Notes under the pieces: model-generated
Databases searched by the model: none
What the model saw: the letters and a program-made list of their open reading frames with translations, nothing else
What the model was told of the DNA's origin: nothing
Program-made: the position numbers and the translations under genes
Part shown: piece after piece, positions 1-64,000 of the stretch
How the letters are laid out: every line of letters begins with the position of its first letter
How positions within the stretch are numbered: position 1 is the stretch's first letter
From: Prochlorococcus sp. AG-347-I06
GTDB taxonomy: Bacteria > Cyanobacteriota > Cyanobacteriia > PCC-6307 > Cyanobiaceae
Assembly (NCBI GenBank): GCA_003281605.1
Contig: QCBM01000003.1
Span: 62,001-126,000 of the forward strand
DNA length: 64,000 nt
Reading direction: 5' to 3'

Positions 1-1113
1 GGCAATTCCATTTAATAAAACCATCGCTGCATATAGAGCATCTCTTTCAGGCATAAAGTCACCAAAACCAACTCCCCCAGATTCCTCTCCTCCAATAAAT
101 ATTTTTTCTTTAATCATTTTTTCAGCAATATATTTAAAGCCAACTGGAAGTTCAAAAACATCTCTATTTTGACTCTCTGATATATTTTTAATGATATCTG
201 AACCACTAACAGTCTTTAAAACTGGATAAGAATTATTTTTCATTTCGCCCAAATAGCTAATAAAGTACGGGAGTAAATCTTGAGTACTAGAGTATCTTCC
301 TTTTTCATCAATTGCCGCAATTCTATCACCATCACCATCAAATATAATTCCTAAAGTTTTCACTTCATTTGTTGAATTTTTCATTAGTGTTTGTTTTAGA
401 TCATCTGCATAATTCAAAAGAGGTTCAGGAGGTTTTCCTCCAAAAAAAGGATCAGCATCTTTCCTGATTTCTGAAATCACTTCTAAATCATTAGAAGCAA
501 AAATCTCAGTCATACAATTTGCAGCTGAACCATGCATGGAATCTACAAAAATTCTCAATTTCATTTTTTTTAATCTCTTGGAAATATGGTCAATATCAAA
601 AAGGGATTTAATTCTATTTAAATGAAATTTCTTAATATCCACCAATTGATTAATACCATCTATTTTTTCAATTGAATTTCCAAGCGTTAATCTTTTTTCA
701 ACTTCACTTGTAAAAGATTCGTCAACAGAACATCCATTAAAGCTCTTTATTTTTAGACCTAGCCAATTATATGGATTATGACTTGCTGTGATTACTAACG
801 CTCCAAGACAACCGACTTCTTTGGCATAGAAACTACAAGAGGGTGTTGTAACAAAGCTATCAGATAAGATAGGTTCGAAACCACATCCTCTTACAAAAGG
901 CATTATTTGCTTGGCGAATTCACAAGCCATAAATCTACGATCATATCCAATAATAATTTTCTTTGAATTAACTTCTTTATAGTATTGATAATGCAACTCC
1001 TGACATGCAGCTACAACAACCCTTGAAAGATTGGACAGGTTAAAGTCAAAACCAATAATTCCTCTCCAACCATCAGTTCCAAATTTTATCTTATCTAATT
1101 TATCAGCTGTCAA
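1..1113 (-). CDS. phosphohexomutase (phosphoglucomutase/phosphomannomutase family), 3' end cut by window
   Basis: This alpha-D-phosphohexomutase interconverts hexose 1- and 6-phosphates in the cytoplasm. About 371 residues are visible and the C-terminus lies outside the window. The frame opens with a TTG codon at 1113 followed by MTADKLDKIKFGTDGWRG, the usual family N-terminus. The active-site phosphoserine loop TASHNP is present (Ser about residue 111), as are the metal loop DGDGDR (about 258-263) and the sugar-binding loop GGEESGG (about 338-344). It is distinct from glmM further along the window, which has the glucosamine-type sequence. Whether it prefers glucose or mannose phosphate cannot be told from these motifs. 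It is divergent from the nuclease gene at 1194. Confidence 0.85.
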   Translation of the reverse strand, partial: MTADKLDKIKFGTDGWRGIIGFDFNLSNLSRVVVAACQELHYQYYKEVNSKKIIIGYDRRFMACEFAKQIMPFVRGCGFEPILSDSFVTTPSCSFYAKEVGCLGALVITASHNPYNWLGLKIKSFNGCSVDESFTSEVEKRLTLGNSIEKIDGINQLVDIKKFHLNRIKSLFDIDHISKRLKKMKLRIFVDSMHGSAANCMTEIFASNDLEVISEIRKDADPFFGGKPPEPLLNYADDLKQTLMKNSTNEVKTLGIIFDGDGDRIAAIDEKGRYSSTQDLLPYFISYLGEMKNNSYPVLKTVSGSDIIKNISESQNRDVFELPVGFKYIAEKMIKEKIFIGGEESGGVGFGDFMPERDALYAAMVLLNGIA

Positions 1114-1193
1114 ATTTCAAATTTCCTTGATTTCTTTTAATTATCTATACTAATTTATATGAGTAAATTTTAAAACCGCCCTTAAAAAATAAT

Positions 1194-2612
1194 TTGAATT
1201 CTCTTCATTTAAAAAGTTATACAAGATGCAAAAGAAAAGCATGGCTCGATTTTAAGGGTAAAAAATCTTATAAAGTTTGGTCTCCCCATAAAGCTATAGA
1301 TAAAATTAATCAGTTTCAAATTTTCTCTGAATTTTGTAATGGTGAAATATATTCAGGATTAAAAGCATGTGAAAATGGTTATCTAGGGGTAATTGGATTA
1401 AAAATCAAAGGAAATCTTTTCCAAAATATAAACGCAGAGATACTTCCACAATTACTTTTAAAGACTAAAGGCAAAAGTAAATGGGGACAATATAAATATT
1501 TACCTGCTGTTTATAAGTTAGGCCACAAAACAACTAAAGAACATTTATTCGACTTAGCTTTTTGTTCTATGCTTTTGGAATCTTTTCAAGAATCTAAAAT
1601 TGAGAAAGGATTAGTAATTTCAACTTTTTATAAAAAAGTTAAAGTTGAAGAAATTTATTTAAATAAAAAATTAAGAAAAAAAGTTTTAAATGTTTTATTA
1701 AATTTGAATGAATGCTTGGAAGGATCTATACCAGAAATAACTCAAGATAGAAAAAAATGTACTATTTGTTCCTGGCAAAAATTTTGTGATAAAGAAGCAA
1801 AAGAAAATGGATATCTAACAGATATAGATGGAATAGGGTCCAAAACGGCCTCGTTACTTAAAGCAAATGGAATAACTAATACCCAAACATTAGCTCTGTA
1901 CAGCGAAAAACAACTTGGAGAGAAATTATCTCAATTCAAAAATCAGAAGTATGAAAAAGCATCAATATTTGTAAAGCAAGCACAAGCATATATCTCTGGA
2001 AAACCATATTTGATCTCTAATAAAAATAATTCGGAAGATCTATTAGAAAAAATATGTTCGGGATTTTATATATTTGATATTGAGTCAAATCCAGATGAAA
2101 AGCATGATTTTTTATATGGATTTTTAAAGGTAAATAATTTGTCTATAAAAAAAGAAGATCTTATTTATGAACCAATCTTAAATCTTAAAAACAATAAAGG
2201 AGAATCTTACAGGCAAATTATTGAAATAATTTTTTCACACAAGGAATGGCCAGTTTTGCATTATGGAGAAACTGAAAAAATATCAATAATTAATATTGCT
2301 AAAGAACTAAATTTTAGTTTTGAAGAAATTGATTCACTTTCCTCCAGATTTATTGACTTGCATACCTTAATAAGAAAGTCTTGGATATTACCACTAAAAA
2401 ACTATGGCTTAAAAACTGTTTCAAATTGGCTTGGATTTGAATGGGTACAGAAAAATGCAAGTGGCTCGAAAGCACTTTATTGGTGGATTCAATATCAAAT
2501 TACAGAAAACCAAATATTTTTAAAGAAAATTATCCAATACAACAAAGATGATTGTTTTGCTACTCTAAAAATTGCAGAATATCTAATCAAAAATCGATTA
2601 AAGAAAAATTGA
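1194..2612 (+). CDS. TM0106-type RecB-like nuclease with helix-hairpin-helix and RNase H-like exonuclease domains
   Basis: A 472-residue protein of the TM0106 RecB-like type, with a TTG start. Seen in order: Cys12 near the N-terminus, a RecB-like segment, a Cys189-x2-Cys192-x5-Cys198 cluster, a helix-hairpin-helix around 207-227 (DIDGIGSKTASLL), and a C-terminal DnaQ/YprB-type RNase H fold. That fold has D295-I-E297, a mid-domain Asp (FIDLHTLI) and Asp452/Asp453 in NKDDC. One N-terminal Cys plus a C-x2-C-x5-C group matches the 4Fe-4S arrangement of Cas4/AddB nucleases. The RecB Asp-x-Lys core looks altered (PQLLL, then AVYK), so the DEDD domain may be the active one. The cellular role is unknown. 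It is not linked to CRISPR here. Confidence 0.75.
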   Translation: MNSLHLKSYTRCKRKAWLDFKGKKSYKVWSPHKAIDKINQFQIFSEFCNGEIYSGLKACENGYLGVIGLKIKGNLFQNINAEILPQLLLKTKGKSKWGQYKYLPAVYKLGHKTTKEHLFDLAFCSMLLESFQESKIEKGLVISTFYKKVKVEEIYLNKKLRKKVLNVLLNLNECLEGSIPEITQDRKKCTICSWQKFCDKEAKENGYLTDIDGIGSKTASLLKANGITNTQTLALYSEKQLGEKLSQFKNQKYEKASIFVKQAQAYISGKPYLISNKNNSEDLLEKICSGFYIFDIESNPDEKHDFLYGFLKVNNLSIKKEDLIYEPILNLKNNKGESYRQIIEIIFSHKEWPVLHYGETEKISIINIAKELNFSFEEIDSLSSRFIDLHTLIRKSWILPLKNYGLKTVSNWLGFEWVQKNASGSKALYWWIQYQITENQIFLKKIIQYNKDDCFATLKIAEYLIKNRLKKN

Positions 2613-3434
2613 TCCTACAGATTTTTGTATAATAATTTTTCCAAAAATTTCTGAAAAAAAACAACTTTCTTCCTCTAAATATTTTCTTTTTATCATAGCT
2701 AAACCTTTTATTTGAAAATCTGATTTAAAAAAACTAGTGATTTTGCCTACAGAAATATCCTTAGCGGAATTTGTATATAAATTTTTATCTTCTAAGTCTA
2801 AATTGAAATTTGATTCAATTGATTTCCAAATTCTTATTTCCTGCTTTAAAGAAGAAACATTTTTTATTTTTGACATTGTTTCTTGTCCTAAATAACAACC
2901 TTTATTAAAATCTATAAGATCTTGCAATCCAAGCTCAAGAGGATTATTTTTTCCGTTTAGTTCCATTTCTAATGAGGGTATTGCCTGATTAATCTTCCAA
3001 AGTTTTAAATCATTAGGATTTAGTAAATTTAGTTTATTTTTATATATTTCAAATTCTTTATCTTCTGTTTTGAAGAAAATAGGCTGGTAAGTTCTCCATG
3101 AACTAGATTCATCAATTTCCTGAATTCTATTTATCAAGGCAGGTTCACTCAGAAGCACATCGTCCGCTGGAAAAATAATTTGATTAAAGTAATCAATTAT
3201 TTCATTTGTTTTACCCGCCAAGATAATTACTTCTAAGCTTCTTTCTAAAAAAATAATTTCAATTAATGACCTTAGAACTCCATTTGGAGTTAACCAACAA
3301 GTTTTGATAACTTTATTTTCTGAATTAAGAATATTACCAGTTGTTATTCCATTCAAAAATTTTCTGGCATCTTTTCCAGTAATTGAAAAACAATCAAATT
3401 TTTCAAGCCAAAACTTTTTTTTTAAATCTTGCAT
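2598..3434 (-). CDS. ygfZ: YgfZ/GcvT-like folate-binding protein (Fe-S cluster/tRNA modification factor)
   Basis: A 278-residue member of the YgfZ family, relatives of the GcvT aminomethyltransferase. They bind tetrahydrofolate and support certain iron-sulfur enzymes, including a tRNA-modifying enzyme. The diagnostic motif KGCYLGQE is present around residues 178-186 with its conserved cysteine. The N-terminal half has the expected GcvT-like pattern, including ITGKDARKFLNGITTGN. Its last 15 bases overlap the end of the convergent nuclease gene. It lies ten bases downstream of pyrE on the same strand, so the two may be co-transcribed. Confidence 0.85.
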   Translation of the reverse strand: MQDLKKKFWLEKFDCFSITGKDARKFLNGITTGNILNSENKVIKTCWLTPNGVLRSLIEIIFLERSLEVIILAGKTNEIIDYFNQIIFPADDVLLSEPALINRIQEIDESSSWRTYQPIFFKTEDKEFEIYKNKLNLLNPNDLKLWKINQAIPSLEMELNGKNNPLELGLQDLIDFNKGCYLGQETMSKIKNVSSLKQEIRIWKSIESNFNLDLEDKNLYTNSAKDISVGKITSFFKSDFQIKGLAMIKRKYLEEESCFFSEIFGKIIIQKSVGSIFL

Positions 3435-3444
3435 TTTGAAATAA

Positions 3445-4005
3445 TTATAAAAAATCTTTTATTGTAAAAAGACTCTTTAATTTAACATTTTCATCTTCAA
3501 GTGCTTCTAATCCCCCTTCTTGCCTGTCAACTATAGACAAAACTTCCTCAACAACATAATTATTTTCTCGTAATTTTTTGATAGCTTTTATTACTGAACC
3601 AGCAGTTGTAACCACATCCTCTAGAACAGTTACCAAAGTTCCTTCTTCTAATATAGGACCCTCTATTCCAGCTTTGGTACCGTATTTTTTAATTTCTTTC
3701 CTAATTATTAAACCATCAAGGTCTAGTCCATTCAAAGCTGCTTTAACAATTAATCCACTTACTATAGGGTCTGCACCTAATGTCAATCCTGCTACAGCTT
3801 TTGACCTTGAGTCCTTTAAATCTAAAAATAATTCACTTATTAAGTTTAAGCCTTCGCCATTTAATGACACTGGTTTACAGTTCAAGTAATGACTGCTTTT
3901 TTTTCCTGAAGATAAAGTGAAGTTTCCTTTCTTATAAGATTTTTCAATTAACTGTTTTAACAATTTTGCTTTATTTAAATCATACTTATCCGAAAATTTG
4001 CCCAT
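3445..4005 (-). CDS. pyrE: orotate phosphoribosyltransferase
   Basis: PyrE joins orotate to PRPP to make OMP, the fifth step of pyrimidine synthesis, in the cytoplasm. The 186-residue length is normal. The PRPP loop is clear at residues 126-138 ([13 protein letters not shown]), with the catalytic loop around 102-110 (RKEIKKYGT). The ATG at 4003-4005 is the first in frame. It is followed closely by ygfZ on the same strand. The aspartate carbamoyltransferase gene of the same pathway is in this window at 41481, but unlinked. Confidence 0.95.
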
Positions 4006-4146
4006 TAGTAAAAGTTTTATTTATATTTAAAGATTAGAAGAAAAAAAAGAAATCTCACAAAAACTTCCTAATGAGGTGTTTTTTGAAATATTATTTTTAT
4101 ATTGTATATTGAAATTCAATGTAATTAAAATTACATAAATTCCCTT

Positions 4147-4219
4147 GGGGGTGTAGCAATCTGGTGAATGCACCAAACTCATAATTTGGCTAAGGCGAGT
4201 TCGATCCTCGCCACCCCCA
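4147..4219 (+). tRNA. tRNA-Met (CAT anticodon, elongator type)
   Basis: A complete cloverleaf folds by eye. The 7-bp acceptor stem pairs 4147-4153 with 4212-4218, and the discriminator is A4219. The T stem is 4195-4199/4207-4211 with a TTCGATC loop. The anticodon loop is CTCATAA, giving CAT. The acceptor starts with a paired G-C, so it lacks the unpaired first base of bacterial initiator tRNA. CCA is not encoded. It could in principle be tRNA-Ile with lysidine, which also has a CAT gene anticodon. I favour elongator Met. Confidence 0.9.
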
Positions 4220-4237
4220 TAATTCATTTGTCATTGA

Positions 4238-5506
4238 ATGAAAATAACTCTACTTTTATTTCTTTTATTTCTACCAGCTTTTTTCGCAGCGAGTGAACTC
4301 TCTTTTTTATTAATAAGGCCAAGTAAAGTTTTAAGGTTAATAGAAGAAAAAAAGAAAGGAGCATTTTCAATTTTAAAGATTCAAAAACGCTTTAGATCTT
4401 CACTAATTGCTTCTCAATTTGGAGTAACAATTTCATTAATTGCAATTGGATGGCTCAGCAATAACCTGGCTAATGATTATTGGAAAAGCAATATTTTATC
4501 GAATAGATTTTATGATCTTCTATTATTTTTGTTTGTTGTTTTAGTTGTTACTCTTGTTTCTGGACTAATTCCAAAAGCTTTAGTAATTAACAATCCAGAA
4601 TCTGCTGCATTAAGGTTAACCACAATATTCGATGCCGTGAGAAAAGCTATGAATCCTATAGTGAAAACAATAGAATTCTTTGCTAGCGCTTGTTTAGGCT
4701 TGTTCAATTTAAATAACAAATGGGATTCTTTAAACTCGGGTTTATCTGCTGGAGAATTAGAAACTCTTATAGAAACAGATAACGTAACAGGTTTAAAACC
4801 AGATGAGAAGAATATTCTTGAAGGAGTTTTTGCTTTAAAAGATACACAGGTTAAAGAAGTGATGATTCCAAGATCTGAAATGGTAACTTTGCCAAAAAAT
4901 ATAACCTTTTCAGAACTAATGAAACAAGTAGATAAAACTCGACATGCTCGCTTCTTTGTGATTGGTGAGTCTTTAGATGATGTATTAGGTGTATTAGATT
5001 TACGTTATCTAGCTAAGCCAATATCAAAAGGTGAAATGGAAGCCGATACATTATTAGAGCCATTCCTTTTACCAGTAACAAAAATAATAGAAACATGTTC
5101 ACTAGCAGAAATATTTCCAATAGTAAGAGACTATAATCCGTTCTTACTAGTAGTTGATGAACACGGTGGAACAGAAGGACTTATAACTGCAGCTGATCTA
5201 AATGGAGAAATAGTTGGAGAGGAAATGCTCAACAATAGAATTTATTCAGATATGAGAATGTTAGATAATTTCTCTAAAAAATGGTCAATAGCTGGAAAAT
5301 CAGAAATTGTTGAAATCAATAAAAAGATAGGATGTTCTATTCCAGAAGGTACTGATTATCATACTCTTGCTGGATTTATGTTAGAAAAATTTCAAATGGT
5401 TCCAAAAATTGGCGACGTTTTAGATTTTAATAACATTAAATTTGAAGTTATCTCTATGTCAGGTCCAAAAATTGATCGTGTTAAAATAATTCTTCCCAAA
5501 AGCTAA
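4238..5506 (+). CDS. CNNM/CorC-HlyC family membrane protein with CBS pair
   Basis: A 422-residue inner-membrane protein. The N-terminal DUF21/CNNM domain (about 1-190) has several hydrophobic segments. A CBS-domain pair (about 205-330) follows, with the typical VMIPRSEMVTLP entry and VVDEHGGTEGLITAADL second repeat. A C-terminal CorC/HlyC domain ends the protein (about 340-420). Relatives are linked to magnesium or cobalt efflux and are often annotated as hemolysin-like. The transported ion cannot be read from sequence. It starts 18 bases after tRNA-Met and precedes the Gfo/Idh gene by 50 bases on the same strand. Confidence 0.85.
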   Translation: MKITLLLFLLFLPAFFAASELSFLLIRPSKVLRLIEEKKKGAFSILKIQKRFRSSLIASQFGVTISLIAIGWLSNNLANDYWKSNILSNRFYDLLLFLFVVLVVTLVSGLIPKALVINNPESAALRLTTIFDAVRKAMNPIVKTIEFFASACLGLFNLNNKWDSLNSGLSAGELETLIETDNVTGLKPDEKNILEGVFALKDTQVKEVMIPRSEMVTLPKNITFSELMKQVDKTRHARFFVIGESLDDVLGVLDLRYLAKPISKGEMEADTLLEPFLLPVTKIIETCSLAEIFPIVRDYNPFLLVVDEHGGTEGLITAADLNGEIVGEEMLNNRIYSDMRMLDNFSKKWSIAGKSEIVEINKKIGCSIPEGTDYHTLAGFMLEKFQMVPKIGDVLDFNNIKFEVISMSGPKIDRVKIILPKS

Positions 5507-5556
5507 ATGTGACTCCCCATAGAGGATAATGATAATTAATATATGGATTTGAAATT

Positions 5557-6561
5557 ATGCAGCCAACCTCATCACCCGTAAAGGTTGGAGTCATAGGTAT
5601 AGGAAATATGGGCTGGCATCATGCTCGAGTACTAAGTCTACTCAAAGATGCAAATCTCATTGGAGTCGCTGATCCAAATGAGGAGAGAGGCAAATTAGCT
5701 ATTGAGCAATTTCAATGTGAATGGTTCAAGGATTATAAGGACCTAATTCCCAAAGTTGATGCTATCTGTATCGCTGTCCCTACACTACTTCATCAAAAAG
5801 TAGGACTAGATTGCCTTAGAGGAGGTACTAGTGTTCTCATTGAAAAACCAATTGCAGCTAATGAGTTGGAAGCAAAATCTTTAATAGAGGCAGCTAATGC
5901 AAGTAACTGTCTATTACAAGTTGGGCATATTGAGAGATTTAATCCTGCTTTTAGAGAATTAAATAAAATAGTTCATAATGAAGAAATTGTTGTTTTGGAA
6001 GCTAGAAGACACAGTCCTCATGCAGATAGAGCAAATGATGTATCTGTAGTAATGGATTTAATGATCCATGACATTGATCTAATTTTAGAGCTCGTCAACT
6101 CTAAAATACAAAAATTAGCAGCAGTTGGGGGAAGAAATAGTGAAGGATTAATAGATTATGTCAATGCTACTTTGGTTTTTAAAAATAATGTTATTGCAAG
6201 CTTAACTGCCAGTAAAATGAGTCACAAAAAAATAAGGAGTTTAAGTGCTCACTGCCAAAATGGATTAGTAGAAACTGATTTTTTAAATCACTCTCTACAA
6301 ATCCATAGAAAGTCTCATGAATCATACACAGCAGAACATGGAGAATTAGTGTATAGAAATGACGGATATGTTGAAGAAGTTAGCACAACCTCCATTGAAC
6401 CTCTTTATGCAGAACTGGAGCATTTTCTTAAGTGCGTTCAAGGCAAAGAAATACCTGAAGTAGATGGTGAACAAGCCTCAAGAGCATTAAAAATTGCTGA
6501 TTTTATAGAGAGTGCAGTAGAAAACTCTGGAGATGCGATTTTACTTGAAAATCCCGTCTAA
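5557..6561 (+). CDS. Gfo/Idh/MocA family NAD(P)-dependent oxidoreductase
   Basis: A 334-residue oxidoreductase with an N-terminal Rossmann fold. The dinucleotide loop is GIGNMG at 14-19, and the family signature EKPIAAN follows at 96-102. A C-terminal alpha/beta domain carries the conserved metal-free active-site region (MDLMIHDIDLILELV). Family members reduce or oxidise sugars, inositols or related compounds. In bacteria several act on nucleotide sugars for envelope polysaccharides. No neighbour pins down the substrate. No oddities of length or motif. Confidence 0.8.
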   Translation: MQPTSSPVKVGVIGIGNMGWHHARVLSLLKDANLIGVADPNEERGKLAIEQFQCEWFKDYKDLIPKVDAICIAVPTLLHQKVGLDCLRGGTSVLIEKPIAANELEAKSLIEAANASNCLLQVGHIERFNPAFRELNKIVHNEEIVVLEARRHSPHADRANDVSVVMDLMIHDIDLILELVNSKIQKLAAVGGRNSEGLIDYVNATLVFKNNVIASLTASKMSHKKIRSLSAHCQNGLVETDFLNHSLQIHRKSHESYTAEHGELVYRNDGYVEEVSTTSIEPLYAELEHFLKCVQGKEIPEVDGEQASRALKIADFIESAVENSGDAILLENPV

Positions 6562-6587
6562 TACTAACAAGCTCAACAAAAATAATT

Positions 6588-6728
6588 TTATTTAAATCCA
6601 ACTGCAGCTTGCCAAACAAACACTAACAAAAAGAAAAATAAAGGAATAAGTGGAAGAACATCAACAGTTGGAGCAAAGGCCTTATAAGCCTCGGGCAATT
6701 CAGCGAATGTATTAAATAGAATGAGCAC
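6588..6728 (-). CDS. psbK: photosystem II protein K
   Basis: A 46-residue photosystem II small subunit. It has one membrane span and the characteristic [18 protein letters not shown] segment, ending in WQAAVGFK. It sits in the thylakoid membrane next to CP43 and helps dimer stability and plastoquinone exchange. The start is GTG at 6728 (GTGCTCATT). No in-frame ATG lies nearby, and the length matches mature PsbK. It follows tgt by 33 bases on the same strand and is probably transcribed with it. Confidence 0.95.
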
Positions 6729-6761
6729 CTTTTTGATAATTAAATTTATTATGATAAGACG

Positions 6762-7880
6762 TTACCACGTATGGTGAGCAATAGAGGATGTTTTCCAAGG
6801 AGCGAAATCATTTGTAAAACAATTATCTCTAATTGCAGTAGAAATTGCATTGGTAAATCTTATTAAGTGAGCAATATTATGCAAACTTATAAGTGTTAGT
6901 CCTAATATTTCGTCATTTCTAATTAGATGATGCAAATATGCTCGAGAATAGGATTTACAGGTTTCGCATTTACAAGTTTTATCAATTGGAGAAAAGTCAT
7001 TTTTAAATCGAGCATTTCGCAAATTCAATCTTTCATCATTAAAAAATGCAGTCCCATGTCTTCCTAGTCTCGTAGGCAAAACACAGTCAAATATATCGAA
7101 TCCATTTGCAATAGCTAAAGAAATTTCTCTTAAAGAGCCAATTCCCATTAAATATCTTGGTTTATTTATTGGTAAGAATTGCGGGACGTAATTAATTACA
7201 CTATGTATTTCTTCGACAGTCTCGCCAACACTCACACCTCCCACTGCGATTCCAGGCAGATCAAAAGAACTTGTATATTTTGCGCTATATTCTCTCAATC
7301 TCGGATACTTACCACCTTGAACTATTCCGAATAATGCTTGATTAGATTTTTGATGAGTCTCAGCACATTTTTGCAACCATGAATGAGTTCTTTGTAAAGA
7401 GTCTTCAATATCATTTTCGTTAGCAGTATGGGGAGGACAATGATCAAAAGCCATCGCAACATCCGATCCAAGATCCATTTGAATCTGTATTACTTTTTCA
7501 GGTGATAAAAATACGTGACTACCATCTCTTGGATTTTTAAATTCCACTCCTTTATCAGAAATATTATTTAATTTAGCCAAACTAAAAACTTGATATCCGC
7601 CCGAATCAGTAAGAATAGGTTTAGGCCAATTCATGAACTTATGTATCCCACCAGATTCCTTAACTAATTTTTCTCCAGGTTGTAAATGAAGATGAAAGGT
7701 ATTTGAGAGAATCATTTCTGATCCTGTAGATATTAACTGCTTAGATGAAATTCCTTTAACCGTTGCCAAAGTACCCACAGGCATAAATTTTGGGGTGTTT
7801 ACCTGACCATTTGGTGTTTGAAATACACCAGTTCTTGCCCCTGTATTACTGCAATTCGATGTAATTTCAAATTCAAACAC
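6762..7880 (-). CDS. tgt: queuine/preQ1 tRNA-guanine transglycosylase
   Basis: Tgt swaps guanine 34 of GUN-anticodon tRNAs for preQ1, leading to queuosine. Of normal length at 372 residues. The catalytic aspartates are visible: Asp92 in [10 protein letters not shown] and the nucleophile Asp265 in [11 protein letters not shown]. The zinc site is C303-x-C305-x2-C308 plus His317. The start is GTG at 7880. It heads a minus-strand pair with psbK. Queuosine synthesis genes are otherwise absent from this window. Confidence 0.95.
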
Positions 7881-7969
7881 GATAATTTATAAAATTTTTT
7901 GATCCTTTTTCATTAATCTACCCTATTATTTAATATTGAATCTACTTTTATCTCATCAAAAAATATTTA

Positions 7970-8719
7970 ATTAAAAATTTTGCAGGATCTTGGATTTTCT
8001 ATACGACATTTCCAAAGATACCTTTAATTAAACCCGAATTTAAAAATATTGCACAATTTGCGCCGCCTTTAGGATTTTTTATTGGAATAATACAGAGTTA
8101 TATTTTTCTTTTCTTAAAAACAAACTCTTGGTCAATTTATGGCTCTGCATTAATTTGTTTGGCTTCAGGATATTTAATTACTGGCGGTCTTCACCTCGAT
8201 GGTTTAATGGATACTTTCGATGGTATTTTTGCGGGTAAAAAGAGACGTTTAAAAGCCATGAAAGATAGTAAAGTTGGCTCCTTTGGCGTTCAAGCTTTAG
8301 TTTTCATAACTTTAATTCAAATTGCTTGCATACTGAAAATTCAAACGCAAATAATTTTTGTTTTACCTATATGCTTATTTTGGGGAAGATTTTCAAATTT
8401 ATTTTTTATAGAAAAGTTTAAATATATGAGTTATAAGAATAAATCTATAAGTCACAAAAAGTTTTGGAATGGATTTAAAAAAGAATCTTTGATCTCAATT
8501 ATTTTTCTTTTAATTTTCATTTCATACCAATTAGTTTCAATTACATCCCAAGCAATATTAATTAAATTTTTCATTCTTATTTTGGTTGGTATTTTTCTAA
8601 GCTATTTTATCCCAAATATACTGGGTAATAAAATTGGAGGATTCAACGGAGATGCATGCGGTGCAAGTGTTGTACTAGTTGAAACTGCAATTTTGTTTAT
8701 GCATTCAATTCTTTTATAG
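7970..8719 (+). CDS. cobS: adenosylcobinamide-GDP ribazoletransferase (cobalamin synthase)
   Basis: CobS joins alpha-ribazole to adenosylcobinamide-GDP, the last assembly step of cobalamin, in the membrane. The signature GGLHLDGLMDTFDG is intact, followed by several hydrophobic spans and the C-terminal GFNGDACGA loop. The conserved N-terminus (AGSWIFYTTFPKIPLIKPEF) lies upstream of the first TTG at 8159, so a start there would truncate the protein. The frame is open only from 7940 and contains no ATG, GTG or TTG before 8159. I place the start at ATT 7970, giving 249 residues, close to the usual length. The start is uncertain; the gene identity is firm. Its end overlaps the convergent kinase gene by 23 bases. 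Confidence 0.85.
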   Translation: MKNFAGSWIFYTTFPKIPLIKPEFKNIAQFAPPLGFFIGIIQSYIFLFLKTNSWSIYGSALICLASGYLITGGLHLDGLMDTFDGIFAGKKRRLKAMKDSKVGSFGVQALVFITLIQIACILKIQTQIIFVLPICLFWGRFSNLFFIEKFKYMSYKNKSISHKKFWNGFKKESLISIIFLLIFISYQLVSITSQAILIKFFILILVGIFLSYFIPNILGNKIGGFNGDACGASVVLVETAILFMHSILL

Positions 8720-9833
8720 GAAGTTCTAAATAGAAAATATTTTTCTTCTTAAGATTTTTTAATTTTTCGTTATAGTCAATCGAGTTATTTTCCAGCAATC
8801 TCAATTCTCCTCCAATTTGTTTAGCTAATTTCCTCGCCAAAAAAAGTCCCACACCAGTGCCACCTTTCTTTTTGGCGGCAGATCCTCTAAAACCTTTTTC
8901 AAAAATTTTCTCGTTCTCATTTTTGGTTATTTTTTTACCATCATCAAATATACAAAGTCCATTACTCGTAATTTCGAGTCCAATTTCAGCATCTTTTTGG
9001 GCATATTTAAACGCATTTTCTAACAAATTTGCCACAATTTCGGCTATCACAGCATATTTTGCCTTTAAAGGAGTCATGGTCCAATCTGGCCAAAGAGAAG
9101 GTTCAGTCCAAATTCTATTTTCTAAGTCCGCATTAGCTTTACCCCTTTTTAATATTGGACTCAATAAACTCTGAACAGTTATTACCTTTTTATTATCTAA
9201 ATTTGGTGGTAATAATAATCTTTCCTCTCCAATTTCTAGAGGAAGTTTAACAGGTGAATTTAATTGCTCAAAAGAATCCATATATTGATTAATTTGTTTT
9301 TGCTCTATTATCATGCGTTCGACTATTTCAATAGAGTCATCATCTGAACCAAGTCTTTTTATCAGTAATTTTGCGTATGTCCTAATTGCAGCCAATGGAT
9401 TCCTTATTTGATGGATTATGGTATTCACCTGATTTTTTAAATAATTGATTTCTTCATTTTTATTTTGACGTTCTAATTCGATAGAGACGCATTTTGCTAA
9501 AGATATTGAAAGCGCTTTTAATCTAGAATCAAGAGATACTGGCCAATTCTCCCCTTTTAAATCAGTTTCTACCCTAAGGACACCAAGTAGAATATCGTTT
9601 TCTTGAAGCGGGTACCATCTTCTATTAGGCGATGAAACCTTTAATGAAGGATCATCTTCTATTGATGTAAGAAGCCTATCAATTTGTGGCCATTGACCAA
9701 TCATTTCAAAAGATGCTTTAGTTCCTTGCTTAGCTGAAGCAAGATACATAACTAAATTAGTAACGCCCATTGAGGAACCAAAACTCTCTAACTGCTTTAA
9801 AATCAGTTCTTCAAATTTTTTTGAAAGATTCAT
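8697..9833 (-). CDS. soluble GAF-domain sensor histidine kinase, Hik2/CSK-like
   Basis: A 378-residue two-component kinase without membrane spans. The N-terminal half (about 1-120) looks GAF-like. The dimerisation and phospho-acceptor helix holds His141 in IIHQIRNPLAAIRTYAKLL. The ATP domain has an N box (about 265-275), a G1 box written DDGKK (297-301) and a G2 box GGTGVGLFLA (324-333). The H-box context and domain order resemble cyanobacterial Hik2 and plastid CSK, a redox sensor of the photosynthetic chain; I judge this from remembered family pattern only. No response regulator is adjacent. The G1 box has DDG followed by Lys instead of DxGxG, which may affect ATP handling. Confidence 0.75.
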   Translation of the reverse strand: MNLSKKFEELILKQLESFGSSMGVTNLVMYLASAKQGTKASFEMIGQWPQIDRLLTSIEDDPSLKVSSPNRRWYPLQENDILLGVLRVETDLKGENWPVSLDSRLKALSISLAKCVSIELERQNKNEEINYLKNQVNTIIHQIRNPLAAIRTYAKLLIKRLGSDDDSIEIVERMIIEQKQINQYMDSFEQLNSPVKLPLEIGEERLLLPPNLDNKKVITVQSLLSPILKRGKANADLENRIWTEPSLWPDWTMTPLKAKYAVIAEIVANLLENAFKYAQKDAEIGLEITSNGLCIFDDGKKITKNENEKIFEKGFRGSAAKKKGGTGVGLFLARKLAKQIGGELRLLENNSIDYNEKLKNLKKKNIFYLELPIKELNA

Positions 9834-9934
9834 AATTAATGAAATTTTGAGTAATTTTTTTTTTAAAAAAACTTGAAAAAGGGCTTGTAAAATATGAAAA
9901 AAGTATTAAGATATAAAGAGGTCTGACTTTAGCC

Positions 9935-10057
9935 AGCCTTAAATATGAATATTTAATCATATTTTAAGCTACATCAGGGGTTGATGGGTCCTCTATGTAA
10001 TTTGAAGTGAATTTTAAATCACATATATAAGATTAGTAAAAATAAATAAGACTAATC
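9935..10057 (+). other. structured leader upstream of the DUF3155-like gene
   Basis: This 252-base gap holds two hairpins. The first pairs AGCCTTAAATATGA (9935 on) with TCATATTTTAAGCT, an interrupted stem of up to 14 positions with two mismatches. The second is a perfect 7-bp stem, GATTAGT (10031-10037) with ACTAATC (10051-10057), ending 13 bases before the ribosome-binding sequence CAGGAG. A GGGG-rich stretch between them can also pair partly (ACAT with ATGT). It may be a 5' untranslated regulatory leader or a small RNA. I do not recognise a named family. Confidence 0.35.
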
Positions 10058-10085
10058 TCATTAATAATTTCAGGAGTACCAATCA

Positions 10086-10454
10086 ATGTCAAAAAAAAGA
10101 AAAAGAATCAGCAGAAGAAGATTGGCCGGCCAAAGAGTAATGGCACATGTACCTATTTATCATATCGAAACTGGCAAACATAAACCAGTTACAGCAGCAA
10201 GAAGGTTCATAGCTGAAAATGGTCTCTCTGCGCCTTCGGTTTTCAATGTCAGAAGAAATGAACATACCACCGATAGGTTTTTTTGGGGTGAAAAAGGTTT
10301 ATTTAGCGCCCAATATGCTGAAGAAAATCATTTTCTATTTCCATCACTAAAAGTTGTAGTTGAAGGAATTGGTGAAGAAAAAATATTTGAGGGTCTAGAA
10401 CTTACTGCAGATGATTGGGAAGAGATTGAAGAATACGAATATGCTTTTGTTTAA
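10086..10454 (+). CDS. conserved cyanobacterial protein, DUF3155-like
   Basis: A 122-residue soluble protein. It has a very basic N-terminus (MSKKRKRISRRR), a middle beginning MAHVPIYHIETGKHKPVTAARRF, and an acidic tail (ADDWEEIEEYEYAFV). The basic head suggests nucleic-acid or ribosome contact, but this is inference. The pattern resembles the cyanobacterial DUF3155 family. It has a strong ribosome-binding site (CAGGAG, 7 bases plus spacer before ATG) and a structured leader, both unusual in this region. Its last four bases overlap the convergent esterase gene. Confidence 0.65.
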   Translation: MSKKRKRISRRRLAGQRVMAHVPIYHIETGKHKPVTAARRFIAENGLSAPSVFNVRRNEHTTDRFFWGEKGLFSAQYAEENHFLFPSLKVVVEGIGEEKIFEGLELTADDWEEIEEYEYAFV

Positions 10455-11068
10455 AAAATATTACTTATTTTTGAACTTATAAAATTAATTAAATTTGAAT
10501 CAATTTGATGGAATCCATCAAATTCTATTAATTCACAAAATTTAGCTGACTTACTCTTTACCTTTTTATAAATAGTCCTAGAAGCATCTATAGGCACAAC
10601 GTCATCAAATAAACCATGACTAATAATCAATGGCGAGAATTTTTCTCCTGGGGCCCAGTTGGGATGAGGATAACCACTACAAGCAACAATTAATCCAAAA
10701 TTTAACTTAAATCCCGCATCAATTGCCATTGCTGCCCCCTGAGAGAACCCCAACAAAATTGTTTTTCTTAGTGGAATCTGATCAGTATCAAATTTTTTTA
10801 ATGTAACTAAAAGTTTATTTACTTCAACCTTAGCTCCATCCCAATCATGTGGGTATAATCCATACCATTGTCTTCCCTGGCCGCTTGGGTGTAATCCAGG
10901 AGCCCTCAAAGAAATTACCTCAAAATCAAGATTTATTTTTTCAGTCATCTCCTTTCCAAATGTTAAAAGGTCATCTGAATCAGCTCCCCAACCATGCATC
11001 AAAATAATTCTATGAGTTGCAGTTTGAGAGCTAATCGAGACAAATTCATGATTGATAGCATATTTCAT
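10451..11068 (-). CDS. alpha/beta-hydrolase, carboxylesterase/phospholipase type
   Basis: A 205-residue serine hydrolase of the alpha/beta fold. The catalytic triad is visible: Ser109 in GFSQG, Asp155 in HGLFDDVVP and His187 in FDGFHQI. The oxyanion region is MHGWGADSDDL near residues 24-34. It matches the small carboxylesterase/lysophospholipase family that hydrolyses short-chain esters. No signal peptide is seen, so a cytoplasmic location is likely. It is divergent from purH, with only 33 bases between the starts. The substrate is unknown. Confidence 0.85.
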   Translation of the reverse strand: MKYAINHEFVSISSQTATHRIILMHGWGADSDDLLTFGKEMTEKINLDFEVISLRAPGLHPSGQGRQWYGLYPHDWDGAKVEVNKLLVTLKKFDTDQIPLRKTILLGFSQGAAMAIDAGFKLNFGLIVACSGYPHPNWAPGEKFSPLIISHGLFDDVVPIDASRTIYKKVKSKSAKFCELIEFDGFHQIDSNLINFISSKISNIF

Positions 11069-11101
11069 GTTTATATTCTTAAGTAAGTAAACTTTCCCAT
11101 A

Positions 11102-12655
11102 ATGTCTCCATTAGCTTTAGTAAGTGTCTCTGATAAAAATAATATAATTCCATTTTGCAAGGAATTAGTAAAGCAATTTAATTATAAAATTTTATCAAGC
11201 GGAGGAACTGCCAAACATCTTATAGATGCTAAGATTCCAGTTATTAAAGTTGCTGATTTTACTAATTCTCCAGAAATTCTTGGAGGAAGAGTTAAAACCT
11301 TACATCCAAAAATACACGGGGGAATATTAGCTAAAAGAACTGATGAGGAACACAAAAAAGATATAGAAACTAACAACCTTGAGTTAATTGACTTAGTAGT
11401 TGTCAATTTATATCCTTTTAAAAAAACCGTAGATCAAGGAGCACAATGGGAAGATGCTATTGAAAATATCGATATCGGAGGGCCATCTATGATTCGTTCT
11501 GCAGCTAAAAATCATAAAGATGTTTCTGTATTAGTAGATCCTAGTCAGTATCAAAATTTTCTTGAAGAAAGTAAAAAAGGTGAATTGAAAGACTCATATA
11601 AAGCAAAATTAGCCCTTGAAGCTTTTCAACATACAGCAGACTATGACACTGCAATATCTAATTGGATAAGAAAAGAAAGAGATTTACAACCTTCCAAATA
11701 TATTGAATCTTATCCACTAATCAAAACCTTGAGATATGGGGAGAATCCACATCAAAAAGCTTTTTGGTACGGTTTAAGTAACATGGGGTGGAACTCAGCA
11801 GAACAATTACAAGGTAAAAACTTGAGTTATAACAATTTATTGGATCTTGAGTCGGCACTTTCAACAGTTTTAGAATTTGGCTACACAGAAAAAGATGAAC
11901 TTACAACAGACATGTTTGCCTCAGTTATTTTAAAACATAATAATCCTTGTGGTGCCTCTATAAGTAATTCAGCTTCTAAAGCATTTTTAAATGCTTTGGA
12001 ATGTGACTCTGTTAGTGCATTTGGAGGAATAGTTGCTTTTAATTCAAATGTTGATAGTGAGGCCGCAATTCACCTCAAAGATGTTTTCTTAGAGTGTGTC
12101 GTCGCTCCATCTTTTGATGAAGAAGCCTTAGAAATTTTAAAAGTTAAAAAGAATTTAAGAATTTTAAAGTTTTCAAAAGATCAACTTCCAAAAAAGAATC
12201 AAAATTCTACTAAATCAATAATGGGAGGATTACTAGTACAAGATGCTGACGATAGTCAAGAAAAAACTGAGGATTGGATTTCAGTAACTAATAAAAATGC
12301 GAATAATCAAGCTAACTTAGATCTAAATTTTGCATGGAAAATTTGTAAACACGTAAAATCTAATGCCATTGTTATTGCAAAAGACCAAAAAACTATTGGT
12401 ATTGGAGCTGGACAAATGAATAGAGTTGGAGCAGCAAAAATTGCATTAAAAGCAGCTGGAAGTTTATGTTCTGATGCTGTCTTGGCTAGCGATGGGTTTT
12501 TCCCATTTGCAGATACTGTAGAACTAGCAAACGAATATGGAATAAAAGCTATTATTCAACCAGGAGGAAGTCTAAGAGACCAAGAAAGTATTGATATGTG
12601 TAATTTGAAAGGAATCTCGATGGTATTTACTAAAAAACGGCACTTTTTACATTAA
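11102..12655 (+). CDS. purH: bifunctional AICAR formyltransferase / IMP cyclohydrolase
   Basis: PurH catalyses the last two steps of IMP synthesis. The 517 residues match the family. The N-terminal cyclohydrolase domain has SSGGTAKHL and GGRVKTLHPKIHGG. The C-terminal transformylase domain has LRYGENPHQKA and the catalytic KHNNPCGAS, with a terminal FFPFADTVELA segment. The ATG at 11102 gives the expected N-terminus (MSPLALVSVSDK). It ends one base before the stop of the convergent DoxX gene. Confidence 0.97.
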   Translation: MSPLALVSVSDKNNIIPFCKELVKQFNYKILSSGGTAKHLIDAKIPVIKVADFTNSPEILGGRVKTLHPKIHGGILAKRTDEEHKKDIETNNLELIDLVVVNLYPFKKTVDQGAQWEDAIENIDIGGPSMIRSAAKNHKDVSVLVDPSQYQNFLEESKKGELKDSYKAKLALEAFQHTADYDTAISNWIRKERDLQPSKYIESYPLIKTLRYGENPHQKAFWYGLSNMGWNSAEQLQGKNLSYNNLLDLESALSTVLEFGYTEKDELTTDMFASVILKHNNPCGASISNSASKAFLNALECDSVSAFGGIVAFNSNVDSEAAIHLKDVFLECVVAPSFDEEALEILKVKKNLRILKFSKDQLPKKNQNSTKSIMGGLLVQDADDSQEKTEDWISVTNKNANNQANLDLNFAWKICKHVKSNAIVIAKDQKTIGIGAGQMNRVGAAKIALKAAGSLCSDAVLASDGFFPFADTVELANEYGIKAIIQPGGSLRDQESIDMCNLKGISMVFTKKRHFLH

Positions 12656-12656
12656 A

Positions 12657-13217
12657 TTATGTTGATTTTGGATAATATGTAATCTTGTTAGTTTTTCTGA
12701 ATAAAGATAGCCTGCCTGGACCTGCACATAGAAAGTAGAAGGAAATAGCCCCATATATAAAAGACAATTCGAAAGCATAATTATGACCTTCAACCACTGC
12801 TATAGGAAAACCTTCTAGTCCAGTATCAAGGAGATGAAAATAAACTGCAAATGCCATGGTGGAGAATAGGCCAAGAGAAGAAAGCCTCGCAAAAATCCCT
12901 AAAGCCAATCCTAGAGGGCATACTAATTGAGTAATTGCTGCTCCAAAAGTCCAAATAACAGGATCACCTGGCAAAAATGGGAAGTACTTACCAACTACAA
13001 ACTCAGCAAAACCCTGCGGATCTTGAAGTTTTTCAAGGCCATGATGAATCATCAAAGCACAAAAACCTATTCTTAAAATAAAAATCGATAGTTCTCCAAG
13101 GATATTTACCTCTGACCCTGAAGATGAATTGGCAACTACAACTTCAACTTTTTGGGGAGCTTTAGTTCTATTCATACTTGCAGTTTGAACCGGATTAGTT
13201 TGTGCTTTGTCTTCCAT
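12657..13217 (-). CDS. DoxX family membrane protein
   Basis: A 186-residue membrane protein. A hydrophilic N-terminus of about 45 residues is followed by four predicted spans typical of the DoxX family (LRIGFCALMIHHGLEKLQDPQGF is the diagnostic start). Family members are linked to thiol or redox stress complexes or to quinol oxidation, but the role in cyanobacteria is not settled. It lies downstream of ispH on the same strand with about 100 bases between, so it may have its own promoter. Confidence 0.8.
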   Translation of the reverse strand: MEDKAQTNPVQTASMNRTKAPQKVEVVVANSSSGSEVNILGELSIFILRIGFCALMIHHGLEKLQDPQGFAEFVVGKYFPFLPGDPVIWTFGAAITQLVCPLGLALGIFARLSSLGLFSTMAFAVYFHLLDTGLEGFPIAVVEGHNYAFELSFIYGAISFYFLCAGPGRLSLFRKTNKITYYPKST

Positions 13218-13320
13218 ACTTCATAAATTTTTCATTATTCTAGTTAATAAATTAGATCTTTTGGAATTATCTGACTAATAAATTAAAAAAACTAAGCAAA
13301 TGTATAAATGAATAACAAAT

Positions 13321-14517
13321 TCAGGAAGCAATATCAATTAACTTTTCAATAACATCTGCAACGACCTTATCAGGAGTGGAAGCGCCTGATGTTATTCCAA
13401 CATTAATTTTTCCGCTAGGTAGAAAATTTTTCTTAAGTTCTAATTCTGATCCAAGTGGTTTATGAAATATTGAGTTTTCTTTAACTGATATCCTCTCTGG
13501 GGTATCAATGTGAAAAGAAGAAATATTTTTAGTAATTGCTATTTCTTGTAAGTGAGTAGTATTGGAAGAATTGAAGCCTCCAATAACTACTAAAATATCA
13601 AGTTCTTCATCAACCAATGAGAACATTGCATCTTGTCTTTCTTCGGTTGCATCACAAATAGTATTAAAAGCTAAAAAGTGACTATTTAAGTTTTCTGGTC
13701 CAAATTTTTTTAACATAGTCCTTTCAAAAACTTTTCCAATTTCCTCAGTCTCGCTCTTAAGCATAGTTGTCTGATTTGCAACTCCCACTCTATCTAAATC
13801 TTTATCAGGATCAAATCCATTGGAACAAGCTTTAGCAAATTTGTTCATAAACTCGTTTCTATTTCCTCTCCCCAGAATATATTCAGATACGTAGTTTGCT
13901 TCTTCTAGATCAAGGACAACTAAATATTTACCTGCGAATGAACTTGTAGCGAGAGTCTCTTCATGCTTAAATTTTCCATGAATAATAGATGTGAAAATAT
14001 GTTTTTTGTGTTTTTCAACTGTATGCCAAACTTTTGAAACCCATGGACAAGTTGTATCGATAATATGACAACCTTTTTCATGCAAGAGTTTCATTTCTTG
14101 AACAGTAGCTCCGAAGGCAGGAAGTATAACAACATCCCCGTTAGAAACTAAAGAAAAATCTTTAATTCCATTTTTAGCGGAAATGAATTTCACATTCATT
14201 TTTCTTAAATGATCATTAACCGAGGGATTATGAATTATTTCGTTTGTTATCCATATATTCTCATTAGGGTAATGCCTTCTAGTTTCGTAAGCCATTGCTA
14301 CAGCTCTTTCAACTCCCCAACAAAACCCGAAGGCTTGAGCCAATTTAATATTTAGTCTACCTTTAGTGTAATTAAAACCATTATCCCTAATAGAACTTAT
14401 CAAATCACTTTGGTAAGCTTCTTCTAACGCTTGAGCCCTTTTAGTTGGAGAATCGAAACCCCTTCTATTGTATCTATCAGAATGATGAAGGGATCTTCTA
14501 AAAGCTTGAGTATCCAT
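13321..14517 (-). CDS. ispH: 4-hydroxy-3-methylbut-2-enyl diphosphate reductase
   Basis: IspH (LytB) makes IPP and DMAPP in the last step of the MEP isoprenoid pathway, feeding carotenoid and chlorophyll phytol synthesis. The three 4Fe-4S cysteines are present: Cys66 ([10 protein letters not shown]), Cys157 (DTTCPWVSK) and Cys288 ([12 protein letters not shown]). His96 lies in IIHNPSVN. At 398 residues it is the long cyanobacterial/plant form, with an N-terminal extension of about 55 residues before the core. Electrons probably come from ferredoxin. Confidence 0.96.
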
Positions 14518-14552
14518 CTTTTTATATTACAACGTTTTAAATAATTTTTCGT

Positions 14553-14586
14553 AAAAAAAAGAAACCTGACACAAGTCAGGTTTCTT
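14553..14586 (-). terminator. intrinsic terminator positioned between ispH and amt1
   Basis: A perfect 12-bp stem pairs 14559-14570 with 14575-14586 around an ACAA loop. On the minus strand it is followed by a run of T (complement of 14553-14558). It lies 20 bases beyond the amt1 stop and before the ispH start, so it should end amt1 transcripts. The strength of the stem sets it apart in a genome where clear terminators are sparse. Confidence 0.9.
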
Positions 14587-14605
14587 AAATCAATTTTCAG
14601 TTAGA

Positions 14606-16066
14606 TTATTTAGCAGATGCAAAGTCTGGATATGCTTCCATTCCATGCTCTCCAATATCTAAACCTTGGGTCTCTTCCTCTTCAGATACTCGGATTCCAC
14701 CGAATAATCCTCCAATTACAGACCAGGCAATCCAGCAAGTAACTAGTGTCCAAATAGCATAAGCTGCGGCACCAAGAGCTTGAACTAGAAGAAGGGTAAT
14801 ACCTCCGCCATTGAACAATCCCATACCTGCTCCATCACCTTGTACAGCTGTACCCCAAAGACCGATTACTACAGTACCCCATACACCACAAACTCCATGA
14901 ACAGAGAATGCACCTACAGGATCATCGATTTCAGCGGCATCAAGTGCTGCGACAGAAAATACAACGATTATTCCGCCCACTAGTCCTGCGAACCAGGCTC
15001 CAGCAAGAGTCATATCACCACAGCCAGCAGTGATACTAACCAAACCAGCAAGGATTCCGTTAATTATCATTGTAAGATCAGGCTTACCAGAAGTTAATGT
15101 TGAAACAATAGTTGCACCAATAGCACCAGCTGCTGCTGCCAAAGTTGTTGTTACAGCAACATATGGAACCCATTGATCCATAGCAAGTTGAGAACCGGGG
15201 TTAAATCCATACCAACCTATCCATAGTACTAATGCACCTAAAGTAGCTATAGCCATGTTGTGTCCTGGCATAGCTTGTGGTTTCCCATCAGAGTATTTGC
15301 CAATTCTTGGTCCAAGAAGCATAGCTCCTACAAGACCCGCCCATGCTCCAACTGAGTGAACAATTGAAGAGCCAGCAAAGTCTACAAAACCTAAAGAATC
15401 AAGCCAACCACCGTTCCATTTCCAGCTACCAGCAATTGGATATATAAATGCAGTTAATACGACAGCAAAAACAACAAATTCTCCAAATTTAACTCTTTCA
15501 GCAACAAGACCGGATACGATAGTTGCCGCAGTTCCTGCGAATGCAGACTGGAACAAGAAATCAACTGTTGGGACTAATCCAGCATCAGTTACCATATCTG
15601 CAGTAACTGTTGGATCAAAAAATAAGCCTCCAAAATAAAGCCATCCGTCAGCAACACTTCCTCCGTACATTAATGAATAGCCGATAAACCAATAAGAGGT
15701 TACAGCTAGAGCAAATACGAATAGGTTTTTAGCAAGGATGTTTACTGCGTTCTTAGAACGACACATACCTGCCTCAACCATAGCGAAACCAGCGTTCATA
15801 AAGATCACTAAAATAGTAGCGATCAGAAGCCATAAATTGTTAGCAAGAAAAGCTGCATTCAACTCAGGTAAATCAGCTGCGTGAGCTGAAAGATTAAAAA
15901 TACCTAAACCAAACAAAGCTAAAGGAACAGTCGCAAGCCACAACATAGAGCGGTTTGAACTAAATCCTCGAATACTCCTCAAAAGGAGCATAGGTCCATT
16001 AACAAGACTTGCATCTTGCAATCTAGACCTAGAGCGCCTTTGAGGCGTTTGCAAAGCAGTGGTCAT
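14606..16066 (-). CDS. amt1: ammonium transporter
   Basis: A 486-residue Amt/MEP channel that brings ammonium through the plasma membrane. After an N-terminal extension and a signal-like hydrophobic stretch ending AHAAD (about 43-65), eleven membrane spans follow. They carry family landmarks such as FMNAGFAMVEAGMCRSKN and DFAGSSIVHSVGAWAGLVGA, with the twin-histidine pore region. Codon use is richer in G/C than its neighbours, as expected for a highly expressed gene. A perfect NtcA box and -10 element precede it, so nitrogen control is strongly suggested. Confidence 0.96.
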   Translation of the reverse strand: MTTALQTPQRRSRSRLQDASLVNGPMLLLRSIRGFSSNRSMLWLATVPLALFGLGIFNLSAHAADLPELNAAFLANNLWLLIATILVIFMNAGFAMVEAGMCRSKNAVNILAKNLFVFALAVTSYWFIGYSLMYGGSVADGWLYFGGLFFDPTVTADMVTDAGLVPTVDFLFQSAFAGTAATIVSGLVAERVKFGEFVVFAVVLTAFIYPIAGSWKWNGGWLDSLGFVDFAGSSIVHSVGAWAGLVGAMLLGPRIGKYSDGKPQAMPGHNMAIATLGALVLWIGWYGFNPGSQLAMDQWVPYVAVTTTLAAAAGAIGATIVSTLTSGKPDLTMIINGILAGLVSITAGCGDMTLAGAWFAGLVGGIIVVFSVAALDAAEIDDPVGAFSVHGVCGVWGTVVIGLWGTAVQGDGAGMGLFNGGGITLLLVQALGAAAYAIWTLVTCWIAWSVIGGLFGGIRVSEEEETQGLDIGEHGMEAYPDFASAK

Positions 16067-16120
16067 AAAAAAAAATTAGATCTGCAAAAAAACAGTTTGT
16101 GCTGTTTCCTTTCAAATTTA

Positions 16121-16163
16121 AATTTATTCAAAAAACTTATTAGTGTCTAGTAGTCGTTGTTAC
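16121..16163 (-). promoter_or_regulatory. NtcA-activated promoter of amt1
   Basis: On the minus strand the sequence reads GTA-ACAACGAC-TAC (plus positions 16163 to 16150), a perfect GTA-N8-TAC NtcA box. Exactly 23 bases later comes TAAATT (16126-16121), fitting the TAN3T -10 element. This is the canonical class II NtcA promoter layout. Transcription should start near 16114, leaving about 48 bases of leader with a small AAACAG/CTGTTT hairpin (16090-16107). Confidence 0.85.
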
Positions 16164-16247
16164 CAATTTTATAGTTGCACCCTAAAAAATTGTTTGTTAA
16201 ATTAAAAAATTTTGATTTTTAGAAGTTTCAAAATATCAAGATTTTAT

Positions 16248-16988
16248 TTATTTCAAAGGTTTAATTCCTCTCCATGATACATGGTCTTTATGAAATTCAA
16301 AGGAACATGGAATAGTTATCATTCCTGAGCTTAAAGATTCTCTAAAAAGACTGCCATATAAGGGATCTGCATCATCTCCAGGAGCAAAAAAACAAGCGTC
16401 TTTTCTCGTAATACAAAGCACTAAAACACTTTTACTTTCAGGAATTAATTCCTTTAATTCCATGAGATGTTTTTGGCCTCTTTTCGTGACTGTATCTGGG
16501 AATAGAGCTATATTTTCTTTAATCCAAGTTGTATTTTTAACCTCTATGTAAATGTTACGTTTATCAGGATTTGAAGATTTTGGGGTTAAAAAAAAGTCAA
16601 TTCTGCTTTTTTTATCTTTTCCATAAGGAACTTCAGATTTAATTGTCTCTATTTCACCTATTATTTCATTTAGCAGATTTTTCTCAATAACCTTTTTGAT
16701 TAACTTGTTTGCAAATAGAGTATTGATACCTACCCAAACCTCCTCATTTTTTGAATTAAAAACACATATCTGTTCCCAAGTAAAAGGTAATTTTCTTTTT
16801 GGAGAAGTGGAAACACTTATTCTTACTTTTGCTCCATCACTCAAAAGTCCCTTCATTGGGCCAGTGTTAGCACAATGAGCAGTTACTACCTCTCCACTCT
16901 CTAATTCAATATCTGCAAGAAACCTTTTGTACCTCTTAATTAAAACACCTTCAATTAATGGATCAAAATCAATTATCCGCTCATTCAT
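16248..16988 (-). CDS. sfsA: SfsA homologue (DNA-binding/nuclease-like protein)
   Basis: A 246-residue member of the SfsA family, named for sugar fermentation stimulation in E. coli. The N-terminal OB-like part has [20 protein letters not shown] and HCANTGPM. The C-terminal part has a PD-(D/E)XK-like core, with SRIDFFLT followed by YIEVKNTTW. The family is thought to bind or cut DNA, but its role in cyanobacteria is unknown. It is divergent from murJ with a 32-base gap. Length is normal. Confidence 0.85.
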
Positions 16989-17020
16989 AAAATATGTCGT
17001 TAGTTAGAAATCAAATATAA

Positions 17021-18643
17021 TTGAAACTTAAACTTCTTGAAAAATTTAGACAAGTTCAAATGCATTCATTTTTAAAAAATAATGTTTTTTCAATTTCTTT
17101 TGGGACTAGTCTAAGTAAATTAGCTGGATGTATAAGACAAATATTTATAGCAGCTGCTTTTGGGGTTGGTGTAACATACGACGCGTTTAATTATGCATAT
17201 ATAATTCCCGGTTTTTTGCTAATAATCATCGGGGGTATTAATGGTCCATTACATAACGCAGTCGTTGCAGTTTTAACTCCGCTTAACAAAAAGAATGGAG
17301 GGATTGTTTTAACTCAAGTAGGCATAAAACTTTCAATATTATTATCAATTTTAGCCATATTGATTTACTCGAATTCCAATTTATTAATTGATTTATTAGC
17401 CCCGAATTTAAGTTACGAAGCTAAATCTATTGCCACTTACCAATTAAAAATACTTACACCTTGCATCCCTCTATCTGGCTTCATAGGTTTAAGCTTTGGC
17501 GCCTTAAATTCACAAAGAAAATTCTTTTTATCAAGTATAAGTCCAGCAATAACAAGCTTAACCATTATTTTTTTTATTTTATTTAGTTGGATTTTCAACC
17601 AAGAAAATACATCTCCTAATTTCTTTACTTATTCGGGATTACTGGCATTTGCAACTTTGACAGGAACTTTAATTCAGTTCGTTGTTCAAATTTGGGAAAT
17701 AAATAAAATTGGTCTCTTGAGATTAAAGTCAAAGTTCAATTTATTTAATGATGAAGAGAGGAGGATTTTCAAACTAATTATTCCAGCATCTATCTCATCA
17801 GGTCTAAGTCAAATTAATGTTTTTATCGATATGTTTTTCGCTTCAAGTTTTCAAGGCGCTGCATCTGGACTAGCTTACGGAAACTTTCTTATACAAGCCC
17901 CCTTAGGTATATTATCTAACTCCTTGATTCTGCCATTACTTCCAAAATTTTCTAAATTTAGAAGTGAAAATGACGAAAGAGGGCTCCAAAAACAATTGAT
18001 ATCTGGGATAGAGTACTGTTTCTTGACAGCTATTTTTTTTACCGGATTTTTCATAACATTCAATAATCAAATCGTACAATTAGCTTTTCAAAGAGGATCT
18101 TTTGATTATTCAGCAACTTTAAAAGTAAAGAATATATTAATTGCTTATGCAGTTGGCATACCCTTTTATCTTTATAGAGATTTATTAGTAAGAACTTACT
18201 ATTCAATAGAAAAAACAAACTTCCCTTTCAAGTCATCATTAGTAGGGATAGTATTAAATATTTTTTTTGATTGGTTTTTAATTGGTGCTCCAATTAATAA
18301 TTTTGGAAATCTTTCTCCATATAATTTTGGAGTTGTAGGAATAATTTTATCTTCAGTAATAGTCAACTTTATAGTTTGTATTTTTCTTTCTTTTAATCTG
18401 CGCAATGAAAATATCATTTTGCCTAACTTGGAATTATTGAGGAAGATTAGCCTCATGTCACTAGCAGCATTTATAGACTGCTCACTTAGTCTTACTATTC
18501 TGAAAACTACGAATAAATTCAATTCAAATCTCACGGAATTTTTATTACTAATATTTGGAACTCTAACTTTTTTTGTAATTTATTATTTACTTACAAAATG
18601 CTTAAAAGTAAATAAATTTCAAGTTTCAAAAAAAAGGATTTAG
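17021..18643 (+). CDS. murJ: lipid II flippase MurJ (MviN)
   Basis: MurJ moves lipid II across the plasma membrane for peptidoglycan synthesis. The 540 residues contain about 14 hydrophobic spans. The N-terminus is NNVFSISFGTSLSKLAGCIRQ, whose Arg-containing motif is typical of MurJ. The frame opens with TTG at 17021. An in-frame ATG at 17060 would give a start thirteen residues later, close to the usual family N-terminus, and may be the true one. No neighbouring cell-wall genes. Confidence 0.92.
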   Translation: MKLKLLEKFRQVQMHSFLKNNVFSISFGTSLSKLAGCIRQIFIAAAFGVGVTYDAFNYAYIIPGFLLIIIGGINGPLHNAVVAVLTPLNKKNGGIVLTQVGIKLSILLSILAILIYSNSNLLIDLLAPNLSYEAKSIATYQLKILTPCIPLSGFIGLSFGALNSQRKFFLSSISPAITSLTIIFFILFSWIFNQENTSPNFFTYSGLLAFATLTGTLIQFVVQIWEINKIGLLRLKSKFNLFNDEERRIFKLIIPASISSGLSQINVFIDMFFASSFQGAASGLAYGNFLIQAPLGILSNSLILPLLPKFSKFRSENDERGLQKQLISGIEYCFLTAIFFTGFFITFNNQIVQLAFQRGSFDYSATLKVKNILIAYAVGIPFYLYRDLLVRTYYSIEKTNFPFKSSLVGIVLNIFFDWFLIGAPINNFGNLSPYNFGVVGIILSSVIVNFIVCIFLSFNLRNENIILPNLELLRKISLMSLAAFIDCSLSLTILKTTNKFNSNLTEFLLLIFGTLTFFVIYYLLTKCLKVNKFQVSKKRI

Positions 18644-18646
18644 TTT

Positions 18647-18931
18647 TTAAAAAAAACTTTCCAAAATCTCCTCTAATTCTAGAATTTGTGCGTAAGTTAT
18701 TAAATTAATCAGTGGAATACTATTAACACCATCCCCTACCTTTACATTTATTGCTTTCAAACTTAATTTTGCAGCCTCCAATGGGCCTTGATCTTTATTG
18801 CTTATACATTCAATAGCAAGATGCCTAGCTAGGCCAGCGTCTCCAAGATACAAATTCCACTTTTCTATTTTGATAAAAACCTTTTCGGAAATAACATTTT
18901 CTAGATCACTTATACGTATCTGAGAGTCCAT
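18647..18931 (-). CDS. conserved cyanobacterial protein, DUF3181-like
   Basis: A 94-residue soluble protein with no cysteine-rich or catalytic motif; its one Cys is in IECISNK. The segment IEKWNLYLGDAGLARHLA recalls the cyanobacterial DUF3181 family. No function is known. It lies 14 bases downstream of the small membrane protein at 18946-19197 on the same strand, so the two are probably co-transcribed. It converges with murJ, with three bases between the two stops. Confidence 0.65.
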   Translation of the reverse strand: MDSQIRISDLENVISEKVFIKIEKWNLYLGDAGLARHLAIECISNKDQGPLEAAKLSLKAINVKVGDGVNSIPLINLITYAQILELEEILESFF

Positions 18932-18945
18932 AAATTTAAATTTAT

Positions 18946-19197
18946 TTAAGTTGATTGTTTTGAAGTATCTTTAGGTTTTTTTATAATTACGAAAAGTAAA
19001 TGGGAGGCCAAAATAATTGACCAGACAATTGCAAAATTATTAAAAAAGCCGATTTCATATTTAATCTCTTTTAAAAGCCACGTGCCACTTACAATCGCAG
19101 TGAATATCATGCAGTGAATGACAAAATTTACTATTCGAGAAAAATGTTTATAGATAGGATCTTCTAAATCACCATTTCCGTACCACTTTATAGGCAT
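18946..19197 (-). CDS. small two-span membrane protein, conserved hypothetical
   Basis: An 83-residue protein. A soluble start (MPIKWYGNGDLEDPIYKHFSR) is followed by two hydrophobic segments at about 24-44 and 54-72 and a basic tail (IIKKPKDTSKQ). I do not recognise a named family. The layout (amphipathic head, helical hairpin) is common in small thylakoid or plasma-membrane proteins. It precedes the DUF3181-like gene. Coding potential is supported by its tight spacing with that gene and a clean ATG start. Confidence 0.6.
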   Translation of the reverse strand: MPIKWYGNGDLEDPIYKHFSRIVNFVIHCMIFTAIVSGTWLLKEIKYEIGFFNNFAIVWSIILASHLLFVIIKKPKDTSKQST

Positions 19198-19283
19198 ATT
19201 AATAATATTATTGTTAATAATAGATATTTTACCCGAAATCTAGTTGACTAAGAGACCCTGAAACAGAGATATTACATAATTAT

Positions 19284-19357
19284 GCGCCTGTAGCTCAGTG
19301 GATTAGAGCACCTGACTACGGATCAGGGTGTCGGGAGTTCGAATCTCTCCAGGCGCG
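19284..19357 (+). tRNA. tRNA-Arg (ACG anticodon)
   Basis: The acceptor stem GCGCCTG (19284-19290) pairs with CAGGCGC (19350-19356), followed by discriminator G. The D arm is TAGCTCAGTGGATTAGAGCA. The anticodon arm is CCTGA-CTACGGA-TCAGG, giving ACG, which is converted to ICG by TadA for CGU/CGC/CGA codons. The T arm is GGGAG-TTCGAAT-CTCTC or one register away. It sits 78 bases upstream of glyA on the same strand. Confidence 0.95.
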
Positions 19358-19434
19358 TTTAAAATTCTGAAATATTCTTTTTATATTTTTCTAAAAAATA
19401 TCGTCTATATTATGGTTATTACTTTTCAAATTCA

Positions 19435-20706
19435 ATGAATATCCTTCAAAATCTTAAAGAAAGTGATCCAGTAATATCAAATTTTATCAATTCTGAAAAA
19501 AATAGGCAGGAAACTCATCTTGAGTTAATCGCAAGCGAAAATTTCGCATCAATTGCCGTTATGCAGGCTCAAGGTTCCGTTCTTACAAATAAATACGCCG
19601 AGGGATTACCTCAAAAAAGATATTACGGGGGATGTGAATTTGTTGATGAAATCGAAGAATTAGCTATTCAGAGAGCCAAAAAATTATTTAATGCAAATTG
19701 GGCCAATGTTCAACCCCATAGTGGAGCGCAGGCAAATGCTGCTGTTTTCCTAAGTTTACTTAAACCTGGCGACACAATCATGGGGATGGATTTATCTCAT
19801 GGTGGACACCTAACTCATGGATCTCCAGTAAATATGAGTGGTAAGTGGTTCAATGCAGTTCATTATGGTGTGAATAAAGACACTAGTGAATTAAATTTTG
19901 ATGAAATAAGAGAGATAGCACTTGAAACAAAACCAAAATTGATCATATGCGGATATTCTGCTTATCCAAGAACAATCGATTTTGAATCATTTAGAAATAT
20001 TGCAGATGAAGTTGGTGCTTTCTTAATGGCTGATATTGCACATATTGCTGGTCTTGTAGCAAGTAAACTTCACCCAAATCCAATACCCTATTGTGATGTG
20101 GTAACTACAACTACTCATAAAACATTAAGAGGGCCTAGAGGGGGGCTTATCTTATGTAAAGATGCAGAATTTGGAAAGAAATTTGATAAATCTGTTTTCC
20201 CTGGAACTCAGGGTGGTCCCCTCGAACACATAATTGCCGCAAAAGCAGTTGCGTTTGGAGAAGCCTTGCAGCCAGATTTCGTTAATTATTCCCAACAAGT
20301 AATAAAAAATGCAAAAGTTCTAGCTTCAACTTTAATAAATAGAGGTATCAATATCGTTAGTGGAGGCACTGATAACCATATTGTTTTACTAGATTTAAGA
20401 AGTATCAATATGACTGGTAAAATTGCCGACTTGCTAGTAAGTGAAGTGAATATCACTGCGAATAAAAATACCGTTCCATTTGACCCTGAATCACCTTTTG
20501 TAACTAGCGGACTAAGGTTGGGAACTGCTGCTTTAACTACTAGAGGCTTTAATGAGGATGCTTTTGCTGAAGTTGGAGAAATTATTGCTGATAGATTACT
20601 TAACCCAAACGATTCACTGATTGAAAGTCAATGTAAAGAAAGAGTATTAACCTTATGTAATCGTTTTCCTCTTTATGAAGGCAAACTTGAAGCATCAATT
20701 AAATGA
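19435..20706 (+). CDS. glyA: serine hydroxymethyltransferase
   Basis: GlyA converts serine and tetrahydrofolate to glycine and 5,10-methylene-THF, supplying one-carbon units to purH and thyX, also in this window. The 423-residue PLP enzyme shows the cofactor lysine at Lys229 in [14 protein letters not shown], plus the N-terminal [10 protein letters not shown] motif and the GGHLTHG loop. The ATG at 19435 gives a normal N-terminus. Its stop overlaps the cinA start (ATGA), so the two are translationally coupled. Confidence 0.97.
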
Positions 20707-21977
20707 GTCCTAACTCCAAGGGAGTTGAAATTCTTTCTATTGGAACAGAGCTACTCTTAGGAAATATTATAAATACAAATGCTCAATGGATTTCTGAACA
20801 GTTATCTCAATTAGGCTTAAATCACTTTAGGCAATCAACTGTAGGTGATAATTGTGATCGAATTATAAAAGTAATTCAAGAAATATCGAAAAGGAGTAAT
20901 CTTCTAATTACAACTGGTGGCTTGGGGCCTACCCCAGATGACTTAACTACTGAAGCAATAGCCAAATCTTTTAATGTATCTCTTTATGAGAGACCGGACT
21001 TATGGGATGAAATTAAACAAAAACTGCCAAACTCAAAACTCCAGGACGATTCATCTAGCTTAAGGAAACAATGTCTCTTCCCAAAAAATGCTCAAATAAT
21101 TAATAACCCTAGGGGCACTGCCCCAGGAATGATTTGGGAACCAATAAAAGGATTTACTATTCTCACTTTCCCTGGAGTACCTAGTGAAATGAAAACTATG
21201 TGGGAAGAAACTGCTTTTGAATTCATTAAAAGCAAATTTTCAGATACTTATTCCTTTTTTTCAAATACCCTTAAATTTGCAGGTATTGGAGAATCTAGTG
21301 TTGCGGAAAAAATTAACGATATATTAAATCTTAAAAATCCGACAGTTGCTCCATATGCCAACTTAGGAGAAGTTAAACTCAGAATCACAGCTAGAGCAAA
21401 GAATGAGGTTGAAGCTAAGAATATTATTAAACCTGTAAAAGAAAAATTAAAACAAGAGTTTTCTAAATTTATTTTTGGAGAGGATAATGATACTCTTCCA
21501 AGCATTTTAATAAAAGAATTAACCAAGAGGAAACAAACTATTGTTTTTGCTGAATCCTGTACCGGAGGCCTGCTATCTGCATCACTAACGTCAATATCTG
21601 GCTCATCTCTAGTTTTTAAAGGTAGTATTGTTTCCTACAGTAATGAGCTTAAACATTCATTATTAGATATTTCTGAAGAAGAGCTTACAAAATATGGAGC
21701 TGTTTCTGAAGAAGTTTGTGAGGCTATGGTAATTAATGTCAAAGAGAAATTAAGAGCAGATTGGGCAATATCAATCAGTGGAATAGCTGGTCCTAACGGA
21801 GGCAGTCAAGATAAACCAGTTGGACTTGTTTATATTTCAATTTCAGGACCGAACAATTATGTAACTACTATAAAAAAACAATTTAACTCAACCCGAAATA
21901 GACTTGAAATTCAAACACTAAGTGTAAATGTGTGTTTGAACAGCCTTAGATTAATCCTATTATCGAATAGTAAGTAA
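20703..21977 (+). CDS. cinA: CinA-like protein (MoCF domain plus nicotinamide-nucleotide amidase domain)
   Basis: A 424-residue protein. The N-terminal molybdopterin-binding-like (COG1058) domain has [12 protein letters not shown] and [13 protein letters not shown], linked to NAD or ADP-ribose pyrophosphatase activity. The C-terminal CinA domain (about 270-424) has [20 protein letters not shown], the nicotinamide mononucleotide deamidase core with its serine. Both domains appear intact, suggesting a role in salvage of pyridine nucleotides. It overlaps glyA by four bases and is followed after 15 bases by leuC. Confidence 0.9.
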
Positions 21978-21992
21978 CTTTTTTTTTACAAA

Positions 21993-23396
21993 TTGAGTAA
22001 AGATACCTTATTTGATAAAGTTTGGGATTTACACAAAGTTTCCAGTCTTCCTGGTGGCTCAGATCAAATCTTTATTGGTCTTCACCTCATCCATGAAGTA
22101 ACAAGTCCTCAAGCTTTTGGCGCTTTAAAAGACAAAAGTTTAAAAGTAAAATTCCCTTGTAGGACTGTCGCTACTGTTGATCATATTGTGCCAACGGATA
22201 ATCAAAGCAGACCTTTCAAAGATAATCTTGCCGAGCAAATGATAGAAACACTTGAAAAGAACTGCATAGAACATAAGATAAGATTTTTTAATATTGGCAG
22301 TGGAAATCAGGGTATAGTTCATGTAGTAGCTCCAGAATTGGGGCTAACCCAGCCGGGTATGACAATCGCTTGTGGAGATTCTCATACTTCAACTCATGGA
22401 GCTTTTGGTTCTATTGCTTTTGGTATAGGTACAAGCCAAGTAAGAGATGTTCTTGCTACCCAAACCATAGCAATGAACAAATTGAAAGTAAGGCAGATTT
22501 GGTGTGAAAATAAATTATCCAATGGGGTCTATGCTAAAGATTTAGTTCTTCATATTATCAATAAACTTGGTGTAAAGGCTGGAGTAGGTTTTGCATATGA
22601 GTTCGCAGGACCCGCAATCGATTCATTATCAATGGAAGAGAGAATGACAATATGCAATATGTCTATTGAAGGTGGGGCGAGATGCGGCTACATAAATCCT
22701 GATGAAAAAACTTTTAGTTACATTAAAAATAAATTATGTGCGCCGAAACATGAGAATTGGGATGAAGCACTCTTATGGTGGAAATCATTAAAAAGCGATG
22801 CAAATTCTATTTATGATGCTGTAACTAAAATTGATGCTTCAAAAGTAGAACCAACCGTAACCTGGGGAATTACTCCTGGTCAAAGTGTAGGTATCAATCA
22901 AAAGATCCCTCTTTTAAAAGAATTGTCCCCAGATGACCAATTTGTTGCTGAAGAAGCTTTTGAATATATGGGTTTCAAGCCAGGTCAGTCAATTAAGGAT
23001 ACTCCCATTGATGTTTGTTTCATAGGCAGTTGCACCAATGGAAGAATCAGTGACTTAAGAGTTGCTGCTAGAGTAATAAAAGACAAAAAAGTATCTCAGA
23101 ATATAAAAGCATTTGTAGTACCGGGATCTGAGAAAGTAGCTAAAGAAGCAAAAATAGAAGGACTTGATAAAATTTTCCTGGATGCAGGTTTTCAATGGAG
23201 AGAACCAGGCTGCTCAATGTGTTTAGCAATGAATTCAGATAAGTTAATAGGTAATCAAGTGAGTGCTAGTTCTAGTAATAGAAATTTCAAAGGAAGGCAA
23301 GGATCCCCAACTGGTAGGACATTATTAATGAGTCCCGCGATGGTTGCTGCTGCTGCAATATCAGGAAAAGTTACAGACATAAGAGATTTTATGTGA
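21993..23396 (+). CDS. leuC: 3-isopropylmalate dehydratase, large subunit
   Basis: LeuC pairs with LeuD to isomerise 2- to 3-isopropylmalate in leucine synthesis. The 467 residues include [12 protein letters not shown] and the 4Fe-4S cysteines in IGSCTNGR and PGCSMC. The start codon is TTG (21993), giving [16 protein letters not shown], the usual N-terminus. The stop overlaps the leuD start by four bases, matching the 1:1 complex. The adjacent glyA and cinA are probably in the same transcript. Confidence 0.97.
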
Positions 23397-24037
23397 AAAT
23401 GATCAAAAAGTTTCAAGCCCCAGTAGGGCCAATATCAAAAATAGTAGGTAAATCGATAGTATTAATTGGTGATGACATTGATACCGATCGAATTATTCCA
23501 GCTCGTTTTTTAAAATGTGTAAATTTCGATAATTTAGGACAATCCGTTTTTGAAGACGATAGAAAAAATCTTAAAGGTAAACATCCTTTTGATTTGGCAT
23601 CGAATAAAGGATCCTCAATACTTATTGTTAATAGTAATTTTGGATGCGGATCCAGCAGAGAACATGCACCCCAAGCACTACTTAGGTGGGGAATAAGAGC
23701 GATAATTGGAGAAAGTTTTGCAGAAATTTTCTATTGCAATTGTATCGCTATTGGAATACCATGTTTCACACTCCCAAAAACATTGGTTAAAAATATACAA
23801 GAAAATAAAAATATAAATAATTCCCTATGTGAAATAGACATTAATAAATCAACCTTAAAATCTACTTTTTTTAATTTTGATTTAGAAATAAAGATTTCTT
23901 CGAAAAATATGTTTTTGTCTGGGGAGTGGGATGCAACCTCAACACTCCTCGCGAATAAAAAACTAATTGAAAAAAAAATAAATGATCTTCCATACACAAA
24001 ATTTAATCAATCCAATGAATTATTCGAAACCATATAG
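23393..24037 (+). CDS. leuD: 3-isopropylmalate dehydratase, small subunit
   Basis: The small swivel-domain subunit of isopropylmalate isomerase, 214 residues. It shows [15 protein letters not shown] and the [15 protein letters not shown] active-site loop. GTG at 23393 overlaps leuC; the ATG two codons later (23399) is an alternative. The final 18 bases overlap the convergent LptD-like gene. No motif is missing. Confidence 0.96.
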
Positions 24038-25999
24038 AGAGAAATTTATTCCTCCAGATTGATTATGTGGTTGATAAAAAACCCCTAATTCATATGATCT
24101 TTTTTTAAAACTTATCGAAATTTTTGAACTTATAAAATCTCCATAATCTTGTGAATTTTTATCAAGATTTAAAGTAGCATCAGTTTTCAAGAGTATCGGT
24201 CCATATAGTTGTTGATCAAAAGCTAAATTTAAAGTAAAAAGATCTGAAATTTGATCGAATTTAAACATGCTTTCACCGCTTTTTAGTTTATAAGAAGGGA
24301 ATAAACTTATTCTTGTATAATCAAAATATTTTTTCTTAAATTCTCCAAAGACAAATTCAGGTCCTGCACCAAATTTAATATACTTTTGATGGTTGCCATC
24401 TTCATAGAGTGAATATAAAGCAGCTAATTTTGTATTAATATTAATGCCTTGCTTAACTGGCTTAAAAATATAAACAAATGAATCGTCAACAAATTTGTTT
24501 TTAGGTTCTTTAATTTTTAGAGGAAACTTTTGATCTAATGAATAGAAAATACTACCTTTAAAACTAGTTACTAAATTTTTACTATTTAAATCTTCACCTT
24601 TAAAGTTTCCCACCCCAAACTTTATTTTCTCAGTTTTGGTAATTCCATTTGTTTCCCAAGTATTTGTTTTTCCTATTTCTGAGCCGTAACCTAGATACAC
24701 TTCGGCTTCTCCTATTGAACCATTCCAAATCCTATCTCTATAAACCCCATATAAACTTGTAAGCCATTTTGAATCTAAAAAGTCAATATCCCTGCTTAAA
24801 TTAAATTTAAACCTTGAAGCATATGGAAACTTTCTCATATCAAACGAATTAAGTTTCTTTGAAATTTTAAGATCCCACTTATTCAATTTTCCAATAATCT
24901 GAGAGTCTAAAGAAAAATAATCAGACAAATAGGTATCTCTTTTTTCTTTATCAGCTATTATAGATTTTCCCTCACCAACAAAACTATTTGTGTAATTCTG
25001 GATTGATCTTTGTATCAAAAATTGGGGCTCTAAATTGAGTTTAAATTCGTCAGTTAATTTTATTGGATCTAATCTTTTGCCTAAAAAATAACCATCCTTA
25101 TCTAAATTATCAAAACCTAAAAACCATTTAGGTTGAAGACCAAATAAATAGCCCTGTTCGGAATCCCTTATTGTTCTATTTCCAAACCAAAAAGGTATTG
25201 AAATCTTATCTTCTAAAACCAAAAAGTTTATTGACGTTTTAATTTCTAAACTATCATTTCCTGGAATTATTTTGAGGTTATTAATTACAAAATTAATTTG
25301 ATCTGATTCAAGCAAATCATTTGTGAAAATTGCTTTACTAGCCAACCATTCGTCATTTTTTACTTTTAGTTCATCTGTATAGAAAATCCAATTATTAACT
25401 CCATCTGGGGTATTTAAGACCCTTGTCTTTTTTATTTTTTGAACAACTATTGGGACATTATCAGAATCGTAAGAAGTAAAATCTAGATTTTTTAAAAGAT
25501 TTTTAGTTTTTATTAAACCTTTCACTTTAGTAAAAGAACCTTGATTATTTTTAAAATCGAAATTAATTTTCTCTGCTCTAAAAACTTGATCTCCAAGGGC
25601 TAAGAAAACATCACCCTCTGCTTCAACAATTCCTTTCGACTTGTCGTAGACAAGAAAATCAGCTTTTAATGTGTTTCCTTTATAATTAGCAATTACATTA
25701 CCCTCAGCATATAAAACAGACTCTTGTTGGAATTGTTTTTCAGATTGTATTTCTAGCTGGAATTTTTCATTTAAATTCCCTTTTAAAGCTATTTCCTTTG
25801 TAAGTTCGAAATTATCTTCAATTTTCCTATCTGAAGAAATATCTTTTAAAACTGATAGATTTGTATTGTTTTTTTTAAAATCATCTACTTGGAAAAAATT
25901 TCTAAAAATAGATGATGAATAAACAGGGTATGAAAAATTGAAAAAGTTAAATAAAAATAAATTTGTAAATATAATTTTACTAAATTTCAAGATCTTCAA
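24020..25999 (-). CDS. LptD/OstA-like outer-membrane protein (DUF3769 type)
   Basis: A 659-residue protein. An N-terminal hydrophobic signal (FTNLFLFNFFNFSYPVYSS) is followed by an OstA/LptA-like jellyroll region (about 85-170: YAEGNVIANYKGNTLKADFLVYD, AEGDVFLALGDQVFRAEKINFD). A long beta-strand-rich C-terminal half, ending FSLYGFE with a terminal aromatic residue, fits an outer-membrane barrel. This is the cyanobacterial LptD-like (DUF3769) pattern, which would place lipopolysaccharide in the outer membrane. It is the last gene behind psbN and psbI on this strand. Confidence 0.8.
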   Translation of the reverse strand: MKILKFSKIIFTNLFLFNFFNFSYPVYSSSIFRNFFQVDDFKKNNTNLSVLKDISSDRKIEDNFELTKEIALKGNLNEKFQLEIQSEKQFQQESVLYAEGNVIANYKGNTLKADFLVYDKSKGIVEAEGDVFLALGDQVFRAEKINFDFKNNQGSFTKVKGLIKTKNLLKNLDFTSYDSDNVPIVVQKIKKTRVLNTPDGVNNWIFYTDELKVKNDEWLASKAIFTNDLLESDQINFVINNLKIIPGNDSLEIKTSINFLVLEDKISIPFWFGNRTIRDSEQGYLFGLQPKWFLGFDNLDKDGYFLGKRLDPIKLTDEFKLNLEPQFLIQRSIQNYTNSFVGEGKSIIADKEKRDTYLSDYFSLDSQIIGKLNKWDLKISKKLNSFDMRKFPYASRFKFNLSRDIDFLDSKWLTSLYGVYRDRIWNGSIGEAEVYLGYGSEIGKTNTWETNGITKTEKIKFGVGNFKGEDLNSKNLVTSFKGSIFYSLDQKFPLKIKEPKNKFVDDSFVYIFKPVKQGININTKLAALYSLYEDGNHQKYIKFGAGPEFVFGEFKKKYFDYTRISLFPSYKLKSGESMFKFDQISDLFTLNLAFDQQLYGPILLKTDATLNLDKNSQDYGDFISSKISISFKKRSYELGVFYQPHNQSGGINFSLYGFE

Positions 26000-26022
26000 T
26001 ATGACTTCCTAGCTTGGGATAT

Positions 26023-26151
26023 TTAATCTTGAGGACTTTCTAAATCTTTTCTATTAGGTGTCCTTGTAGGATCACTTGCCAAGAAGCCGAAAAGAAATAT
26101 TCCAACAAAAAAGAAGACGATAGTGTAAACAGAAATTTTTAGGGCAAGCAT
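26023..26151 (-). CDS. psbI: photosystem II protein I
   Basis: A 42-residue single-span photosystem II subunit, too short for most gene finders. It reads [17 protein letters not shown] and continues to [15 protein letters not shown], the invariant PsbI tail. It binds D1 early in assembly. The ATG at 26151 is the only candidate. It lies between psbN and the LptD-like gene, 23 bases before the latter. Confidence 0.96.
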
Positions 26152-26259
26152 GGAATTACAAGTGCTGACAGATTTATATCTTATTAAATTTATTATTAAA
26201 CTATGGTTAATTGTTTACTTTTTGTATTTTTGGAAAATTTTGAAATACTTTAATGAAGA

Positions 26260-26412
26260 TTAATCGTCATGGTCATCCCAAGGATCAGTAAGCTTTGCAG
26301 CTTTGGGTCCAAATGCAGTCCAAAGACCAAAACCGGTTAAGGCTAGAAGTAATGCCAGAATTGTGACTGCAATGGAGACTGCAGGATCTGGAGCAGATGA
26401 TAAAGTTTGCAT
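26260..26412 (-). CDS. psbN: photosystem II assembly protein PsbN
   Basis: A 50-residue protein reading MQTLSSAPDPAVSIAVTILA, with one membrane span and the terminal AKLTDPWDDHDD. PsbN is not a core subunit; in plants it is needed for photosystem II repair and assembly. It is divergent from psbH, with 78 bases between their starts, as in other cyanobacteria and in plastids. psbI follows on the same strand after 108 bases. Confidence 0.96.
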   Translation of the reverse strand: MQTLSSAPDPAVSIAVTILALLLALTGFGLWTAFGPKAAKLTDPWDDHDD

Positions 26413-26490
26413 CAATTTTGCTAAGTTTGTAAACAATTTATGTATAAGTTCTTATACAATAACGAAATAATATTCGATTTTGTGATTCAA

Positions 26491-26691
26491 ATGGGTCAAA
26501 AAACAGCCTTAGGCAGTCTTCTAAAAGCAATTGGCAATTCAGGTCAAGGAAAAGTAGTACCTGGTTGGGGAGCAGTTCCTGTGATGACTGTCATAGGTCT
26601 ACTTCTACTTGTTTTTTTAGTTATTCTTTTACAGATTTATAACCAATCATTACTACTACAAGGTTTTTCAGTAGATTGGAACGGAAACTAA
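26491..26691 (+). CDS. psbH: photosystem II protein H
   Basis: A 66-residue single-span thylakoid protein ([20 protein letters not shown] onward, ending GFSVDWNGN). PsbH stabilises CP47 and bicarbonate binding at the acceptor side. The correct start is the ATG at 26491. Upstream in-frame codons to 26440 would add an unlikely N-terminus. The gene stands alone, followed by two competing hairpins and then pth. Confidence 0.95.
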
Positions 26692-26707
26692 TTTCCGCAA
26701 TTTTCTC

Positions 26708-26750
26708 AAGAAGTTATTTGGTTCATATAGTTATTTCTAGATAACTTCTT
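26708..26750 (+). other. competing hairpins after psbH
   Basis: AAGAAGTTAT (26708-26717) pairs perfectly with ATAACTTCTT (26741-26750) over a 23-base loop. Within that loop AGTTAT (26729-26734) can instead pair with ATAACT (26741-26746). The two stems exclude each other because they share the 3' arm. A T-rich but interrupted tract follows. It may end psbH transcripts or stabilise the 3' end of the mRNA. Confidence 0.45.
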
Positions 26751-26840
26751 TGAAATTTTATTTTTATTAATTAGTTATAGTTTATATATATATGTATATA
26801 TATTAATAATTCTCAATAAAAAGAGATTTAGAAGTCCACC

Positions 26841-27437
26841 ATGCAAGAAATATATTTAATTGGCCTTGGGAATCCTGGTAAAAAATATTACAACAGTAGA
26901 CACAATATAGGTTTTTTACTGCTTGAAAAACTCTCAAAAAAATATAATTCAAATTTTTTATTAAAAGATAAACTTAAAAGTTCCTGCTCAGAATTTCAAA
27001 TCAATAATTCTACCTTCAGGTTATTTTTACCAAATACGTTTATGAATAACAGTGGTTATGCTGTCCGAGCAATAGTTGATTGGTACAAACTAAACTTAGA
27101 TCAGATTTTCATAATAGTCGATGATAAAGATCTTCCCCTTGGAAAAATAAGATTTAGAAGAAAAGGAAGCTCAGGGGGACATAACGGGCTTAAAAGCATC
27201 ATCGAACAATTGCAGACACAAAACTTTAAGAGAATAAGAATTGGTATTGGGTCACCTCCTCTATTAAAAGGAGAAAATAATTTCAATACCATTTCACATG
27301 TATTAGGAAATATTTCTATAGAAGAAAAATTGATATTGGATAAAGTGTATAAGAGAGTAATAGAATCCCTCGAAAACCTAAATATTAAAAAAGAAGATCA
27401 TATAATTAATGAATTAAACTCTTTTAACAAAGATTAA
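26841..27437 (+). CDS. pth: peptidyl-tRNA hydrolase
   Basis: Pth frees tRNA from peptidyl-tRNA dropped by ribosomes. The 198 residues match the bacterial enzyme. The active-site His21 is in NSRHNIGF, the Asn in LPNTFMNNSG, and the Asp in VDDKDLPLGKIR. The DUF3146-like gene starts nine bases later, suggesting co-transcription. The ATG at 26841 begins MQEIYLIGLGNPG, the expected N-terminus. Confidence 0.96.
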   Translation: MQEIYLIGLGNPGKKYYNSRHNIGFLLLEKLSKKYNSNFLLKDKLKSSCSEFQINNSTFRLFLPNTFMNNSGYAVRAIVDWYKLNLDQIFIIVDDKDLPLGKIRFRRKGSSGGHNGLKSIIEQLQTQNFKRIRIGIGSPPLLKGENNFNTISHVLGNISIEEKLILDKVYKRVIESLENLNIKKEDHIINELNSFNKD

Positions 27438-27446
27438 CCTTAAGTA

Positions 27447-27704
27447 ATGCGTTCAAAACCTGAAACGATTGCCAATGTAAGTGTTAAGGAATATTCCTTC
27501 TCAAAAAAGCAAATTCAGGGGGTTGTGAAAGCTAGTCAATTTCGGTGGACTTTTATATGGTCTTTTCATAAAGGTTCATTAACGGTAAATCCACCTTTGG
27601 GAAGAGCTTTAATTGAGGATGCCTTATTGAGATTTTTATTAAAAAAAGATTATGAACTAGAAGCAGGGAATGAATATAAATTCACTATTTCAGCCAAGTT
27701 TTAA
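27447..27704 (+). CDS. conserved cyanobacterial protein, DUF3146-like
   Basis: An 85-residue soluble protein, mostly predicted beta strand, with QFRWTFIWSFHKGSLTVNPPLGRALIE in the middle. The pattern matches the DUF3146 family known only from cyanobacteria, with no known function. It is tightly spaced behind pth. Its last 20 bases overlap the convergent YqgF-like gene, one of the longest tail overlaps in the window. Confidence 0.7.
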   Translation: MRSKPETIANVSVKEYSFSKKQIQGVVKASQFRWTFIWSFHKGSLTVNPPLGRALIEDALLRFLLKKDYELEAGNEYKFTISAKF

Positions 27705-28122
27705 AATCTATATTTTGATTCAGAGTAAACTTCATTTTGCAGTAATCTTCTAAAATAATCAAAGCTGATATCGCATCAAGGTTTTTATTAAGAATAAAAA
27801 TTTCTCTAGGTATTAAAAACTTTAGGCCACTAATTGGAAAAAGTTCGAAATATCTCGCTTTAGCCCTGTAGGTAGTATTTTTTTCCTCAAAAGTTATTAT
27901 CTCTTTTTTAAAAAAATGTAGTTTTTCTTTAATTTCTCTACTGGTGGTGCCATTACCAATAATAATTTGTTCTATGTCCTCAGCGGTAATTAAATTTCTA
28001 AGATAATTCTCAAGTAATGCACTTTTCAGAATGATAGCTTTGTAAACTTTTTTTTCACTAATTTCAGCTAGGACTAGGCCGCATTTACTTTTTCCAGGAT
28101 CAATAGTTACTACTCTAGCCAT
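27685..28122 (-). CDS. RuvC/YqgF-like RNase H-fold protein
   Basis: A 145-residue protein opening with VVTIDPGKSKCGLVLAE, the first Asp strand of the RuvC/YqgF resolvase fold. A second strand, IEQIIIGNGTTSREIK, follows, and a C-terminal DAISALIILEDY carries the last acidic residues. The fold and length fit the YqgF-like or Holliday-junction-resolvase-like group. The real substrate is unknown, and a separate standard yqgF may exist elsewhere. It begins immediately after the DUF3084 gene stop, so the pair is coupled. Confidence 0.7.
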   Translation of the reverse strand: MARVVTIDPGKSKCGLVLAEISEKKVYKAIILKSALLENYLRNLITAEDIEQIIIGNGTTSREIKEKLHFFKKEIITFEEKNTTYRAKARYFELFPISGLKFLIPREIFILNKNLDAISALIILEDYCKMKFTLNQNIDFKTWLK

Positions 28123-29106
28123 TTAAGATGCAATCTTTACAATATTAATTTCAACGACTATAGGTTCTACAGTTTTGCTATCTTTCAAAGATACTACTTC
28201 TAACATAAAATTTGTATTTTGATTTTCTTGAAGAAAATCTCTAATTTTTTTTAAAAAATTTCCATTTGTATTAATTTCAACAACTTGTGAACCTTTTGAC
28301 TTAATTTCATCCCTTGTTTCTCTAAGCAATGATTTAATTTTTAAATTTATTGCTTTAAAATTTAGATCACTTTCTCCTAAAATTGCACTTGTAATAACGT
28401 CTCCTTTTTTGACTATAAATTTATTCTCTAATAAATCAGGCGATACAAAAACATAATTATCCCCTTTTAAAACATTTGTTGCTGATTTAATTAATAAAAT
28501 CCAGTCGCCACCTCTAGAAGCTATTGTCTCAATTTTTGAAATATCACTAGTTCTCCACAAAAGAATATTTTTTACATCTTTGTTAATCGGGATAACAATT
28601 TTTCTAACAAATTTATCAGCTTCATTATAGATTTTTGTTAAATCTAATTTTATATTTGAGCTAGAATTAACCTCAGCAATAAATAAAGTTTGTCCTCTTT
28701 TAATAACAATATTGCCTCTCCTAAATTCTTTAATACTACTTTTTAATTGATTTAACTCATTTTCTTTTTGAATAATTTTACTTTCAAGTTCTTTTCGTTC
28801 TTTCTGTAAAGGGATTAAAGCCTTCTTACTTTTATCTAAAGTTTTTTGCAACAAAGGAATATCAACAAAAAGCCTTTGCCTAAATTCTTCACTAACTAGA
28901 ATCAATAACCCTATTGATATTGAACTAATAAACCCTCCGGTGATTATAGTTATTATAGTTGCTGTTTTTTTCGGTCTTAATTTTAAGAGACTAAATCTTG
29001 CTTTTCCGATCTTTGTTCCGAGAATATCCCCAAATGGTGCAATAAGTCCACCTAAAAATATTAAAAAAACAATTAAAATCCAAGCCACACTTTTGTATAC
29101 ATTCAA
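28123..29106 (-). CDS. DUF3084-like membrane-anchored coiled-coil protein
   Basis: A 327-residue protein with two N-terminal membrane spans (about 8-26 and 47-70). A charged coiled coil follows (about 85-128, rich in Lys/Glu with KKALIPLQKERKELESKI). The soluble C-terminal domain has no catalytic motif I recognise. The layout fits the cyanobacterial DUF3084 family. It sits between ntcA and the YqgF-like gene on the minus strand, the usual order in marine picocyanobacteria as I recall it. Function unknown. Confidence 0.7.
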   Translation of the reverse strand: MNVYKSVAWILIVFLIFLGGLIAPFGDILGTKIGKARFSLLKLRPKKTATIITIITGGFISSISIGLLILVSEEFRQRLFVDIPLLQKTLDKSKKALIPLQKERKELESKIIQKENELNQLKSSIKEFRRGNIVIKRGQTLFIAEVNSSSNIKLDLTKIYNEADKFVRKIVIPINKDVKNILLWRTSDISKIETIASRGGDWILLIKSATNVLKGDNYVFVSPDLLENKFIVKKGDVITSAILGESDLNFKAINLKIKSLLRETRDEIKSKGSQVVEINTNGNFLKKIRDFLQENQNTNFMLEVVSLKDSKTVEPIVVEINIVKIAS

Positions 29107-29127
29107 TCCATCATAATTAATGATGAA

Positions 29128-29862
29128 TCAATTAAATCTTTTTGCAAGAGCAATTGGATCGAATACTGTGATCTTTTTTCTTTCAATGTTAAGAAGCCCT
29201 GAATCCTTTAAATCTCCCAATAATCTTGTAATGGTTACTCTTGTAGATCCAATAGCTTCAGCAATCGCCTGATGTGAAAGCCTTAGATCTATTGTAATAC
29301 CTTTTTCACCTGCAACTCCAAAGTCTCTACAAAGAACCATTAAAAAACTTACTAAACGAGAAGACATATCTCTGTGTGTAAGGGTTTCTATCATTGTTTC
29401 AGTTTGCAGGATCCTACTAGAAAGACCCTGTAACAAAAGCAATCCTACTGATGCATCTTCCTCTATAGCTCTTAAAACAGAATTTGCAGGTGCTGTTATC
29501 ATTTCAACTCTTGTGAATGCTATCGCATGGTAAAAACGATCAGATCTATGGCCTGTTAGAAGAGATAAAACACCAAAGAGACTATTCTCTCTTAAAAGAG
29601 CAACAGTTATTTCTTCACCTGACTCATAAACTCTTGAAAGTCTTACTGCACCTCTTCTTATGAGATAAACTCTTTCTGCAGGGTCCCCGGGGAAAAATAT
29701 TGTTTTAGATCTCTCAACCATTTCTGTGCTTGCTCCATCTAGACCTTTAATCACTTCCATTAAAGTTCTATTAATTGGAAAACGTTCTCCAACAGAATTG
29801 ATTTTACTTTGTCCTGACTTTTGCGAACTAAAGCGGTTGAATCCTCGTGAAGCAGGTATCAT
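29128..29862 (-). CDS. ntcA: global nitrogen regulator NtcA
   Basis: NtcA is the CRP-family activator of nitrogen genes, sensing 2-oxoglutarate with help from PipX. Its 244 residues include a cyclic-nucleotide-like barrel (about 50-140), the long dimer helix, and a C-terminal helix-turn-helix at 196-218 ([21 protein letters not shown]) typical of NtcA. The N-terminus is [14 protein letters not shown], somewhat longer than in freshwater relatives. An NtcA-type promoter precedes it, indicating self-regulation. A likely target, amt1, is in the same window. Confidence 0.97.
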
Positions 29863-29882
29863 AAATATCTTTACTATTAAAA

Positions 29883-29924
29883 AATTTAAGGAGGCACTCT
29901 AAAATTTCTTGTATCAACAGTAAC
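29883..29924 (-). promoter_or_regulatory. NtcA-type autoregulated promoter of ntcA
   Basis: On the minus strand the box reads GTT-ACTGTTGA-TAC (29924 to 29911), one mismatch from GTA-N8-TAC. It is followed after exactly 22 bases by TAAATT (29888-29883), a TAN3T -10 element. The same -10 sequence is used by amt1. The predicted transcript start near 29876 leaves a leader of only about 14 bases before the ATG. Confidence 0.65.
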
Positions 29925-30007
29925 AATTTTAAATTCTTATTGGTTTATCAATGCCCCTTTAAAAATCAGTTTGTACTTGCTTAACCCTTTTTTTAAGTAA
30001 AATTACA

Positions 30008-30048
30008 CTATATGCAGTGTCAATATATTCCAATTATACTGCATATAG
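30008..30048. promoter_or_regulatory. long perfect dyad between ntcA and the CobO-like gene
   Basis: CTATATGCAGT (30008-30018) and its exact reverse complement ACTGCATATAG (30038-30048) flank 19 bases. A shorter nested dyad, ACACT-ATATGC-AGTGT (30006-30020), overlaps the left arm. The structure ends 14 bases before the start at 30063. It could be an operator for a dimeric regulator of the 30063-31876 genes or a leader hairpin. No known factor is recognised. Confidence 0.5.
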
Positions 30049-30062
30049 AAAGAATTTAAATA

Positions 30063-30644
30063 ATGGTAAATAGTTCATCCCATATTTATTCCAAAGGTAA
30101 TCTTGATGTTGTAAATATAAATACTGCTAACAAAATTAACGGAAAAAGATATGCGCAAAATGGGCAAATTCAAATTTATCAATCATCATACCGAGGAAGT
30201 TACCCATCTATCATTAGAGACTCTCTAAGAAATGCTGCTCTTGGCAGGAAAGTGCTTTTAATACAATTTATGAGAGGAGGAGTCAAGCAAGGAATTGATA
30301 ATGCAGTAAAACTATGCGGTAATCTAACCTGGGTAAGATCATCACATTCCTTTGATCAATACAATTCTGAAGAAATTGAAAATAATAAAAATTTAAAAAA
30401 ATCTATCCATGAATCTACTTTTGAATTATGGAATTTTTGCAAAAAAAAACTACAGTCTGGGGAGTATGAACAAGTTATACTTGATGAAATTTTTTTAGCT
30501 ATTGACATGAAAATTATCGATAAAGATGATTTGATTTCAACACTTGAAAACCGATTTATATCAGGAGATGTAATCCTTACTGGTACAGATATACCTAAGG
30601 ATCTATTATTAATGGCCAACCAAATTACTGAACTTCGCTCATAA
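30063..30644 (+). CDS. CobO/CobA-like corrinoid adenosyltransferase homologue with lost P-loop
   Basis: A 193-residue protein whose body follows the ATP:corrinoid adenosyltransferase (CobA/CobO/BtuR) family: GRKVLLIQFMRGG (61-73), a Walker B-like VILDEIFLAI (138-147) and a GTDIPKDLLLMANQITELRS end (174-193). The P-loop of the family (GNGKGKTT) should fall at about 38-52. There the sequence reads YQSSYRGSYPSI, with none of the Gly-Lys-Thr residues. ATP binding in the normal way therefore looks lost. It starts the dcd-thyX run and is divergent from ntcA. A new role is possible. Confidence 0.7.
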   Translation: MVNSSSHIYSKGNLDVVNINTANKINGKRYAQNGQIQIYQSSYRGSYPSIIRDSLRNAALGRKVLLIQFMRGGVKQGIDNAVKLCGNLTWVRSSHSFDQYNSEEIENNKNLKKSIHESTFELWNFCKKKLQSGEYEQVILDEIFLAIDMKIIDKDDLISTLENRFISGDVILTGTDIPKDLLLMANQITELRS

Positions 30645-30648
30645 AACA

Positions 30649-31242
30649 ATGCTAAAGAATGATCTCTGGATAAATCAAAAAGCCTCGGAAGGAATGATAC
30701 AGCCCTTTCAATCAAATTTAGTGAGGCATCTTGAACCTGACAATAAACAAAAGCCTGTTTTGAGTTACGGATGTTCATCCTATGGATATGATTTAAGACT
30801 TTCATCAAAAGAATTCCTGATTTTCAGACATATCCCTGGGACTGTGATGAATCCCAAAAAATTTAATCCTAATAATTTAGAAAAAACTGTTCTTCACCAT
30901 GACAATGATGGAGACTTTTTTATTCTTCCTGCTCACTCCTATGGTTTAGGAGTAGCTTTAGAAAAGATGAAAGTACCGGAAAATATAACTGTGATCTGTA
31001 TAGGTAAAAGCACTTACGCTCGACTAGGAATTATTGTTAATACGACACCTGCAGAAGCAGGATGGGAAGGGCATCTAACTTTAGAGTTTAGTAATAGTTC
31101 TGGTGCAGATTGCAGAATTTATGCAGAAGAAGGTATTTGCCAACTACTCTTTTTTGAAGGTGATCCATGCTCTACAACCTATGAAGATAGAAGAGGTAAA
31201 TATCAAAACCAACCAGAAAAGGTGACTTTAGCGAAAATCTAA
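30649..31242 (+). CDS. dcd: dCTP deaminase
   Basis: Dcd turns dCTP into dUTP, the route to dUMP for thymidylate synthesis. The 197 residues hold the trimeric dUTPase-like core: GKSTYARLGIIVNTTPAEAGWEGHLTLE at about 124-150, with the catalytic Glu in that stretch. Length is near the 190-residue norm. It sits four bases after the CobO-like gene and one base before thyX, and so is translationally linked to the enzyme using its product. Confidence 0.93.
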   Translation: MLKNDLWINQKASEGMIQPFQSNLVRHLEPDNKQKPVLSYGCSSYGYDLRLSSKEFLIFRHIPGTVMNPKKFNPNNLEKTVLHHDNDGDFFILPAHSYGLGVALEKMKVPENITVICIGKSTYARLGIIVNTTPAEAGWEGHLTLEFSNSSGADCRIYAEEGICQLLFFEGDPCSTTYEDRRGKYQNQPEKVTLAKI

Positions 31243-31243
31243 A

Positions 31244-31876
31244 ATGAGTAAAGTTGAACTAATTTCGCTAACTCCTGATGCAGAAAAAACAATGGCTTAC
31301 ATTGCAAGAGTTAGTAACCCAAAAAATCAGGAAAATGAAGACTACTCAAAATTATTGAGTTATTGCATTAAAAATGAACATTGGAGCGTTTTCGAACAAT
31401 CATTTATGACTTTACAAATAGAAACCAACAGAGGTATCGCTGCACAAATTTTAAGACATAGATCATTTACTTTCCAGGAATTTTCTCAGAGATATGCAGA
31501 TAGTTCGCAATTGGGAAATATTCCCTTACCAGAACTAAGGCGTCAAGATTTCAAAAATAGGCAAAATTCAATCCCTGATCTCCCTGATGAGTTAAAAAAA
31601 AGATTCAATGAAAAAATTGTTTTACATTTTCAGGCTGCATCAGAATTATATGAAGATTTACTCGCAGAAGGCGTAGCCAAAGAATGTGCAAGATTTGTTT
31701 TGCCATTAGCTACTCCAACAAGAATCTATATGAGTGGATCATGTAGATCGTGGATCCATTACATTAATTTAAGATCAGCTCACGGAACCCAAAAAGAACA
31801 CAAGTCTATCGCTCAGGATTGCAAGTCTATTTTTAAAAAAAGTTTTCCTATTGTATCAAAATCTTTAGGATGGTAA
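31244..31876 (+). CDS. thyX: flavin-dependent thymidylate synthase
   Basis: ThyX makes dTMP from dUMP using FAD, methylene-THF and NADPH. The 210-residue protein shows the diagnostic RHR-x7-S motif at Arg71-His72-Arg73 with Ser81 (RHRSFTFQEFSQRY), and a second conserved C-terminal patch, SGSCRSWIHYINLR. It follows dcd by one base. ThyX rather than ThyA is usual for Prochlorococcus. Confidence 0.97.
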   Translation: MSKVELISLTPDAEKTMAYIARVSNPKNQENEDYSKLLSYCIKNEHWSVFEQSFMTLQIETNRGIAAQILRHRSFTFQEFSQRYADSSQLGNIPLPELRRQDFKNRQNSIPDLPDELKKRFNEKIVLHFQAASELYEDLLAEGVAKECARFVLPLATPTRIYMSGSCRSWIHYINLRSAHGTQKEHKSIAQDCKSIFKKSFPIVSKSLGW

Positions 31877-31879
31877 AAA

Positions 31880-32470
31880 TTATCCATGACTACGTGGATT
31901 AACCTCATTTTTTTTATTTTCTTGAATTATTGAAAATTCAGCATTAATAATTTCCTCATAGGGATTCTCTTCTTTTTCTAAATTATTAATAGATTCTCTT
32001 ATTTTTATTTCATCTTGTTTACCAATAAAAGTAGATACTATATTGCCTTTTTTATCAAAAAGATTAACTTGCGGAATCCCGTTGACAGAAAACTTCTGGA
32101 TGTAATGACCCCATTTTTGATTATCAACATTTAAAAAAACAAAATTAATATCTTTTTCATATTCATCTTTAAGAGAAGAAACTTGTGGAGCCATTTCTTT
32201 GCAAACTTCACACCACTCTGCATAAAATTCCAGAAAGGTAGGTTTATTATTTGTAAAAGCTATTTCAGGGTCAACAGATAATTCTCCAAAACTTTTTAGA
32301 AGATAAGTTGATTTAAAAAATAAATTTTTAAACAAAAGCACTGAAATAATAAAAATAGATATAATAAAAACAAGCGCAATTCTAAAATTTGTCTTTAAAA
32401 TTGGCTCTTGACTTTCAGACTGCACTATTAAGGTATTACTAACTAAAGCTATCTTAAATAAGTTAAACAA
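31880..32470 (-). CDS. membrane-anchored thioredoxin-like protein (TxlA/HCF164 type)
   Basis: A 196-residue protein with one N-terminal span (about 30-48), then a thioredoxin domain with Cys87-x2-Cys90 in YAEWCEVCKEM and the cis-proline strand NGIPQVNLFDKKG. This matches the cyanobacterial TxlA/HCF164 type. Those proteins face the lumen or periplasm and help cytochrome b6f and photosystem assembly. The tail (about 160-196) is charged and probably disordered. It converges with thyX, with three bases between the stops. Confidence 0.75.
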   Translation of the reverse strand: MFNLFKIALVSNTLIVQSESQEPILKTNFRIALVFIISIFIISVLLFKNLFFKSTYLLKSFGELSVDPEIAFTNNKPTFLEFYAEWCEVCKEMAPQVSSLKDEYEKDINFVFLNVDNQKWGHYIQKFSVNGIPQVNLFDKKGNIVSTFIGKQDEIKIRESINNLEKEENPYEEIINAEFSIIQENKKNEVNPRSHG

Positions 32471-32563
32471 ATAAAGAGAATTGAAATCTATAAGCTTTTA
32501 ATCAACTGATAAAATAAGGATTGAATAGCTAACAAAAATTTCTTTGATTACTGAAATTTAATT

Positions 32564-33916
32564 ATGCAATCAATCTTTGGAACTGATGGAATAAGAGGAA
32601 GATTTAATGAAGAGATAACTTATTCTCTAGCCTACAAAGTAGGTTATGCTCTAGGTTCAACCTTGGATAAGAAAAATCCAATATTAATTGGAAGAGATAC
32701 AAGAATAAGTGGAGATATTCTGCTTCAGGCAATAACACAAGGTATAAATGATAGTGGTAAAAAATTTATAAATCTTGGAATCTGCCCTACCCCAGCCATA
32801 CCTTGTTTAATCAAAGAAGGGAACCTAAGTAGTGGGATTATGATATCTGCAAGTCATAATCCGCCAGAATATAATGGCATAAAAATTTTTGATCATAATG
32901 GTCAAAAAATTACTAAAAATTTTGAAAATAAAATTCAAAAAATAATTGAAGAGTCAAAACAAAATATATCAATTCCTACAAAAGTGGTTCCCCTAAAAGC
33001 CAATAAAGAACTTATGGATACTTATATTAAAAGCCTACTCCAAACAATGGATGGAGAGAGTTTAAGCGGGTTGAGAATATTATTAGACACATGCTATGGA
33101 TCAGCGACAACTTGCGCAAGAAAAATTTTTCAGTCTCTTGGTGCCGATGTAAAAGTTATCAATAACTCTAAAAATGGTTTGAAAATTAATTTGAATTGTG
33201 GATCTACTAACCTCGAACCATTAAAAAAAGCATTAAGAGACAGTCCTGCAGATATGGGATTCAGCTTCGACGGAGATGCCGATAGAGTAATTGGAATCGA
33301 TTCAAAAGGCAATGTGCTGGATGGAGATCATATCCTTTTTCTTTGGGGCAGAGAACTTATGGAACAAAAAATTCTCACAAATAATTTACTAATATCGACG
33401 CAAATGGCAAACTTAGGTTTTGAAAATTCCTGGAAAAAAATTGGAGGAATTTTATATAGAACTGATGTAGGAGATAAATATGTTCATGACGCAATTAAGA
33501 AAAAAAGAGCTGTTTTAGGAGGTGAGCAATCAGGTCATATACTTTCAAAAATTAATAACTTTTCGGGTGATGGGATATTGACTGCACTTCAAATTTCTAA
33601 ATATTGTAAAAAGAACAATATTAATTTAAATGATTGGTTTAAAAGTAGTTTCGAACCTTTTCCTCAAAAACTAACTAATATTAAATTAAATTTTAATATT
33701 AATAAATTAAATCCAGAAAACAAAAACTTAATAGATGAATCTATAAAAAATTTTCAGGCAATATATTCGGACAATTGTAGAGTTTATATAAGGCCTAGCG
33801 GTACAGAACCTGTAATGAGAGTTCTAGTTGAGGCCAAAAGTCATAAGAAAGTTAATTCTTTATCAAGCGAAATAACAAAAAAACTCATTTTAGAAATTGA
33901 TAAAGTAATAAATTAA
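32564..33916 (+). CDS. glmM: phosphoglucosamine mutase
   Basis: GlmM converts glucosamine-6-phosphate to glucosamine-1-phosphate for UDP-GlcNAc and cell-wall synthesis. The 450-residue enzyme has the N-terminal FGTDGIRG, active-site Ser97 in [13 protein letters not shown], metal loop DGDADR (about 240), GGEQSGH sugar loop and C-terminal RPSGTEP phosphate loop. The complete motif set separates it from the truncated phosphohexomutase at the window start. Confidence 0.97.
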
Positions 33917-33923
33917 TAATGAA

Positions 33924-34553
33924 TTAAATTTTTATATAAATTTTTTCATAAATATCAAGTTGGTTAACAATCGCATACTTTTCCCGCTCAGTTTTAAATT
34001 TAATTGGATTAAAACTTTCGGAATAATTAAAATCTTTTTTATCTATTGTTTTAAAATGAAAATTACTTGATATAGTGCAATCCATATAGTTGAATAAATC
34101 CTTTACATCTGTTTTTATAAAAATTAGGGTCCCTCTTTGCAATGAATTTGAGAGAATATTAATAAATCCTTGCTGAATTACACGCCTTTTATAATGCCTC
34201 TTTTTAAACCAAGGATCAGGGAAATAAAAGGAAATACTTTTTAGATTTTTGATAATAAATTTATTTTGGACATCATTCAAAATATTATTAGCGTTACCAA
34301 ATATAAAATATAGATTTTTGATTTCTCTTTCAATTACTTTTAATTTAGCATTTTTGACTAATTTCTCACGGATTTCAATTCCTAAATAATTCCAACTGGT
34401 ATTAATTAAAGCTAAATCAAATAAAAACTCACCAGCAGCACAACCTATATCCAAATGAAGATTCGATTTAGAATCACTAAACATTTCGCTCAAAGAAGGT
34501 ATTCTCTCGATTTGATTGAAATTACTACTAAGGGGATTAACATGCTGTCTCAT
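33924..34553 (-). CDS. trmB: tRNA (guanine-N7-)-methyltransferase
   Basis: TrmB methylates G46 in the variable loop of tRNAs. The 209 residues show the SAM motif [15 protein letters not shown], then [19 protein letters not shown] (family signature FPDPWxKxRH) and the KTDVKDLF strand. The ATG at 34553 gives an N-terminus of about 30 residues before the fold. It converges with glmM, leaving seven bases between the stops. Confidence 0.95.
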
Positions 34554-34675
34554 ACAATTATAAATATATTCCTAGGCAATAATATAAGGATGCATAATAT
34601 TCATAACTATGACAATAGTAAGTTCAAAAGTAACAGTTTGATGTTTAATTATTATGTGTTTTAAAAGAAAAAGTT

Positions 34676-35299
34676 TTGAACGTTTTTAATCAACTTTCTA
34701 TTTGGCTATCCTTTCAACTTTCAATAATTTTCCTTCTTGGTATTCCTCTTACTCTATCCTTCTGGTCAATTAAAAAAAGAAATAAAGCAGTTATTAAACT
34801 TCTATCAATTTATTGGAAAGTATCCATTTTATTTTTAATAAGCCTTCTACTTTTAATAGGAAAGTATAATTATGCTCTTTTGATAACAAATATTGCAACA
34901 TTATTAATGACAGTTTCAGTTTGGTTTTGGAACGACATTAATGATGAATTAAGAGAATATGACTTTTCTTACTCCCTTACCACAACGACAAAAATATGGA
35001 GATGGACTATAACTTTTATATCTCTCAATTTCTTTATTCAGAGTTTACAAAACTTCAGCTGCTTTTCTTTTATTAATTCGGATGCGTGTGCAATATGGCT
35101 TCAGCCTTCTTCAGATTTATATACTATCGTAAAAGATTTATTTAATTTTTTCTTTGGAGCTAACTTTACCAAGACGATATCAAAATTCTTGGGATTATTT
35201 TCATTATTAATCTATATTTTAGGCCTTTTTCAATGGTCAATAATCAAATTACCTAAAAATGGAAGAAACTCCTGCTTCTCAGAAAATGACAAAAATTGA
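34676..35299 (+). CDS. membrane protein, DUF3177-like
   Basis: A 207-residue membrane protein with about five spans and a TTG start. It contains ISLLLLIGKYNYALLITNIA, WFWNDINDELREYD and a C-terminal FLGLFSLLIYILGLFQWSIIKL. The pattern fits the cyanobacterial DUF3177 family, function unknown. The next gene starts inside it, so they share a transcript. The cysteine-containing loop (NFSCFSFINSDACAIWLQP) probably faces the lumen or periplasm. Confidence 0.65.
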   Translation: MNVFNQLSIWLSFQLSIIFLLGIPLTLSFWSIKKRNKAVIKLLSIYWKVSILFLISLLLLIGKYNYALLITNIATLLMTVSVWFWNDINDELREYDFSYSLTTTTKIWRWTITFISLNFFIQSLQNFSCFSFINSDACAIWLQPSSDLYTIVKDLFNFFFGANFTKTISKFLGLFSLLIYILGLFQWSIIKLPKNGRNSCFSENDKN

Positions 35300-35594
35300 T
35301 TTAATAAATAGACTTGAAAAAATAAGTTCCGAGATACCTAATAGAATACTTAAAGTAGAGGGATTCCTTCGAAAAGAAAATCAAAAAGAACATTTAGAAA
35401 TAATTATTTTCAGAGGTTACAGTAGCTCAACAACTCATCCAATTGAGATAGATTCAGAAAAAAAAGTAATAGCACTTACTTATAGGATTACAAACTTTAA
35501 ACTTTATAAAGCACCGTTAACAGGAACAGAAGAAAATTTTATAAGAGAAAATCAAAACTCACTTTACTTTTTAAATCAAAAAAACTGGATTTAA
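35259..35594 (+). CDS. conserved small soluble protein of unknown function
   Basis: A protein of 111 residues, or 102 if the second ATG (35286) is used; I favour the latter, with start [12 protein letters not shown]. It has an N-terminal helix ([17 protein letters not shown]) and beta-rich middle ([20 protein letters not shown]). The family is not recognised with confidence. It overlaps the DUF3177-like gene by up to 41 bases. Its last four bases overlap the convergent ileS. Confidence 0.65.
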
Positions 35595-38497
35595 ATAGAT
35601 TCAAAATTAATAATATTTGAACATCTTTTGCATAATTTTGTATTTTGGATTCCATTAACAGTTTCTTTTTGATAGTGCCAACATCTATCACATTTTTGAC
35701 CTTGAGCTTTATTTATTTGAATTTTACCTAGCGCATTGTTATCAATAACCAGATAATTATCCACCAAACCGGATACCACTTGGAAGTTTGATACTATAAG
35801 CCAATCCCTAAATAAATCTACATCTTGATTGCCAAATTCTTTTAGCCAAGTAAGTGAATCTTTTAAAGCTTTATCTTCAGGTAAATAATTAACTTCAGTT
35901 TCCAAAGCTGCTCCAATTATTTGTTTGTTCCTACATCCTTCTATGGCCTTGTTAATTTCAACTCTCAAATTTCGTAAATTTGAAATATGCTCATTAAGTA
36001 TATGATTTTTCCATGACTGCGAAAATATTGGCCATCCTCTTTGAAAGACTGATTTTTCTTTAGTTGAATATGGAATATTTTGCCAAATATCTTCAGCCAT
36101 ATGACAAAGCACTGGAGAAATAAGTACGGCTAAATTTTCAACAACTTTTGACATGACGAACTGACAAGATCTTCTCCTAAATTGAGATTTAGAACTTACG
36201 TATAACCTATCCTTCGCAATATCCAAATAAAAATTTGATAGATCTACAACACAAAAACTTTGCAAAATTTGGAAAAATTTTGAAAATTCATAATTTTCAT
36301 AAGCGTTTGATATTTGATCTGTAACCTCAACTAATCTGCCTAACATCCATTGATCTAAGAGAGGCAATTGATCAATTTCAAAACTATCAATTTTAGGATC
36401 ATAATCATGAATATTACCAAGAAGATATCTTGCAGTATTACGTACTTTTCTGTAAACGTCTGAAAGTTGCTTGAGTATATTTGAACCAATTGGAACATCT
36501 ACCGAATAATCTACAGAGCTTACCCATAGTCTTAAAACATCAGCACCATAAGCAGGATCAGTTTTTTTATTATTACCTCCATTAATGATTATATTTGGAT
36601 CGACAACATTTCCTAAAGATTTGCTCATTTTTCTTCCGTTTTCATCAAGTGCAAAACCATGAGTTAAAACTTTTTTATATGGAGGTTTATTATTGACTGC
36701 AACAGATGTTAGCAAAGAAGACTGAAACCATCCTCTATGTTGATCTGAACCCTCTAAATAAAGATCTGCTGGATACTTTAATTCACTTCTTAGTTCACAT
36801 ACTGCGGCCCAGCTAGATCCTGAATCGAACCAGACATCCATAGTATCAGTTCCTTTTTTCCATAGATCCGATTCTTTTGCATAATTTCCTGGCAAAAGAT
36901 TCTTAACATCCCAATCCCACCAAATATCTGCTCCATGTTCACTAAAAAGCTCTTGAATATGATTAATTATCTCTTTGTTAAGGAGGATCTCATTACCATT
37001 TTTTTTATAAAAAACTGGAATAGGGACTCCCCATGACCTTTGTCTAGAAATACACCAATCTCCTCTACCAACAACCATAGAATAAATTCTTTTCTTTCCA
37101 GTCTCTGGCATCCATTCAACATCTTCAATTGCCTTCAATGCAGATGATCTAAAGCCATTTACAGATGCAAACCATTGTTCTGTTGCTCTAAAAATAGTTG
37201 GTTTTTTGGTTCTCCAATCATACGGATATCTATGCTTATAATTTTCTTGTAATAGAAGCAAATTATTTCCTTTTAAATATTTAATAATTAAATCATTTGC
37301 ATCCTTCAAGACATTTGATCCTTTGAATTGCCCAGAATATTCATTTAAGTTACCTTTTTCATCAACAACACATGTTATTGGCAAATCATATTTTTGACCC
37401 ACATTAAAATCATCTATCCCATGACCAGGGGCAGTATGAACAATTCCAGTCCCTGATTCTGTAGTAATATAATCTCCTCCAATTACAATTCTGCAATTTT
37501 TATTCTTTGAGGGATGTTGATATTCAATATTTTCCAATTTGGAGCCTTTAACCTCTAAAAGCACCTTGAAATCTTTATTAAATTTCTTACTTATTTCAGA
37601 ACATAAGTCCTTAGCAAAAAGGTAAATTCGCTTCTCTTCATCGATAGCAAAAACATAATTTATTTTTGGGTTTACTGCAACTGCTTCATTTGCAGGTATG
37701 GTCCAAGGAGTAGTGGTCCAAATAGTTATGAAAGAATTATTTTGAAAAAAATCTTTTTTGATATTAATATTTTCTTGGATGAAATTTGATTGAATTTCCT
37801 CAGGTATTTTAGTAATTTTTAATGAAACATAAATACTTTTTGAATAATGTTCATCAGGGTATTCTAATTCTGCTTCTGCAAGTGCAGTCCTTGAACTTGG
37901 ACTCCAATGCACAGGTTTAAGACCTCGGTATATATAGCCATTTAAAAACATTTTCCCAAATACTCCAATCTGGGCAGATTCATAACTTTTCTTAAGAGTT
38001 AAGTAAGGGTTATTCCAATCTCCCCATATGCCCCACCTTTTAAAACCCTCCTTTTGATTAGTAATTTGGATATGGGCATAATCTGTTGCTTTTTTTCTTA
38101 AATTTAGAGTGTCAAGATTCTTTCTTTCATCAGATTTTAAATTCTGAAGAACTTTTAATTCAATAGGTAATCCATGACAATCCCAACCAGGTACGAAATG
38201 AACCCTAAATCCTCTTAAGGTTTTGTATTTATTTATTATGTCTTTTAAAACTTTATTAAGGGCATGCCCCATATGAAGAGCTCCATTTGCATAAGGAGGG
38301 CCATCATGTAATGTAAATATTTCGCCTGAATTGCTTGAACCTAATTGGAAATCAATATCATTGTTAGCCCAAAAATTCTGAATCTCGGGTTCTCTCACAA
38401 CTGAGTTAGCACGCATTGAGAAGTCAGTTTTTAGTAAATTTAGAGTTTCTTTATAAGAAAAGTCTGATTTTTGTTCTTTGCTATTTTGAGATTTCAT
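35591..38497 (-). CDS. ileS: isoleucyl-tRNA synthetase
   Basis: A class I aminoacyl-tRNA synthetase charging tRNA-Ile. Its 968 residues are normal for the bacterial form. The HIGH-type motif is [14 protein letters not shown] (about 67-80), the editing domain follows, and KMSKSLGN lies at about 617-624. A C-terminal zinc site comes last, with CDRCWHYQ and LCKRC near 940-962. The stop overlaps the convergent gene by four bases. Confidence 0.98.
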
Positions 38498-38618
38498 ACG
38501 ACGATATAAGTAATATTGGTGATCAAAAGAATTATTTAAATAAATCTAATTTATTATATTCTTTCTTAATCGATCTGTAGTTTTTTGGAGATGTTTCAAA
38601 TAACCAATTTATTTGATT

Positions 38619-39068
38619 TCAGAATTGTATATTATCATTTTTATCATTTCTAACCCACTTTTTTTGGGTTGTATTTTTCTTATTGCTACCAAAATTAAAA
38701 AAATTTGAAGGTTTCGTGAAATCATCTAATACCAGATTAATAGACTCTACAATTTTCAAAAAGTTATTTTTAAACTCTAAAAAGGTAGTTAATTTTTTCT
38801 TTTCGTTATCTGTCAATTGGTACCATCTAGACCAAAAAAGCTCTACTAGATAAAAAATAACTAGTACTGTTATAAAAAGGAAAATTACAAAAAATGATTC
38901 ATCTAATGTTTTATTTTTAATTATTAATATCAAACCTATTAATAAATTTAAAAAAGCTTTTATTAAGTCTTTTGGTTTACCGAGCTCAAGATAAATTATT
39001 GGCACAGTTAGAAAAATAGTCCCAACTAAAATATAAAAAGTTCCCAAATAAAATACTAAATTATTCAT
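38619..39068 (-). CDS. Ycf66-like membrane protein
   Basis: A 149-residue protein with about four hydrophobic segments (1-25, 35-48, 58-77 and a short fourth), then a charged tail ending KKWVRNDKNDNIQF. The span pattern and KKWVR tail resemble Ycf66, a protein shared by cyanobacteria and some plastids with no settled role. Similarity is judged by eye only. No neighbour clarifies its function. Confidence 0.55.
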   Translation of the reverse strand: MNNLVFYLGTFYILVGTIFLTVPIIYLELGKPKDLIKAFLNLLIGLILIIKNKTLDESFFVIFLFITVLVIFYLVELFWSRWYQLTDNEKKKLTTFLEFKNNFLKIVESINLVLDDFTKPSNFFNFGSNKKNTTQKKWVRNDKNDNIQF

Positions 39069-39139
39069 TAAACTAACTACTTAATTTAATTATAAGAGTT
39101 GATACAGATAAGCAAACTATCTTTCAGAATCTCCTTAAG

Positions 39140-39221
39140 TGCGGTCGGGGAGACTTGAACTCCCACACCCGAAGATACGAGTACCTAAAACTCGCGCGTC
39201 TACCAATTCCGCCACGACCGC
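39140..39221 (-). tRNA. tRNA-Leu (TAG anticodon)
   Basis: A minus-strand tRNA of 82 bases with the long variable arm of class II. The acceptor stem is 39215-39221 paired with 39141-39147; the discriminator A corresponds to 39140. The anticodon loop reads TTTAGGT, giving TAG, which reads CUN leucine codons. The variable arm lies at about 39167-39180. It stands between the Ycf66-like gene and crtR, with no integration signs. Confidence 0.95.
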
Positions 39222-39382
39222 TCAAATAAAATAATAATTGAAAGAGGTTTATTTTAAAAATTTTTTTTCTTAAGATGATTAATTTGACACATAAAAATTG
39301 AATTTAAAATCTCTTAAAAGAAATTTTTTATGTTTGAGCATGCAATCATCTCAAAATATTAGTTATATTATTTAAAGAATAA

Positions 39383-39387
39383 AAGGA
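39383..39387 (+). promoter_or_regulatory. ribosome-binding site deciding the ATT start of crtR
   Basis: The sequence AAGGA lies four bases before the ATT at 39392, directly after an in-frame stop at 39380-39382. It is the only good ribosome-binding sequence that leaves the first histidine box in the protein. This supports a start at ATT instead of the ATG at 39686. Confidence 0.6.
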
Positions 39388-39391
39388 AACG

Positions 39392-40411
39392 ATTTCAAAC
39401 TTAACCAATAAAAATACAACTAAAAATACTAATTCTTCAAAAACATTTAATTGGCAAAAAGAGATTAAAAATTACGTAGATCCGCCAAGTTTTTGGAATC
39501 CAACATTAGGTTTATTTTTTGGTGGTTATTTTCTTGCTTTTCTTAGCATATGGCAATGGTATAGAGGTGTTTGGCCTTTACCTTTACTTGTAGCCACTGC
39601 TTTTTTAGCTTTACATATTGAAGGTACTGTTATCCATGATGCCTGTCATAAAGCTGCTCATCCGATTCCTTGGATAAATCAAGCAATGGGCCATGGCTCA
39701 GCTATTCTTTTAGGGTTTAGCTTCCCAGTTTTTACGAGAGTTCATTTACAACACCATATTCACGTAAATCACCCCAAAAATGATCCAGATCATATTGTCA
39801 GTACTTTTGGTCCAATTTGGCTAATTGCTCCAAGATTTTTTTATCATGAGGTTTTCTTCTTTCAAAGAAAACTATGGCGAAAATATGAATTACTACAATG
39901 GGGAATTGAAAGATCAATCTTCATAACAATTATTTTGGCAGGTTTGAAATTTGACTTTATGAATTTAATTTATAATTTATGGTTCGGCCCAGCACTAATG
40001 GTAGGAGTTACTTTAGGAATATTTTTTGATTATTTACCCCATAGACCATTTCGATCAAGAAATAAATGGATAAATTCTCGAGTTTATCCAAGCAAATTTA
40101 TGAATTTATTAATAATGGGACAAAATTACCATCTCATTCATCATCTTTGGCCTTCGATTCCTTGGTTTGAATACAAAATAGCTTATGAAAAAACTAAGCC
40201 ATTATTGGATAAAAAAGGCTCCCCTCAAAGGGTTGGGATATTTGAAAGTAAGGAAGACATATTTAACTTTATTTACGATTTATTAATAGGTGTAAGGAGT
40301 CATAGCAAAAGGAGGGGGAAAATAAGAAAAATAATAAATTTATATCCAGGTTTTAAAATAAAAAAATTTTTATTAAAGATAGTCAACAAAACATTTATTG
40401 GAAGCAACTAA
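39392..40411 (+). CDS. crtR: beta-carotene hydroxylase
   Basis: CrtR adds hydroxyl groups to beta-carotene rings to form zeaxanthin, in the membrane. It is a di-iron fatty-acid-desaturase-like enzyme. His boxes are HDACH (in GTVIHDACHKAAHP), HLQHHIHVNHP and HLIHHLWP. The first His box lies upstream of the only ATG candidates (39686), so the true start must precede it. In that stretch there is no ATG, GTG or TTG. ATT at 39392, after an AAGGA, gives 339 residues. The leader before the fold is Asn/Thr-rich. The identity is firm, the start inferred. Confidence 0.85.
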   Translation: MSNLTNKNTTKNTNSSKTFNWQKEIKNYVDPPSFWNPTLGLFFGGYFLAFLSIWQWYRGVWPLPLLVATAFLALHIEGTVIHDACHKAAHPIPWINQAMGHGSAILLGFSFPVFTRVHLQHHIHVNHPKNDPDHIVSTFGPIWLIAPRFFYHEVFFFQRKLWRKYELLQWGIERSIFITIILAGLKFDFMNLIYNLWFGPALMVGVTLGIFFDYLPHRPFRSRNKWINSRVYPSKFMNLLIMGQNYHLIHHLWPSIPWFEYKIAYEKTKPLLDKKGSPQRVGIFESKEDIFNFIYDLLIGVRSHSKRRGKIRKIINLYPGFKIKKFLLKIVNKTFIGSN

Positions 40412-40412
40412 C

Positions 40413-40706
40413 TTAATCATTAATTATTTTTGGTACTTTAAAATATTTATCTTCTCTAGATGGGCCTAATTCTAGAATTTCTTCGTTGCAATCAAAATTT
40501 TTATTTTCGTCTTTTCTGAATACATTAACAACCTCTATAGCTCTCGTTGTACAGGGGACATCATCTGTATCAATTTTTTCAAGTTGTCTTATATAATCCA
40601 ATATCTTTTCTAATTGTTCTGCATGATTATTAATTTCATTCTCGTTAAGTTCTAATCTTGCTAAATTAGCAACTTTGTTTACTTCCTCTTTAGTTATTTT
40701 TGTCAT
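40413..40706 (-). CDS. gatC: aspartyl/glutamyl-tRNA amidotransferase subunit C
   Basis: GatC is the small subunit of the GatCAB complex that converts Glu-tRNA-Gln to Gln-tRNA-Gln. Its core KEEVNKVANLARLELNENE and the later LDYIRQLEKIDTDDVPCT are typical. Starting at the ATG at 40706 gives 97 residues, the family norm. The open frame runs 30 codons further upstream, with a hydrophobic leader of no similarity, so I reject the longer form. It converges with crtR with one base between the stops. Confidence 0.92.
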   Translation of the reverse strand: MTKITKEEVNKVANLARLELNENEINNHAEQLEKILDYIRQLEKIDTDDVPCTTRAIEVVNVFRKDENKNFDCNEEILELGPSREDKYFKVPKIIND

Positions 40707-40851
40707 GCCTTTAATGTTTTTTCTCATTAAATAATAGTTTATTAAGAACAGCTTATGAACATATCCTTTGAATTTTAAATAATTTAAAAAAATCACATCT
40801 TTTTGAAAATCAATATCAATTAATAGCCTTAATTATTTTTCTCAGCTAAAT

Positions 40852-41460
40852 ATGTTATTAGATAAATATTTAAAAATAGAACAAGAATTATTTCCAAAAA
40901 ATTTTTTTTATCGGCACGCTAAACTTGTTGCCCCTGATTTAATAGGTTGTCACCTCATAAAAAAAAATAATGAGATAGATCAAGTTAAAGGAGTAATTGT
41001 TGAAACTGAAGCTTATTCACAGGAAGAAGAGGCTTGTCATGGCTACCGCAAAATGACTGAATCAAACAAATCATTATTTGGCAAACCTGGCACATTTTAT
41101 ATTTACAAATCTTATGGCATTCATCATTGTTTAAACATAGTTACTGATAGAGAAAATTTTGCGAGTGGTGTATTAATAAGATCAGTTTTTATCTCTAAAA
41201 ATAATGAAAGATTAGCTTCTGGACCTGGCCTTGTTACTAAGACATTAAGCATAGACAGTTCATTTAACTCACTTGAAGTTCTTAATAACAAATCTTTATG
41301 GATTTCTCCAAGAAAATCCACTTTAGAAGAAAAAGACCTTATTCAAACTACGAGAATTGGCATATCAAAGGCAAAAAATATAAAATGGCGTTGGTATCTC
41401 AAAAATAGTAGGAGTGTAAGTAAAAGATTAAAAGGTGACAGAACACCTAAATTTCAATAA
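40852..41460 (+). CDS. 3-methyladenine DNA glycosylase (AAG/MPG family)
   Basis: A 202-residue DNA repair enzyme of the alkyladenine-glycosylase (Aag) fold. It shows LIGCHLIKK, the catalytic region [19 protein letters not shown] with the conserved Glu-Ala-Tyr, and [14 protein letters not shown]. It removes alkylated and other damaged purines. The gene lies upstream of pyrB on the same strand with a 20-base gap and is divergent from gatC. No catalytic residue appears missing. Confidence 0.9.
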
Positions 41461-41480
41461 TCATTTATCTTTTAAACGTA

Positions 41481-42497
41481 ATGCAAATTTGGCCTCATAA
41501 ACATATCCACTCACTAGCTAATTTTTCAATAAAAGATTATGAATCAGTATTCGAATTAGCTAATAGATTTGATGCACTAAAGAATGCAGGAACGAAAAAA
41601 ATACCAGCCTTACAAGGTACTTTGGTAACGTCTTTATTTTTTGAACCCAGTACAAGAACAAAAAATAGTTTTGAGCTTGCAGCAAAAAGGCTTTCTGCTG
41701 ATGTACAAACGTTTGCCCCATCCTCTAGTTCTTTAACAAAAGGCGAAACAATAATTGATACAGCCATAACTTATTCTGCTATGGGAGCTGATACATTAGT
41801 TATCAGACATTCATCTAGTTACATAACCTTTGAGATCGCTGAAAAACTTGATGCAATAAATTCCAAGACTTCGGTTCTTAATGCTGGAGATGGATTACAT
41901 AGTCACCCTAGCCAGGGATTGCTTGACGTATATACATTAATAAAATTCTTTTCCAAAAAAACACTGAATCCAGAGGTTTTAAATTCCAAAAAGATTTTAA
42001 TAATTGGAGACGTTAATCATTCTAGAGTTGCCAGATCTAATCTTTGGGCTTTGAGTGCATTCGGCGCAGACATAATCTTATGCGGTCCTAAGACATTAAT
42101 ACCTGATGAATTTATCAATTTTTTAAAAACTCCAGCGCCAAATCAAACAGAAGATCCTGTTAAATCAAGAGGGTCAATAACAATTTCTAGATCATTGGAA
42201 GAATCAATAAAAATTGCAGATGCAATTATTGTTTTAAGACTTCAGAAAGAAAGAATGATAGAGAATTTACTCAGTAGCATTGATTCATATAGTTTGGATT
42301 ATGGCTTGACCCCAGAGAAATTATCTTTGAATAATAAAGAAATTCCAATTCTCCATCCTGGTCCAATTAACAGAGATATTGAAATAAGTAGCGAAGTAGT
42401 AGATCGATATCCTAATTGCTTAATTAATAATCAAGTTTCAAATGGTATTCCTATAAGAATGGCTTTGCTTTATCTGTTACAGAAACATAACAAGTAA
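41481..42497 (+). CDS. pyrB: aspartate carbamoyltransferase catalytic subunit
   Basis: PyrB makes N-carbamoyl-aspartate in pyrimidine synthesis. The 338-residue protein has [17 protein letters not shown] (about 51-67), the carbamoyl-phosphate loop, [14 protein letters not shown] (aspartate site) and [11 protein letters not shown] near the C-terminus. No regulatory subunit gene is present, as is normal for cyanobacteria. It follows the DNA glycosylase gene. Confidence 0.97.
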
Positions 42498-42499
42498 AT

Positions 42500-42841
42500 T
42501 TATAGCAACTTAAGACTTTCAGTAAAGAAACCATAAAATAATCCTAATCTTAAAGAATCTAAAAAAAGTACTAAAAATTTATTTTTCCTTTCAGATCTAA
42601 AACTTCTTCTTAGAACTATTAAAATCTCGATAAAAACTACTGATAACAGAGCAGCTACAGGATCCATGAGTTCCACAACAGCACTTACCATTCCAAGAGA
42701 ACTTCCAATGAAGTAGCCAATTAAAAGTGTAATCAATGAGATTGAATATCTTCGCCATGGATTATTAGCCCAAATACTTAATGTCTGAATATTTTCCACA
42801 ATTTTTAGCTGAAATTTTGTCTTTTGAGGTTTAACAACCAT
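42500..42841 (-). CDS. Ycf20/DUF565 membrane protein
   Basis: A 113-residue protein with an N-terminal basic region and NNPWRRYSISLITLLIGYFIGSSLG, the Ycf20/DUF565 signature. Two or three membrane spans follow, with SFRSERKNKFLVLFLDSLRLGLFYGFF. Ycf20 homologues in algae have been tied to non-photochemical quenching, but the cyanobacterial role is unclear. It converges with pyrB, two bases apart, and is followed upstream on the same strand by a 68-codon gene. Confidence 0.8.
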   Translation of the reverse strand: MVVKPQKTKFQLKIVENIQTLSIWANNPWRRYSISLITLLIGYFIGSSLGMVSAVVELMDPVAALLSVVFIEILIVLRRSFRSERKNKFLVLFLDSLRLGLFYGFFTESLKLL

Positions 42842-42852
42842 TTTGTATTAAA

Positions 42853-43059
42853 CTAAGCTGCTTCAGAGTTTGATTGAATTTTAGTATTTCCTTCTAATAG
42901 TTCAAGCAATGCTTCTAACTGAGTCATTAATCCTCTTAACTCGCCTGGTTCAGGGAATAGATCATCTTCTTTTATTCCTAAATGCATTTCTCTAAGCTCT
43001 TCTCTTAAAAAGCGAATGTGACTAATAACTTGCTCTCTTTTCGTTTGCAACATGATCAA
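42853..43059 (-). CDS. small conserved hypothetical protein
   Basis: A 68-residue soluble, mostly helical protein (MLQTKREQVISHIRFLREELREMH, then FPEPGELRGLMTQLEALLELLEG). It has no cysteine or catalytic pattern. The likely start is the ATG at 43059 or the one two codons later. It lies 11 bases upstream of the Ycf20-like gene, so it is probably co-transcribed. I do not recognise a named family. Confidence 0.6.
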   Translation of the reverse strand: MIMLQTKREQVISHIRFLREELREMHLGIKEDDLFPEPGELRGLMTQLEALLELLEGNTKIQSNSEAA

Positions 43060-43273
43060 AAATTATGACAATAACATCTTAAGAGAGAATATTTTTGAAA
43101 AGCAGAGATTGCATATTTATGATTGAGAATGAAGATAAATTACTTCACAATAATTAGAAAAAATTATAAATATTGAAAATTTTCACATACTTGAAAATAT
43201 TTAATAAATAATCATATCAATTTTAAATAATTACTTGAGGCTTTATTATTAGAATATATTGGTTTTTCTCAAT

Positions 43274-43495
43274 ATGAAATTCATTTCTGAAAATCAAATA
43301 AGTCAGGAACTAGTAAATTCTTTTGATGAAGAAATGACCCTTGAGCTCGCTAAAAGGCTAGAAGAAGATAATTATAATACTCCATTTGATGGTTTAAAAG
43401 ACTGGCACTTACTCAGGGCTCTTGCAATCAATAGACCTGAATTAACAACTAATTATACCCATCTTCTCGATCAGGAACCTTTCGATGAAAACTAA
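43274..43495 (+). CDS. small conserved protein, DUF2555-like
   Basis: A 73-residue acidic protein (start ATG 43274; a TTG at 43259 would add five residues). It carries LELAKRLEEDNYNTPFDGLKDWHLLRALAINRPEL, a pattern resembling the cyanobacterial DUF2555 family. No known function. Its end overlaps the coaBC start by 11 bases, so translation is coupled and the gene is very likely real. Confidence 0.65.
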   Translation: MKFISENQISQELVNSFDEEMTLELAKRLEEDNYNTPFDGLKDWHLLRALAINRPELTTNYTHLLDQEPFDEN

Positions 43496-44741
43496 AATTA
43501 AGGACTCCAAAATAAAGGTTCTTTTATTAATAACCGGGAGTATTGCGGCTGTAAGAATTCCATTATTAGTAAGCCAATTAGCGAAAGAAAATTATGAAAT
43601 AAGATGCGTTTTATCTAAAAATGCAGAAAAATTAATAAAGCCGCTTTCTCTCTCTATCCTAAGTAGAAACCCTTGCATTTTAGAAGATGATCAATGGTCA
43701 AATAGTCAATCAACGCCTCTTCATATAGAACTAAGTAATTGGGCTGATATTTTAATAATTGCACCTTTGACAGCGACAACATTAGCAAAATGGGTAACTG
43801 GGAATGCAGAGGGATTGATCCCAAGCATCTTAATAGCAAATATAAAGCCAATTATTGTTGCACCAGCAATGAATACACAAATGTGGCTAAATAAAGCTGT
43901 CCAAAAAAATTATAAGAATTTAAAGAATTACGAAAATGTTTTGTCTTTGCAACCAAGTGAAGGCCTCTTAGCATGTGATGCTATTGGCATCGGTAAGATA
44001 CCTCCAAATGATCTAATTCAATTAGCTCTTGAATTTATAACTTCACACAGACAAAATGAATATCGCAAAGATTTACTTAACAAAGAAATTTTAATATCTG
44101 GAGGGTGCACTTCAGAGAAAATTGACGCGGCAAGGCACATTACCAACAGAAGTTCTGGAGCTATGGGCCTACTTCTTTCTCAAGTAGCAAGGTTTAGGGG
44201 AGCACAAGTAAAATATGTCCATGGGCCTCTGAAAATCGATAAGAATCTTACTGATGGAATAGAAAGATATGAAATTGAAACTAGTGTTGATTTGATTAGG
44301 GCACTTGATAATGAAATATCAAATTGCGATTATTTTTTTATGAATGCAGCAGTCTCTGATTTCAAGATAACCTCTGATACTTCAGCTAAAATTCCAAAAA
44401 ATAAAATTAATGAACATTTGAATCAAAACTTTGAGCTAGTCCCAGATATTTTAAAAACAATTAGTAAATCAAAAAAAGATAACCAAGTTTTTGTAGGCTT
44501 TTGTGCTTTTACAGGATCTATCGAAGACGCACGAATAACTATTAAAGAAAAAATTATCCAAAAGGGTTGTGATTTTCTATTCGCAAATCCAATAGATCTT
44601 GAAGGCCAAGGATTTGGCTTTTTGGCTCAAAATGAAGGTTGGCTATTCGATACGAACAATTTGGAACACTACATTAAAAAAACATCAAAGATTGATTTAG
44701 CAAATAAATTAATAACCCAAATTATTTCATCAAAAAAATAA
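43485..44741 (+). CDS. coaBC: phosphopantothenoylcysteine decarboxylase/synthase
   Basis: CoaBC makes 4'-phosphopantetheine for coenzyme A in two steps. The N-terminal flavin decarboxylase (CoaC) part has ITGSIAAVRIPLL, APAMNTQMW and ACDAIGIGK with its active cysteine. The C-terminal synthase (CoaB) part has SGGCTSEKIDAARHITNRSSGAMG, then AAVSDFK with the lysine. Length of 418 residues is normal. The convergent or upstream genes give no further hint. Confidence 0.95.
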   Translation: MKTKIKDSKIKVLLLITGSIAAVRIPLLVSQLAKENYEIRCVLSKNAEKLIKPLSLSILSRNPCILEDDQWSNSQSTPLHIELSNWADILIIAPLTATTLAKWVTGNAEGLIPSILIANIKPIIVAPAMNTQMWLNKAVQKNYKNLKNYENVLSLQPSEGLLACDAIGIGKIPPNDLIQLALEFITSHRQNEYRKDLLNKEILISGGCTSEKIDAARHITNRSSGAMGLLLSQVARFRGAQVKYVHGPLKIDKNLTDGIERYEIETSVDLIRALDNEISNCDYFFMNAAVSDFKITSDTSAKIPKNKINEHLNQNFELVPDILKTISKSKKDNQVFVGFCAFTGSIEDARITIKEKIIQKGCDFLFANPIDLEGQGFGFLAQNEGWLFDTNNLEHYIKKTSKIDLANKLITQIISSKK

Positions 44742-44742
44742 A

Positions 44743-44768
44743 AAAAAAATACTTATTTGTATTTTTTT
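44743..44768 (+). terminator. weak hairpin after coaBC
   Basis: AAAAAAATAC (44743-44752) pairs with GTATTTTTTT (44759-44768), with a TTATTT loop. The stem is almost all A-T, so it is a weak terminator at best, but its place just after the coaBC stop fits. Confidence 0.4.
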
Positions 44769-44835
44769 GTAATCTTAATCATTAAAAATAATGTAATAGC
44801 TTAAAATAATTCCAGTTTTTTAAAATCTAAAAAGC

Positions 44836-44899
44836 TACGGGTTGTTTCGAGGATTTAAAAGTCCTATCTTTTATGGTCCTTTCCCTTGTAACATCCGTA
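44836..44899 (+). other. structured 5' leader of psbO
   Basis: TACGG (44836-44840) pairs with CCGTA (44895-44899), extended by TGT with ACA inside. The enclosed region contains AGGA (44850-44853) opposite TCCT (44862-44865). The whole lies about 60 bases before the psbO start and could form a branched leader. Regulatory meaning is not established. Confidence 0.35.
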
Positions 44900-44957
44900 C
44901 TGAACTATTTAGATGACCTTTAATCTATCGTCACAGAACCTTACTGCAACTTTAATT

Positions 44958-45752
44958 ATGAGAATTCGTTCTTTCTTAGCTTTTGTTATTTCAATTTGTA
45001 TAACTTTTGCTTTCGTACCTGTTAAAACATTTGCTTTTTCTGAAAGAGGAAATGCACAATTCACAGATGTTGTTAATACTGGAAAAGCTAATGACTGCCC
45101 TACATTAGACTCATCTCTTGTCGGATCAATATCTCTAAGTAATGGAGATAGCCTCAAAGGAATATGCATGCATCCAACAGAAGTTTATGTAAAAGTGCCA
45201 GGGACAAAACGAAAAGCTGCAGAATTTGTTTCTACAAAAATTATTAGCCCTAGAAATAACACTACAGTGACAGAAGTTTATGGTGATATAGATTCAGGAA
45301 CTTTCACTGAAAAAGGTGGTATTGATTTTCAACTTATTACTGTATTGACCCCTGGTGGTTTAGAGGTGCCATTTGCATTCTCAGCAAAAGATCTTACTGC
45401 TGATTTACCTTCATCCATTGCGCCAGGCACTGAAGTTAATGGCTCAACATTTACGCCTAACTACAGAACAGGCGATTTTCTAGATCCTAAGGCAAGAGCT
45501 AAAAATACTGGAGTTGAATATGCTCAAGGTTTAGTTGCATTAGGAGGAGATGACGAAGAACTTGCTAAAGAAAATATCAAAGTTGATGTAAACGGTACTG
45601 GCGTTATTACTCTTTCAATCAACAACGTAGATTCTGACACAGACGAATTTGCTGGTACTTTTGAAGCTATCCAACCCTCAGATACAGATATGGGATCAAA
45701 AGATCCACTCGATGTAAAGATAATAGGAGAGCTATACGGAAGAAAGGCATAA
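44958..45752 (+). CDS. psbO: photosystem II manganese-stabilising protein (oxygen-evolving complex subunit O)
   Basis: PsbO sits on the lumen face and steadies the Mn4CaO5 cluster. I start it at ATG 44958 (MRIRSFLAFVISICITFAF), which gives a standard signal peptide ahead of a mature chain of about 240 residues; an upstream ATG at 44913 is less likely. The disulfide cysteines are in NDCPTLDSSL and LKGICMHPTE, followed by PsbO motifs FVSTKIISPRNNT and IDFQLITVLTPGG. A structured leader precedes it and a terminator follows. Confidence 0.96.
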   Translation: MRIRSFLAFVISICITFAFVPVKTFAFSERGNAQFTDVVNTGKANDCPTLDSSLVGSISLSNGDSLKGICMHPTEVYVKVPGTKRKAAEFVSTKIISPRNNTTVTEVYGDIDSGTFTEKGGIDFQLITVLTPGGLEVPFAFSAKDLTADLPSSIAPGTEVNGSTFTPNYRTGDFLDPKARAKNTGVEYAQGLVALGGDDEELAKENIKVDVNGTGVITLSINNVDSDTDEFAGTFEAIQPSDTDMGSKDPLDVKIIGELYGRKA

Positions 45753-45771
45753 ATCCTAATTAACAAATGAA

Positions 45772-45798
45772 AGGGGGTTCCACCCCTCTTTTTTTTTC
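45772..45798 (+). terminator. intrinsic terminator after psbO
   Basis: AGGGG (45772-45776) pairs with CCCCT (45783-45787) around GTTCCA. A long T tract follows (45789-45798, after a C). It lies 20 bases past the psbO stop and just before sat. Confidence 0.85.
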
Positions 45799-45824
45799 AA
45801 AATTTTTATTTATCAATTCAAAAA

Positions 45825-47000
45825 ATGGAATTACAACAAAAAACAAAAACTGACCCTAATGGACTAATACCGCCTTATGGTGGGGAACTAAAAAATTTAA
45901 TAATTAAAGATAATAGCCTTAAAAATGAACTTATCACTAAAGCTACTTATGAATTTGAATGTAGCGAGAGAAATGCATGTGATGTAGAACTTTTGATGGT
46001 TGGTGCTTTTTCTCCATTGGAAGGTTTTATGGATGCAAATAACTACAAATCGGTTATCGAAAACAACAGAGATACAAGCGGTTTGCTTTTTGGCTTACCT
46101 ATTGTCTTTGATTCAAATAATGATGAAGTAAAAGCTGGAGAAACAATCTTGCTAACCTACAAAAACCAAAAAATTGCAATTTTAGAAGTAAGTTCTATTT
46201 GGGAGCCTGATAAATCTTTAGAAGCTGAACTTTGTTATGGCACTAATTCTTTAGATCATCCTGCTGTTAAGATGATTTTTAATGAAAGGGGAAGATTTTA
46301 TATAGGAGGGAAAGTTTATGGTTTCGAACTACCAGTTAGGGAATTTCCCTGCAAAACCCCGGAAGAAGTTAGATCTACACTGCCATCAAATCACGATGTA
46401 GTTGCATTTCAATGTAGAAATCCAATTCATAGAGCACATTATGAGTTATTTACTAATGCCTTACTCTCAGATAATGTCTCTTCTAACTCAGTGGTTTTAG
46501 TACATCCAACTTGTGGGCCAACTCAACAAGACGATATACCTGGAAAAGTTAGATATTTGACCTATAAAGAATTAGAAGAGGAAATATCTGATGAAAGAAT
46601 AAAATGGGCTTTTTTACCTTATTCAATGCATATGGCAGGGCCAAGGGAAGCTCTTCAACACATGATAATCAGAAGAAATTATGGCTGCACTCATTTTATT
46701 ATTGGTAGAGATATGGCTGGTTGTAAGTCATCATCAACTGGTGAAGATTTTTATGGCCCATATGACGCCCAGAATTTTGCTAATAAGTGTGCAGATGAAT
46801 TGATGATGCAGACTGTTCCTTCAAAAAATTTAGTTTATACGAAGGAAAAAGGATATATAACAGCTGAAGAAGCTAAAGAATTTAATTATGAAATTATGAA
46901 ACTTAGTGGTACTGAATTTAGAAAGAAATTGAGGAATGGCGAACCAATTCCTGAATGGTTTGCTTTTAAAAGTGTAGTAGATGTTCTAAGACGCTCTTAA
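45825..47000 (+). CDS. sat: sulfate adenylyltransferase (ATP sulfurylase)
   Basis: Sat activates sulfate to APS, the first step of sulfate assimilation. The 391-residue, single-domain form has the ATP site QCRNPIHRAHYELF (QxRNPxHxxH) and GRDMAGCKSSSTGEDFYGPYDAQ. The substrate and ATP motifs look complete. Cyanobacteria use this form rather than the CysDN type. It follows the psbO terminator, so it probably has its own promoter near 45800. Confidence 0.96.
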   Translation: MELQQKTKTDPNGLIPPYGGELKNLIIKDNSLKNELITKATYEFECSERNACDVELLMVGAFSPLEGFMDANNYKSVIENNRDTSGLLFGLPIVFDSNNDEVKAGETILLTYKNQKIAILEVSSIWEPDKSLEAELCYGTNSLDHPAVKMIFNERGRFYIGGKVYGFELPVREFPCKTPEEVRSTLPSNHDVVAFQCRNPIHRAHYELFTNALLSDNVSSNSVVLVHPTCGPTQQDDIPGKVRYLTYKELEEEISDERIKWAFLPYSMHMAGPREALQHMIIRRNYGCTHFIIGRDMAGCKSSSTGEDFYGPYDAQNFANKCADELMMQTVPSKNLVYTKEKGYITAEEAKEFNYEIMKLSGTEFRKKLRNGEPIPEWFAFKSVVDVLRRS

Positions 47001-47045
47001 TATTGTTTTATTATTAGTATTATAGATTTATTAAAGTTTTTTATT

Positions 47046-48899
47046 GTGAACAAACGTTGGAGAAACTTAGGACTTTATGTTCTAGCCGTAATTACTGTAA
47101 TTTTCATTGGTACTTCTGTCTTTGATAAACCTAGCACTGAAAGTTCTACAAAAACCTTGAGATATAGTGATTTTATAGAGGCCGTCCAAGATAAAGAAAT
47201 CAGTAGAGTCCTAATATCTCCAGATAATGCCACAGCTCAAGTTGTTGAAAATGATGGGAGCAGGTCTGAGGTCAATTTAGCCCCTGATAAAGATTTATTA
47301 AAAATACTGACTGAGAATAATGTAGATATAGCTGTAACTCCTACAAAATTAGCCAATCCATGGCAACAAGCCTTAAGTAGCTTGATTTTCCCAGTACTTT
47401 TAATTGGCGGACTATTTTTTCTTTTTAGAAGGTCTCAAAGTGGCAATGCTGGAGGTGGTAACCCTGCTATGAGCTTTGGTAAGAGTAAAGCTAGACTTCA
47501 AATGGAACCATCCACACAGGTTACTTTCTCAGATGTTGCTGGTGTTGAAGGTGCAAAGTTAGAACTCACAGAAGTTGTTGATTTTCTTAAGAGTCCAGAT
47601 AGATTTACTGCAGTCGGAGCAAAAATACCAAAAGGTGTTCTTCTTGTTGGCCCTCCTGGTACAGGAAAAACATTGCTAGCAAAAGCAGTAGCTGGAGAAG
47701 CAGGTGTACCTTTTTTCTCAATATCTGGATCAGAATTTGTAGAGATGTTTGTAGGAGTTGGAGCTAGCAGAGTTAGAGATCTTTTCGAACAAGCTAAAAA
47801 GAATGCTCCTTGTATTGTTTTCATTGATGAAATAGATGCAGTTGGGAGACAAAGAGGTGCTGGTATGGGCGGAGGAAATGATGAAAGAGAACAAACATTA
47901 AACCAGCTCCTAACTGAAATGGACGGTTTTGAAGGTAATTCAGGAATAATAATAGTTGCTGCTACCAACAGACCTGATGTCCTAGATTCAGCTTTAATGC
48001 GTCCTGGAAGATTCGATAGACAAGTAACAGTTGATAGACCAGATTACGCTGGTAGATTACAGATTTTGAATGTACATGCGAAAGATAAAACTCTTTCAAA
48101 AGACGTTGATTTAGATAAAGTTGCTAGAAGAACACCTGGATTTACTGGTGCAGATTTAGCTAATCTTTTAAATGAAGCAGCAATACTAGCAGCTAGAAAA
48201 GATTTAGATAAAGTAAGTAATGATGAAGTCGGTGATGCCATTGAAAGGGTTATGGCAGGTCCAGAAAAGAAAGATAGAGTCATAAGCGACAAGAAAAAAG
48301 AATTAGTTGCTTATCACGAAGCTGGTCATGCACTCGTTGGAGCATTAATGCCTGATTATGATCCCGTTGCAAAAGTTTCAATAATTCCCAGGGGTCAAGC
48401 TGGAGGTTTAACCTTCTTTACTCCAAGTGAAGAAAGAATGGAATCTGGACTTTACTCTCGTTCTTACCTTCAAAATCAAATGGCTGTAGCTCTTGGCGGA
48501 AGAGTTGCTGAAGAAATTGTTTATGGAGAAGAAGAAGTAACAACTGGAGCTTCAAATGATTTACAACAAGTCGCTAATGTAGCAAGACAAATGATCACTA
48601 AATTCGGCATGAGTGACAAAATAGGTCCAGTCGCTCTAGGTCAATCTCAAGGAGGAATGTTTCTAGGAAGAGATATGAGCTCTACACGAGACTTCTCTGA
48701 AGACACAGCCGCAACTATTGATGTAGAGGTTTCAGAACTTGTTGATGTTGCCTATAAAAGAGCCACTAAAGTTTTATCAGATAACAGATCAGTTCTTGAC
48801 GAAATGGCTCAAATGCTAATTGAAAGAGAAACTATAGATACCGAAGATATCCAAGATTTACTTAACCGCTCAGAAGTGAAAGTCGCAAACTATATTTAA
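47046..48899 (+). CDS. ftsH: FtsH membrane-bound AAA/zinc protease
   Basis: FtsH degrades membrane proteins such as damaged D1, linking it to psbA in this window. The 617-residue protein starts at GTG 47046. It has two N-terminal spans (about 8-25 and 113-128), Walker A GPPGTGKT (about 201-208), Walker [10 protein letters not shown], second-region [20 protein letters not shown] and the zinc motif HEAGH (about 424-428). All motifs are intact. Which of the several cyanobacterial FtsH types it is cannot be told by eye. Confidence 0.97.
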
Positions 48900-48919
48900 C
48901 GCGGAATTTTAAATTTTTA

Positions 48920-49546
48920 ATGAATAATAAAGAAGATTATTTTTCAGAGTGCCTGAAAATTGAGTCTTTTTTTTTACTTATAAAACCTGAAGATAATATT
49001 TACTCAAATACCTCTATAAGAAATTCATTTTTTGAAGAATTAGAAAACTTAGTAAATTCAGGATTAAAGAATATTGAAATAAGTTGGTCTAACAACGATA
49101 ATTGGTTCGATTTTGTATCCGATATCAAAATTAAATATCCAAGAATTAATTTAGGCTCTGCATCCATAGTTAATAAGCAATCAATAGAAGATTCTTTAAA
49201 AATTGGATTAAATTTTTCGATGATGAAATTTTGGAATAAAGATCTTTTCAATTATGCGCAGTCAAAAAATTATTTATTAATTCCTGGAATTAATAATTTA
49301 AAAGATCTTAAGGAAGCGATAGATTTAAATTGCAACATTATCAAAATTTACCCAATAAAAAGTAAAGATAGTTCGATAAATATACTCAACTATGAAAATA
49401 TTGATTTCATTGCTGCTGGAGGACTATCAATCGATGATTTAAAAACTTATAAATCTTTAGGGTATAAAGCAGTCGTAATTGGAGATAAAGCTATCAAAAA
49501 TAAAAAATTTGATCCAAAAATATATGAATGGCTCAAAAATAATTAA
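48920..49546 (+). CDS. divergent KDPG/KHG aldolase-like protein
   Basis: A 208-residue TIM-barrel protein resembling Eda, the 2-keto-3-deoxy-6-phosphogluconate aldolase of the Entner-Doudoroff pathway. The catalytic lysine is kept in NIIKIYPIKSKD, and the Glu of the first active-site strand may be in NIEISW. Other hallmarks are changed: the usual GAGTV is GSASIV, the Pro-Gly-x-x-Thr loop is PGINNLKD, and the FFPA site is IYPI. A GGLSIDDL phosphate loop remains. It lies 20 bases after ftsH, so possibly the same transcript. Activity on KDPG is uncertain. Confidence 0.65.
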   Translation: MNNKEDYFSECLKIESFFLLIKPEDNIYSNTSIRNSFFEELENLVNSGLKNIEISWSNNDNWFDFVSDIKIKYPRINLGSASIVNKQSIEDSLKIGLNFSMMKFWNKDLFNYAQSKNYLLIPGINNLKDLKEAIDLNCNIIKIYPIKSKDSSINILNYENIDFIAAGGLSIDDLKTYKSLGYKAVVIGDKAIKNKKFDPKIYEWLKNN

Positions 49547-49580
49547 GTTAAGGATAAATATAATTTATTCAAGAAATCTC

Positions 49581-50678
49581 CTACTTATTTACTAAGTCAC
49601 ATTGAGCATGATATAGAAGCAAATGATCAGCAAGTACTAAGGCTACCATAGCATCAACCATGGGAACTGCTCTCGGTAGAACGCATGGATCGTGTCTCCC
49701 TTTTGCTTTCATAAGTACTTCTTTACCTTCAGCATTTACTGTTTTCTGTTCTTTCCCGATAGTTGCTGTAGGTTTAAAAGCTATCTTCATCTCGATATTT
49801 TCACCATTACTTATTCCACCCTGTATACCTCCTGAATTGTTTGAAGTTGTTCTTAACTTACTAATATCATCAGACTTGATGAAGGCATCATTATGTTCGC
49901 TTCCTTTTAAATAAGTTCCAGAGAAACCTGAACCTATTTCAAAGCCCTTCGTGGCAGGCAAAGACATCAAAGCCTTTGCTAAATCAGCTTCTAATTTATC
50001 AAAAACAGGCATTCCAAGACCAGATGGAACATTTCTCACTAGACATTCAATAACTCCGCCGCAAGAGTCTCCTTGACGCTTTAATTCCTTAATTCTCTCG
50101 ATCATTTCTGTTGATACCTTTTCATCAGGACATCTAACAATATTAGAATCTATTTTTTTGAGAGAAATCTTCTCTTTATTTATATCAGAATCAATATCAT
50201 GTATACGCTTTACCCAAGATAGTATTTCAGTATTACAGAAGGTTTTTAATAATTGTTTTGCTACAGCACCAGCAGCTACTCTCCCAATTGTTTCTCTAGC
50301 AGAGGCTCTTCCACCGCCAGAACTTGCCTGAATTCCATATTTCAGATGATATGTACCATCTGCATGAGAAGGTCTAAATACCTGCTCCAAATTATTATAA
50401 TCTCCTGGTCTTTGATCCTTATTTCTTACCAACATTGCTATTGGAGTTCCAAGTGTTAATCCTTCCTTTATCCCACTTAATATCTCAATTTTATCTTCTT
50501 CATTTCTTGGTGTTGTAATGTCACTTTGGCCAGGTCTGCGCCTATCTAATTCATTTTGTATTAGATTTATATTTATTTTTAACTTAGGTGGACATCCATC
50601 AAGGATAACTCCTACTGCACCACCATGTGATTCTCCAAAAGTACTAACACGAAAAATTTTTCCAAAACTACTACTCAT
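49581..50678 (-). CDS. aroC: chorismate synthase
   Basis: AroC makes chorismate, the precursor of aromatic amino acids, using reduced FMN. The 365 residues include [18 protein letters not shown] (N-terminal signature), [32 protein letters not shown] and the C-terminal [18 protein letters not shown]. The ATG at 50678 matches the usual start. It lies downstream of the psbA terminator on the same strand. Confidence 0.97.
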
Positions 50679-50738
50679 AGAAATATCAAATGTTTTATCT
50701 ATATATAAACATTATATGAAACCAATTGAAAATTAAAC

Positions 50739-50764
50739 AAAAAAAAGCCCCCAAAAGGGGGCTT
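50739..50764 (-). terminator. intrinsic terminator of psbA
   Basis: AAGCCCCC (50745-50752) pairs with GGGGGCTT (50757-50764) around an AAAA loop. On the minus strand a T run follows (complement of 50739-50744). It lies 22 bases beyond the psbA stop and is the strongest G-C terminator in the window, fitting a highly transcribed gene. Confidence 0.92.
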
Positions 50765-50785
50765 GTAAATTTAAGAACTTTAAGC

Positions 50786-51868
50786 TTAACCGATAGCTGG
50801 AGCTGAAAGAGCTACTGTTGTAGACTCAGCTGCTGCTAGATCAAGTGGGAAGTTGTGAGCGTTACGCTCGTGCATTACTTCCATACCTAGGTTTGCTCTG
50901 TTAAGAACGTCACCCCATGTAGGAACAATCTTACCGTTTGCATCAACAACTGACTGGTTGAAGTTGAAACCGTTAAGGTTGAATGCCATTGTGCAGATAC
51001 CCATTGAAGTTAACCATACACAAACAACTGGGAATACAGCTAGGAAGAAGTGAAGACTTCTGCTGTTGTTGAAACTTGCATATTGGAAGATCAAACGACC
51101 GAAGTAGCCATGAGCTGCAACGATGTTGTATGTTTCTTCTTCTTGTCCGAACTTGTAACCATAGTTCTGAGACTCTGTCTCAGTTGTTTCTCTGATTAGA
51201 GATGAAGTAACAAGTGAACCGTGCATAGCTGAGAATAAAGATCCTCCGAACATACCAGCAACACCAGCCATATGGAATGGGTGCATGAGAATGTTGTGCT
51301 CTGCCTGGAAAACAAACATGAAGTTGAATGTTCCAGAGATACCTAGAGGCATTCCGTCAGAGAATGAACCTTGACCGAATGGATATACAAGAAATACTGC
51401 GAAAGCTGCTGAAACTGGTGCAGAGTATGCAACACAGATCCAAGGACGCATACCTAAACGGTATGAAAGCTCCCACTGTCTTCCCATGTATGCTGAGATA
51501 CCAATTAGGAAGTGGAAAATTACAAGCTGGTAAGGACCACCGTTGTATAACCACTCATCTACAGTAGCTGCTTCCCAAATTGGGTAGAAGTGTAGACCAA
51601 TAGCGTTAGATGAAGGAACAACTGCACCTGAGATGATGTTGTTTCCATATAGGAATGAACCAGCAACTGGCTCTCTAATTCCGTCGATGTCTACTGGTGG
51701 TGCTGCGATGAATGCAACGATGAAGCAAGCCGCTGCTGTAAGAAGGCATGGAATCATTAAGACGCCGAACCAACCAACATAAATTCTGTTGTTAGTTGAT
51801 GTTACCCACTCACAAAACTGTGGCCAACCTTTTAACAGCGAAGAACGCTGCTGCTGAATAGTTGTCAT
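50786..51868 (-). CDS. psbA: photosystem II reaction centre protein D1
   Basis: D1 carries the primary donor, pheophytin and Mn ligands of photosystem II, in five membrane spans. Its 360 residues end in [17 protein letters not shown] followed by a C-terminal extension removed by CtpA. At the position equivalent to residue 130 the sequence is GRQWE, a Gln (index 131 here), as in the low-light D1:1 type. Codon use is richer in G/C, marking high expression. The start at ATG 51868 gives [15 protein letters not shown]. Confidence 0.98.
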
Positions 51869-51883
51869 GAGTTCGTAAAGTAT

Positions 51884-51899
51884 GTCTCTATATTGAGAC
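51884..51899 (-). other. hairpin in the psbA leader
   Basis: GTCTC (51884-51888) pairs with GAGAC (51895-51899) around TATATT, 16-31 bases before the psbA ATG. It lies within the predicted 5' untranslated region and could influence mRNA stability or ribosome loading in light-responsive expression. This is by-eye evidence only. Confidence 0.4.
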
Positions 51900-51936
51900 G
51901 TGTAAATAAAAACGGAAAATAAAGTCCGCTTCGAAG

Positions 51937-51968
51937 ATTTTAGACCAAAATCGCTAAAAATGTGTAAA
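51937..51968 (-). promoter_or_regulatory. putative psbA promoter
   Basis: The minus strand has TTTACA (51968-51963) as a -35 element, 18 bases, then TCTAAA (51944-51939) as -10 (or TAAAAT, 51942-51937, with 20-base spacing). This predicts transcription from about 51932, with a leader of about 64 bases holding the hairpin at 51884-51899. The spacing fits sigma70-type cyanobacterial psbA promoters. Confidence 0.5.
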
Positions 51969-52057
51969 TATTTTTTCTTTAAGTAAACTTATTTTTTGGA
52001 AAACAGGAGAAAAGAACTTCCATGTCTTAAGATTTTCTTTGTTATTGAGGATTCAAC

Positions 52058-52186
52058 TTGGTAATAATCGAATGGCTTCTTAACGGAAAAAGATCTAAAG
52101 AGGTAGTTTCCTTAAGAGAAGCTAAGCATAGAAGACTGCAATTAGAGGCTTTTGGAGCTGTTATTTATTGGAGTGAAAGAATTTAG
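52058..52186 (+). CDS. small protein between psbA and the aspartoacylase gene
   Basis: A 42-residue frame starting at TTG 52058, with GAGG at 52047-52050 as ribosome-binding site seven bases upstream. The product reads VIIEWLLNGKRSKEVVSLRE and continues to AVIYWSERI. It has Trp residues in short hydrophobic ends and a basic, helical middle. It has no family I recognise. The coding-like composition, SD sequence and position make it probably real, though short. It is divergent from psbA. Confidence 0.5.
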   Translation: MVIIEWLLNGKRSKEVVSLREAKHRRLQLEAFGAVIYWSERI

Positions 52187-52303
52187 ATTTTTAATGTTTA
52201 AAAATTAGAAAAAAAAATAAAAGTATTATATATTAAATAAACTTATCTATAAAATAAAAAATCCTTATTAGTTTTCAACAATTTATTGTTCCAGTTTCTT
52301 AAT

Positions 52304-53209
52304 TTAAAAACTTTCAAACTCTTGAACCCATTGTTTTTTGGAACAAATCACTTCTTTTTTTGTGTAGCTCATGGCAATTTTTTTCTCCTTATAAGCAACT
52401 TCTCCAATAAAAACAGGCCAAATCAATTGGTCCCGTTCATATTTGTGGATTATTCCTTGGCTATCAAGAAATAATGGATCTCCTTTTTTAATCATTTTCC
52501 AATCTTGGTTTATTCTCTCAGGATGAATTATGCCATCAATATCTCCCTTTTCATCTCTTGGATAATCTATACTCCCTTCATGAACGTGTACCACTAATTC
52601 CTTTGGAAGTTCTATAAGTTTATTTTTTAATTTATCTATCTCTTCCCTTAGGGAGCTAATTATTAGAGTGAATCTATTTATGATATTTTGATCATAAAAA
52701 TTTTGTGCGACAGCTCCTATTTCAATAACTAAACCACATGGCCAAGCTTCTACAAGAAAGCCTGTTTGGGCTTTATCTTTTTCGTGCAAATAAATAGGCA
52801 ATCCAAATTTGTTCTGCAGTAATGCAGCTAAACAAAAATCTTTGGATCTCCTCCCATACATAACAATGCTTGTTCCCATATTTGAAGTAGTAGTGTGCAA
52901 ATCGATTGCAATTTGACAGGGTTTTGATCCGTCAATTCCAAATTCATCTACTAAAAAATTGGCTCTATAAGTTTCATAAAAGCTATTCTTGTGTGGATCA
53001 AAATTCTCAAAATCTTTAAAAGATCTATTTAAATCTACATCTATATATCTGAAACCTTTTTCATAAGCAGCAGGATTACCTATGATGTACTCATACTTAA
53101 TACCATTATTTAAATTATTTTCCTTTCTATTAAATTGCTTAACAGCCCAAACAGGATTAATTTCATTCCCATGAGTGCCTGAAACGATAAGTATTCTTTG
53201 AACAGTCAT
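52304..53209 (-). CDS. probable aspartoacylase (AstE/AspA family)
   Basis: A 301-residue zinc carboxypeptidase-like deacylase. The zinc His-Glu pair is in VSGTHGNEINPVW, and the second His is in AIDLHTTTSNMG, followed by VIEIGAVAQNFYD. The family cleaves N-acetylaspartate or succinylarginine-type substrates, and marine cyanobacterial members are usually labelled probable aspartoacylase. The true substrate is unknown. It is divergent from the GST-like gene, with 23 bases between starts. Confidence 0.85.
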   Translation of the reverse strand: MTVQRILIVSGTHGNEINPVWAVKQFNRKENNLNNGIKYEYIIGNPAAYEKGFRYIDVDLNRSFKDFENFDPHKNSFYETYRANFLVDEFGIDGSKPCQIAIDLHTTTSNMGTSIVMYGRRSKDFCLAALLQNKFGLPIYLHEKDKAQTGFLVEAWPCGLVIEIGAVAQNFYDQNIINRFTLIISSLREEIDKLKNKLIELPKELVVHVHEGSIDYPRDEKGDIDGIIHPERINQDWKMIKKGDPLFLDSQGIIHKYERDQLIWPVFIGEVAYKEKKIAMSYTKKEVICSKKQWVQEFESF

Positions 53210-53232
53210 TTTTTCTTTAAAAATAAAATTTT

Positions 53233-54177
53233 ATGCAAAATAAATACCTTATAAAGGTCTCCAGAAAATTCTGGTTTTGGTTTTGGACCCAATTAATGAA
53301 TGGCTTCGCGCCATCAGATTTATATGGTAATTATAAAAGGCCTAAAGGTATAACAATTAATAGTGAATACGATATTAATAATGAGAATGGACAAATATAT
53401 TTATTAGTAGGTCATTCTTGCCCATGGTGTCAAAGAACTTTACTAGTGCACGAAATAAAAGATTTATCTAAAAAAGTTAAAGTAATTTTTTTAAAGGCAG
53501 ATGTTGAGCATGGCGAATGGATTTTTAATACAAAGATTAAGGGATGTATAAGACTTTCAGACCTTTACAAAAAAGCTAACAAAAAGATTATTTTTAGAGC
53601 GACATTACCTCTTTTAATTAGTTTTGTAAAAGATGAAGTAAATATTCTGTCTAATGAAAGTTCACAGATTATAAGACTACTAAATTCAATAAAAATTGAA
53701 TCGAAATATCAGGCATTAACTATTAAAGATGGTAATCAAAAATTTTTAAATTTAATTAATAACAGCATTAATGATGGCGTATATAAATGTGGTTTCGCCA
53801 GAAACCAGTCAGCTTTCGAAAAAGCAAGTAAAAATCTTTTCGCAGCTATAAATGAAATTGAAAATTTACTACAGAAAAATAAAGGGGACTGGATATTTGG
53901 AGAAGAGTTAACCTACGCAGATATTTACCTTTTTCCAACGCTTATAAGATGGGAATTGATATATAGCAAACTTTTCAAATGTACTGAACAAGAACTATCA
54001 AGTTTTGAAAAGATTATTGAATGGAGATTAAAATTCTTTAAATTATCTAACGTAAAAAAGACATGCTTCGACAATAAATGGAAAAAAGATTACTACAAAG
54101 CTTTATTCCCTTTAAACCCAAATCAAATAATCCCAGTTTTACCATCGCTAAAGGAAATAATGAAAGTAGAGACCTAA
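53233..54177 (+). CDS. glutathione S-transferase-like protein
   Basis: A 314-residue protein with an N-terminal thioredoxin-like domain (YLLVGHSCPWCQRTLLVHEI, about 52-71) carrying Cys-Pro-Trp-Cys, and a C-terminal all-helical domain with GDWIFGEELTYADIYLFPTLIRW, the GST C-terminal signature. Layout and CPWC resemble omega-type or glutathionyl-hydroquinone-reductase-like GSTs, which act on glutathionylated quinones. The substrate is unknown. The C-terminal region beyond about 280 is a tail. Confidence 0.75.
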   Translation: MQNKYLIKVSRKFWFWFWTQLMNGFAPSDLYGNYKRPKGITINSEYDINNENGQIYLLVGHSCPWCQRTLLVHEIKDLSKKVKVIFLKADVEHGEWIFNTKIKGCIRLSDLYKKANKKIIFRATLPLLISFVKDEVNILSNESSQIIRLLNSIKIESKYQALTIKDGNQKFLNLINNSINDGVYKCGFARNQSAFEKASKNLFAAINEIENLLQKNKGDWIFGEELTYADIYLFPTLIRWELIYSKLFKCTEQELSSFEKIIEWRLKFFKLSNVKKTCFDNKWKKDYYKALFPLNPNQIIPVLPSLKEIMKVET

Positions 54178-54304
54178 AAAAATAAATAAATCAATTTCAA
54201 AAAAAAATGATGTTGTAATGAACACTTATTTAGTTCATAGATAATGCAATTTCATTAGAAATTAACTATGTTATGTATGTCTACTAAAGTACGAAAAGCT
54301 TAAA

Positions 54305-54523
54305 ATGAAATCCATTGACGAACACATCCAAAAAGATCAATCGGAAATCGAATCTGCAAAAGCAGAGGGCAATCTTCCAAAGGTCAGACATTTAACTGAA
54401 GAGCTAAAAGAACTCGAAGAGTATAAGGATCATCATCCAGATGATAAACATGACCCTAATGCTTTGGAACTATTCTGCGATGCCAACCCGGATGAACCAG
54501 AATGTCTTGTTTATGATGATTAA
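54305..54523 (+). CDS. cp12: CP12 Calvin-cycle regulator
   Basis: CP12 joins GAPDH and phosphoribulokinase into an inactive complex in the dark. The 72-residue protein has a helical, charged N-terminal half and the C-terminal core ELFCDANPDEPECLVYDD with the disulfide Cys pair. No Cys appears in the N-terminal half, so the first disulfide of the classical protein is missing, leaving only the GAPDH-binding end. A terminator follows. Confidence 0.93.
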   Translation: MKSIDEHIQKDQSEIESAKAEGNLPKVRHLTEELKELEEYKDHHPDDKHDPNALELFCDANPDEPECLVYDD

Positions 54524-54548
54524 GTTTTTTTGATAAATAATGCACATT

Positions 54549-54577
54549 AAAAAAGGGCTCTAAAAGCCCTTTTTTTT
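54549..54577 (+). terminator. intrinsic terminator after cp12
   Basis: AAAAAAGGGCT (54549-54559) pairs with AGCCCTTTTTT (54565-54575) around CTAAA, followed by further T. Its symmetric A and T flanks could also serve the convergent gene at 54592-54774 on the other strand. Confidence 0.88.
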
Positions 54578-54591
54578 ATTGCTTAATTCAA

Positions 54592-54774
54592 TTAGTAATC
54601 TCTATTAAAGTCGGATGGACTTCCTGTAAGTGAACATACAACCGACTCTTCATTTTTCATTTCCTTCACTTTTACAATTGGTCTTCCCATTTTCTTCAAA
54701 ACCTCAATATCTTGGATGGTTTGACATCTAGCTATTATTTTTCCTTGTTGATCAAAGCAAGTATAGAAATTCAT
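54592..54774 (-). CDS. small conserved hypothetical protein
   Basis: A 60-residue soluble protein: MNFYTCFDQQGKIIARCQTIQD, then helix and strand to SVVCSLTGSPSDFNRDY. Three Cys are spread over it. No named family recognised. It is convergent with cp12 across a terminator and upstream of no obvious partner. A clean ATG and coding-like composition support it. Confidence 0.55.
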   Translation of the reverse strand: MNFYTCFDQQGKIIARCQTIQDIEVLKKMGRPIVKVKEMKNEESVVCSLTGSPSDFNRDY

Positions 54775-54859
54775 ATTGTGTTTAAAGAGATATCTTATTT
54801 ATGACTAATTTTCATTATTAAATCAAGTGTTTTTTTTACAAAAAAATTTTAAATTTAAG

Positions 54860-55843
54860 TTAAATCCTTTTCCATACTTCAGAAAGCAGTGAAGATAAAC
54901 CTTTTTTTAAAGATGAAGAAATAACTAAAACTTTCTTTTTAGATAAATCTTCTAACTTTTTTGAAATTATTTTCAAATAATCATCATCTACCAGCTCCAT
55001 TTTGTTCAATACTATTATCCTCTCTTTATCTAAAAGACCTTTTCCATATTTTTTTAATTCCTGCTCAATTATCTCAAAATCATGTAAAGGATTTTCTGCA
55101 ATTGCATCAATTAAGTGAACAAGTATCTTCGTTCTTTGGATATGCCTTAAAAAATCATGGCCTAAACCTACTCCATCAGCTGCCCCTGATATTAGTCCAG
55201 GAATATCCGCAAAAAGGCAACCATTTCCGTCAATTTTTCTTACTACACCTAAGTTAGGTATTAGAGTTGTAAAAGGATAATTTGCGATTTTTGGATGGGC
55301 AGATGATACAACAGAAATCAAGGTACTTTTCCCAGCATTTGGAAGACCTATAATCCCAACCTCTGCAAGAAGTTTAAGTTCTAATTGAACCTCCCATATC
55401 TCACCATCTTTTCCTTCAGTGAATGATTCTGGGGCTCTATTTTGATTACTTAAATAGTAAGCATTACCATGTCCACCTCTTCCTCCAATGGCAATAGTTA
55501 AACTCTGTTTATGTTTAGTTAAGTCTCCTAAAATAATGCCGGTTTTAGTATCCCTTATTTCTGTACCGCAGGGTACTTTAAGGATTGTATCCTCACCTGA
55601 AGCACCTGATCTCTTATTAGGACCTCCTTTGCATCCATCTTCAGCAATTATTTCGCGTTTGAATTTGAAATCTAATAACGTTTGAAGATTATTATCAGCC
55701 ATCAAAATAACTGAACCCCCTCTGCCACCATTCCCCCCCGAAGGTCCTCCAGCAGGAACGAATTTTTCTCTTCTAAATGAAACTATTCCATTTCCACCTT
55801 TTCCAGCTTTGAGAATAATGTTGGCTTGATCAATAAATTGCAC
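54860..55843 (-). CDS. obgE: Obg/CgtA GTPase
   Basis: ObgE is a ribosome-associated GTPase in late 50S assembly. Its 327 residues comprise the glycine-rich Obg domain (about 1-158: [36 protein letters not shown]) and a GTPase domain with G1 [10 protein letters not shown]3 DIPGLISGA and G4 LNKMEL (NKxE, as in Obg proteins). No C-terminal OCT domain is present, which is common. Located downstream of mutS2 on the same strand. Confidence 0.96.
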
Positions 55844-55883
55844 TTAATACGTTTATCAAATTATTTTCTAGGTATTTTAAATT

Positions 55884-58295
55884 TTATTTTATCCACGCAA
55901 TACTGCAACCAGGGCCACCCTCATTGTTGGCTGCATCTTCAATCTTATCAACATAATTTAAACCTGATAACCAATTTCTTAGTCCTTTCTTTAATTTCCC
56001 TGTGCCAATTCCATGAACAATCCATAATGGTCCATGAAATTTTCTAATTTTCTCCTCAATAATTATTTCAGCTTCATGAACTCTTAACCCTCTTACGTCA
56101 ATTGTATTTTTACTAGTCCTAATTTTAGAAAAAGAAAAATCTTCTCTTGTAGACTTGATCTCAATTTTTGACCTTCTGAAATTAGGCTTTTCTCCATTAA
56201 TTCCTTCAAAGTCATTTACAGATAATGTGCTTCTAAATGAACCACATTTAATTTCATAAAAACCACCTTTTTTATCTAAATCTACAATTTGTCCTGTACT
56301 ATTTAGACTTTTAATCTTTACAAAATCGCCTACCTGAGGGTTCCATGATATTGACTTTTCAGATTTTTTTTGAGTTAAATGTTCCGTCTCAATTTCCTTT
56401 AATCTTTTTCCAATAATTCTCGTATCCTCTCCATTAACATTTTTATCTCTTAATTTTTTAATCAAATCTATCACCTCTTTTTTAGCGGATATAATATGTT
56501 TTGATAATTTAGACCTTTCAATTTCCTGGATTTTTTGAGCATTTATTTTTTGATATTCATAATTTCTCTTCAGTTCATCATGTAATATTTCAGTCCTTGC
56601 AATCAATTCTGCAGCAGCTTCTGCGGAATTTTGTTGTTTAATCCTCTCTTCCTCAAGTCCTTTAATAATACTATTAATGTTGTCAACTTCTTTTGGCTTT
56701 AGATAATTTGCAGCTTCATTGAGTATGCTTTCATCGAGGCCAATTCTCTTTGAAATTGACAAAGCATTACTTCTCCCAGGAATGCCCCAGTTGAGTATAT
56801 ATTTTGGCTTCAAAGATTCCTCATCAAATGCAACTGATACGTTTTCAAATCTTGAGTCGTTATACTTTAAAGCCTTAATATCTCCATAATGTGTAGTTGC
56901 CAAAGTGATATCAGATTTATTTGCAAATTCTTTTAATAAAGCCATCGCAAGAGCACTTCCTTCAAGAGGATCTGTGCCAGATCCAATTTCATCTAACAAA
57001 ACAACTGATAATCCTTTCTTATAATCAAGTGAATCTAATATCTCTTTTATACGGGATATATGCCCACTGAAGGTAGATAAATTTTCTTCTAATGATTGAT
57101 TATCTCCTATATCGACATATATATTTGGACAAAAAGGGATAACAGGATTATTAGTTGAAGGTATCAATAATCCTGCTCTAGCCATAAGTAAAGACAAGCC
57201 CAAACCTTTTAAAGCTGCTGTTTTACCTCCAGTATTTGGACCTGTAATAGCTACAACCTTAATATTTCTATTTATATAAAAATCTACAGCTACTGGTGGA
57301 GGGGCTCCTTTTTTCTTATGTTCCCAAATCAATAGCGGATGAGAAAAACCAATTAAAGAAATAATAGGATTTTTCTCAAATGTAGGAGTTTTGCCTCCAA
57401 TCCATTTCGAATATCTTGAACGAGTTAGGGCATTTTCTAATCTTAATAAAATGGATGCCATTTCAATAAGATTTTTTGAATTATCACTAACAACCTGAGA
57501 CCATTTCTTAAGTAATTTAAATTCTTCTGCTGTGATCCTAGCCTCTAAAGAAGCAATCTTATTACCTTTAGTTACTACACTTTCAGGTTCAAAATATACT
57601 GTATTTCCTGAAGATGAAGAGTCATGAATTATTCCTTTAAATTTATCTACATAATTAACTTTTACTGCTAAAACAGGTCTTCCATATCGATCTCCAATAG
57701 TAGTATCTTGCAAATAAGCTAAATTCTTTTGAATAAATTTCTCAACTAATATTTTTCTTTCAAGTTTCTTAGATAAAAATTCTTTTCTAAGAATAGATAG
57801 TTCATTACTAGCATTGTCTGAAATCCTTCCATTCGATTCAATGCCTTTTTTAAAAATCGTTTCGATATTCTGATGGTCAATTAAATTTTTTGTGAATGAT
57901 GAAATATAAGGCCTTTGCTCAAAATCTAATAAGATTTTTTTTAAATTTCTTGCTGCAGCAATTGTTTTCGCTATTTCTAACAATTCAGAAGATGAAATTA
58001 CGCCTCCCTTCGAACAAATTTCAATATTTCTACTAATATCAAAAACACCAGAAAAACTAATTGATTTATCTAAATTTTTTTCTAGCTCATTAATTTCAAC
58101 AGTTTCATTCAAAAGTCTTTTAGATGCTTCGTATTCTGAAGGTATAACAAAATTTAAAATTGATCGTTTACCCATTTCCGTTGAGGCGAATGAAGATAAA
58201 TGAGTTTTTAATGAATCCCACTCTAAAAGGTTTATAGATTCTTCTTCTAAGGTGTTATCTGAATATGATTTTTTAGAATAACTTTTCTCTTGCAT
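55884..58295 (-). CDS. mutS2: MutS2 endonuclease / ribosome-splitting factor
   Basis: A roughly 803-residue MutS2, acting on recombination intermediates or stalled ribosomes. It has the MutS core and ATPase Walker A GPNTGGKT (about 358), VVLLDEIGSGTDPLEG (Walker B) and the C-terminal Smr nuclease domain starting DVRGLRVHEAEIIIEE. A TTG at 58313 gives a longer frame overlapping the VOC gene, but I prefer ATG 58295 (MQEKSYSKK). No missing key residue seen. Confidence 0.93.
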   Translation of the reverse strand: MQEKSYSKKSYSDNTLEEESINLLEWDSLKTHLSSFASTEMGKRSILNFVIPSEYEASKRLLNETVEINELEKNLDKSISFSGVFDISRNIEICSKGGVISSSELLEIAKTIAAARNLKKILLDFEQRPYISSFTKNLIDHQNIETIFKKGIESNGRISDNASNELSILRKEFLSKKLERKILVEKFIQKNLAYLQDTTIGDRYGRPVLAVKVNYVDKFKGIIHDSSSSGNTVYFEPESVVTKGNKIASLEARITAEEFKLLKKWSQVVSDNSKNLIEMASILLRLENALTRSRYSKWIGGKTPTFEKNPIISLIGFSHPLLIWEHKKKGAPPPVAVDFYINRNIKVVAITGPNTGGKTAALKGLGLSLLMARAGLLIPSTNNPVIPFCPNIYVDIGDNQSLEENLSTFSGHISRIKEILDSLDYKKGLSVVLLDEIGSGTDPLEGSALAMALLKEFANKSDITLATTHYGDIKALKYNDSRFENVSVAFDEESLKPKYILNWGIPGRSNALSISKRIGLDESILNEAANYLKPKEVDNINSIIKGLEEERIKQQNSAEAAAELIARTEILHDELKRNYEYQKINAQKIQEIERSKLSKHIISAKKEVIDLIKKLRDKNVNGEDTRIIGKRLKEIETEHLTQKKSEKSISWNPQVGDFVKIKSLNSTGQIVDLDKKGGFYEIKCGSFRSTLSVNDFEGINGEKPNFRRSKIEIKSTREDFSFSKIRTSKNTIDVRGLRVHEAEIIIEEKIRKFHGPLWIVHGIGTGKLKKGLRNWLSGLNYVDKIEDAANNEGGPGCSIAWIK

Positions 58296-58309
58296 ACAAA
58301 AAAAAAGAA

Positions 58310-58696
58310 TCAAACATTCGATTGAATCCCTTCAGGAGGAACATAAAGCATCTCAAGCCAGTTTCCTTCAGTATCCTTCATATAAAAAGATGCTGTTCCA
58401 TCTCTATGCTCATGTAAAGGGCCAACTTTTACACCAGAATTTTTTAAATCATTTTGAATATTTTCCACTTCTTTTTTATTTTCAAAATGAAAAGCAAAGT
58501 GAGGTCCCGCAGCTTTGTAGCTGGGGCCTAACAACGCAAGTCCATCTTTCCCTTCACCCGCCTCTAAATAAGACCAATCTTTATCATCCCAAACCAAATT
58601 CATACCAAGCTTAATATAAAAAGATTTCGCCCTTTCGAGATTCTCTACTCTAAGTGCAATGTGACCAATCCTATTTACTCCTTGTGAAAACTTCAA
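58310..58696 (-). CDS. VOC (glyoxalase/dioxygenase) family protein
   Basis: A 128-residue two-repeat metalloprotein with VNRIGHIALRVENLERAKSFY (first metal His) and a second-half GTASFYMKDTEGNWLEMLY that holds the Glu ligand. The layout matches glyoxalase I or related dioxygenase-type folds. It might detoxify methylglyoxal, but the fold is used for many reactions. It lies four bases before mutS2 by the long frame, so is translationally close. Confidence 0.8.
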   Translation of the reverse strand: MKFSQGVNRIGHIALRVENLERAKSFYIKLGMNLVWDDKDWSYLEAGEGKDGLALLGPSYKAAGPHFAFHFENKKEVENIQNDLKNSGVKVGPLHEHRDGTASFYMKDTEGNWLEMLYVPPEGIQSNV

Positions 58697-58758
58697 AACA
58701 AAGCAATTAATTTATTACTTATCTAAGAATAAACCAAATTTTTGTTAATAATGAGTTT

Positions 58759-59760
58759 TTAAGTATCATGCAACCATTGAGATGCATCACAAGCATGATA
58801 AGTGAGTATTAATTTTGCTCCTGCTCTTTTAAAACTCAGCAATGTCTCTAAAACAATATCTTTTTCGTTAATCCAGTTCTTCATAGCAGCAGACTTTACC
58901 ATGGAATACTCCCCACTAACGTTGTATGCAGCTATGGGCTTATTTGAAAATGTGCTTAGTCTATAAACAATATCCAAATATGAAATTCCTGGTTTTACCA
59001 TCAAAATATCAGCTCCTTCATACTGATCCAATGCAGATTCAATTAATGCCTCTTTTGAATTGGCAGGGTCCATTTGATATGTAGACTTATTGTCTGGAAT
59101 TTTTTTCGTACTATTTTTTCTAGGAGCCGAATCTAAAGCAGTTCTAAACGGACCGTAATAAGCAGATGAATATTTAGCTGTATAACTAATAATACCTACA
59201 TCACTAAATCCCTCACTATCAAGAGCAGTCCTAATTGCTCCCACTCTTCCATCCATCATGTCACTAGGGCCAATAAAATCTGCTCCAGCTCTAGCTTGAG
59301 TTAAAGCTTGTTTTTTTAAAATTTCAATCGTTTCATCATTCAATATTTTTCCAGTTTCATCAACTAAGCCATCATGTCCATCACACGAGTAAGGGTCCAA
59401 GGCAACATCTGTCATTATTGCCATTTCTGGAATCTCTTTTTTTAATATTCGAATAGCTTTAGGTATTAAACCGTCTTCATTGAAACATTCTGCTCCATCT
59501 TCAGTCTTTAAGCTATCGTTAATTTTTGGAAAAAGAACCACACACCTTATTCCCAATTCCCATGCCCTAGTAACTTCCTTTATTAAGCCATTAATATCCC
59601 ATCTATAAATTCCGGGCATTGCTGAAATTTCTTCTTTGAAATCTTTTTCATGAATAAATAATGGATATATAAAGTCCGATGCCATTAGATGGTTTTCTCT
59701 AACCATTTCTCTAATTGCTTCAGTTCTTCTTAATCTTCTAGGACGAATAATCGAATTCAT
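58759..59760 (-). CDS. hemB: delta-aminolevulinic acid dehydratase (porphobilinogen synthase)
   Basis: HemB joins two ALA molecules to porphobilinogen, the route to chlorophyll, heme and B12. The 333 residues show the Schiff-base lysines Lys196 (SYTAKYSS) and Lys256 (DILMVKPG). The metal loop is DVALDPYSCDGHDG, an Asp-rich Mg-type site as in plants and cyanobacteria, with one Cys. The N-terminal arm is RPRRLRRTEAIREMV. No oddities in length. Confidence 0.97.
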   Translation of the reverse strand: MNSIIRPRRLRRTEAIREMVRENHLMASDFIYPLFIHEKDFKEEISAMPGIYRWDINGLIKEVTRAWELGIRCVVLFPKINDSLKTEDGAECFNEDGLIPKAIRILKKEIPEMAIMTDVALDPYSCDGHDGLVDETGKILNDETIEILKKQALTQARAGADFIGPSDMMDGRVGAIRTALDSEGFSDVGIISYTAKYSSAYYGPFRTALDSAPRKNSTKKIPDNKSTYQMDPANSKEALIESALDQYEGADILMVKPGISYLDIVYRLSTFSNKPIAAYNVSGEYSMVKSAAMKNWINEKDIVLETLLSFKRAGAKLILTYHACDASQWLHDT

Positions 59761-59917
59761 TTGAATATTATTTAAATTGAAAAATATTTATCTAATACAT
59801 TAATCGCTTGCCTCGCACATAAATCAATCAGAGACTACTTTTGTTCAGGAAAATTAACTAAAATTTATTTAATTAAGAGCAAAAAAAGTTACAAAAATAT
59901 TTTGCACAATCTCATTT

Positions 59918-59946
59918 TTCACAAATTTACGTCATTAAGAGATAAT
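59918..59946 (+). promoter_or_regulatory. putative promoter of the bicarbonate-uptake cluster
   Basis: TTCACA (59918-59923), 17 bases, then GATAAT (59941-59946) form a sigma70-type promoter. The short palindrome AGATAATATCT overlaps the -10 element. Transcription near 59953 would leave a 31-base leader including AAAGGAGAG. No CmpR- or NdhR-type box is evident by eye. Confidence 0.45.
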
Positions 59947-59983
59947 ATCTTCTAGTTAAGTATTTATTTAAAGGAGAGCATCT

Positions 59984-61636
59984 TTGAAAATAATTAATGG
60001 ATTTCATCTGAAAAATGTAAGAGGCGATATTCTTGGAGGCATCACAGCCGCAGTGGTGGCTTTACCTCTAGCTCTTGCTTTTGGTAATGCTGCGTTAGGG
60101 CCTGGCGGAGCAATTTATGGACTATACGGAGCAGTAGTAGTTGGTTTTTTAGCAGCATTATTCGGCGGGACACCTGCTCAAGTTAGTGGCCCTACTGGTC
60201 CCATGAGTGTAACTGTTGCAGGTGTAGTGGCAGGCTTAGCAGCAGTAGGTGTTCCAAGAGATCTTTCTGCAGGACAAATTTTACCTTTAGTTATGGCAGC
60301 GGTAGTCATTGGCGGCTTACTGCAAATATTATTCGGGATTCTAAAACTAGGTAAATACATTACTTTAGTTCCATACTCTGTTGTTTCAGGATTTATGTCT
60401 GGTATTGGAGTAATAATCATTGCGCTTCAGATTGGACCATTACTTGGAATTAGCACTCGAGGTGGAGTAGTCGAATCTTTAACAACTGTATTTTCAAATT
60501 TCCAGCCCAATGGTGCTGCTATTGGAGTAGCAATAATGACACTAGGTATAGTATTTCTTACTCCTAGAAAAATAAGTCAGTGGGTTCCTTCTCCTCTCTT
60601 GGCTTTATTAATAGTAACTCCAATATCAATTTTAATTTTTGGAGATGGAGCTATCGATAGAATTGGAGAAATTCCAAGGGGAGTTCCATCTTTAAATTTC
60701 CCAAGTTTTAACCAATATTTCCCAATTATTTTCAAGGCAGGATTAGTCCTAGCAGTACTTGGCGCTATTGACTCCTTACTGACATCTTTAGTAGCAGACA
60801 ATATCTCTCAAACAAAACATAATTCTGATAGAGAACTTATTGGTCAAGGAATAGGAAATGCTGTAGCAGGTCTGTTTTCAGGTTTACCTGGGGCAGGAGC
60901 AACCATGAGAACAGTAATTAATGTTAAATCTGGAGGATCAACTCCCATTTCTGGTATGGTTCACTCAGTTGTATTGTTGATAGTTTTAGTTGGTGCGGGA
61001 CCTTTAGCTGAGCAAATACCAACTGCATTGCTCGCAGGAATTCTTATAAAAGTAGGCTTAGATATTATTGATTGGGGATTCTTGAGGAGGGCTCACAAAT
61101 TATCTTTAAAAACTTCAGTAGTAATGTATGGCGTACTTTTAATGACTGTTTTTTGGGATTTAATTTGGGCAGTTTTAGTCGGTGTATTCATAGCAAATAT
61201 GCTCACTATTGATTCAATAACCGAAACTCAACTAGAAGGTATGGACGAGGATAACCCTTTATCAAATGATGATCAAGCCAAAAATTCATTACCTGCTGAT
61301 GAAAAAGCACTTCTAGATAGATGCTCAGGAGAAGTAATGTTATTTAGACTTAAAGGACCACTTAGTTTTGGAGCAGCTAAAGGTATATCTGAGAGAATGA
61401 TGCTGGTAAGAAACTACAAGGTTTTAATACTAGACATCACTGACGTACCAAGACTTGGAGTGACGGCGACTCTCGCAATAGAGGACATGATGCAAGAGGC
61501 AAAAAATAATTCCAGAAAAGCATTTGTTGCTGGGGCAAATGACAAAGTAAAAGATAGATTAGCTAAGTTTGGAGTCGAAGGCATTATTGAAACAAGAAAA
61601 GAAGCTTTAGAAACCGCTCTAAATGAAATAGCCTAA
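59984..61636 (+). CDS. SulP-family anion transporter, BicA-like
   Basis: A 550-residue SulP protein with about 14 spans and the signature VVALPLALAFGNAALGPGGAIYGLYG. A C-terminal STAS domain follows (about 440-545; VMLFRLKGPLSFGAAKGISERM, ILDITDVPRLGVTATLAIEDM). SulP members move sulfate or bicarbonate. The neighbouring sbtA-sbtB suggests Na+/bicarbonate uptake (BicA-like). The start is TTG at 59984, with AAAGGAGAG upstream. Seven bases separate it from sbtA. Confidence 0.8.
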   Translation: MKIINGFHLKNVRGDILGGITAAVVALPLALAFGNAALGPGGAIYGLYGAVVVGFLAALFGGTPAQVSGPTGPMSVTVAGVVAGLAAVGVPRDLSAGQILPLVMAAVVIGGLLQILFGILKLGKYITLVPYSVVSGFMSGIGVIIIALQIGPLLGISTRGGVVESLTTVFSNFQPNGAAIGVAIMTLGIVFLTPRKISQWVPSPLLALLIVTPISILIFGDGAIDRIGEIPRGVPSLNFPSFNQYFPIIFKAGLVLAVLGAIDSLLTSLVADNISQTKHNSDRELIGQGIGNAVAGLFSGLPGAGATMRTVINVKSGGSTPISGMVHSVVLLIVLVGAGPLAEQIPTALLAGILIKVGLDIIDWGFLRRAHKLSLKTSVVMYGVLLMTVFWDLIWAVLVGVFIANMLTIDSITETQLEGMDEDNPLSNDDQAKNSLPADEKALLDRCSGEVMLFRLKGPLSFGAAKGISERMMLVRNYKVLILDITDVPRLGVTATLAIEDMMQEAKNNSRKAFVAGANDKVKDRLAKFGVEGIIETRKEALETALNEIA

Positions 61637-61642
61637 TAATTT

Positions 61643-62641
61643 ATGGAAATAAATCCAATTCTGCAAAATGTATTAGCCCCGCCAGTTCTTTTCTTTTTGA
61701 TTGGAGCAATATCAGTACTCTTTAAATCTGATTTAGAAATACCAGCTCCATTACCTAAACTCTTCTCCTTATATCTGCTACTAGCAATTGGTTTTAAAGG
61801 TGGTATAGAGATACAGAAAAGTGGTTTTACAGATTTAGTATTGCCTACTTTAAGTGCTGCAATTCTTATGTCATTAGTAATTCCGCTGATTGGATTTTTA
61901 ATTTTAAGACTTAAGTTTGATGTCTTTAATTCCGCTGCAATAGCAGCAGCATACGGTTCAATTAGTGCTGTTACATTTATTTCCGCAGAAAGTTTTTTGG
62001 AAAGTCAAAAAATAGCTTTTGATGGGTTTATGGTTGGAGCCTTAGCTTTAATGGAGTCTCCTGCAATAATTGTTGGATTATTACTTGTGAAATTTGCAGC
62101 TCCCAAAAATAGGCCAAAATCAAGAAAAATGCATCTAAGCGCAATATTACACGAATCACTTTTGAATGGATCAGTTTATTTATTGCTCTCAAGCTTAATT
62201 GTAGGATTTCTTACTGCTTCCAGTAATCCCTCAGGGATTGCGAAAATGGAGCCTTTTACTGGACAATTATTCTATGGAGCAGAATGCTTCTTCTTGTTAG
62301 ATATGGGGATAGTCGCCGCTCAAAGATTACCGAGACTGAAGAATGCAGGTTCGTTCTTGATTGGTTTTGCCATTTTTATGCCTTTATTTAACGCATTTAT
62401 TGGTGTTTTCGTTGCAAGATTTTTATCATTAGGACCTGGCAACGCACTTTTATTTGTGGTTTTATGTGCTAGCGCCTCTTATTTAGCAGTTCCTGCAGCG
62501 ATGAGGATGACAGTACCAGAAGCTAAATCTAGTTATTATATTTCAACTACACTAGGTCTAACTTTCCCCTTTAATATAGTCCTTGGCATTCCCATATATA
62601 TGAGTTTAGTAAATACCATTATCCCATTGTCCCCTCTATAA
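61643..62641 (+). CDS. sbtA: sodium-dependent bicarbonate transporter SbtA-like
   Basis: A 332-residue membrane protein with about ten spans and the SbtA family pattern: APPVLFFLIGAISVLFKSDLEIPAPLPK, LLLAIGFKGGIEI and AAAYGSISAVTFISAE. SbtA is a high-affinity Na+/HCO3- symporter of the plasma membrane; Prochlorococcus forms are diverged and their transport activity is not proven. It is two bases upstream of sbtB and follows the BicA-like gene. Confidence 0.85.
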   Translation: MEINPILQNVLAPPVLFFLIGAISVLFKSDLEIPAPLPKLFSLYLLLAIGFKGGIEIQKSGFTDLVLPTLSAAILMSLVIPLIGFLILRLKFDVFNSAAIAAAYGSISAVTFISAESFLESQKIAFDGFMVGALALMESPAIIVGLLLVKFAAPKNRPKSRKMHLSAILHESLLNGSVYLLLSSLIVGFLTASSNPSGIAKMEPFTGQLFYGAECFFLLDMGIVAAQRLPRLKNAGSFLIGFAIFMPLFNAFIGVFVARFLSLGPGNALLFVVLCASASYLAVPAAMRMTVPEAKSSYYISTTLGLTFPFNIVLGIPIYMSLVNTIIPLSPL

Positions 62642-62643
62642 AA

Positions 62644-62925
62644 ATGAAAAGATTAGACTTGATATTTAGTGAAAGAGAACTAAATGCAATCATTAAAACA
62701 TTAGAAAAAGCTAATGTTCCTGGATATACAGTTATGAAACACGCCACAGGCAGAGGGCCTGAAAGAGTTGTTACTGAAGATATGGAATTTACAGGATTAG
62801 GAGCAAATGCTCATGTAATTGTTTTTTGTGAGCAAGAATTAATAGATAAAATGAGAGATAACATCAGGGACGATTTAAGCTACTACGGAGGAGTTGCTTA
62901 TATTTCTGAGGCAACACCCCTTTAA
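62644..62925 (+). CDS. sbtB: PII-like SbtB regulator
   Basis: A 93-residue PII-fold protein of the SbtB type, thought to bind adenine nucleotides and regulate SbtA. It has LDLIFSERELNAIIKTLEKANVPGYTVMKHATGRGPERVV at the T-loop region and ends SYYGGVAYISEATPL. The C-terminal CGPxGC R-loop of Synechocystis SbtB is absent, so redox control of nucleotide hydrolysis is probably missing. It lies two bases after sbtA, as is usual. Confidence 0.88.
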   Translation: MKRLDLIFSERELNAIIKTLEKANVPGYTVMKHATGRGPERVVTEDMEFTGLGANAHVIVFCEQELIDKMRDNIRDDLSYYGGVAYISEATPL

Positions 62926-62947
62926 ATTAAAGAAGCAATTTTTATTT

Positions 62948-63904
62948 TTAAGAATGAATCCAATCTACTCTTATATTTTTTCGACTATTTAAGTATCTAT
63001 CAATTGACATTGCAGCAATACATCCATCAGAAGCTGCAACTACGGCTTGCTTAAATGGTGTATTTCTTATATCTCCAATAGCCCATACTCCATCAGAATT
63101 TGTAGACATAAAGTCATCAACAATAACCCCTCCGTCTTCTTTTAAAGCAATTTGGTCTCCTAAAAAATCAGTAATTGGCTTTGAACCACTCATATAGACA
63201 AACACTCCATCTAAATTTAAATTGATAGGATTTTCTTCTTGTTTATTTTTTACAACAACCCCATTCACACCCATATCATCGCCCAATATTTCCAATAATC
63301 TTGTTCTACTCCAATGTTTTATGTTTGAATTATCCATCAATTCCATAGCTTCTTCATTATCTGATTTAGGATCACTGGATGTAATCCAATGCACAGTTGA
63401 TGCAAATTTAGTTAGAACAGTTGCCTCTTCAATTGCCTCCTTGTTCACTCCAACAACGGCAACTTCTCTATTCTTATAAAAAGCCCCATCACATGTAGCA
63501 CAATAACTTACTCCTTTGCCAAGAAAATCGGCTTCGCCCTTAAATGATGCAGGCCTACCCATTGCTCCACTTGCAAGTACAAGTGCTTTAGCTTTGAAAG
63601 TGCCTTCTGGCGTATAAACCATTTTCCATTCTCCACTAGCGTCTATTCCAAACACTTGTGCTCTTCTATAGTCTGTGCCGTATTGCACAGCCTGTTCTCT
63701 CATTAGAGTAAGTAATTTCTCCCCACTTATATCAACCGGGACACCTGGATAATTAGCGATTTGATGAGTTATTGCTAAGGCGCCAACAGATGGATTTTTA
63801 TCTAAAATAACTGTCTTTAAGTTTGAACGAGATGTATAAAGTGCGCAAGTACATCCGGCCGGGCCTCCTCCGATAATAACTACATCTGACTCAATGATTT
63901 CCAA
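62948..63904 (-). CDS. thioredoxin reductase-like flavoprotein lacking NADPH motifs
   Basis: A 318-residue protein with the thioredoxin-reductase fold: FAD loop GGGPAG (12-17), redox pair Cys135-Ala-Thr-Cys138 in YCATCDGAFY, and C-terminal FAD region VWAIGDIRN. The NADPH domain lacks its GxGxxA fingerprint (GVNKEA at 152-157) and its HRRxxxR site (WITSSDPKSD). It therefore resembles the ferredoxin- or flavin-linked disulfide oxidoreductases (DDOR/FFTR type) of marine cyanobacteria rather than a standard TrxB. The C-terminus has an aromatic residue (VDWIHS). Confidence 0.8.
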   Translation of the reverse strand: MEIIESDVVIIGGGPAGCTCALYTSRSNLKTVILDKNPSVGALAITHQIANYPGVPVDISGEKLLTLMREQAVQYGTDYRRAQVFGIDASGEWKMVYTPEGTFKAKALVLASGAMGRPASFKGEADFLGKGVSYCATCDGAFYKNREVAVVGVNKEAIEEATVLTKFASTVHWITSSDPKSDNEEAMELMDNSNIKHWSRTRLLEILGDDMGVNGVVVKNKQEENPINLNLDGVFVYMSGSKPITDFLGDQIALKEDGGVIVDDFMSTNSDGVWAIGDIRNTPFKQAVVAASDGCIAAMSIDRYLNSRKNIRVDWIHS

Positions 63905-64000
63905 TTTTTAAAACTCCTTTTTAGTAGTTAATAAGATGAGTTATTGGTTAGAAGATATTTTAATGTAAATACCTAAACCTCTATATAGATATAAGTTAAA

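Follow-up and report, generated by a model that had tools for sequence, protein, structure and literature searches.

Class II ribonucleotide reductases (RNRs) make DNA precursors with a B12 cofactor, and how that cofactor reaches or leaves the enzyme is, to our knowledge, not known. The human adenosyltransferase ATR is of the PduO type. It offers a precedent from outside the RNRs: it both makes adenosylcobalamin (AdoCbl) and escorts it, as described in the available text of PMC8633584. The closest described relatives of the protein studied here are the adenosyltransferases of the CobA/CobO/BtuR family (PF02572). Trichodesmium and other cyanobacteria are described as having three btuR genes, one of which, coding for 178 aa, falls in a clade found only in cyanobacteria; differing adenosylation specificities were suggested for the copies, and the class II RNR NrdJ is mentioned separately (accessible part of PMC5816740). 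The family analysed below is most likely this Tery_2088 clade, with which it was matched by description. In the accessible part of that paper the copy is taken for an adenosyltransferase, with no word on a lost P-loop, on dcd or on co-occurrence with NrdJ.

In Prochlorococcus MED4 the NrdJ protein swings 8.5-fold over the day (available text of PMC3430701), and the genome of cyanophage P-SS2 lists a class II nrd gene, cobO, dcd and thy1 (available text of PMC2784084). A search of titles and abstract openings, with subscription journals mostly outside its scope, returned neither loss of the P-loop nor an association with NrdJ for this family, and a study of cyanobacterial gene essentiality (PMC5464585) contained none of the terms sought.

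A CobO paralogue without a Walker A loop

The window is the whole 64,000-nucleotide stretch of contig QCBM01000003.1 from Prochlorococcus sp. AG-347-I06 that was analysed. A preliminary description of it had singled out a CobO-like protein with a destroyed P-loop at the head of a dcd-thyX operon (table 1). The scaffold motifs on which that description relied (LLIQFMRGG, LDEIFLAI and the GTD...ITELR tail) are all present in the open reading frame, and the protein matches PF02572 over residues 33–192 (E 4.2e-21, 76.3 bits against a cut-off of 25.7), as do 28 of 28 members of set A1. The best curated model is NF005648 (E 1.6e-40); the score of 138.5 bits is below its cut-off of 248, and the protein was grouped with NF005648-type relatives by the tree. 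Members above the cut-off (L009–L038) align with it and also lack the loop, so the name of this model is misleading: the members examined have no P-loop.

Table 1. Coordinates of the window gene, its sequence motifs and its neighbours.
Feature	Position in window	Strand	Basis
P-loop-less CobO paralogue, 193 aa, ATG start	30063..30644	+	PF02572; closest curated model NF005648/PRK07414 'P-loop NTPase family protein'
Former Walker A loop, codons 41–48, SSYRGSYP where CobO has GNGKGKTT	30183..30206	+	Alignments
QFMRGG, codons 68–73, the QF-x-K-G motif common to CobO	30264..30281	+	K71 and G72 columns kept
W-V-R, codons 90–92	30330..30338	+	Invariant W90 and R92 in the P-loop-less clade, no more than 10% of CobO rows
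LDE, codons 140–142, retained Walker B	30480..30488	+	D141 and E142 100% in all three groups
dcd, dCTP deaminase, 4 bases downstream	30649..31242	+	TIGR02274, E 1.3e-34
thyX, FAD-dependent thymidylate synthase, 1 base after dcd	31244..31876	+	TIGR02170, E 5.1e-50
ntcA, divergent neighbour	29128..29862	-	TIGR03697, E 3.7e-110

When solved structures were searched with phmmer, Salmonella CobA was the sole convincing match (E ~1e-4). The alignment places the SSYRGSYPS stretch over the GNGKGKTT loop of CobA, in agreement with the preliminary description, and neither G-x4-GK[ST] nor GxGKGK occurs anywhere in the 193 residues. The AlphaFold model of the window protein, built from 28 close relatives only, reached a mean pLDDT of 65.2 and a pTM of 0.64 (the remaining four models had pLDDT values of 34–43). 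Given this moderate quality and narrow input, we make no claim about the geometry of the pocket. At the level of the fold, the best PDB matches of the model were CobA structures (1g5r/1g64/4hut; Z 12.0, rmsd 3.1 over 146 residues), followed by FtsY and FlaH/Get3-type proteins with Z near 8. Predicted strands end at residues 39, 68, 92, 141 and 173, so that many of the kept and newly fixed residues described below would lie on the edge that holds the active site in CobA.

Besides the window protein, the genome that carries the window (99.7% complete) encodes a CobO on contig C1 (216.7 bits) and, on C2, a protein with two domains, which makes three further PF02572 domains; their loops, GNGKGKTT, GEGKGKSQ and GEGKGKST, are intact. 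A second, intact cobO, which the preliminary description had proposed to look for, is therefore present, and the window gene is a third kind of family member rather than the only CobO of the cell. The two-domain protein belongs to NF005647/PRK07413 (tandem CobO hereafter), which is likewise a cyanobacterial PF02572 paralogue whose presence follows NrdJ; it differs in its two-domain build, and in the proteins examined each domain has an intact GxGKGK[ST] loop.

Loss of the loop across relatives

We aligned 154 relatives: 88 from Prochlorococcus, 20 from other members of the window's family and 46 from other cyanobacterial families. None of the 154 has a Walker A motif. The loop mostly reads SSYRGSY in Prochlorococcus and AP[FY]RGSF, or close to it, in other genera of the same family, and family f7 has forms such as SSHRNFFT.

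For a comparison of individual residues, 77 P-loop-less rows were set against 18 CobO sequences, with Prochlorococcus thinned to every tenth row; L183 was skipped by the trimming pattern, and L179, a decayed copy from genome G385, was left out of the alignment. Within the former loop, an arginine at position 44 is found in 97% of rows, and the clade has lost the Salmonella CobA positions G36, G38, K39 (to Arg), K41, T42, A44 and G47. At the position of Salmonella G40 the window's family has Gly, and 60% of the other rows have Asn. Also lost are E73, G88, D101, the arginine of the TGR motif (R161) and the His, Gly and Ala of the C-terminal tail. Fourteen CobO columns are kept (G34, R56, G61, V64, K71, G72, W123, L140, D141, E142, L161, T173, G174 and A185), with the AG-347-I06 protein itself carrying Arg in the K71 column. 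Eight residues are newly fixed in the clade (W90, R92, Q76, A58, L145, D169, Q187 and R192), none of which occurs in more than 10% of CobO rows; Arg at position 92 is also found in five of the six tandem CobO domains. The clade thus shares with CobA/CobO/BtuR its fold, its ancestry and the Walker B motif, and differs in the missing Walker A motif, the altered tail and the new residues. Two further positions concern the corrinoid side: the column equivalent to CobA F91 is Phe in Prochlorococcus and Arg in 93% of rows from other families, and the column equivalent to W93 is not Trp. F91 and W93 are corrinoid-facing residues of CobA. Judged by its sequence, the clade has probably lost ATP-dependent adenosyltransferase activity.

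Selection, phylogeny and origin

Of 200 Prochlorococcus genomes, 169 gave a copy of the gene, among them all 66 that are at least 90% complete. Across 76 distinct Prochlorococcus sequences, from which five of the 80 loci L039–L118 were left out because they fell outside the extraction rule, mean dN/dS was 0.19 overall, 0.13 for residues 33–193 (2850 pairs) and 0.08 for residues 40–60. The N-terminal 31 residues (30063–30155) have a dN/dS of 0.59 and were modelled with very low confidence. Presence in every near-complete genome of the genus, the absence of Walker A from all 154 relatives and the purifying selection on the core together rule out decay in a single strain or a sequencing error. 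Such a loss limited to this strain, or an intact loop elsewhere in the protein, would have gone against the preliminary description, and neither was found.

A tree of 69 sequences separates the 45 P-loop-less rows from CobO and tandem CobO by a branch with SH-aLRT 100, at a division where, as the tree program warned, long branches meet. The ATP loop was lost early in cyanobacterial history, and the loss was then kept. That it is old and spread over the class had been overlooked in the preliminary description.

Origins elsewhere were considered and rejected. All nine loci examined from other classes of the phylum have intact GxGKGK[ST] loops (seven read by pattern, L225 and L239 by translation). 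A tblastn search of a phage collection gave five records, all below 60% identity, with intact loops in the two that were examined (MT835487.1 and PSS2, with MT838865.1 left out); the best match, MT835487.1 (E 7e-6), has the loop GAGRGKT. The annotated phage match is the two-domain CobO of cyanophage PSS2 (GQ334450.1, 23802–24836; L332), with intact loops. From its gene list in the available text of PMC2784084, this phage appears to carry a version of the NrdJ/CobO/dcd/thy1 supply set without the P-loop-less protein. Gene fusions gave no clue to function: the reading frames in G288 and G229, the two covered by this reading (the G270 gene being uncalled), show only unproven N-terminal extensions. 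A decayed P-loop-less CobO with several stop codons lies beside rph in G385 (C1, 1599664–1600215; L221, L236 and L269); this genome retains NrdJ and tandem CobO, and dCTP deaminase gave no match in it.

Co-occurrence with ribonucleotide reductase

To analyse the distribution of the gene, 80 cyanobacterial genomes were chosen by hand from 386, 41 with the gene and 39 without; duplicates within a genus were cut among the latter, and carriers were picked to span families. Presence was set by a gap in E-values, the loop itself having been seen in the 154 aligned sequences rather than in every carrier. One of the control genomes that match the family is that of Synechococcus elongatus; the paralogue is expected there and in Anabaena PCC 7120. 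NrdJ (TIGR02505, E up to 1e-10) was found in 41 of 41 genomes with the gene and in 7 of 39 without it; 46 of these 48 pass the TIGR02505 cut-off, and the other two, the carriers G085 and G320, give fragmentary matches below it. The small subunit of class I RNR, NrdB (PF00268), showed the reverse pattern (0/41 and 32/39). dCTP deaminase was above its cut-off in 30 of the 41 carriers, the other 11 having none above it, and in 19 of the 39 non-carriers. With kinship ignored, Fisher's test gave p 7e-16 for NrdJ and 0.04 for dcd: NrdJ follows the window gene better than dcd does, a pattern that the preliminary description had missed. By genus, the gene accompanies NrdJ in 33; of the genera without the gene in this set, 19 have NrdB and 3 have NrdJ, and 2 genera are mixed. 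Genus g65 is counted as lacking the gene through G284, and its members G199 and G251 carry it. Both states occur in families f4, f11 and f16, whose NrdB genomes lack the gene. In eight genomes of the window's family, class II was the sole RNR found of the two aerobic classes searched.

Relatedness was addressed with an rpoB tree of 59 genomes, which remained of the 80 after removal of 20 duplicates and of G131, where rpoB gave no match at the limit used. On the best tree the gene needs 11 changes of state. Six well-supported independent pairs could be drawn, in which NrdJ agreed with the gene in 3.9 on average, opposed it in none and showed no difference in 2.1 (p 0.125); the direction is consistent, and the power of a test on six pairs is low. 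The same tree showed no trend for dcd (1.2 pairs the same, 0.9 opposite). The link of the window gene to NrdJ and dNTP synthesis is thus well supported in the raw counts and weakly supported once kinship is removed.

Among the 80 genomes, the gene occurs only together with NrdJ, and NrdJ can work without it, as seven of the 48 NrdJ genomes lack an intact copy (G054, G121, G326 and G368, all four of genus g29, and G284, G203 and G385). A divergent copy hidden in these genomes was sought with a query from family f12 and rejected; the strong hits were CobO or tandem CobO, with GKGK loops in the loci read by pattern, plus the decayed copy in G385. The association with NrdJ is closer for tandem CobO than for the window gene: tandem CobO is found in 41 of 41 genomes with the window gene and in 9 of 39 without it (two of the nine partial). 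All of the 48 NrdJ genomes except G203, where it is partial, have it at full length (47 of 48), whereas none of the 32 NrdB genomes does, G203 and G172 having partial copies. Its neighbours look membrane-protein-like by eye.

Some individual genomes deserve mention. G203 (f11) has both NrdJ and NrdB along with its partial tandem CobO, which could reflect a mixed assembly or a switch in progress. G051, a single contig that is 99% complete, has no match to NrdJ, NrdB, the class I large subunit or P-loop-less CobO, and retains tandem CobO without a detected RNR; G233, its near-identical sister by rpoB, has both NrdJ and the gene, so that in G051 either both were lost together or sequence is missing. 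In many cyanobacteria (e.g. G159, G121 and G135) long in-frame stretches, probably inteins, interrupt the matches to NrdJ, with frames of up to 1857 aa.

Genomic neighbourhood

Neighbourhoods were assembled from tblastn matches, with neighbours named by NCBIfam from one example each, and are reported as raw counts; the 20 loci of other families were picked by hand to span families. In the window the gene does head a run with dcd and thyX, all on one strand. dcd lies directly downstream in the same orientation in all 80 Prochlorococcus loci, in 20 of 20 loci from other members of the window's family and in 10 of the 20 from other families, an eleventh having dcd after a gap of 244 bases. thyX is downstream in 78 of the 80 Prochlorococcus loci and in 7 of the 20 other loci of the family. 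Among those other genera, two types of ThyX alternate after dcd (L148–L167), one of about 240 aa on the opposite strand and one of about 210 aa in the orientation of dcd; Prochlorococcus has the shorter. Outside the window's family, dcd, dut, a dCMP deaminase gene or thyX lies within 3 kb in 14 of the 20 loci, adk is upstream and divergent in 7, and rph is present in 9. Three loci without dcd (L193, L203 and L204) have dCMP deaminase and dut genes as neighbours, and four (L192, L198, L199 and L201) have none of dcd, dut, dCMP deaminase, thyX, adk or rph. In the eight NrdJ loci examined, no nrdJ lay near the gene, and clustering of their neighbours found none common to all eight.

The preliminary description had suggested a new role tied either to ntcA or to deoxynucleotide synthesis. 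The second part is supported, as a probable role; a link to ntcA is not. A divergent ntcA is found in all 80 Prochlorococcus loci and in all 20 of the other loci of the family, and in 0 of 20 loci of other families, so that among the loci read the adjacency was seen only within the window's family. Control by NtcA was likewise set aside: a scan for GTA-N8-TAC with one mismatch allowed found 231 sites in the window, where shuffles gave 207.8 +/- 12.4 and 2 of 100 shuffles reached as many, and nothing marked out the promoter of the window gene.

Possible functions of the P-loop-less protein

Our preferred reading, which we consider plausible and somewhat short of probable, is that the window protein is a non-catalytic, corrinoid-handling helper of NrdJ. 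RNRs of this kind (RTPR-type NrdJ) make deoxynucleoside triphosphates, for which dCTP deaminase is a natural next step. Because the CobO fold has lost chiefly its ATP side, the corrinoid side may be read as kept. Presence limited to NrdJ genomes, neighbours of the dUMP/dTMP branch, a corrinoid side that may be retained and the human ATR precedent together led us to the proposal. On this proposal, NrdJ, which depends on adenosylcobamide, is the most likely client of this CobO paralogue without an ATP loop. The paralogue would no longer make adenosylcobamide, and its conserved pocket might still hold a corrinoid, either adenosyl- or damaged pseudocobalamin. The protein would then hand the cofactor to NrdJ or remove cofactor that has been inactivated, and probable co-transcription with dcd and thyX could keep its level in step with dTTP synthesis. 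If so, it would resemble human ATR (MMAB) and the MeaB/MMAA escorts of methylmalonyl-CoA mutase in escorting AdoCbl to an enzyme (available text of PMC8633584), although these belong to an unrelated fold family and have another client enzyme. Several observations count against a helper of NrdJ: the seven NrdJ genomes that lack an intact copy, the six independent pairs to which the tree reduces the association, the altered F91 and W93 columns, the eight NrdJ loci without the gene nearby, and the NrdJ matches below cut-off in G085 and G320. Moreover, since tandem CobO follows NrdJ even more closely, the association could be one with the general supply of B12.

CobA pairs with itself, and the window protein could instead be a non-catalytic subunit of a heteromeric adenosyltransferase, pairing with CobO or tandem CobO and setting its activity or choice of substrate. 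Every one of the 41 carriers has tandem CobO, the window's own genome also has CobO, the predicted fold is that of CobA, and in G085 tandem CobO lies about 3 kb from the homologue of the window gene. Apart from G085, however, the neighbours in the loci read are mostly dNTP genes rather than other CobO genes, and tandem CobO persists in the seven NrdJ genomes that lack an intact copy; we consider such a subunit unlikely. The neighbourhood itself would be accounted for if the protein had nothing to do with corrinoids and were a regulator or partner of the dUMP/dTTP enzymes (Dcd, Dut, dCMP deaminase and ThyX), sensing a nucleotide or a protein through the old active site: dcd is directly downstream in 110 of 120 loci, and the three loci that have dCMP deaminase and dut in its place fit the same pattern. 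Set against this, dCTP deaminase is above its cut-off in about half of the non-carriers and not above it in some carriers, it lacks a trend on the tree, and NrdJ and NrdB split carriers from non-carriers far better. This regulatory role, too, we regard as improbable.

Continued adenosyltransferase activity, with ATP held in another way, for instance for a special corrinoid, would be in keeping with the Walker B Asp-Glu and the several other CobO residues that are kept, and protein products of all three Trichodesmium btuR copies are described in the accessible part of PMC5816740. The loss of G36, G38, K39, K41, T42, the R161 position and the C-terminal tail positions speaks for the opposite, as do loop sequences that differ between clades, as expected once ATP binding is no longer selected, and we hold this activity to be very unlikely. 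That the gene is a relict with no present function might be suggested by its loss or decay in some NrdJ lineages, but it is hard to credit at all, being already contradicted by the selection on the core and by the gene's presence in every near-complete Prochlorococcus genome.

Within the helper reading, the escort mechanism is conjectural. We suggest only tentatively that the protein is an adenosylcobamide escort or reactivase for NrdJ, which would make it the first dedicated cofactor helper of a class II RNR and a CobO descendant that no longer binds ATP. It is possible, and equally a tentative suggestion, that such a helper occurs in Prochlorococcus as in many other cyanobacteria and is probably transcribed together with the dTTP branch. 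What is new is the co-occurrence of P-loop-less CobO with NrdJ across the 80 cyanobacterial genomes. A conserved CobO descendant that lacks the ATP loop and follows NrdJ is a concrete, testable candidate for a cofactor helper. The finding also corrects annotation, as the extra 'adenosyltransferase' or 'P-loop NTPase' with which these genomes have been credited has no P-loop, and counts of btuR/cobO used to draw inferences on B12 cycling are affected by such misannotated copies.
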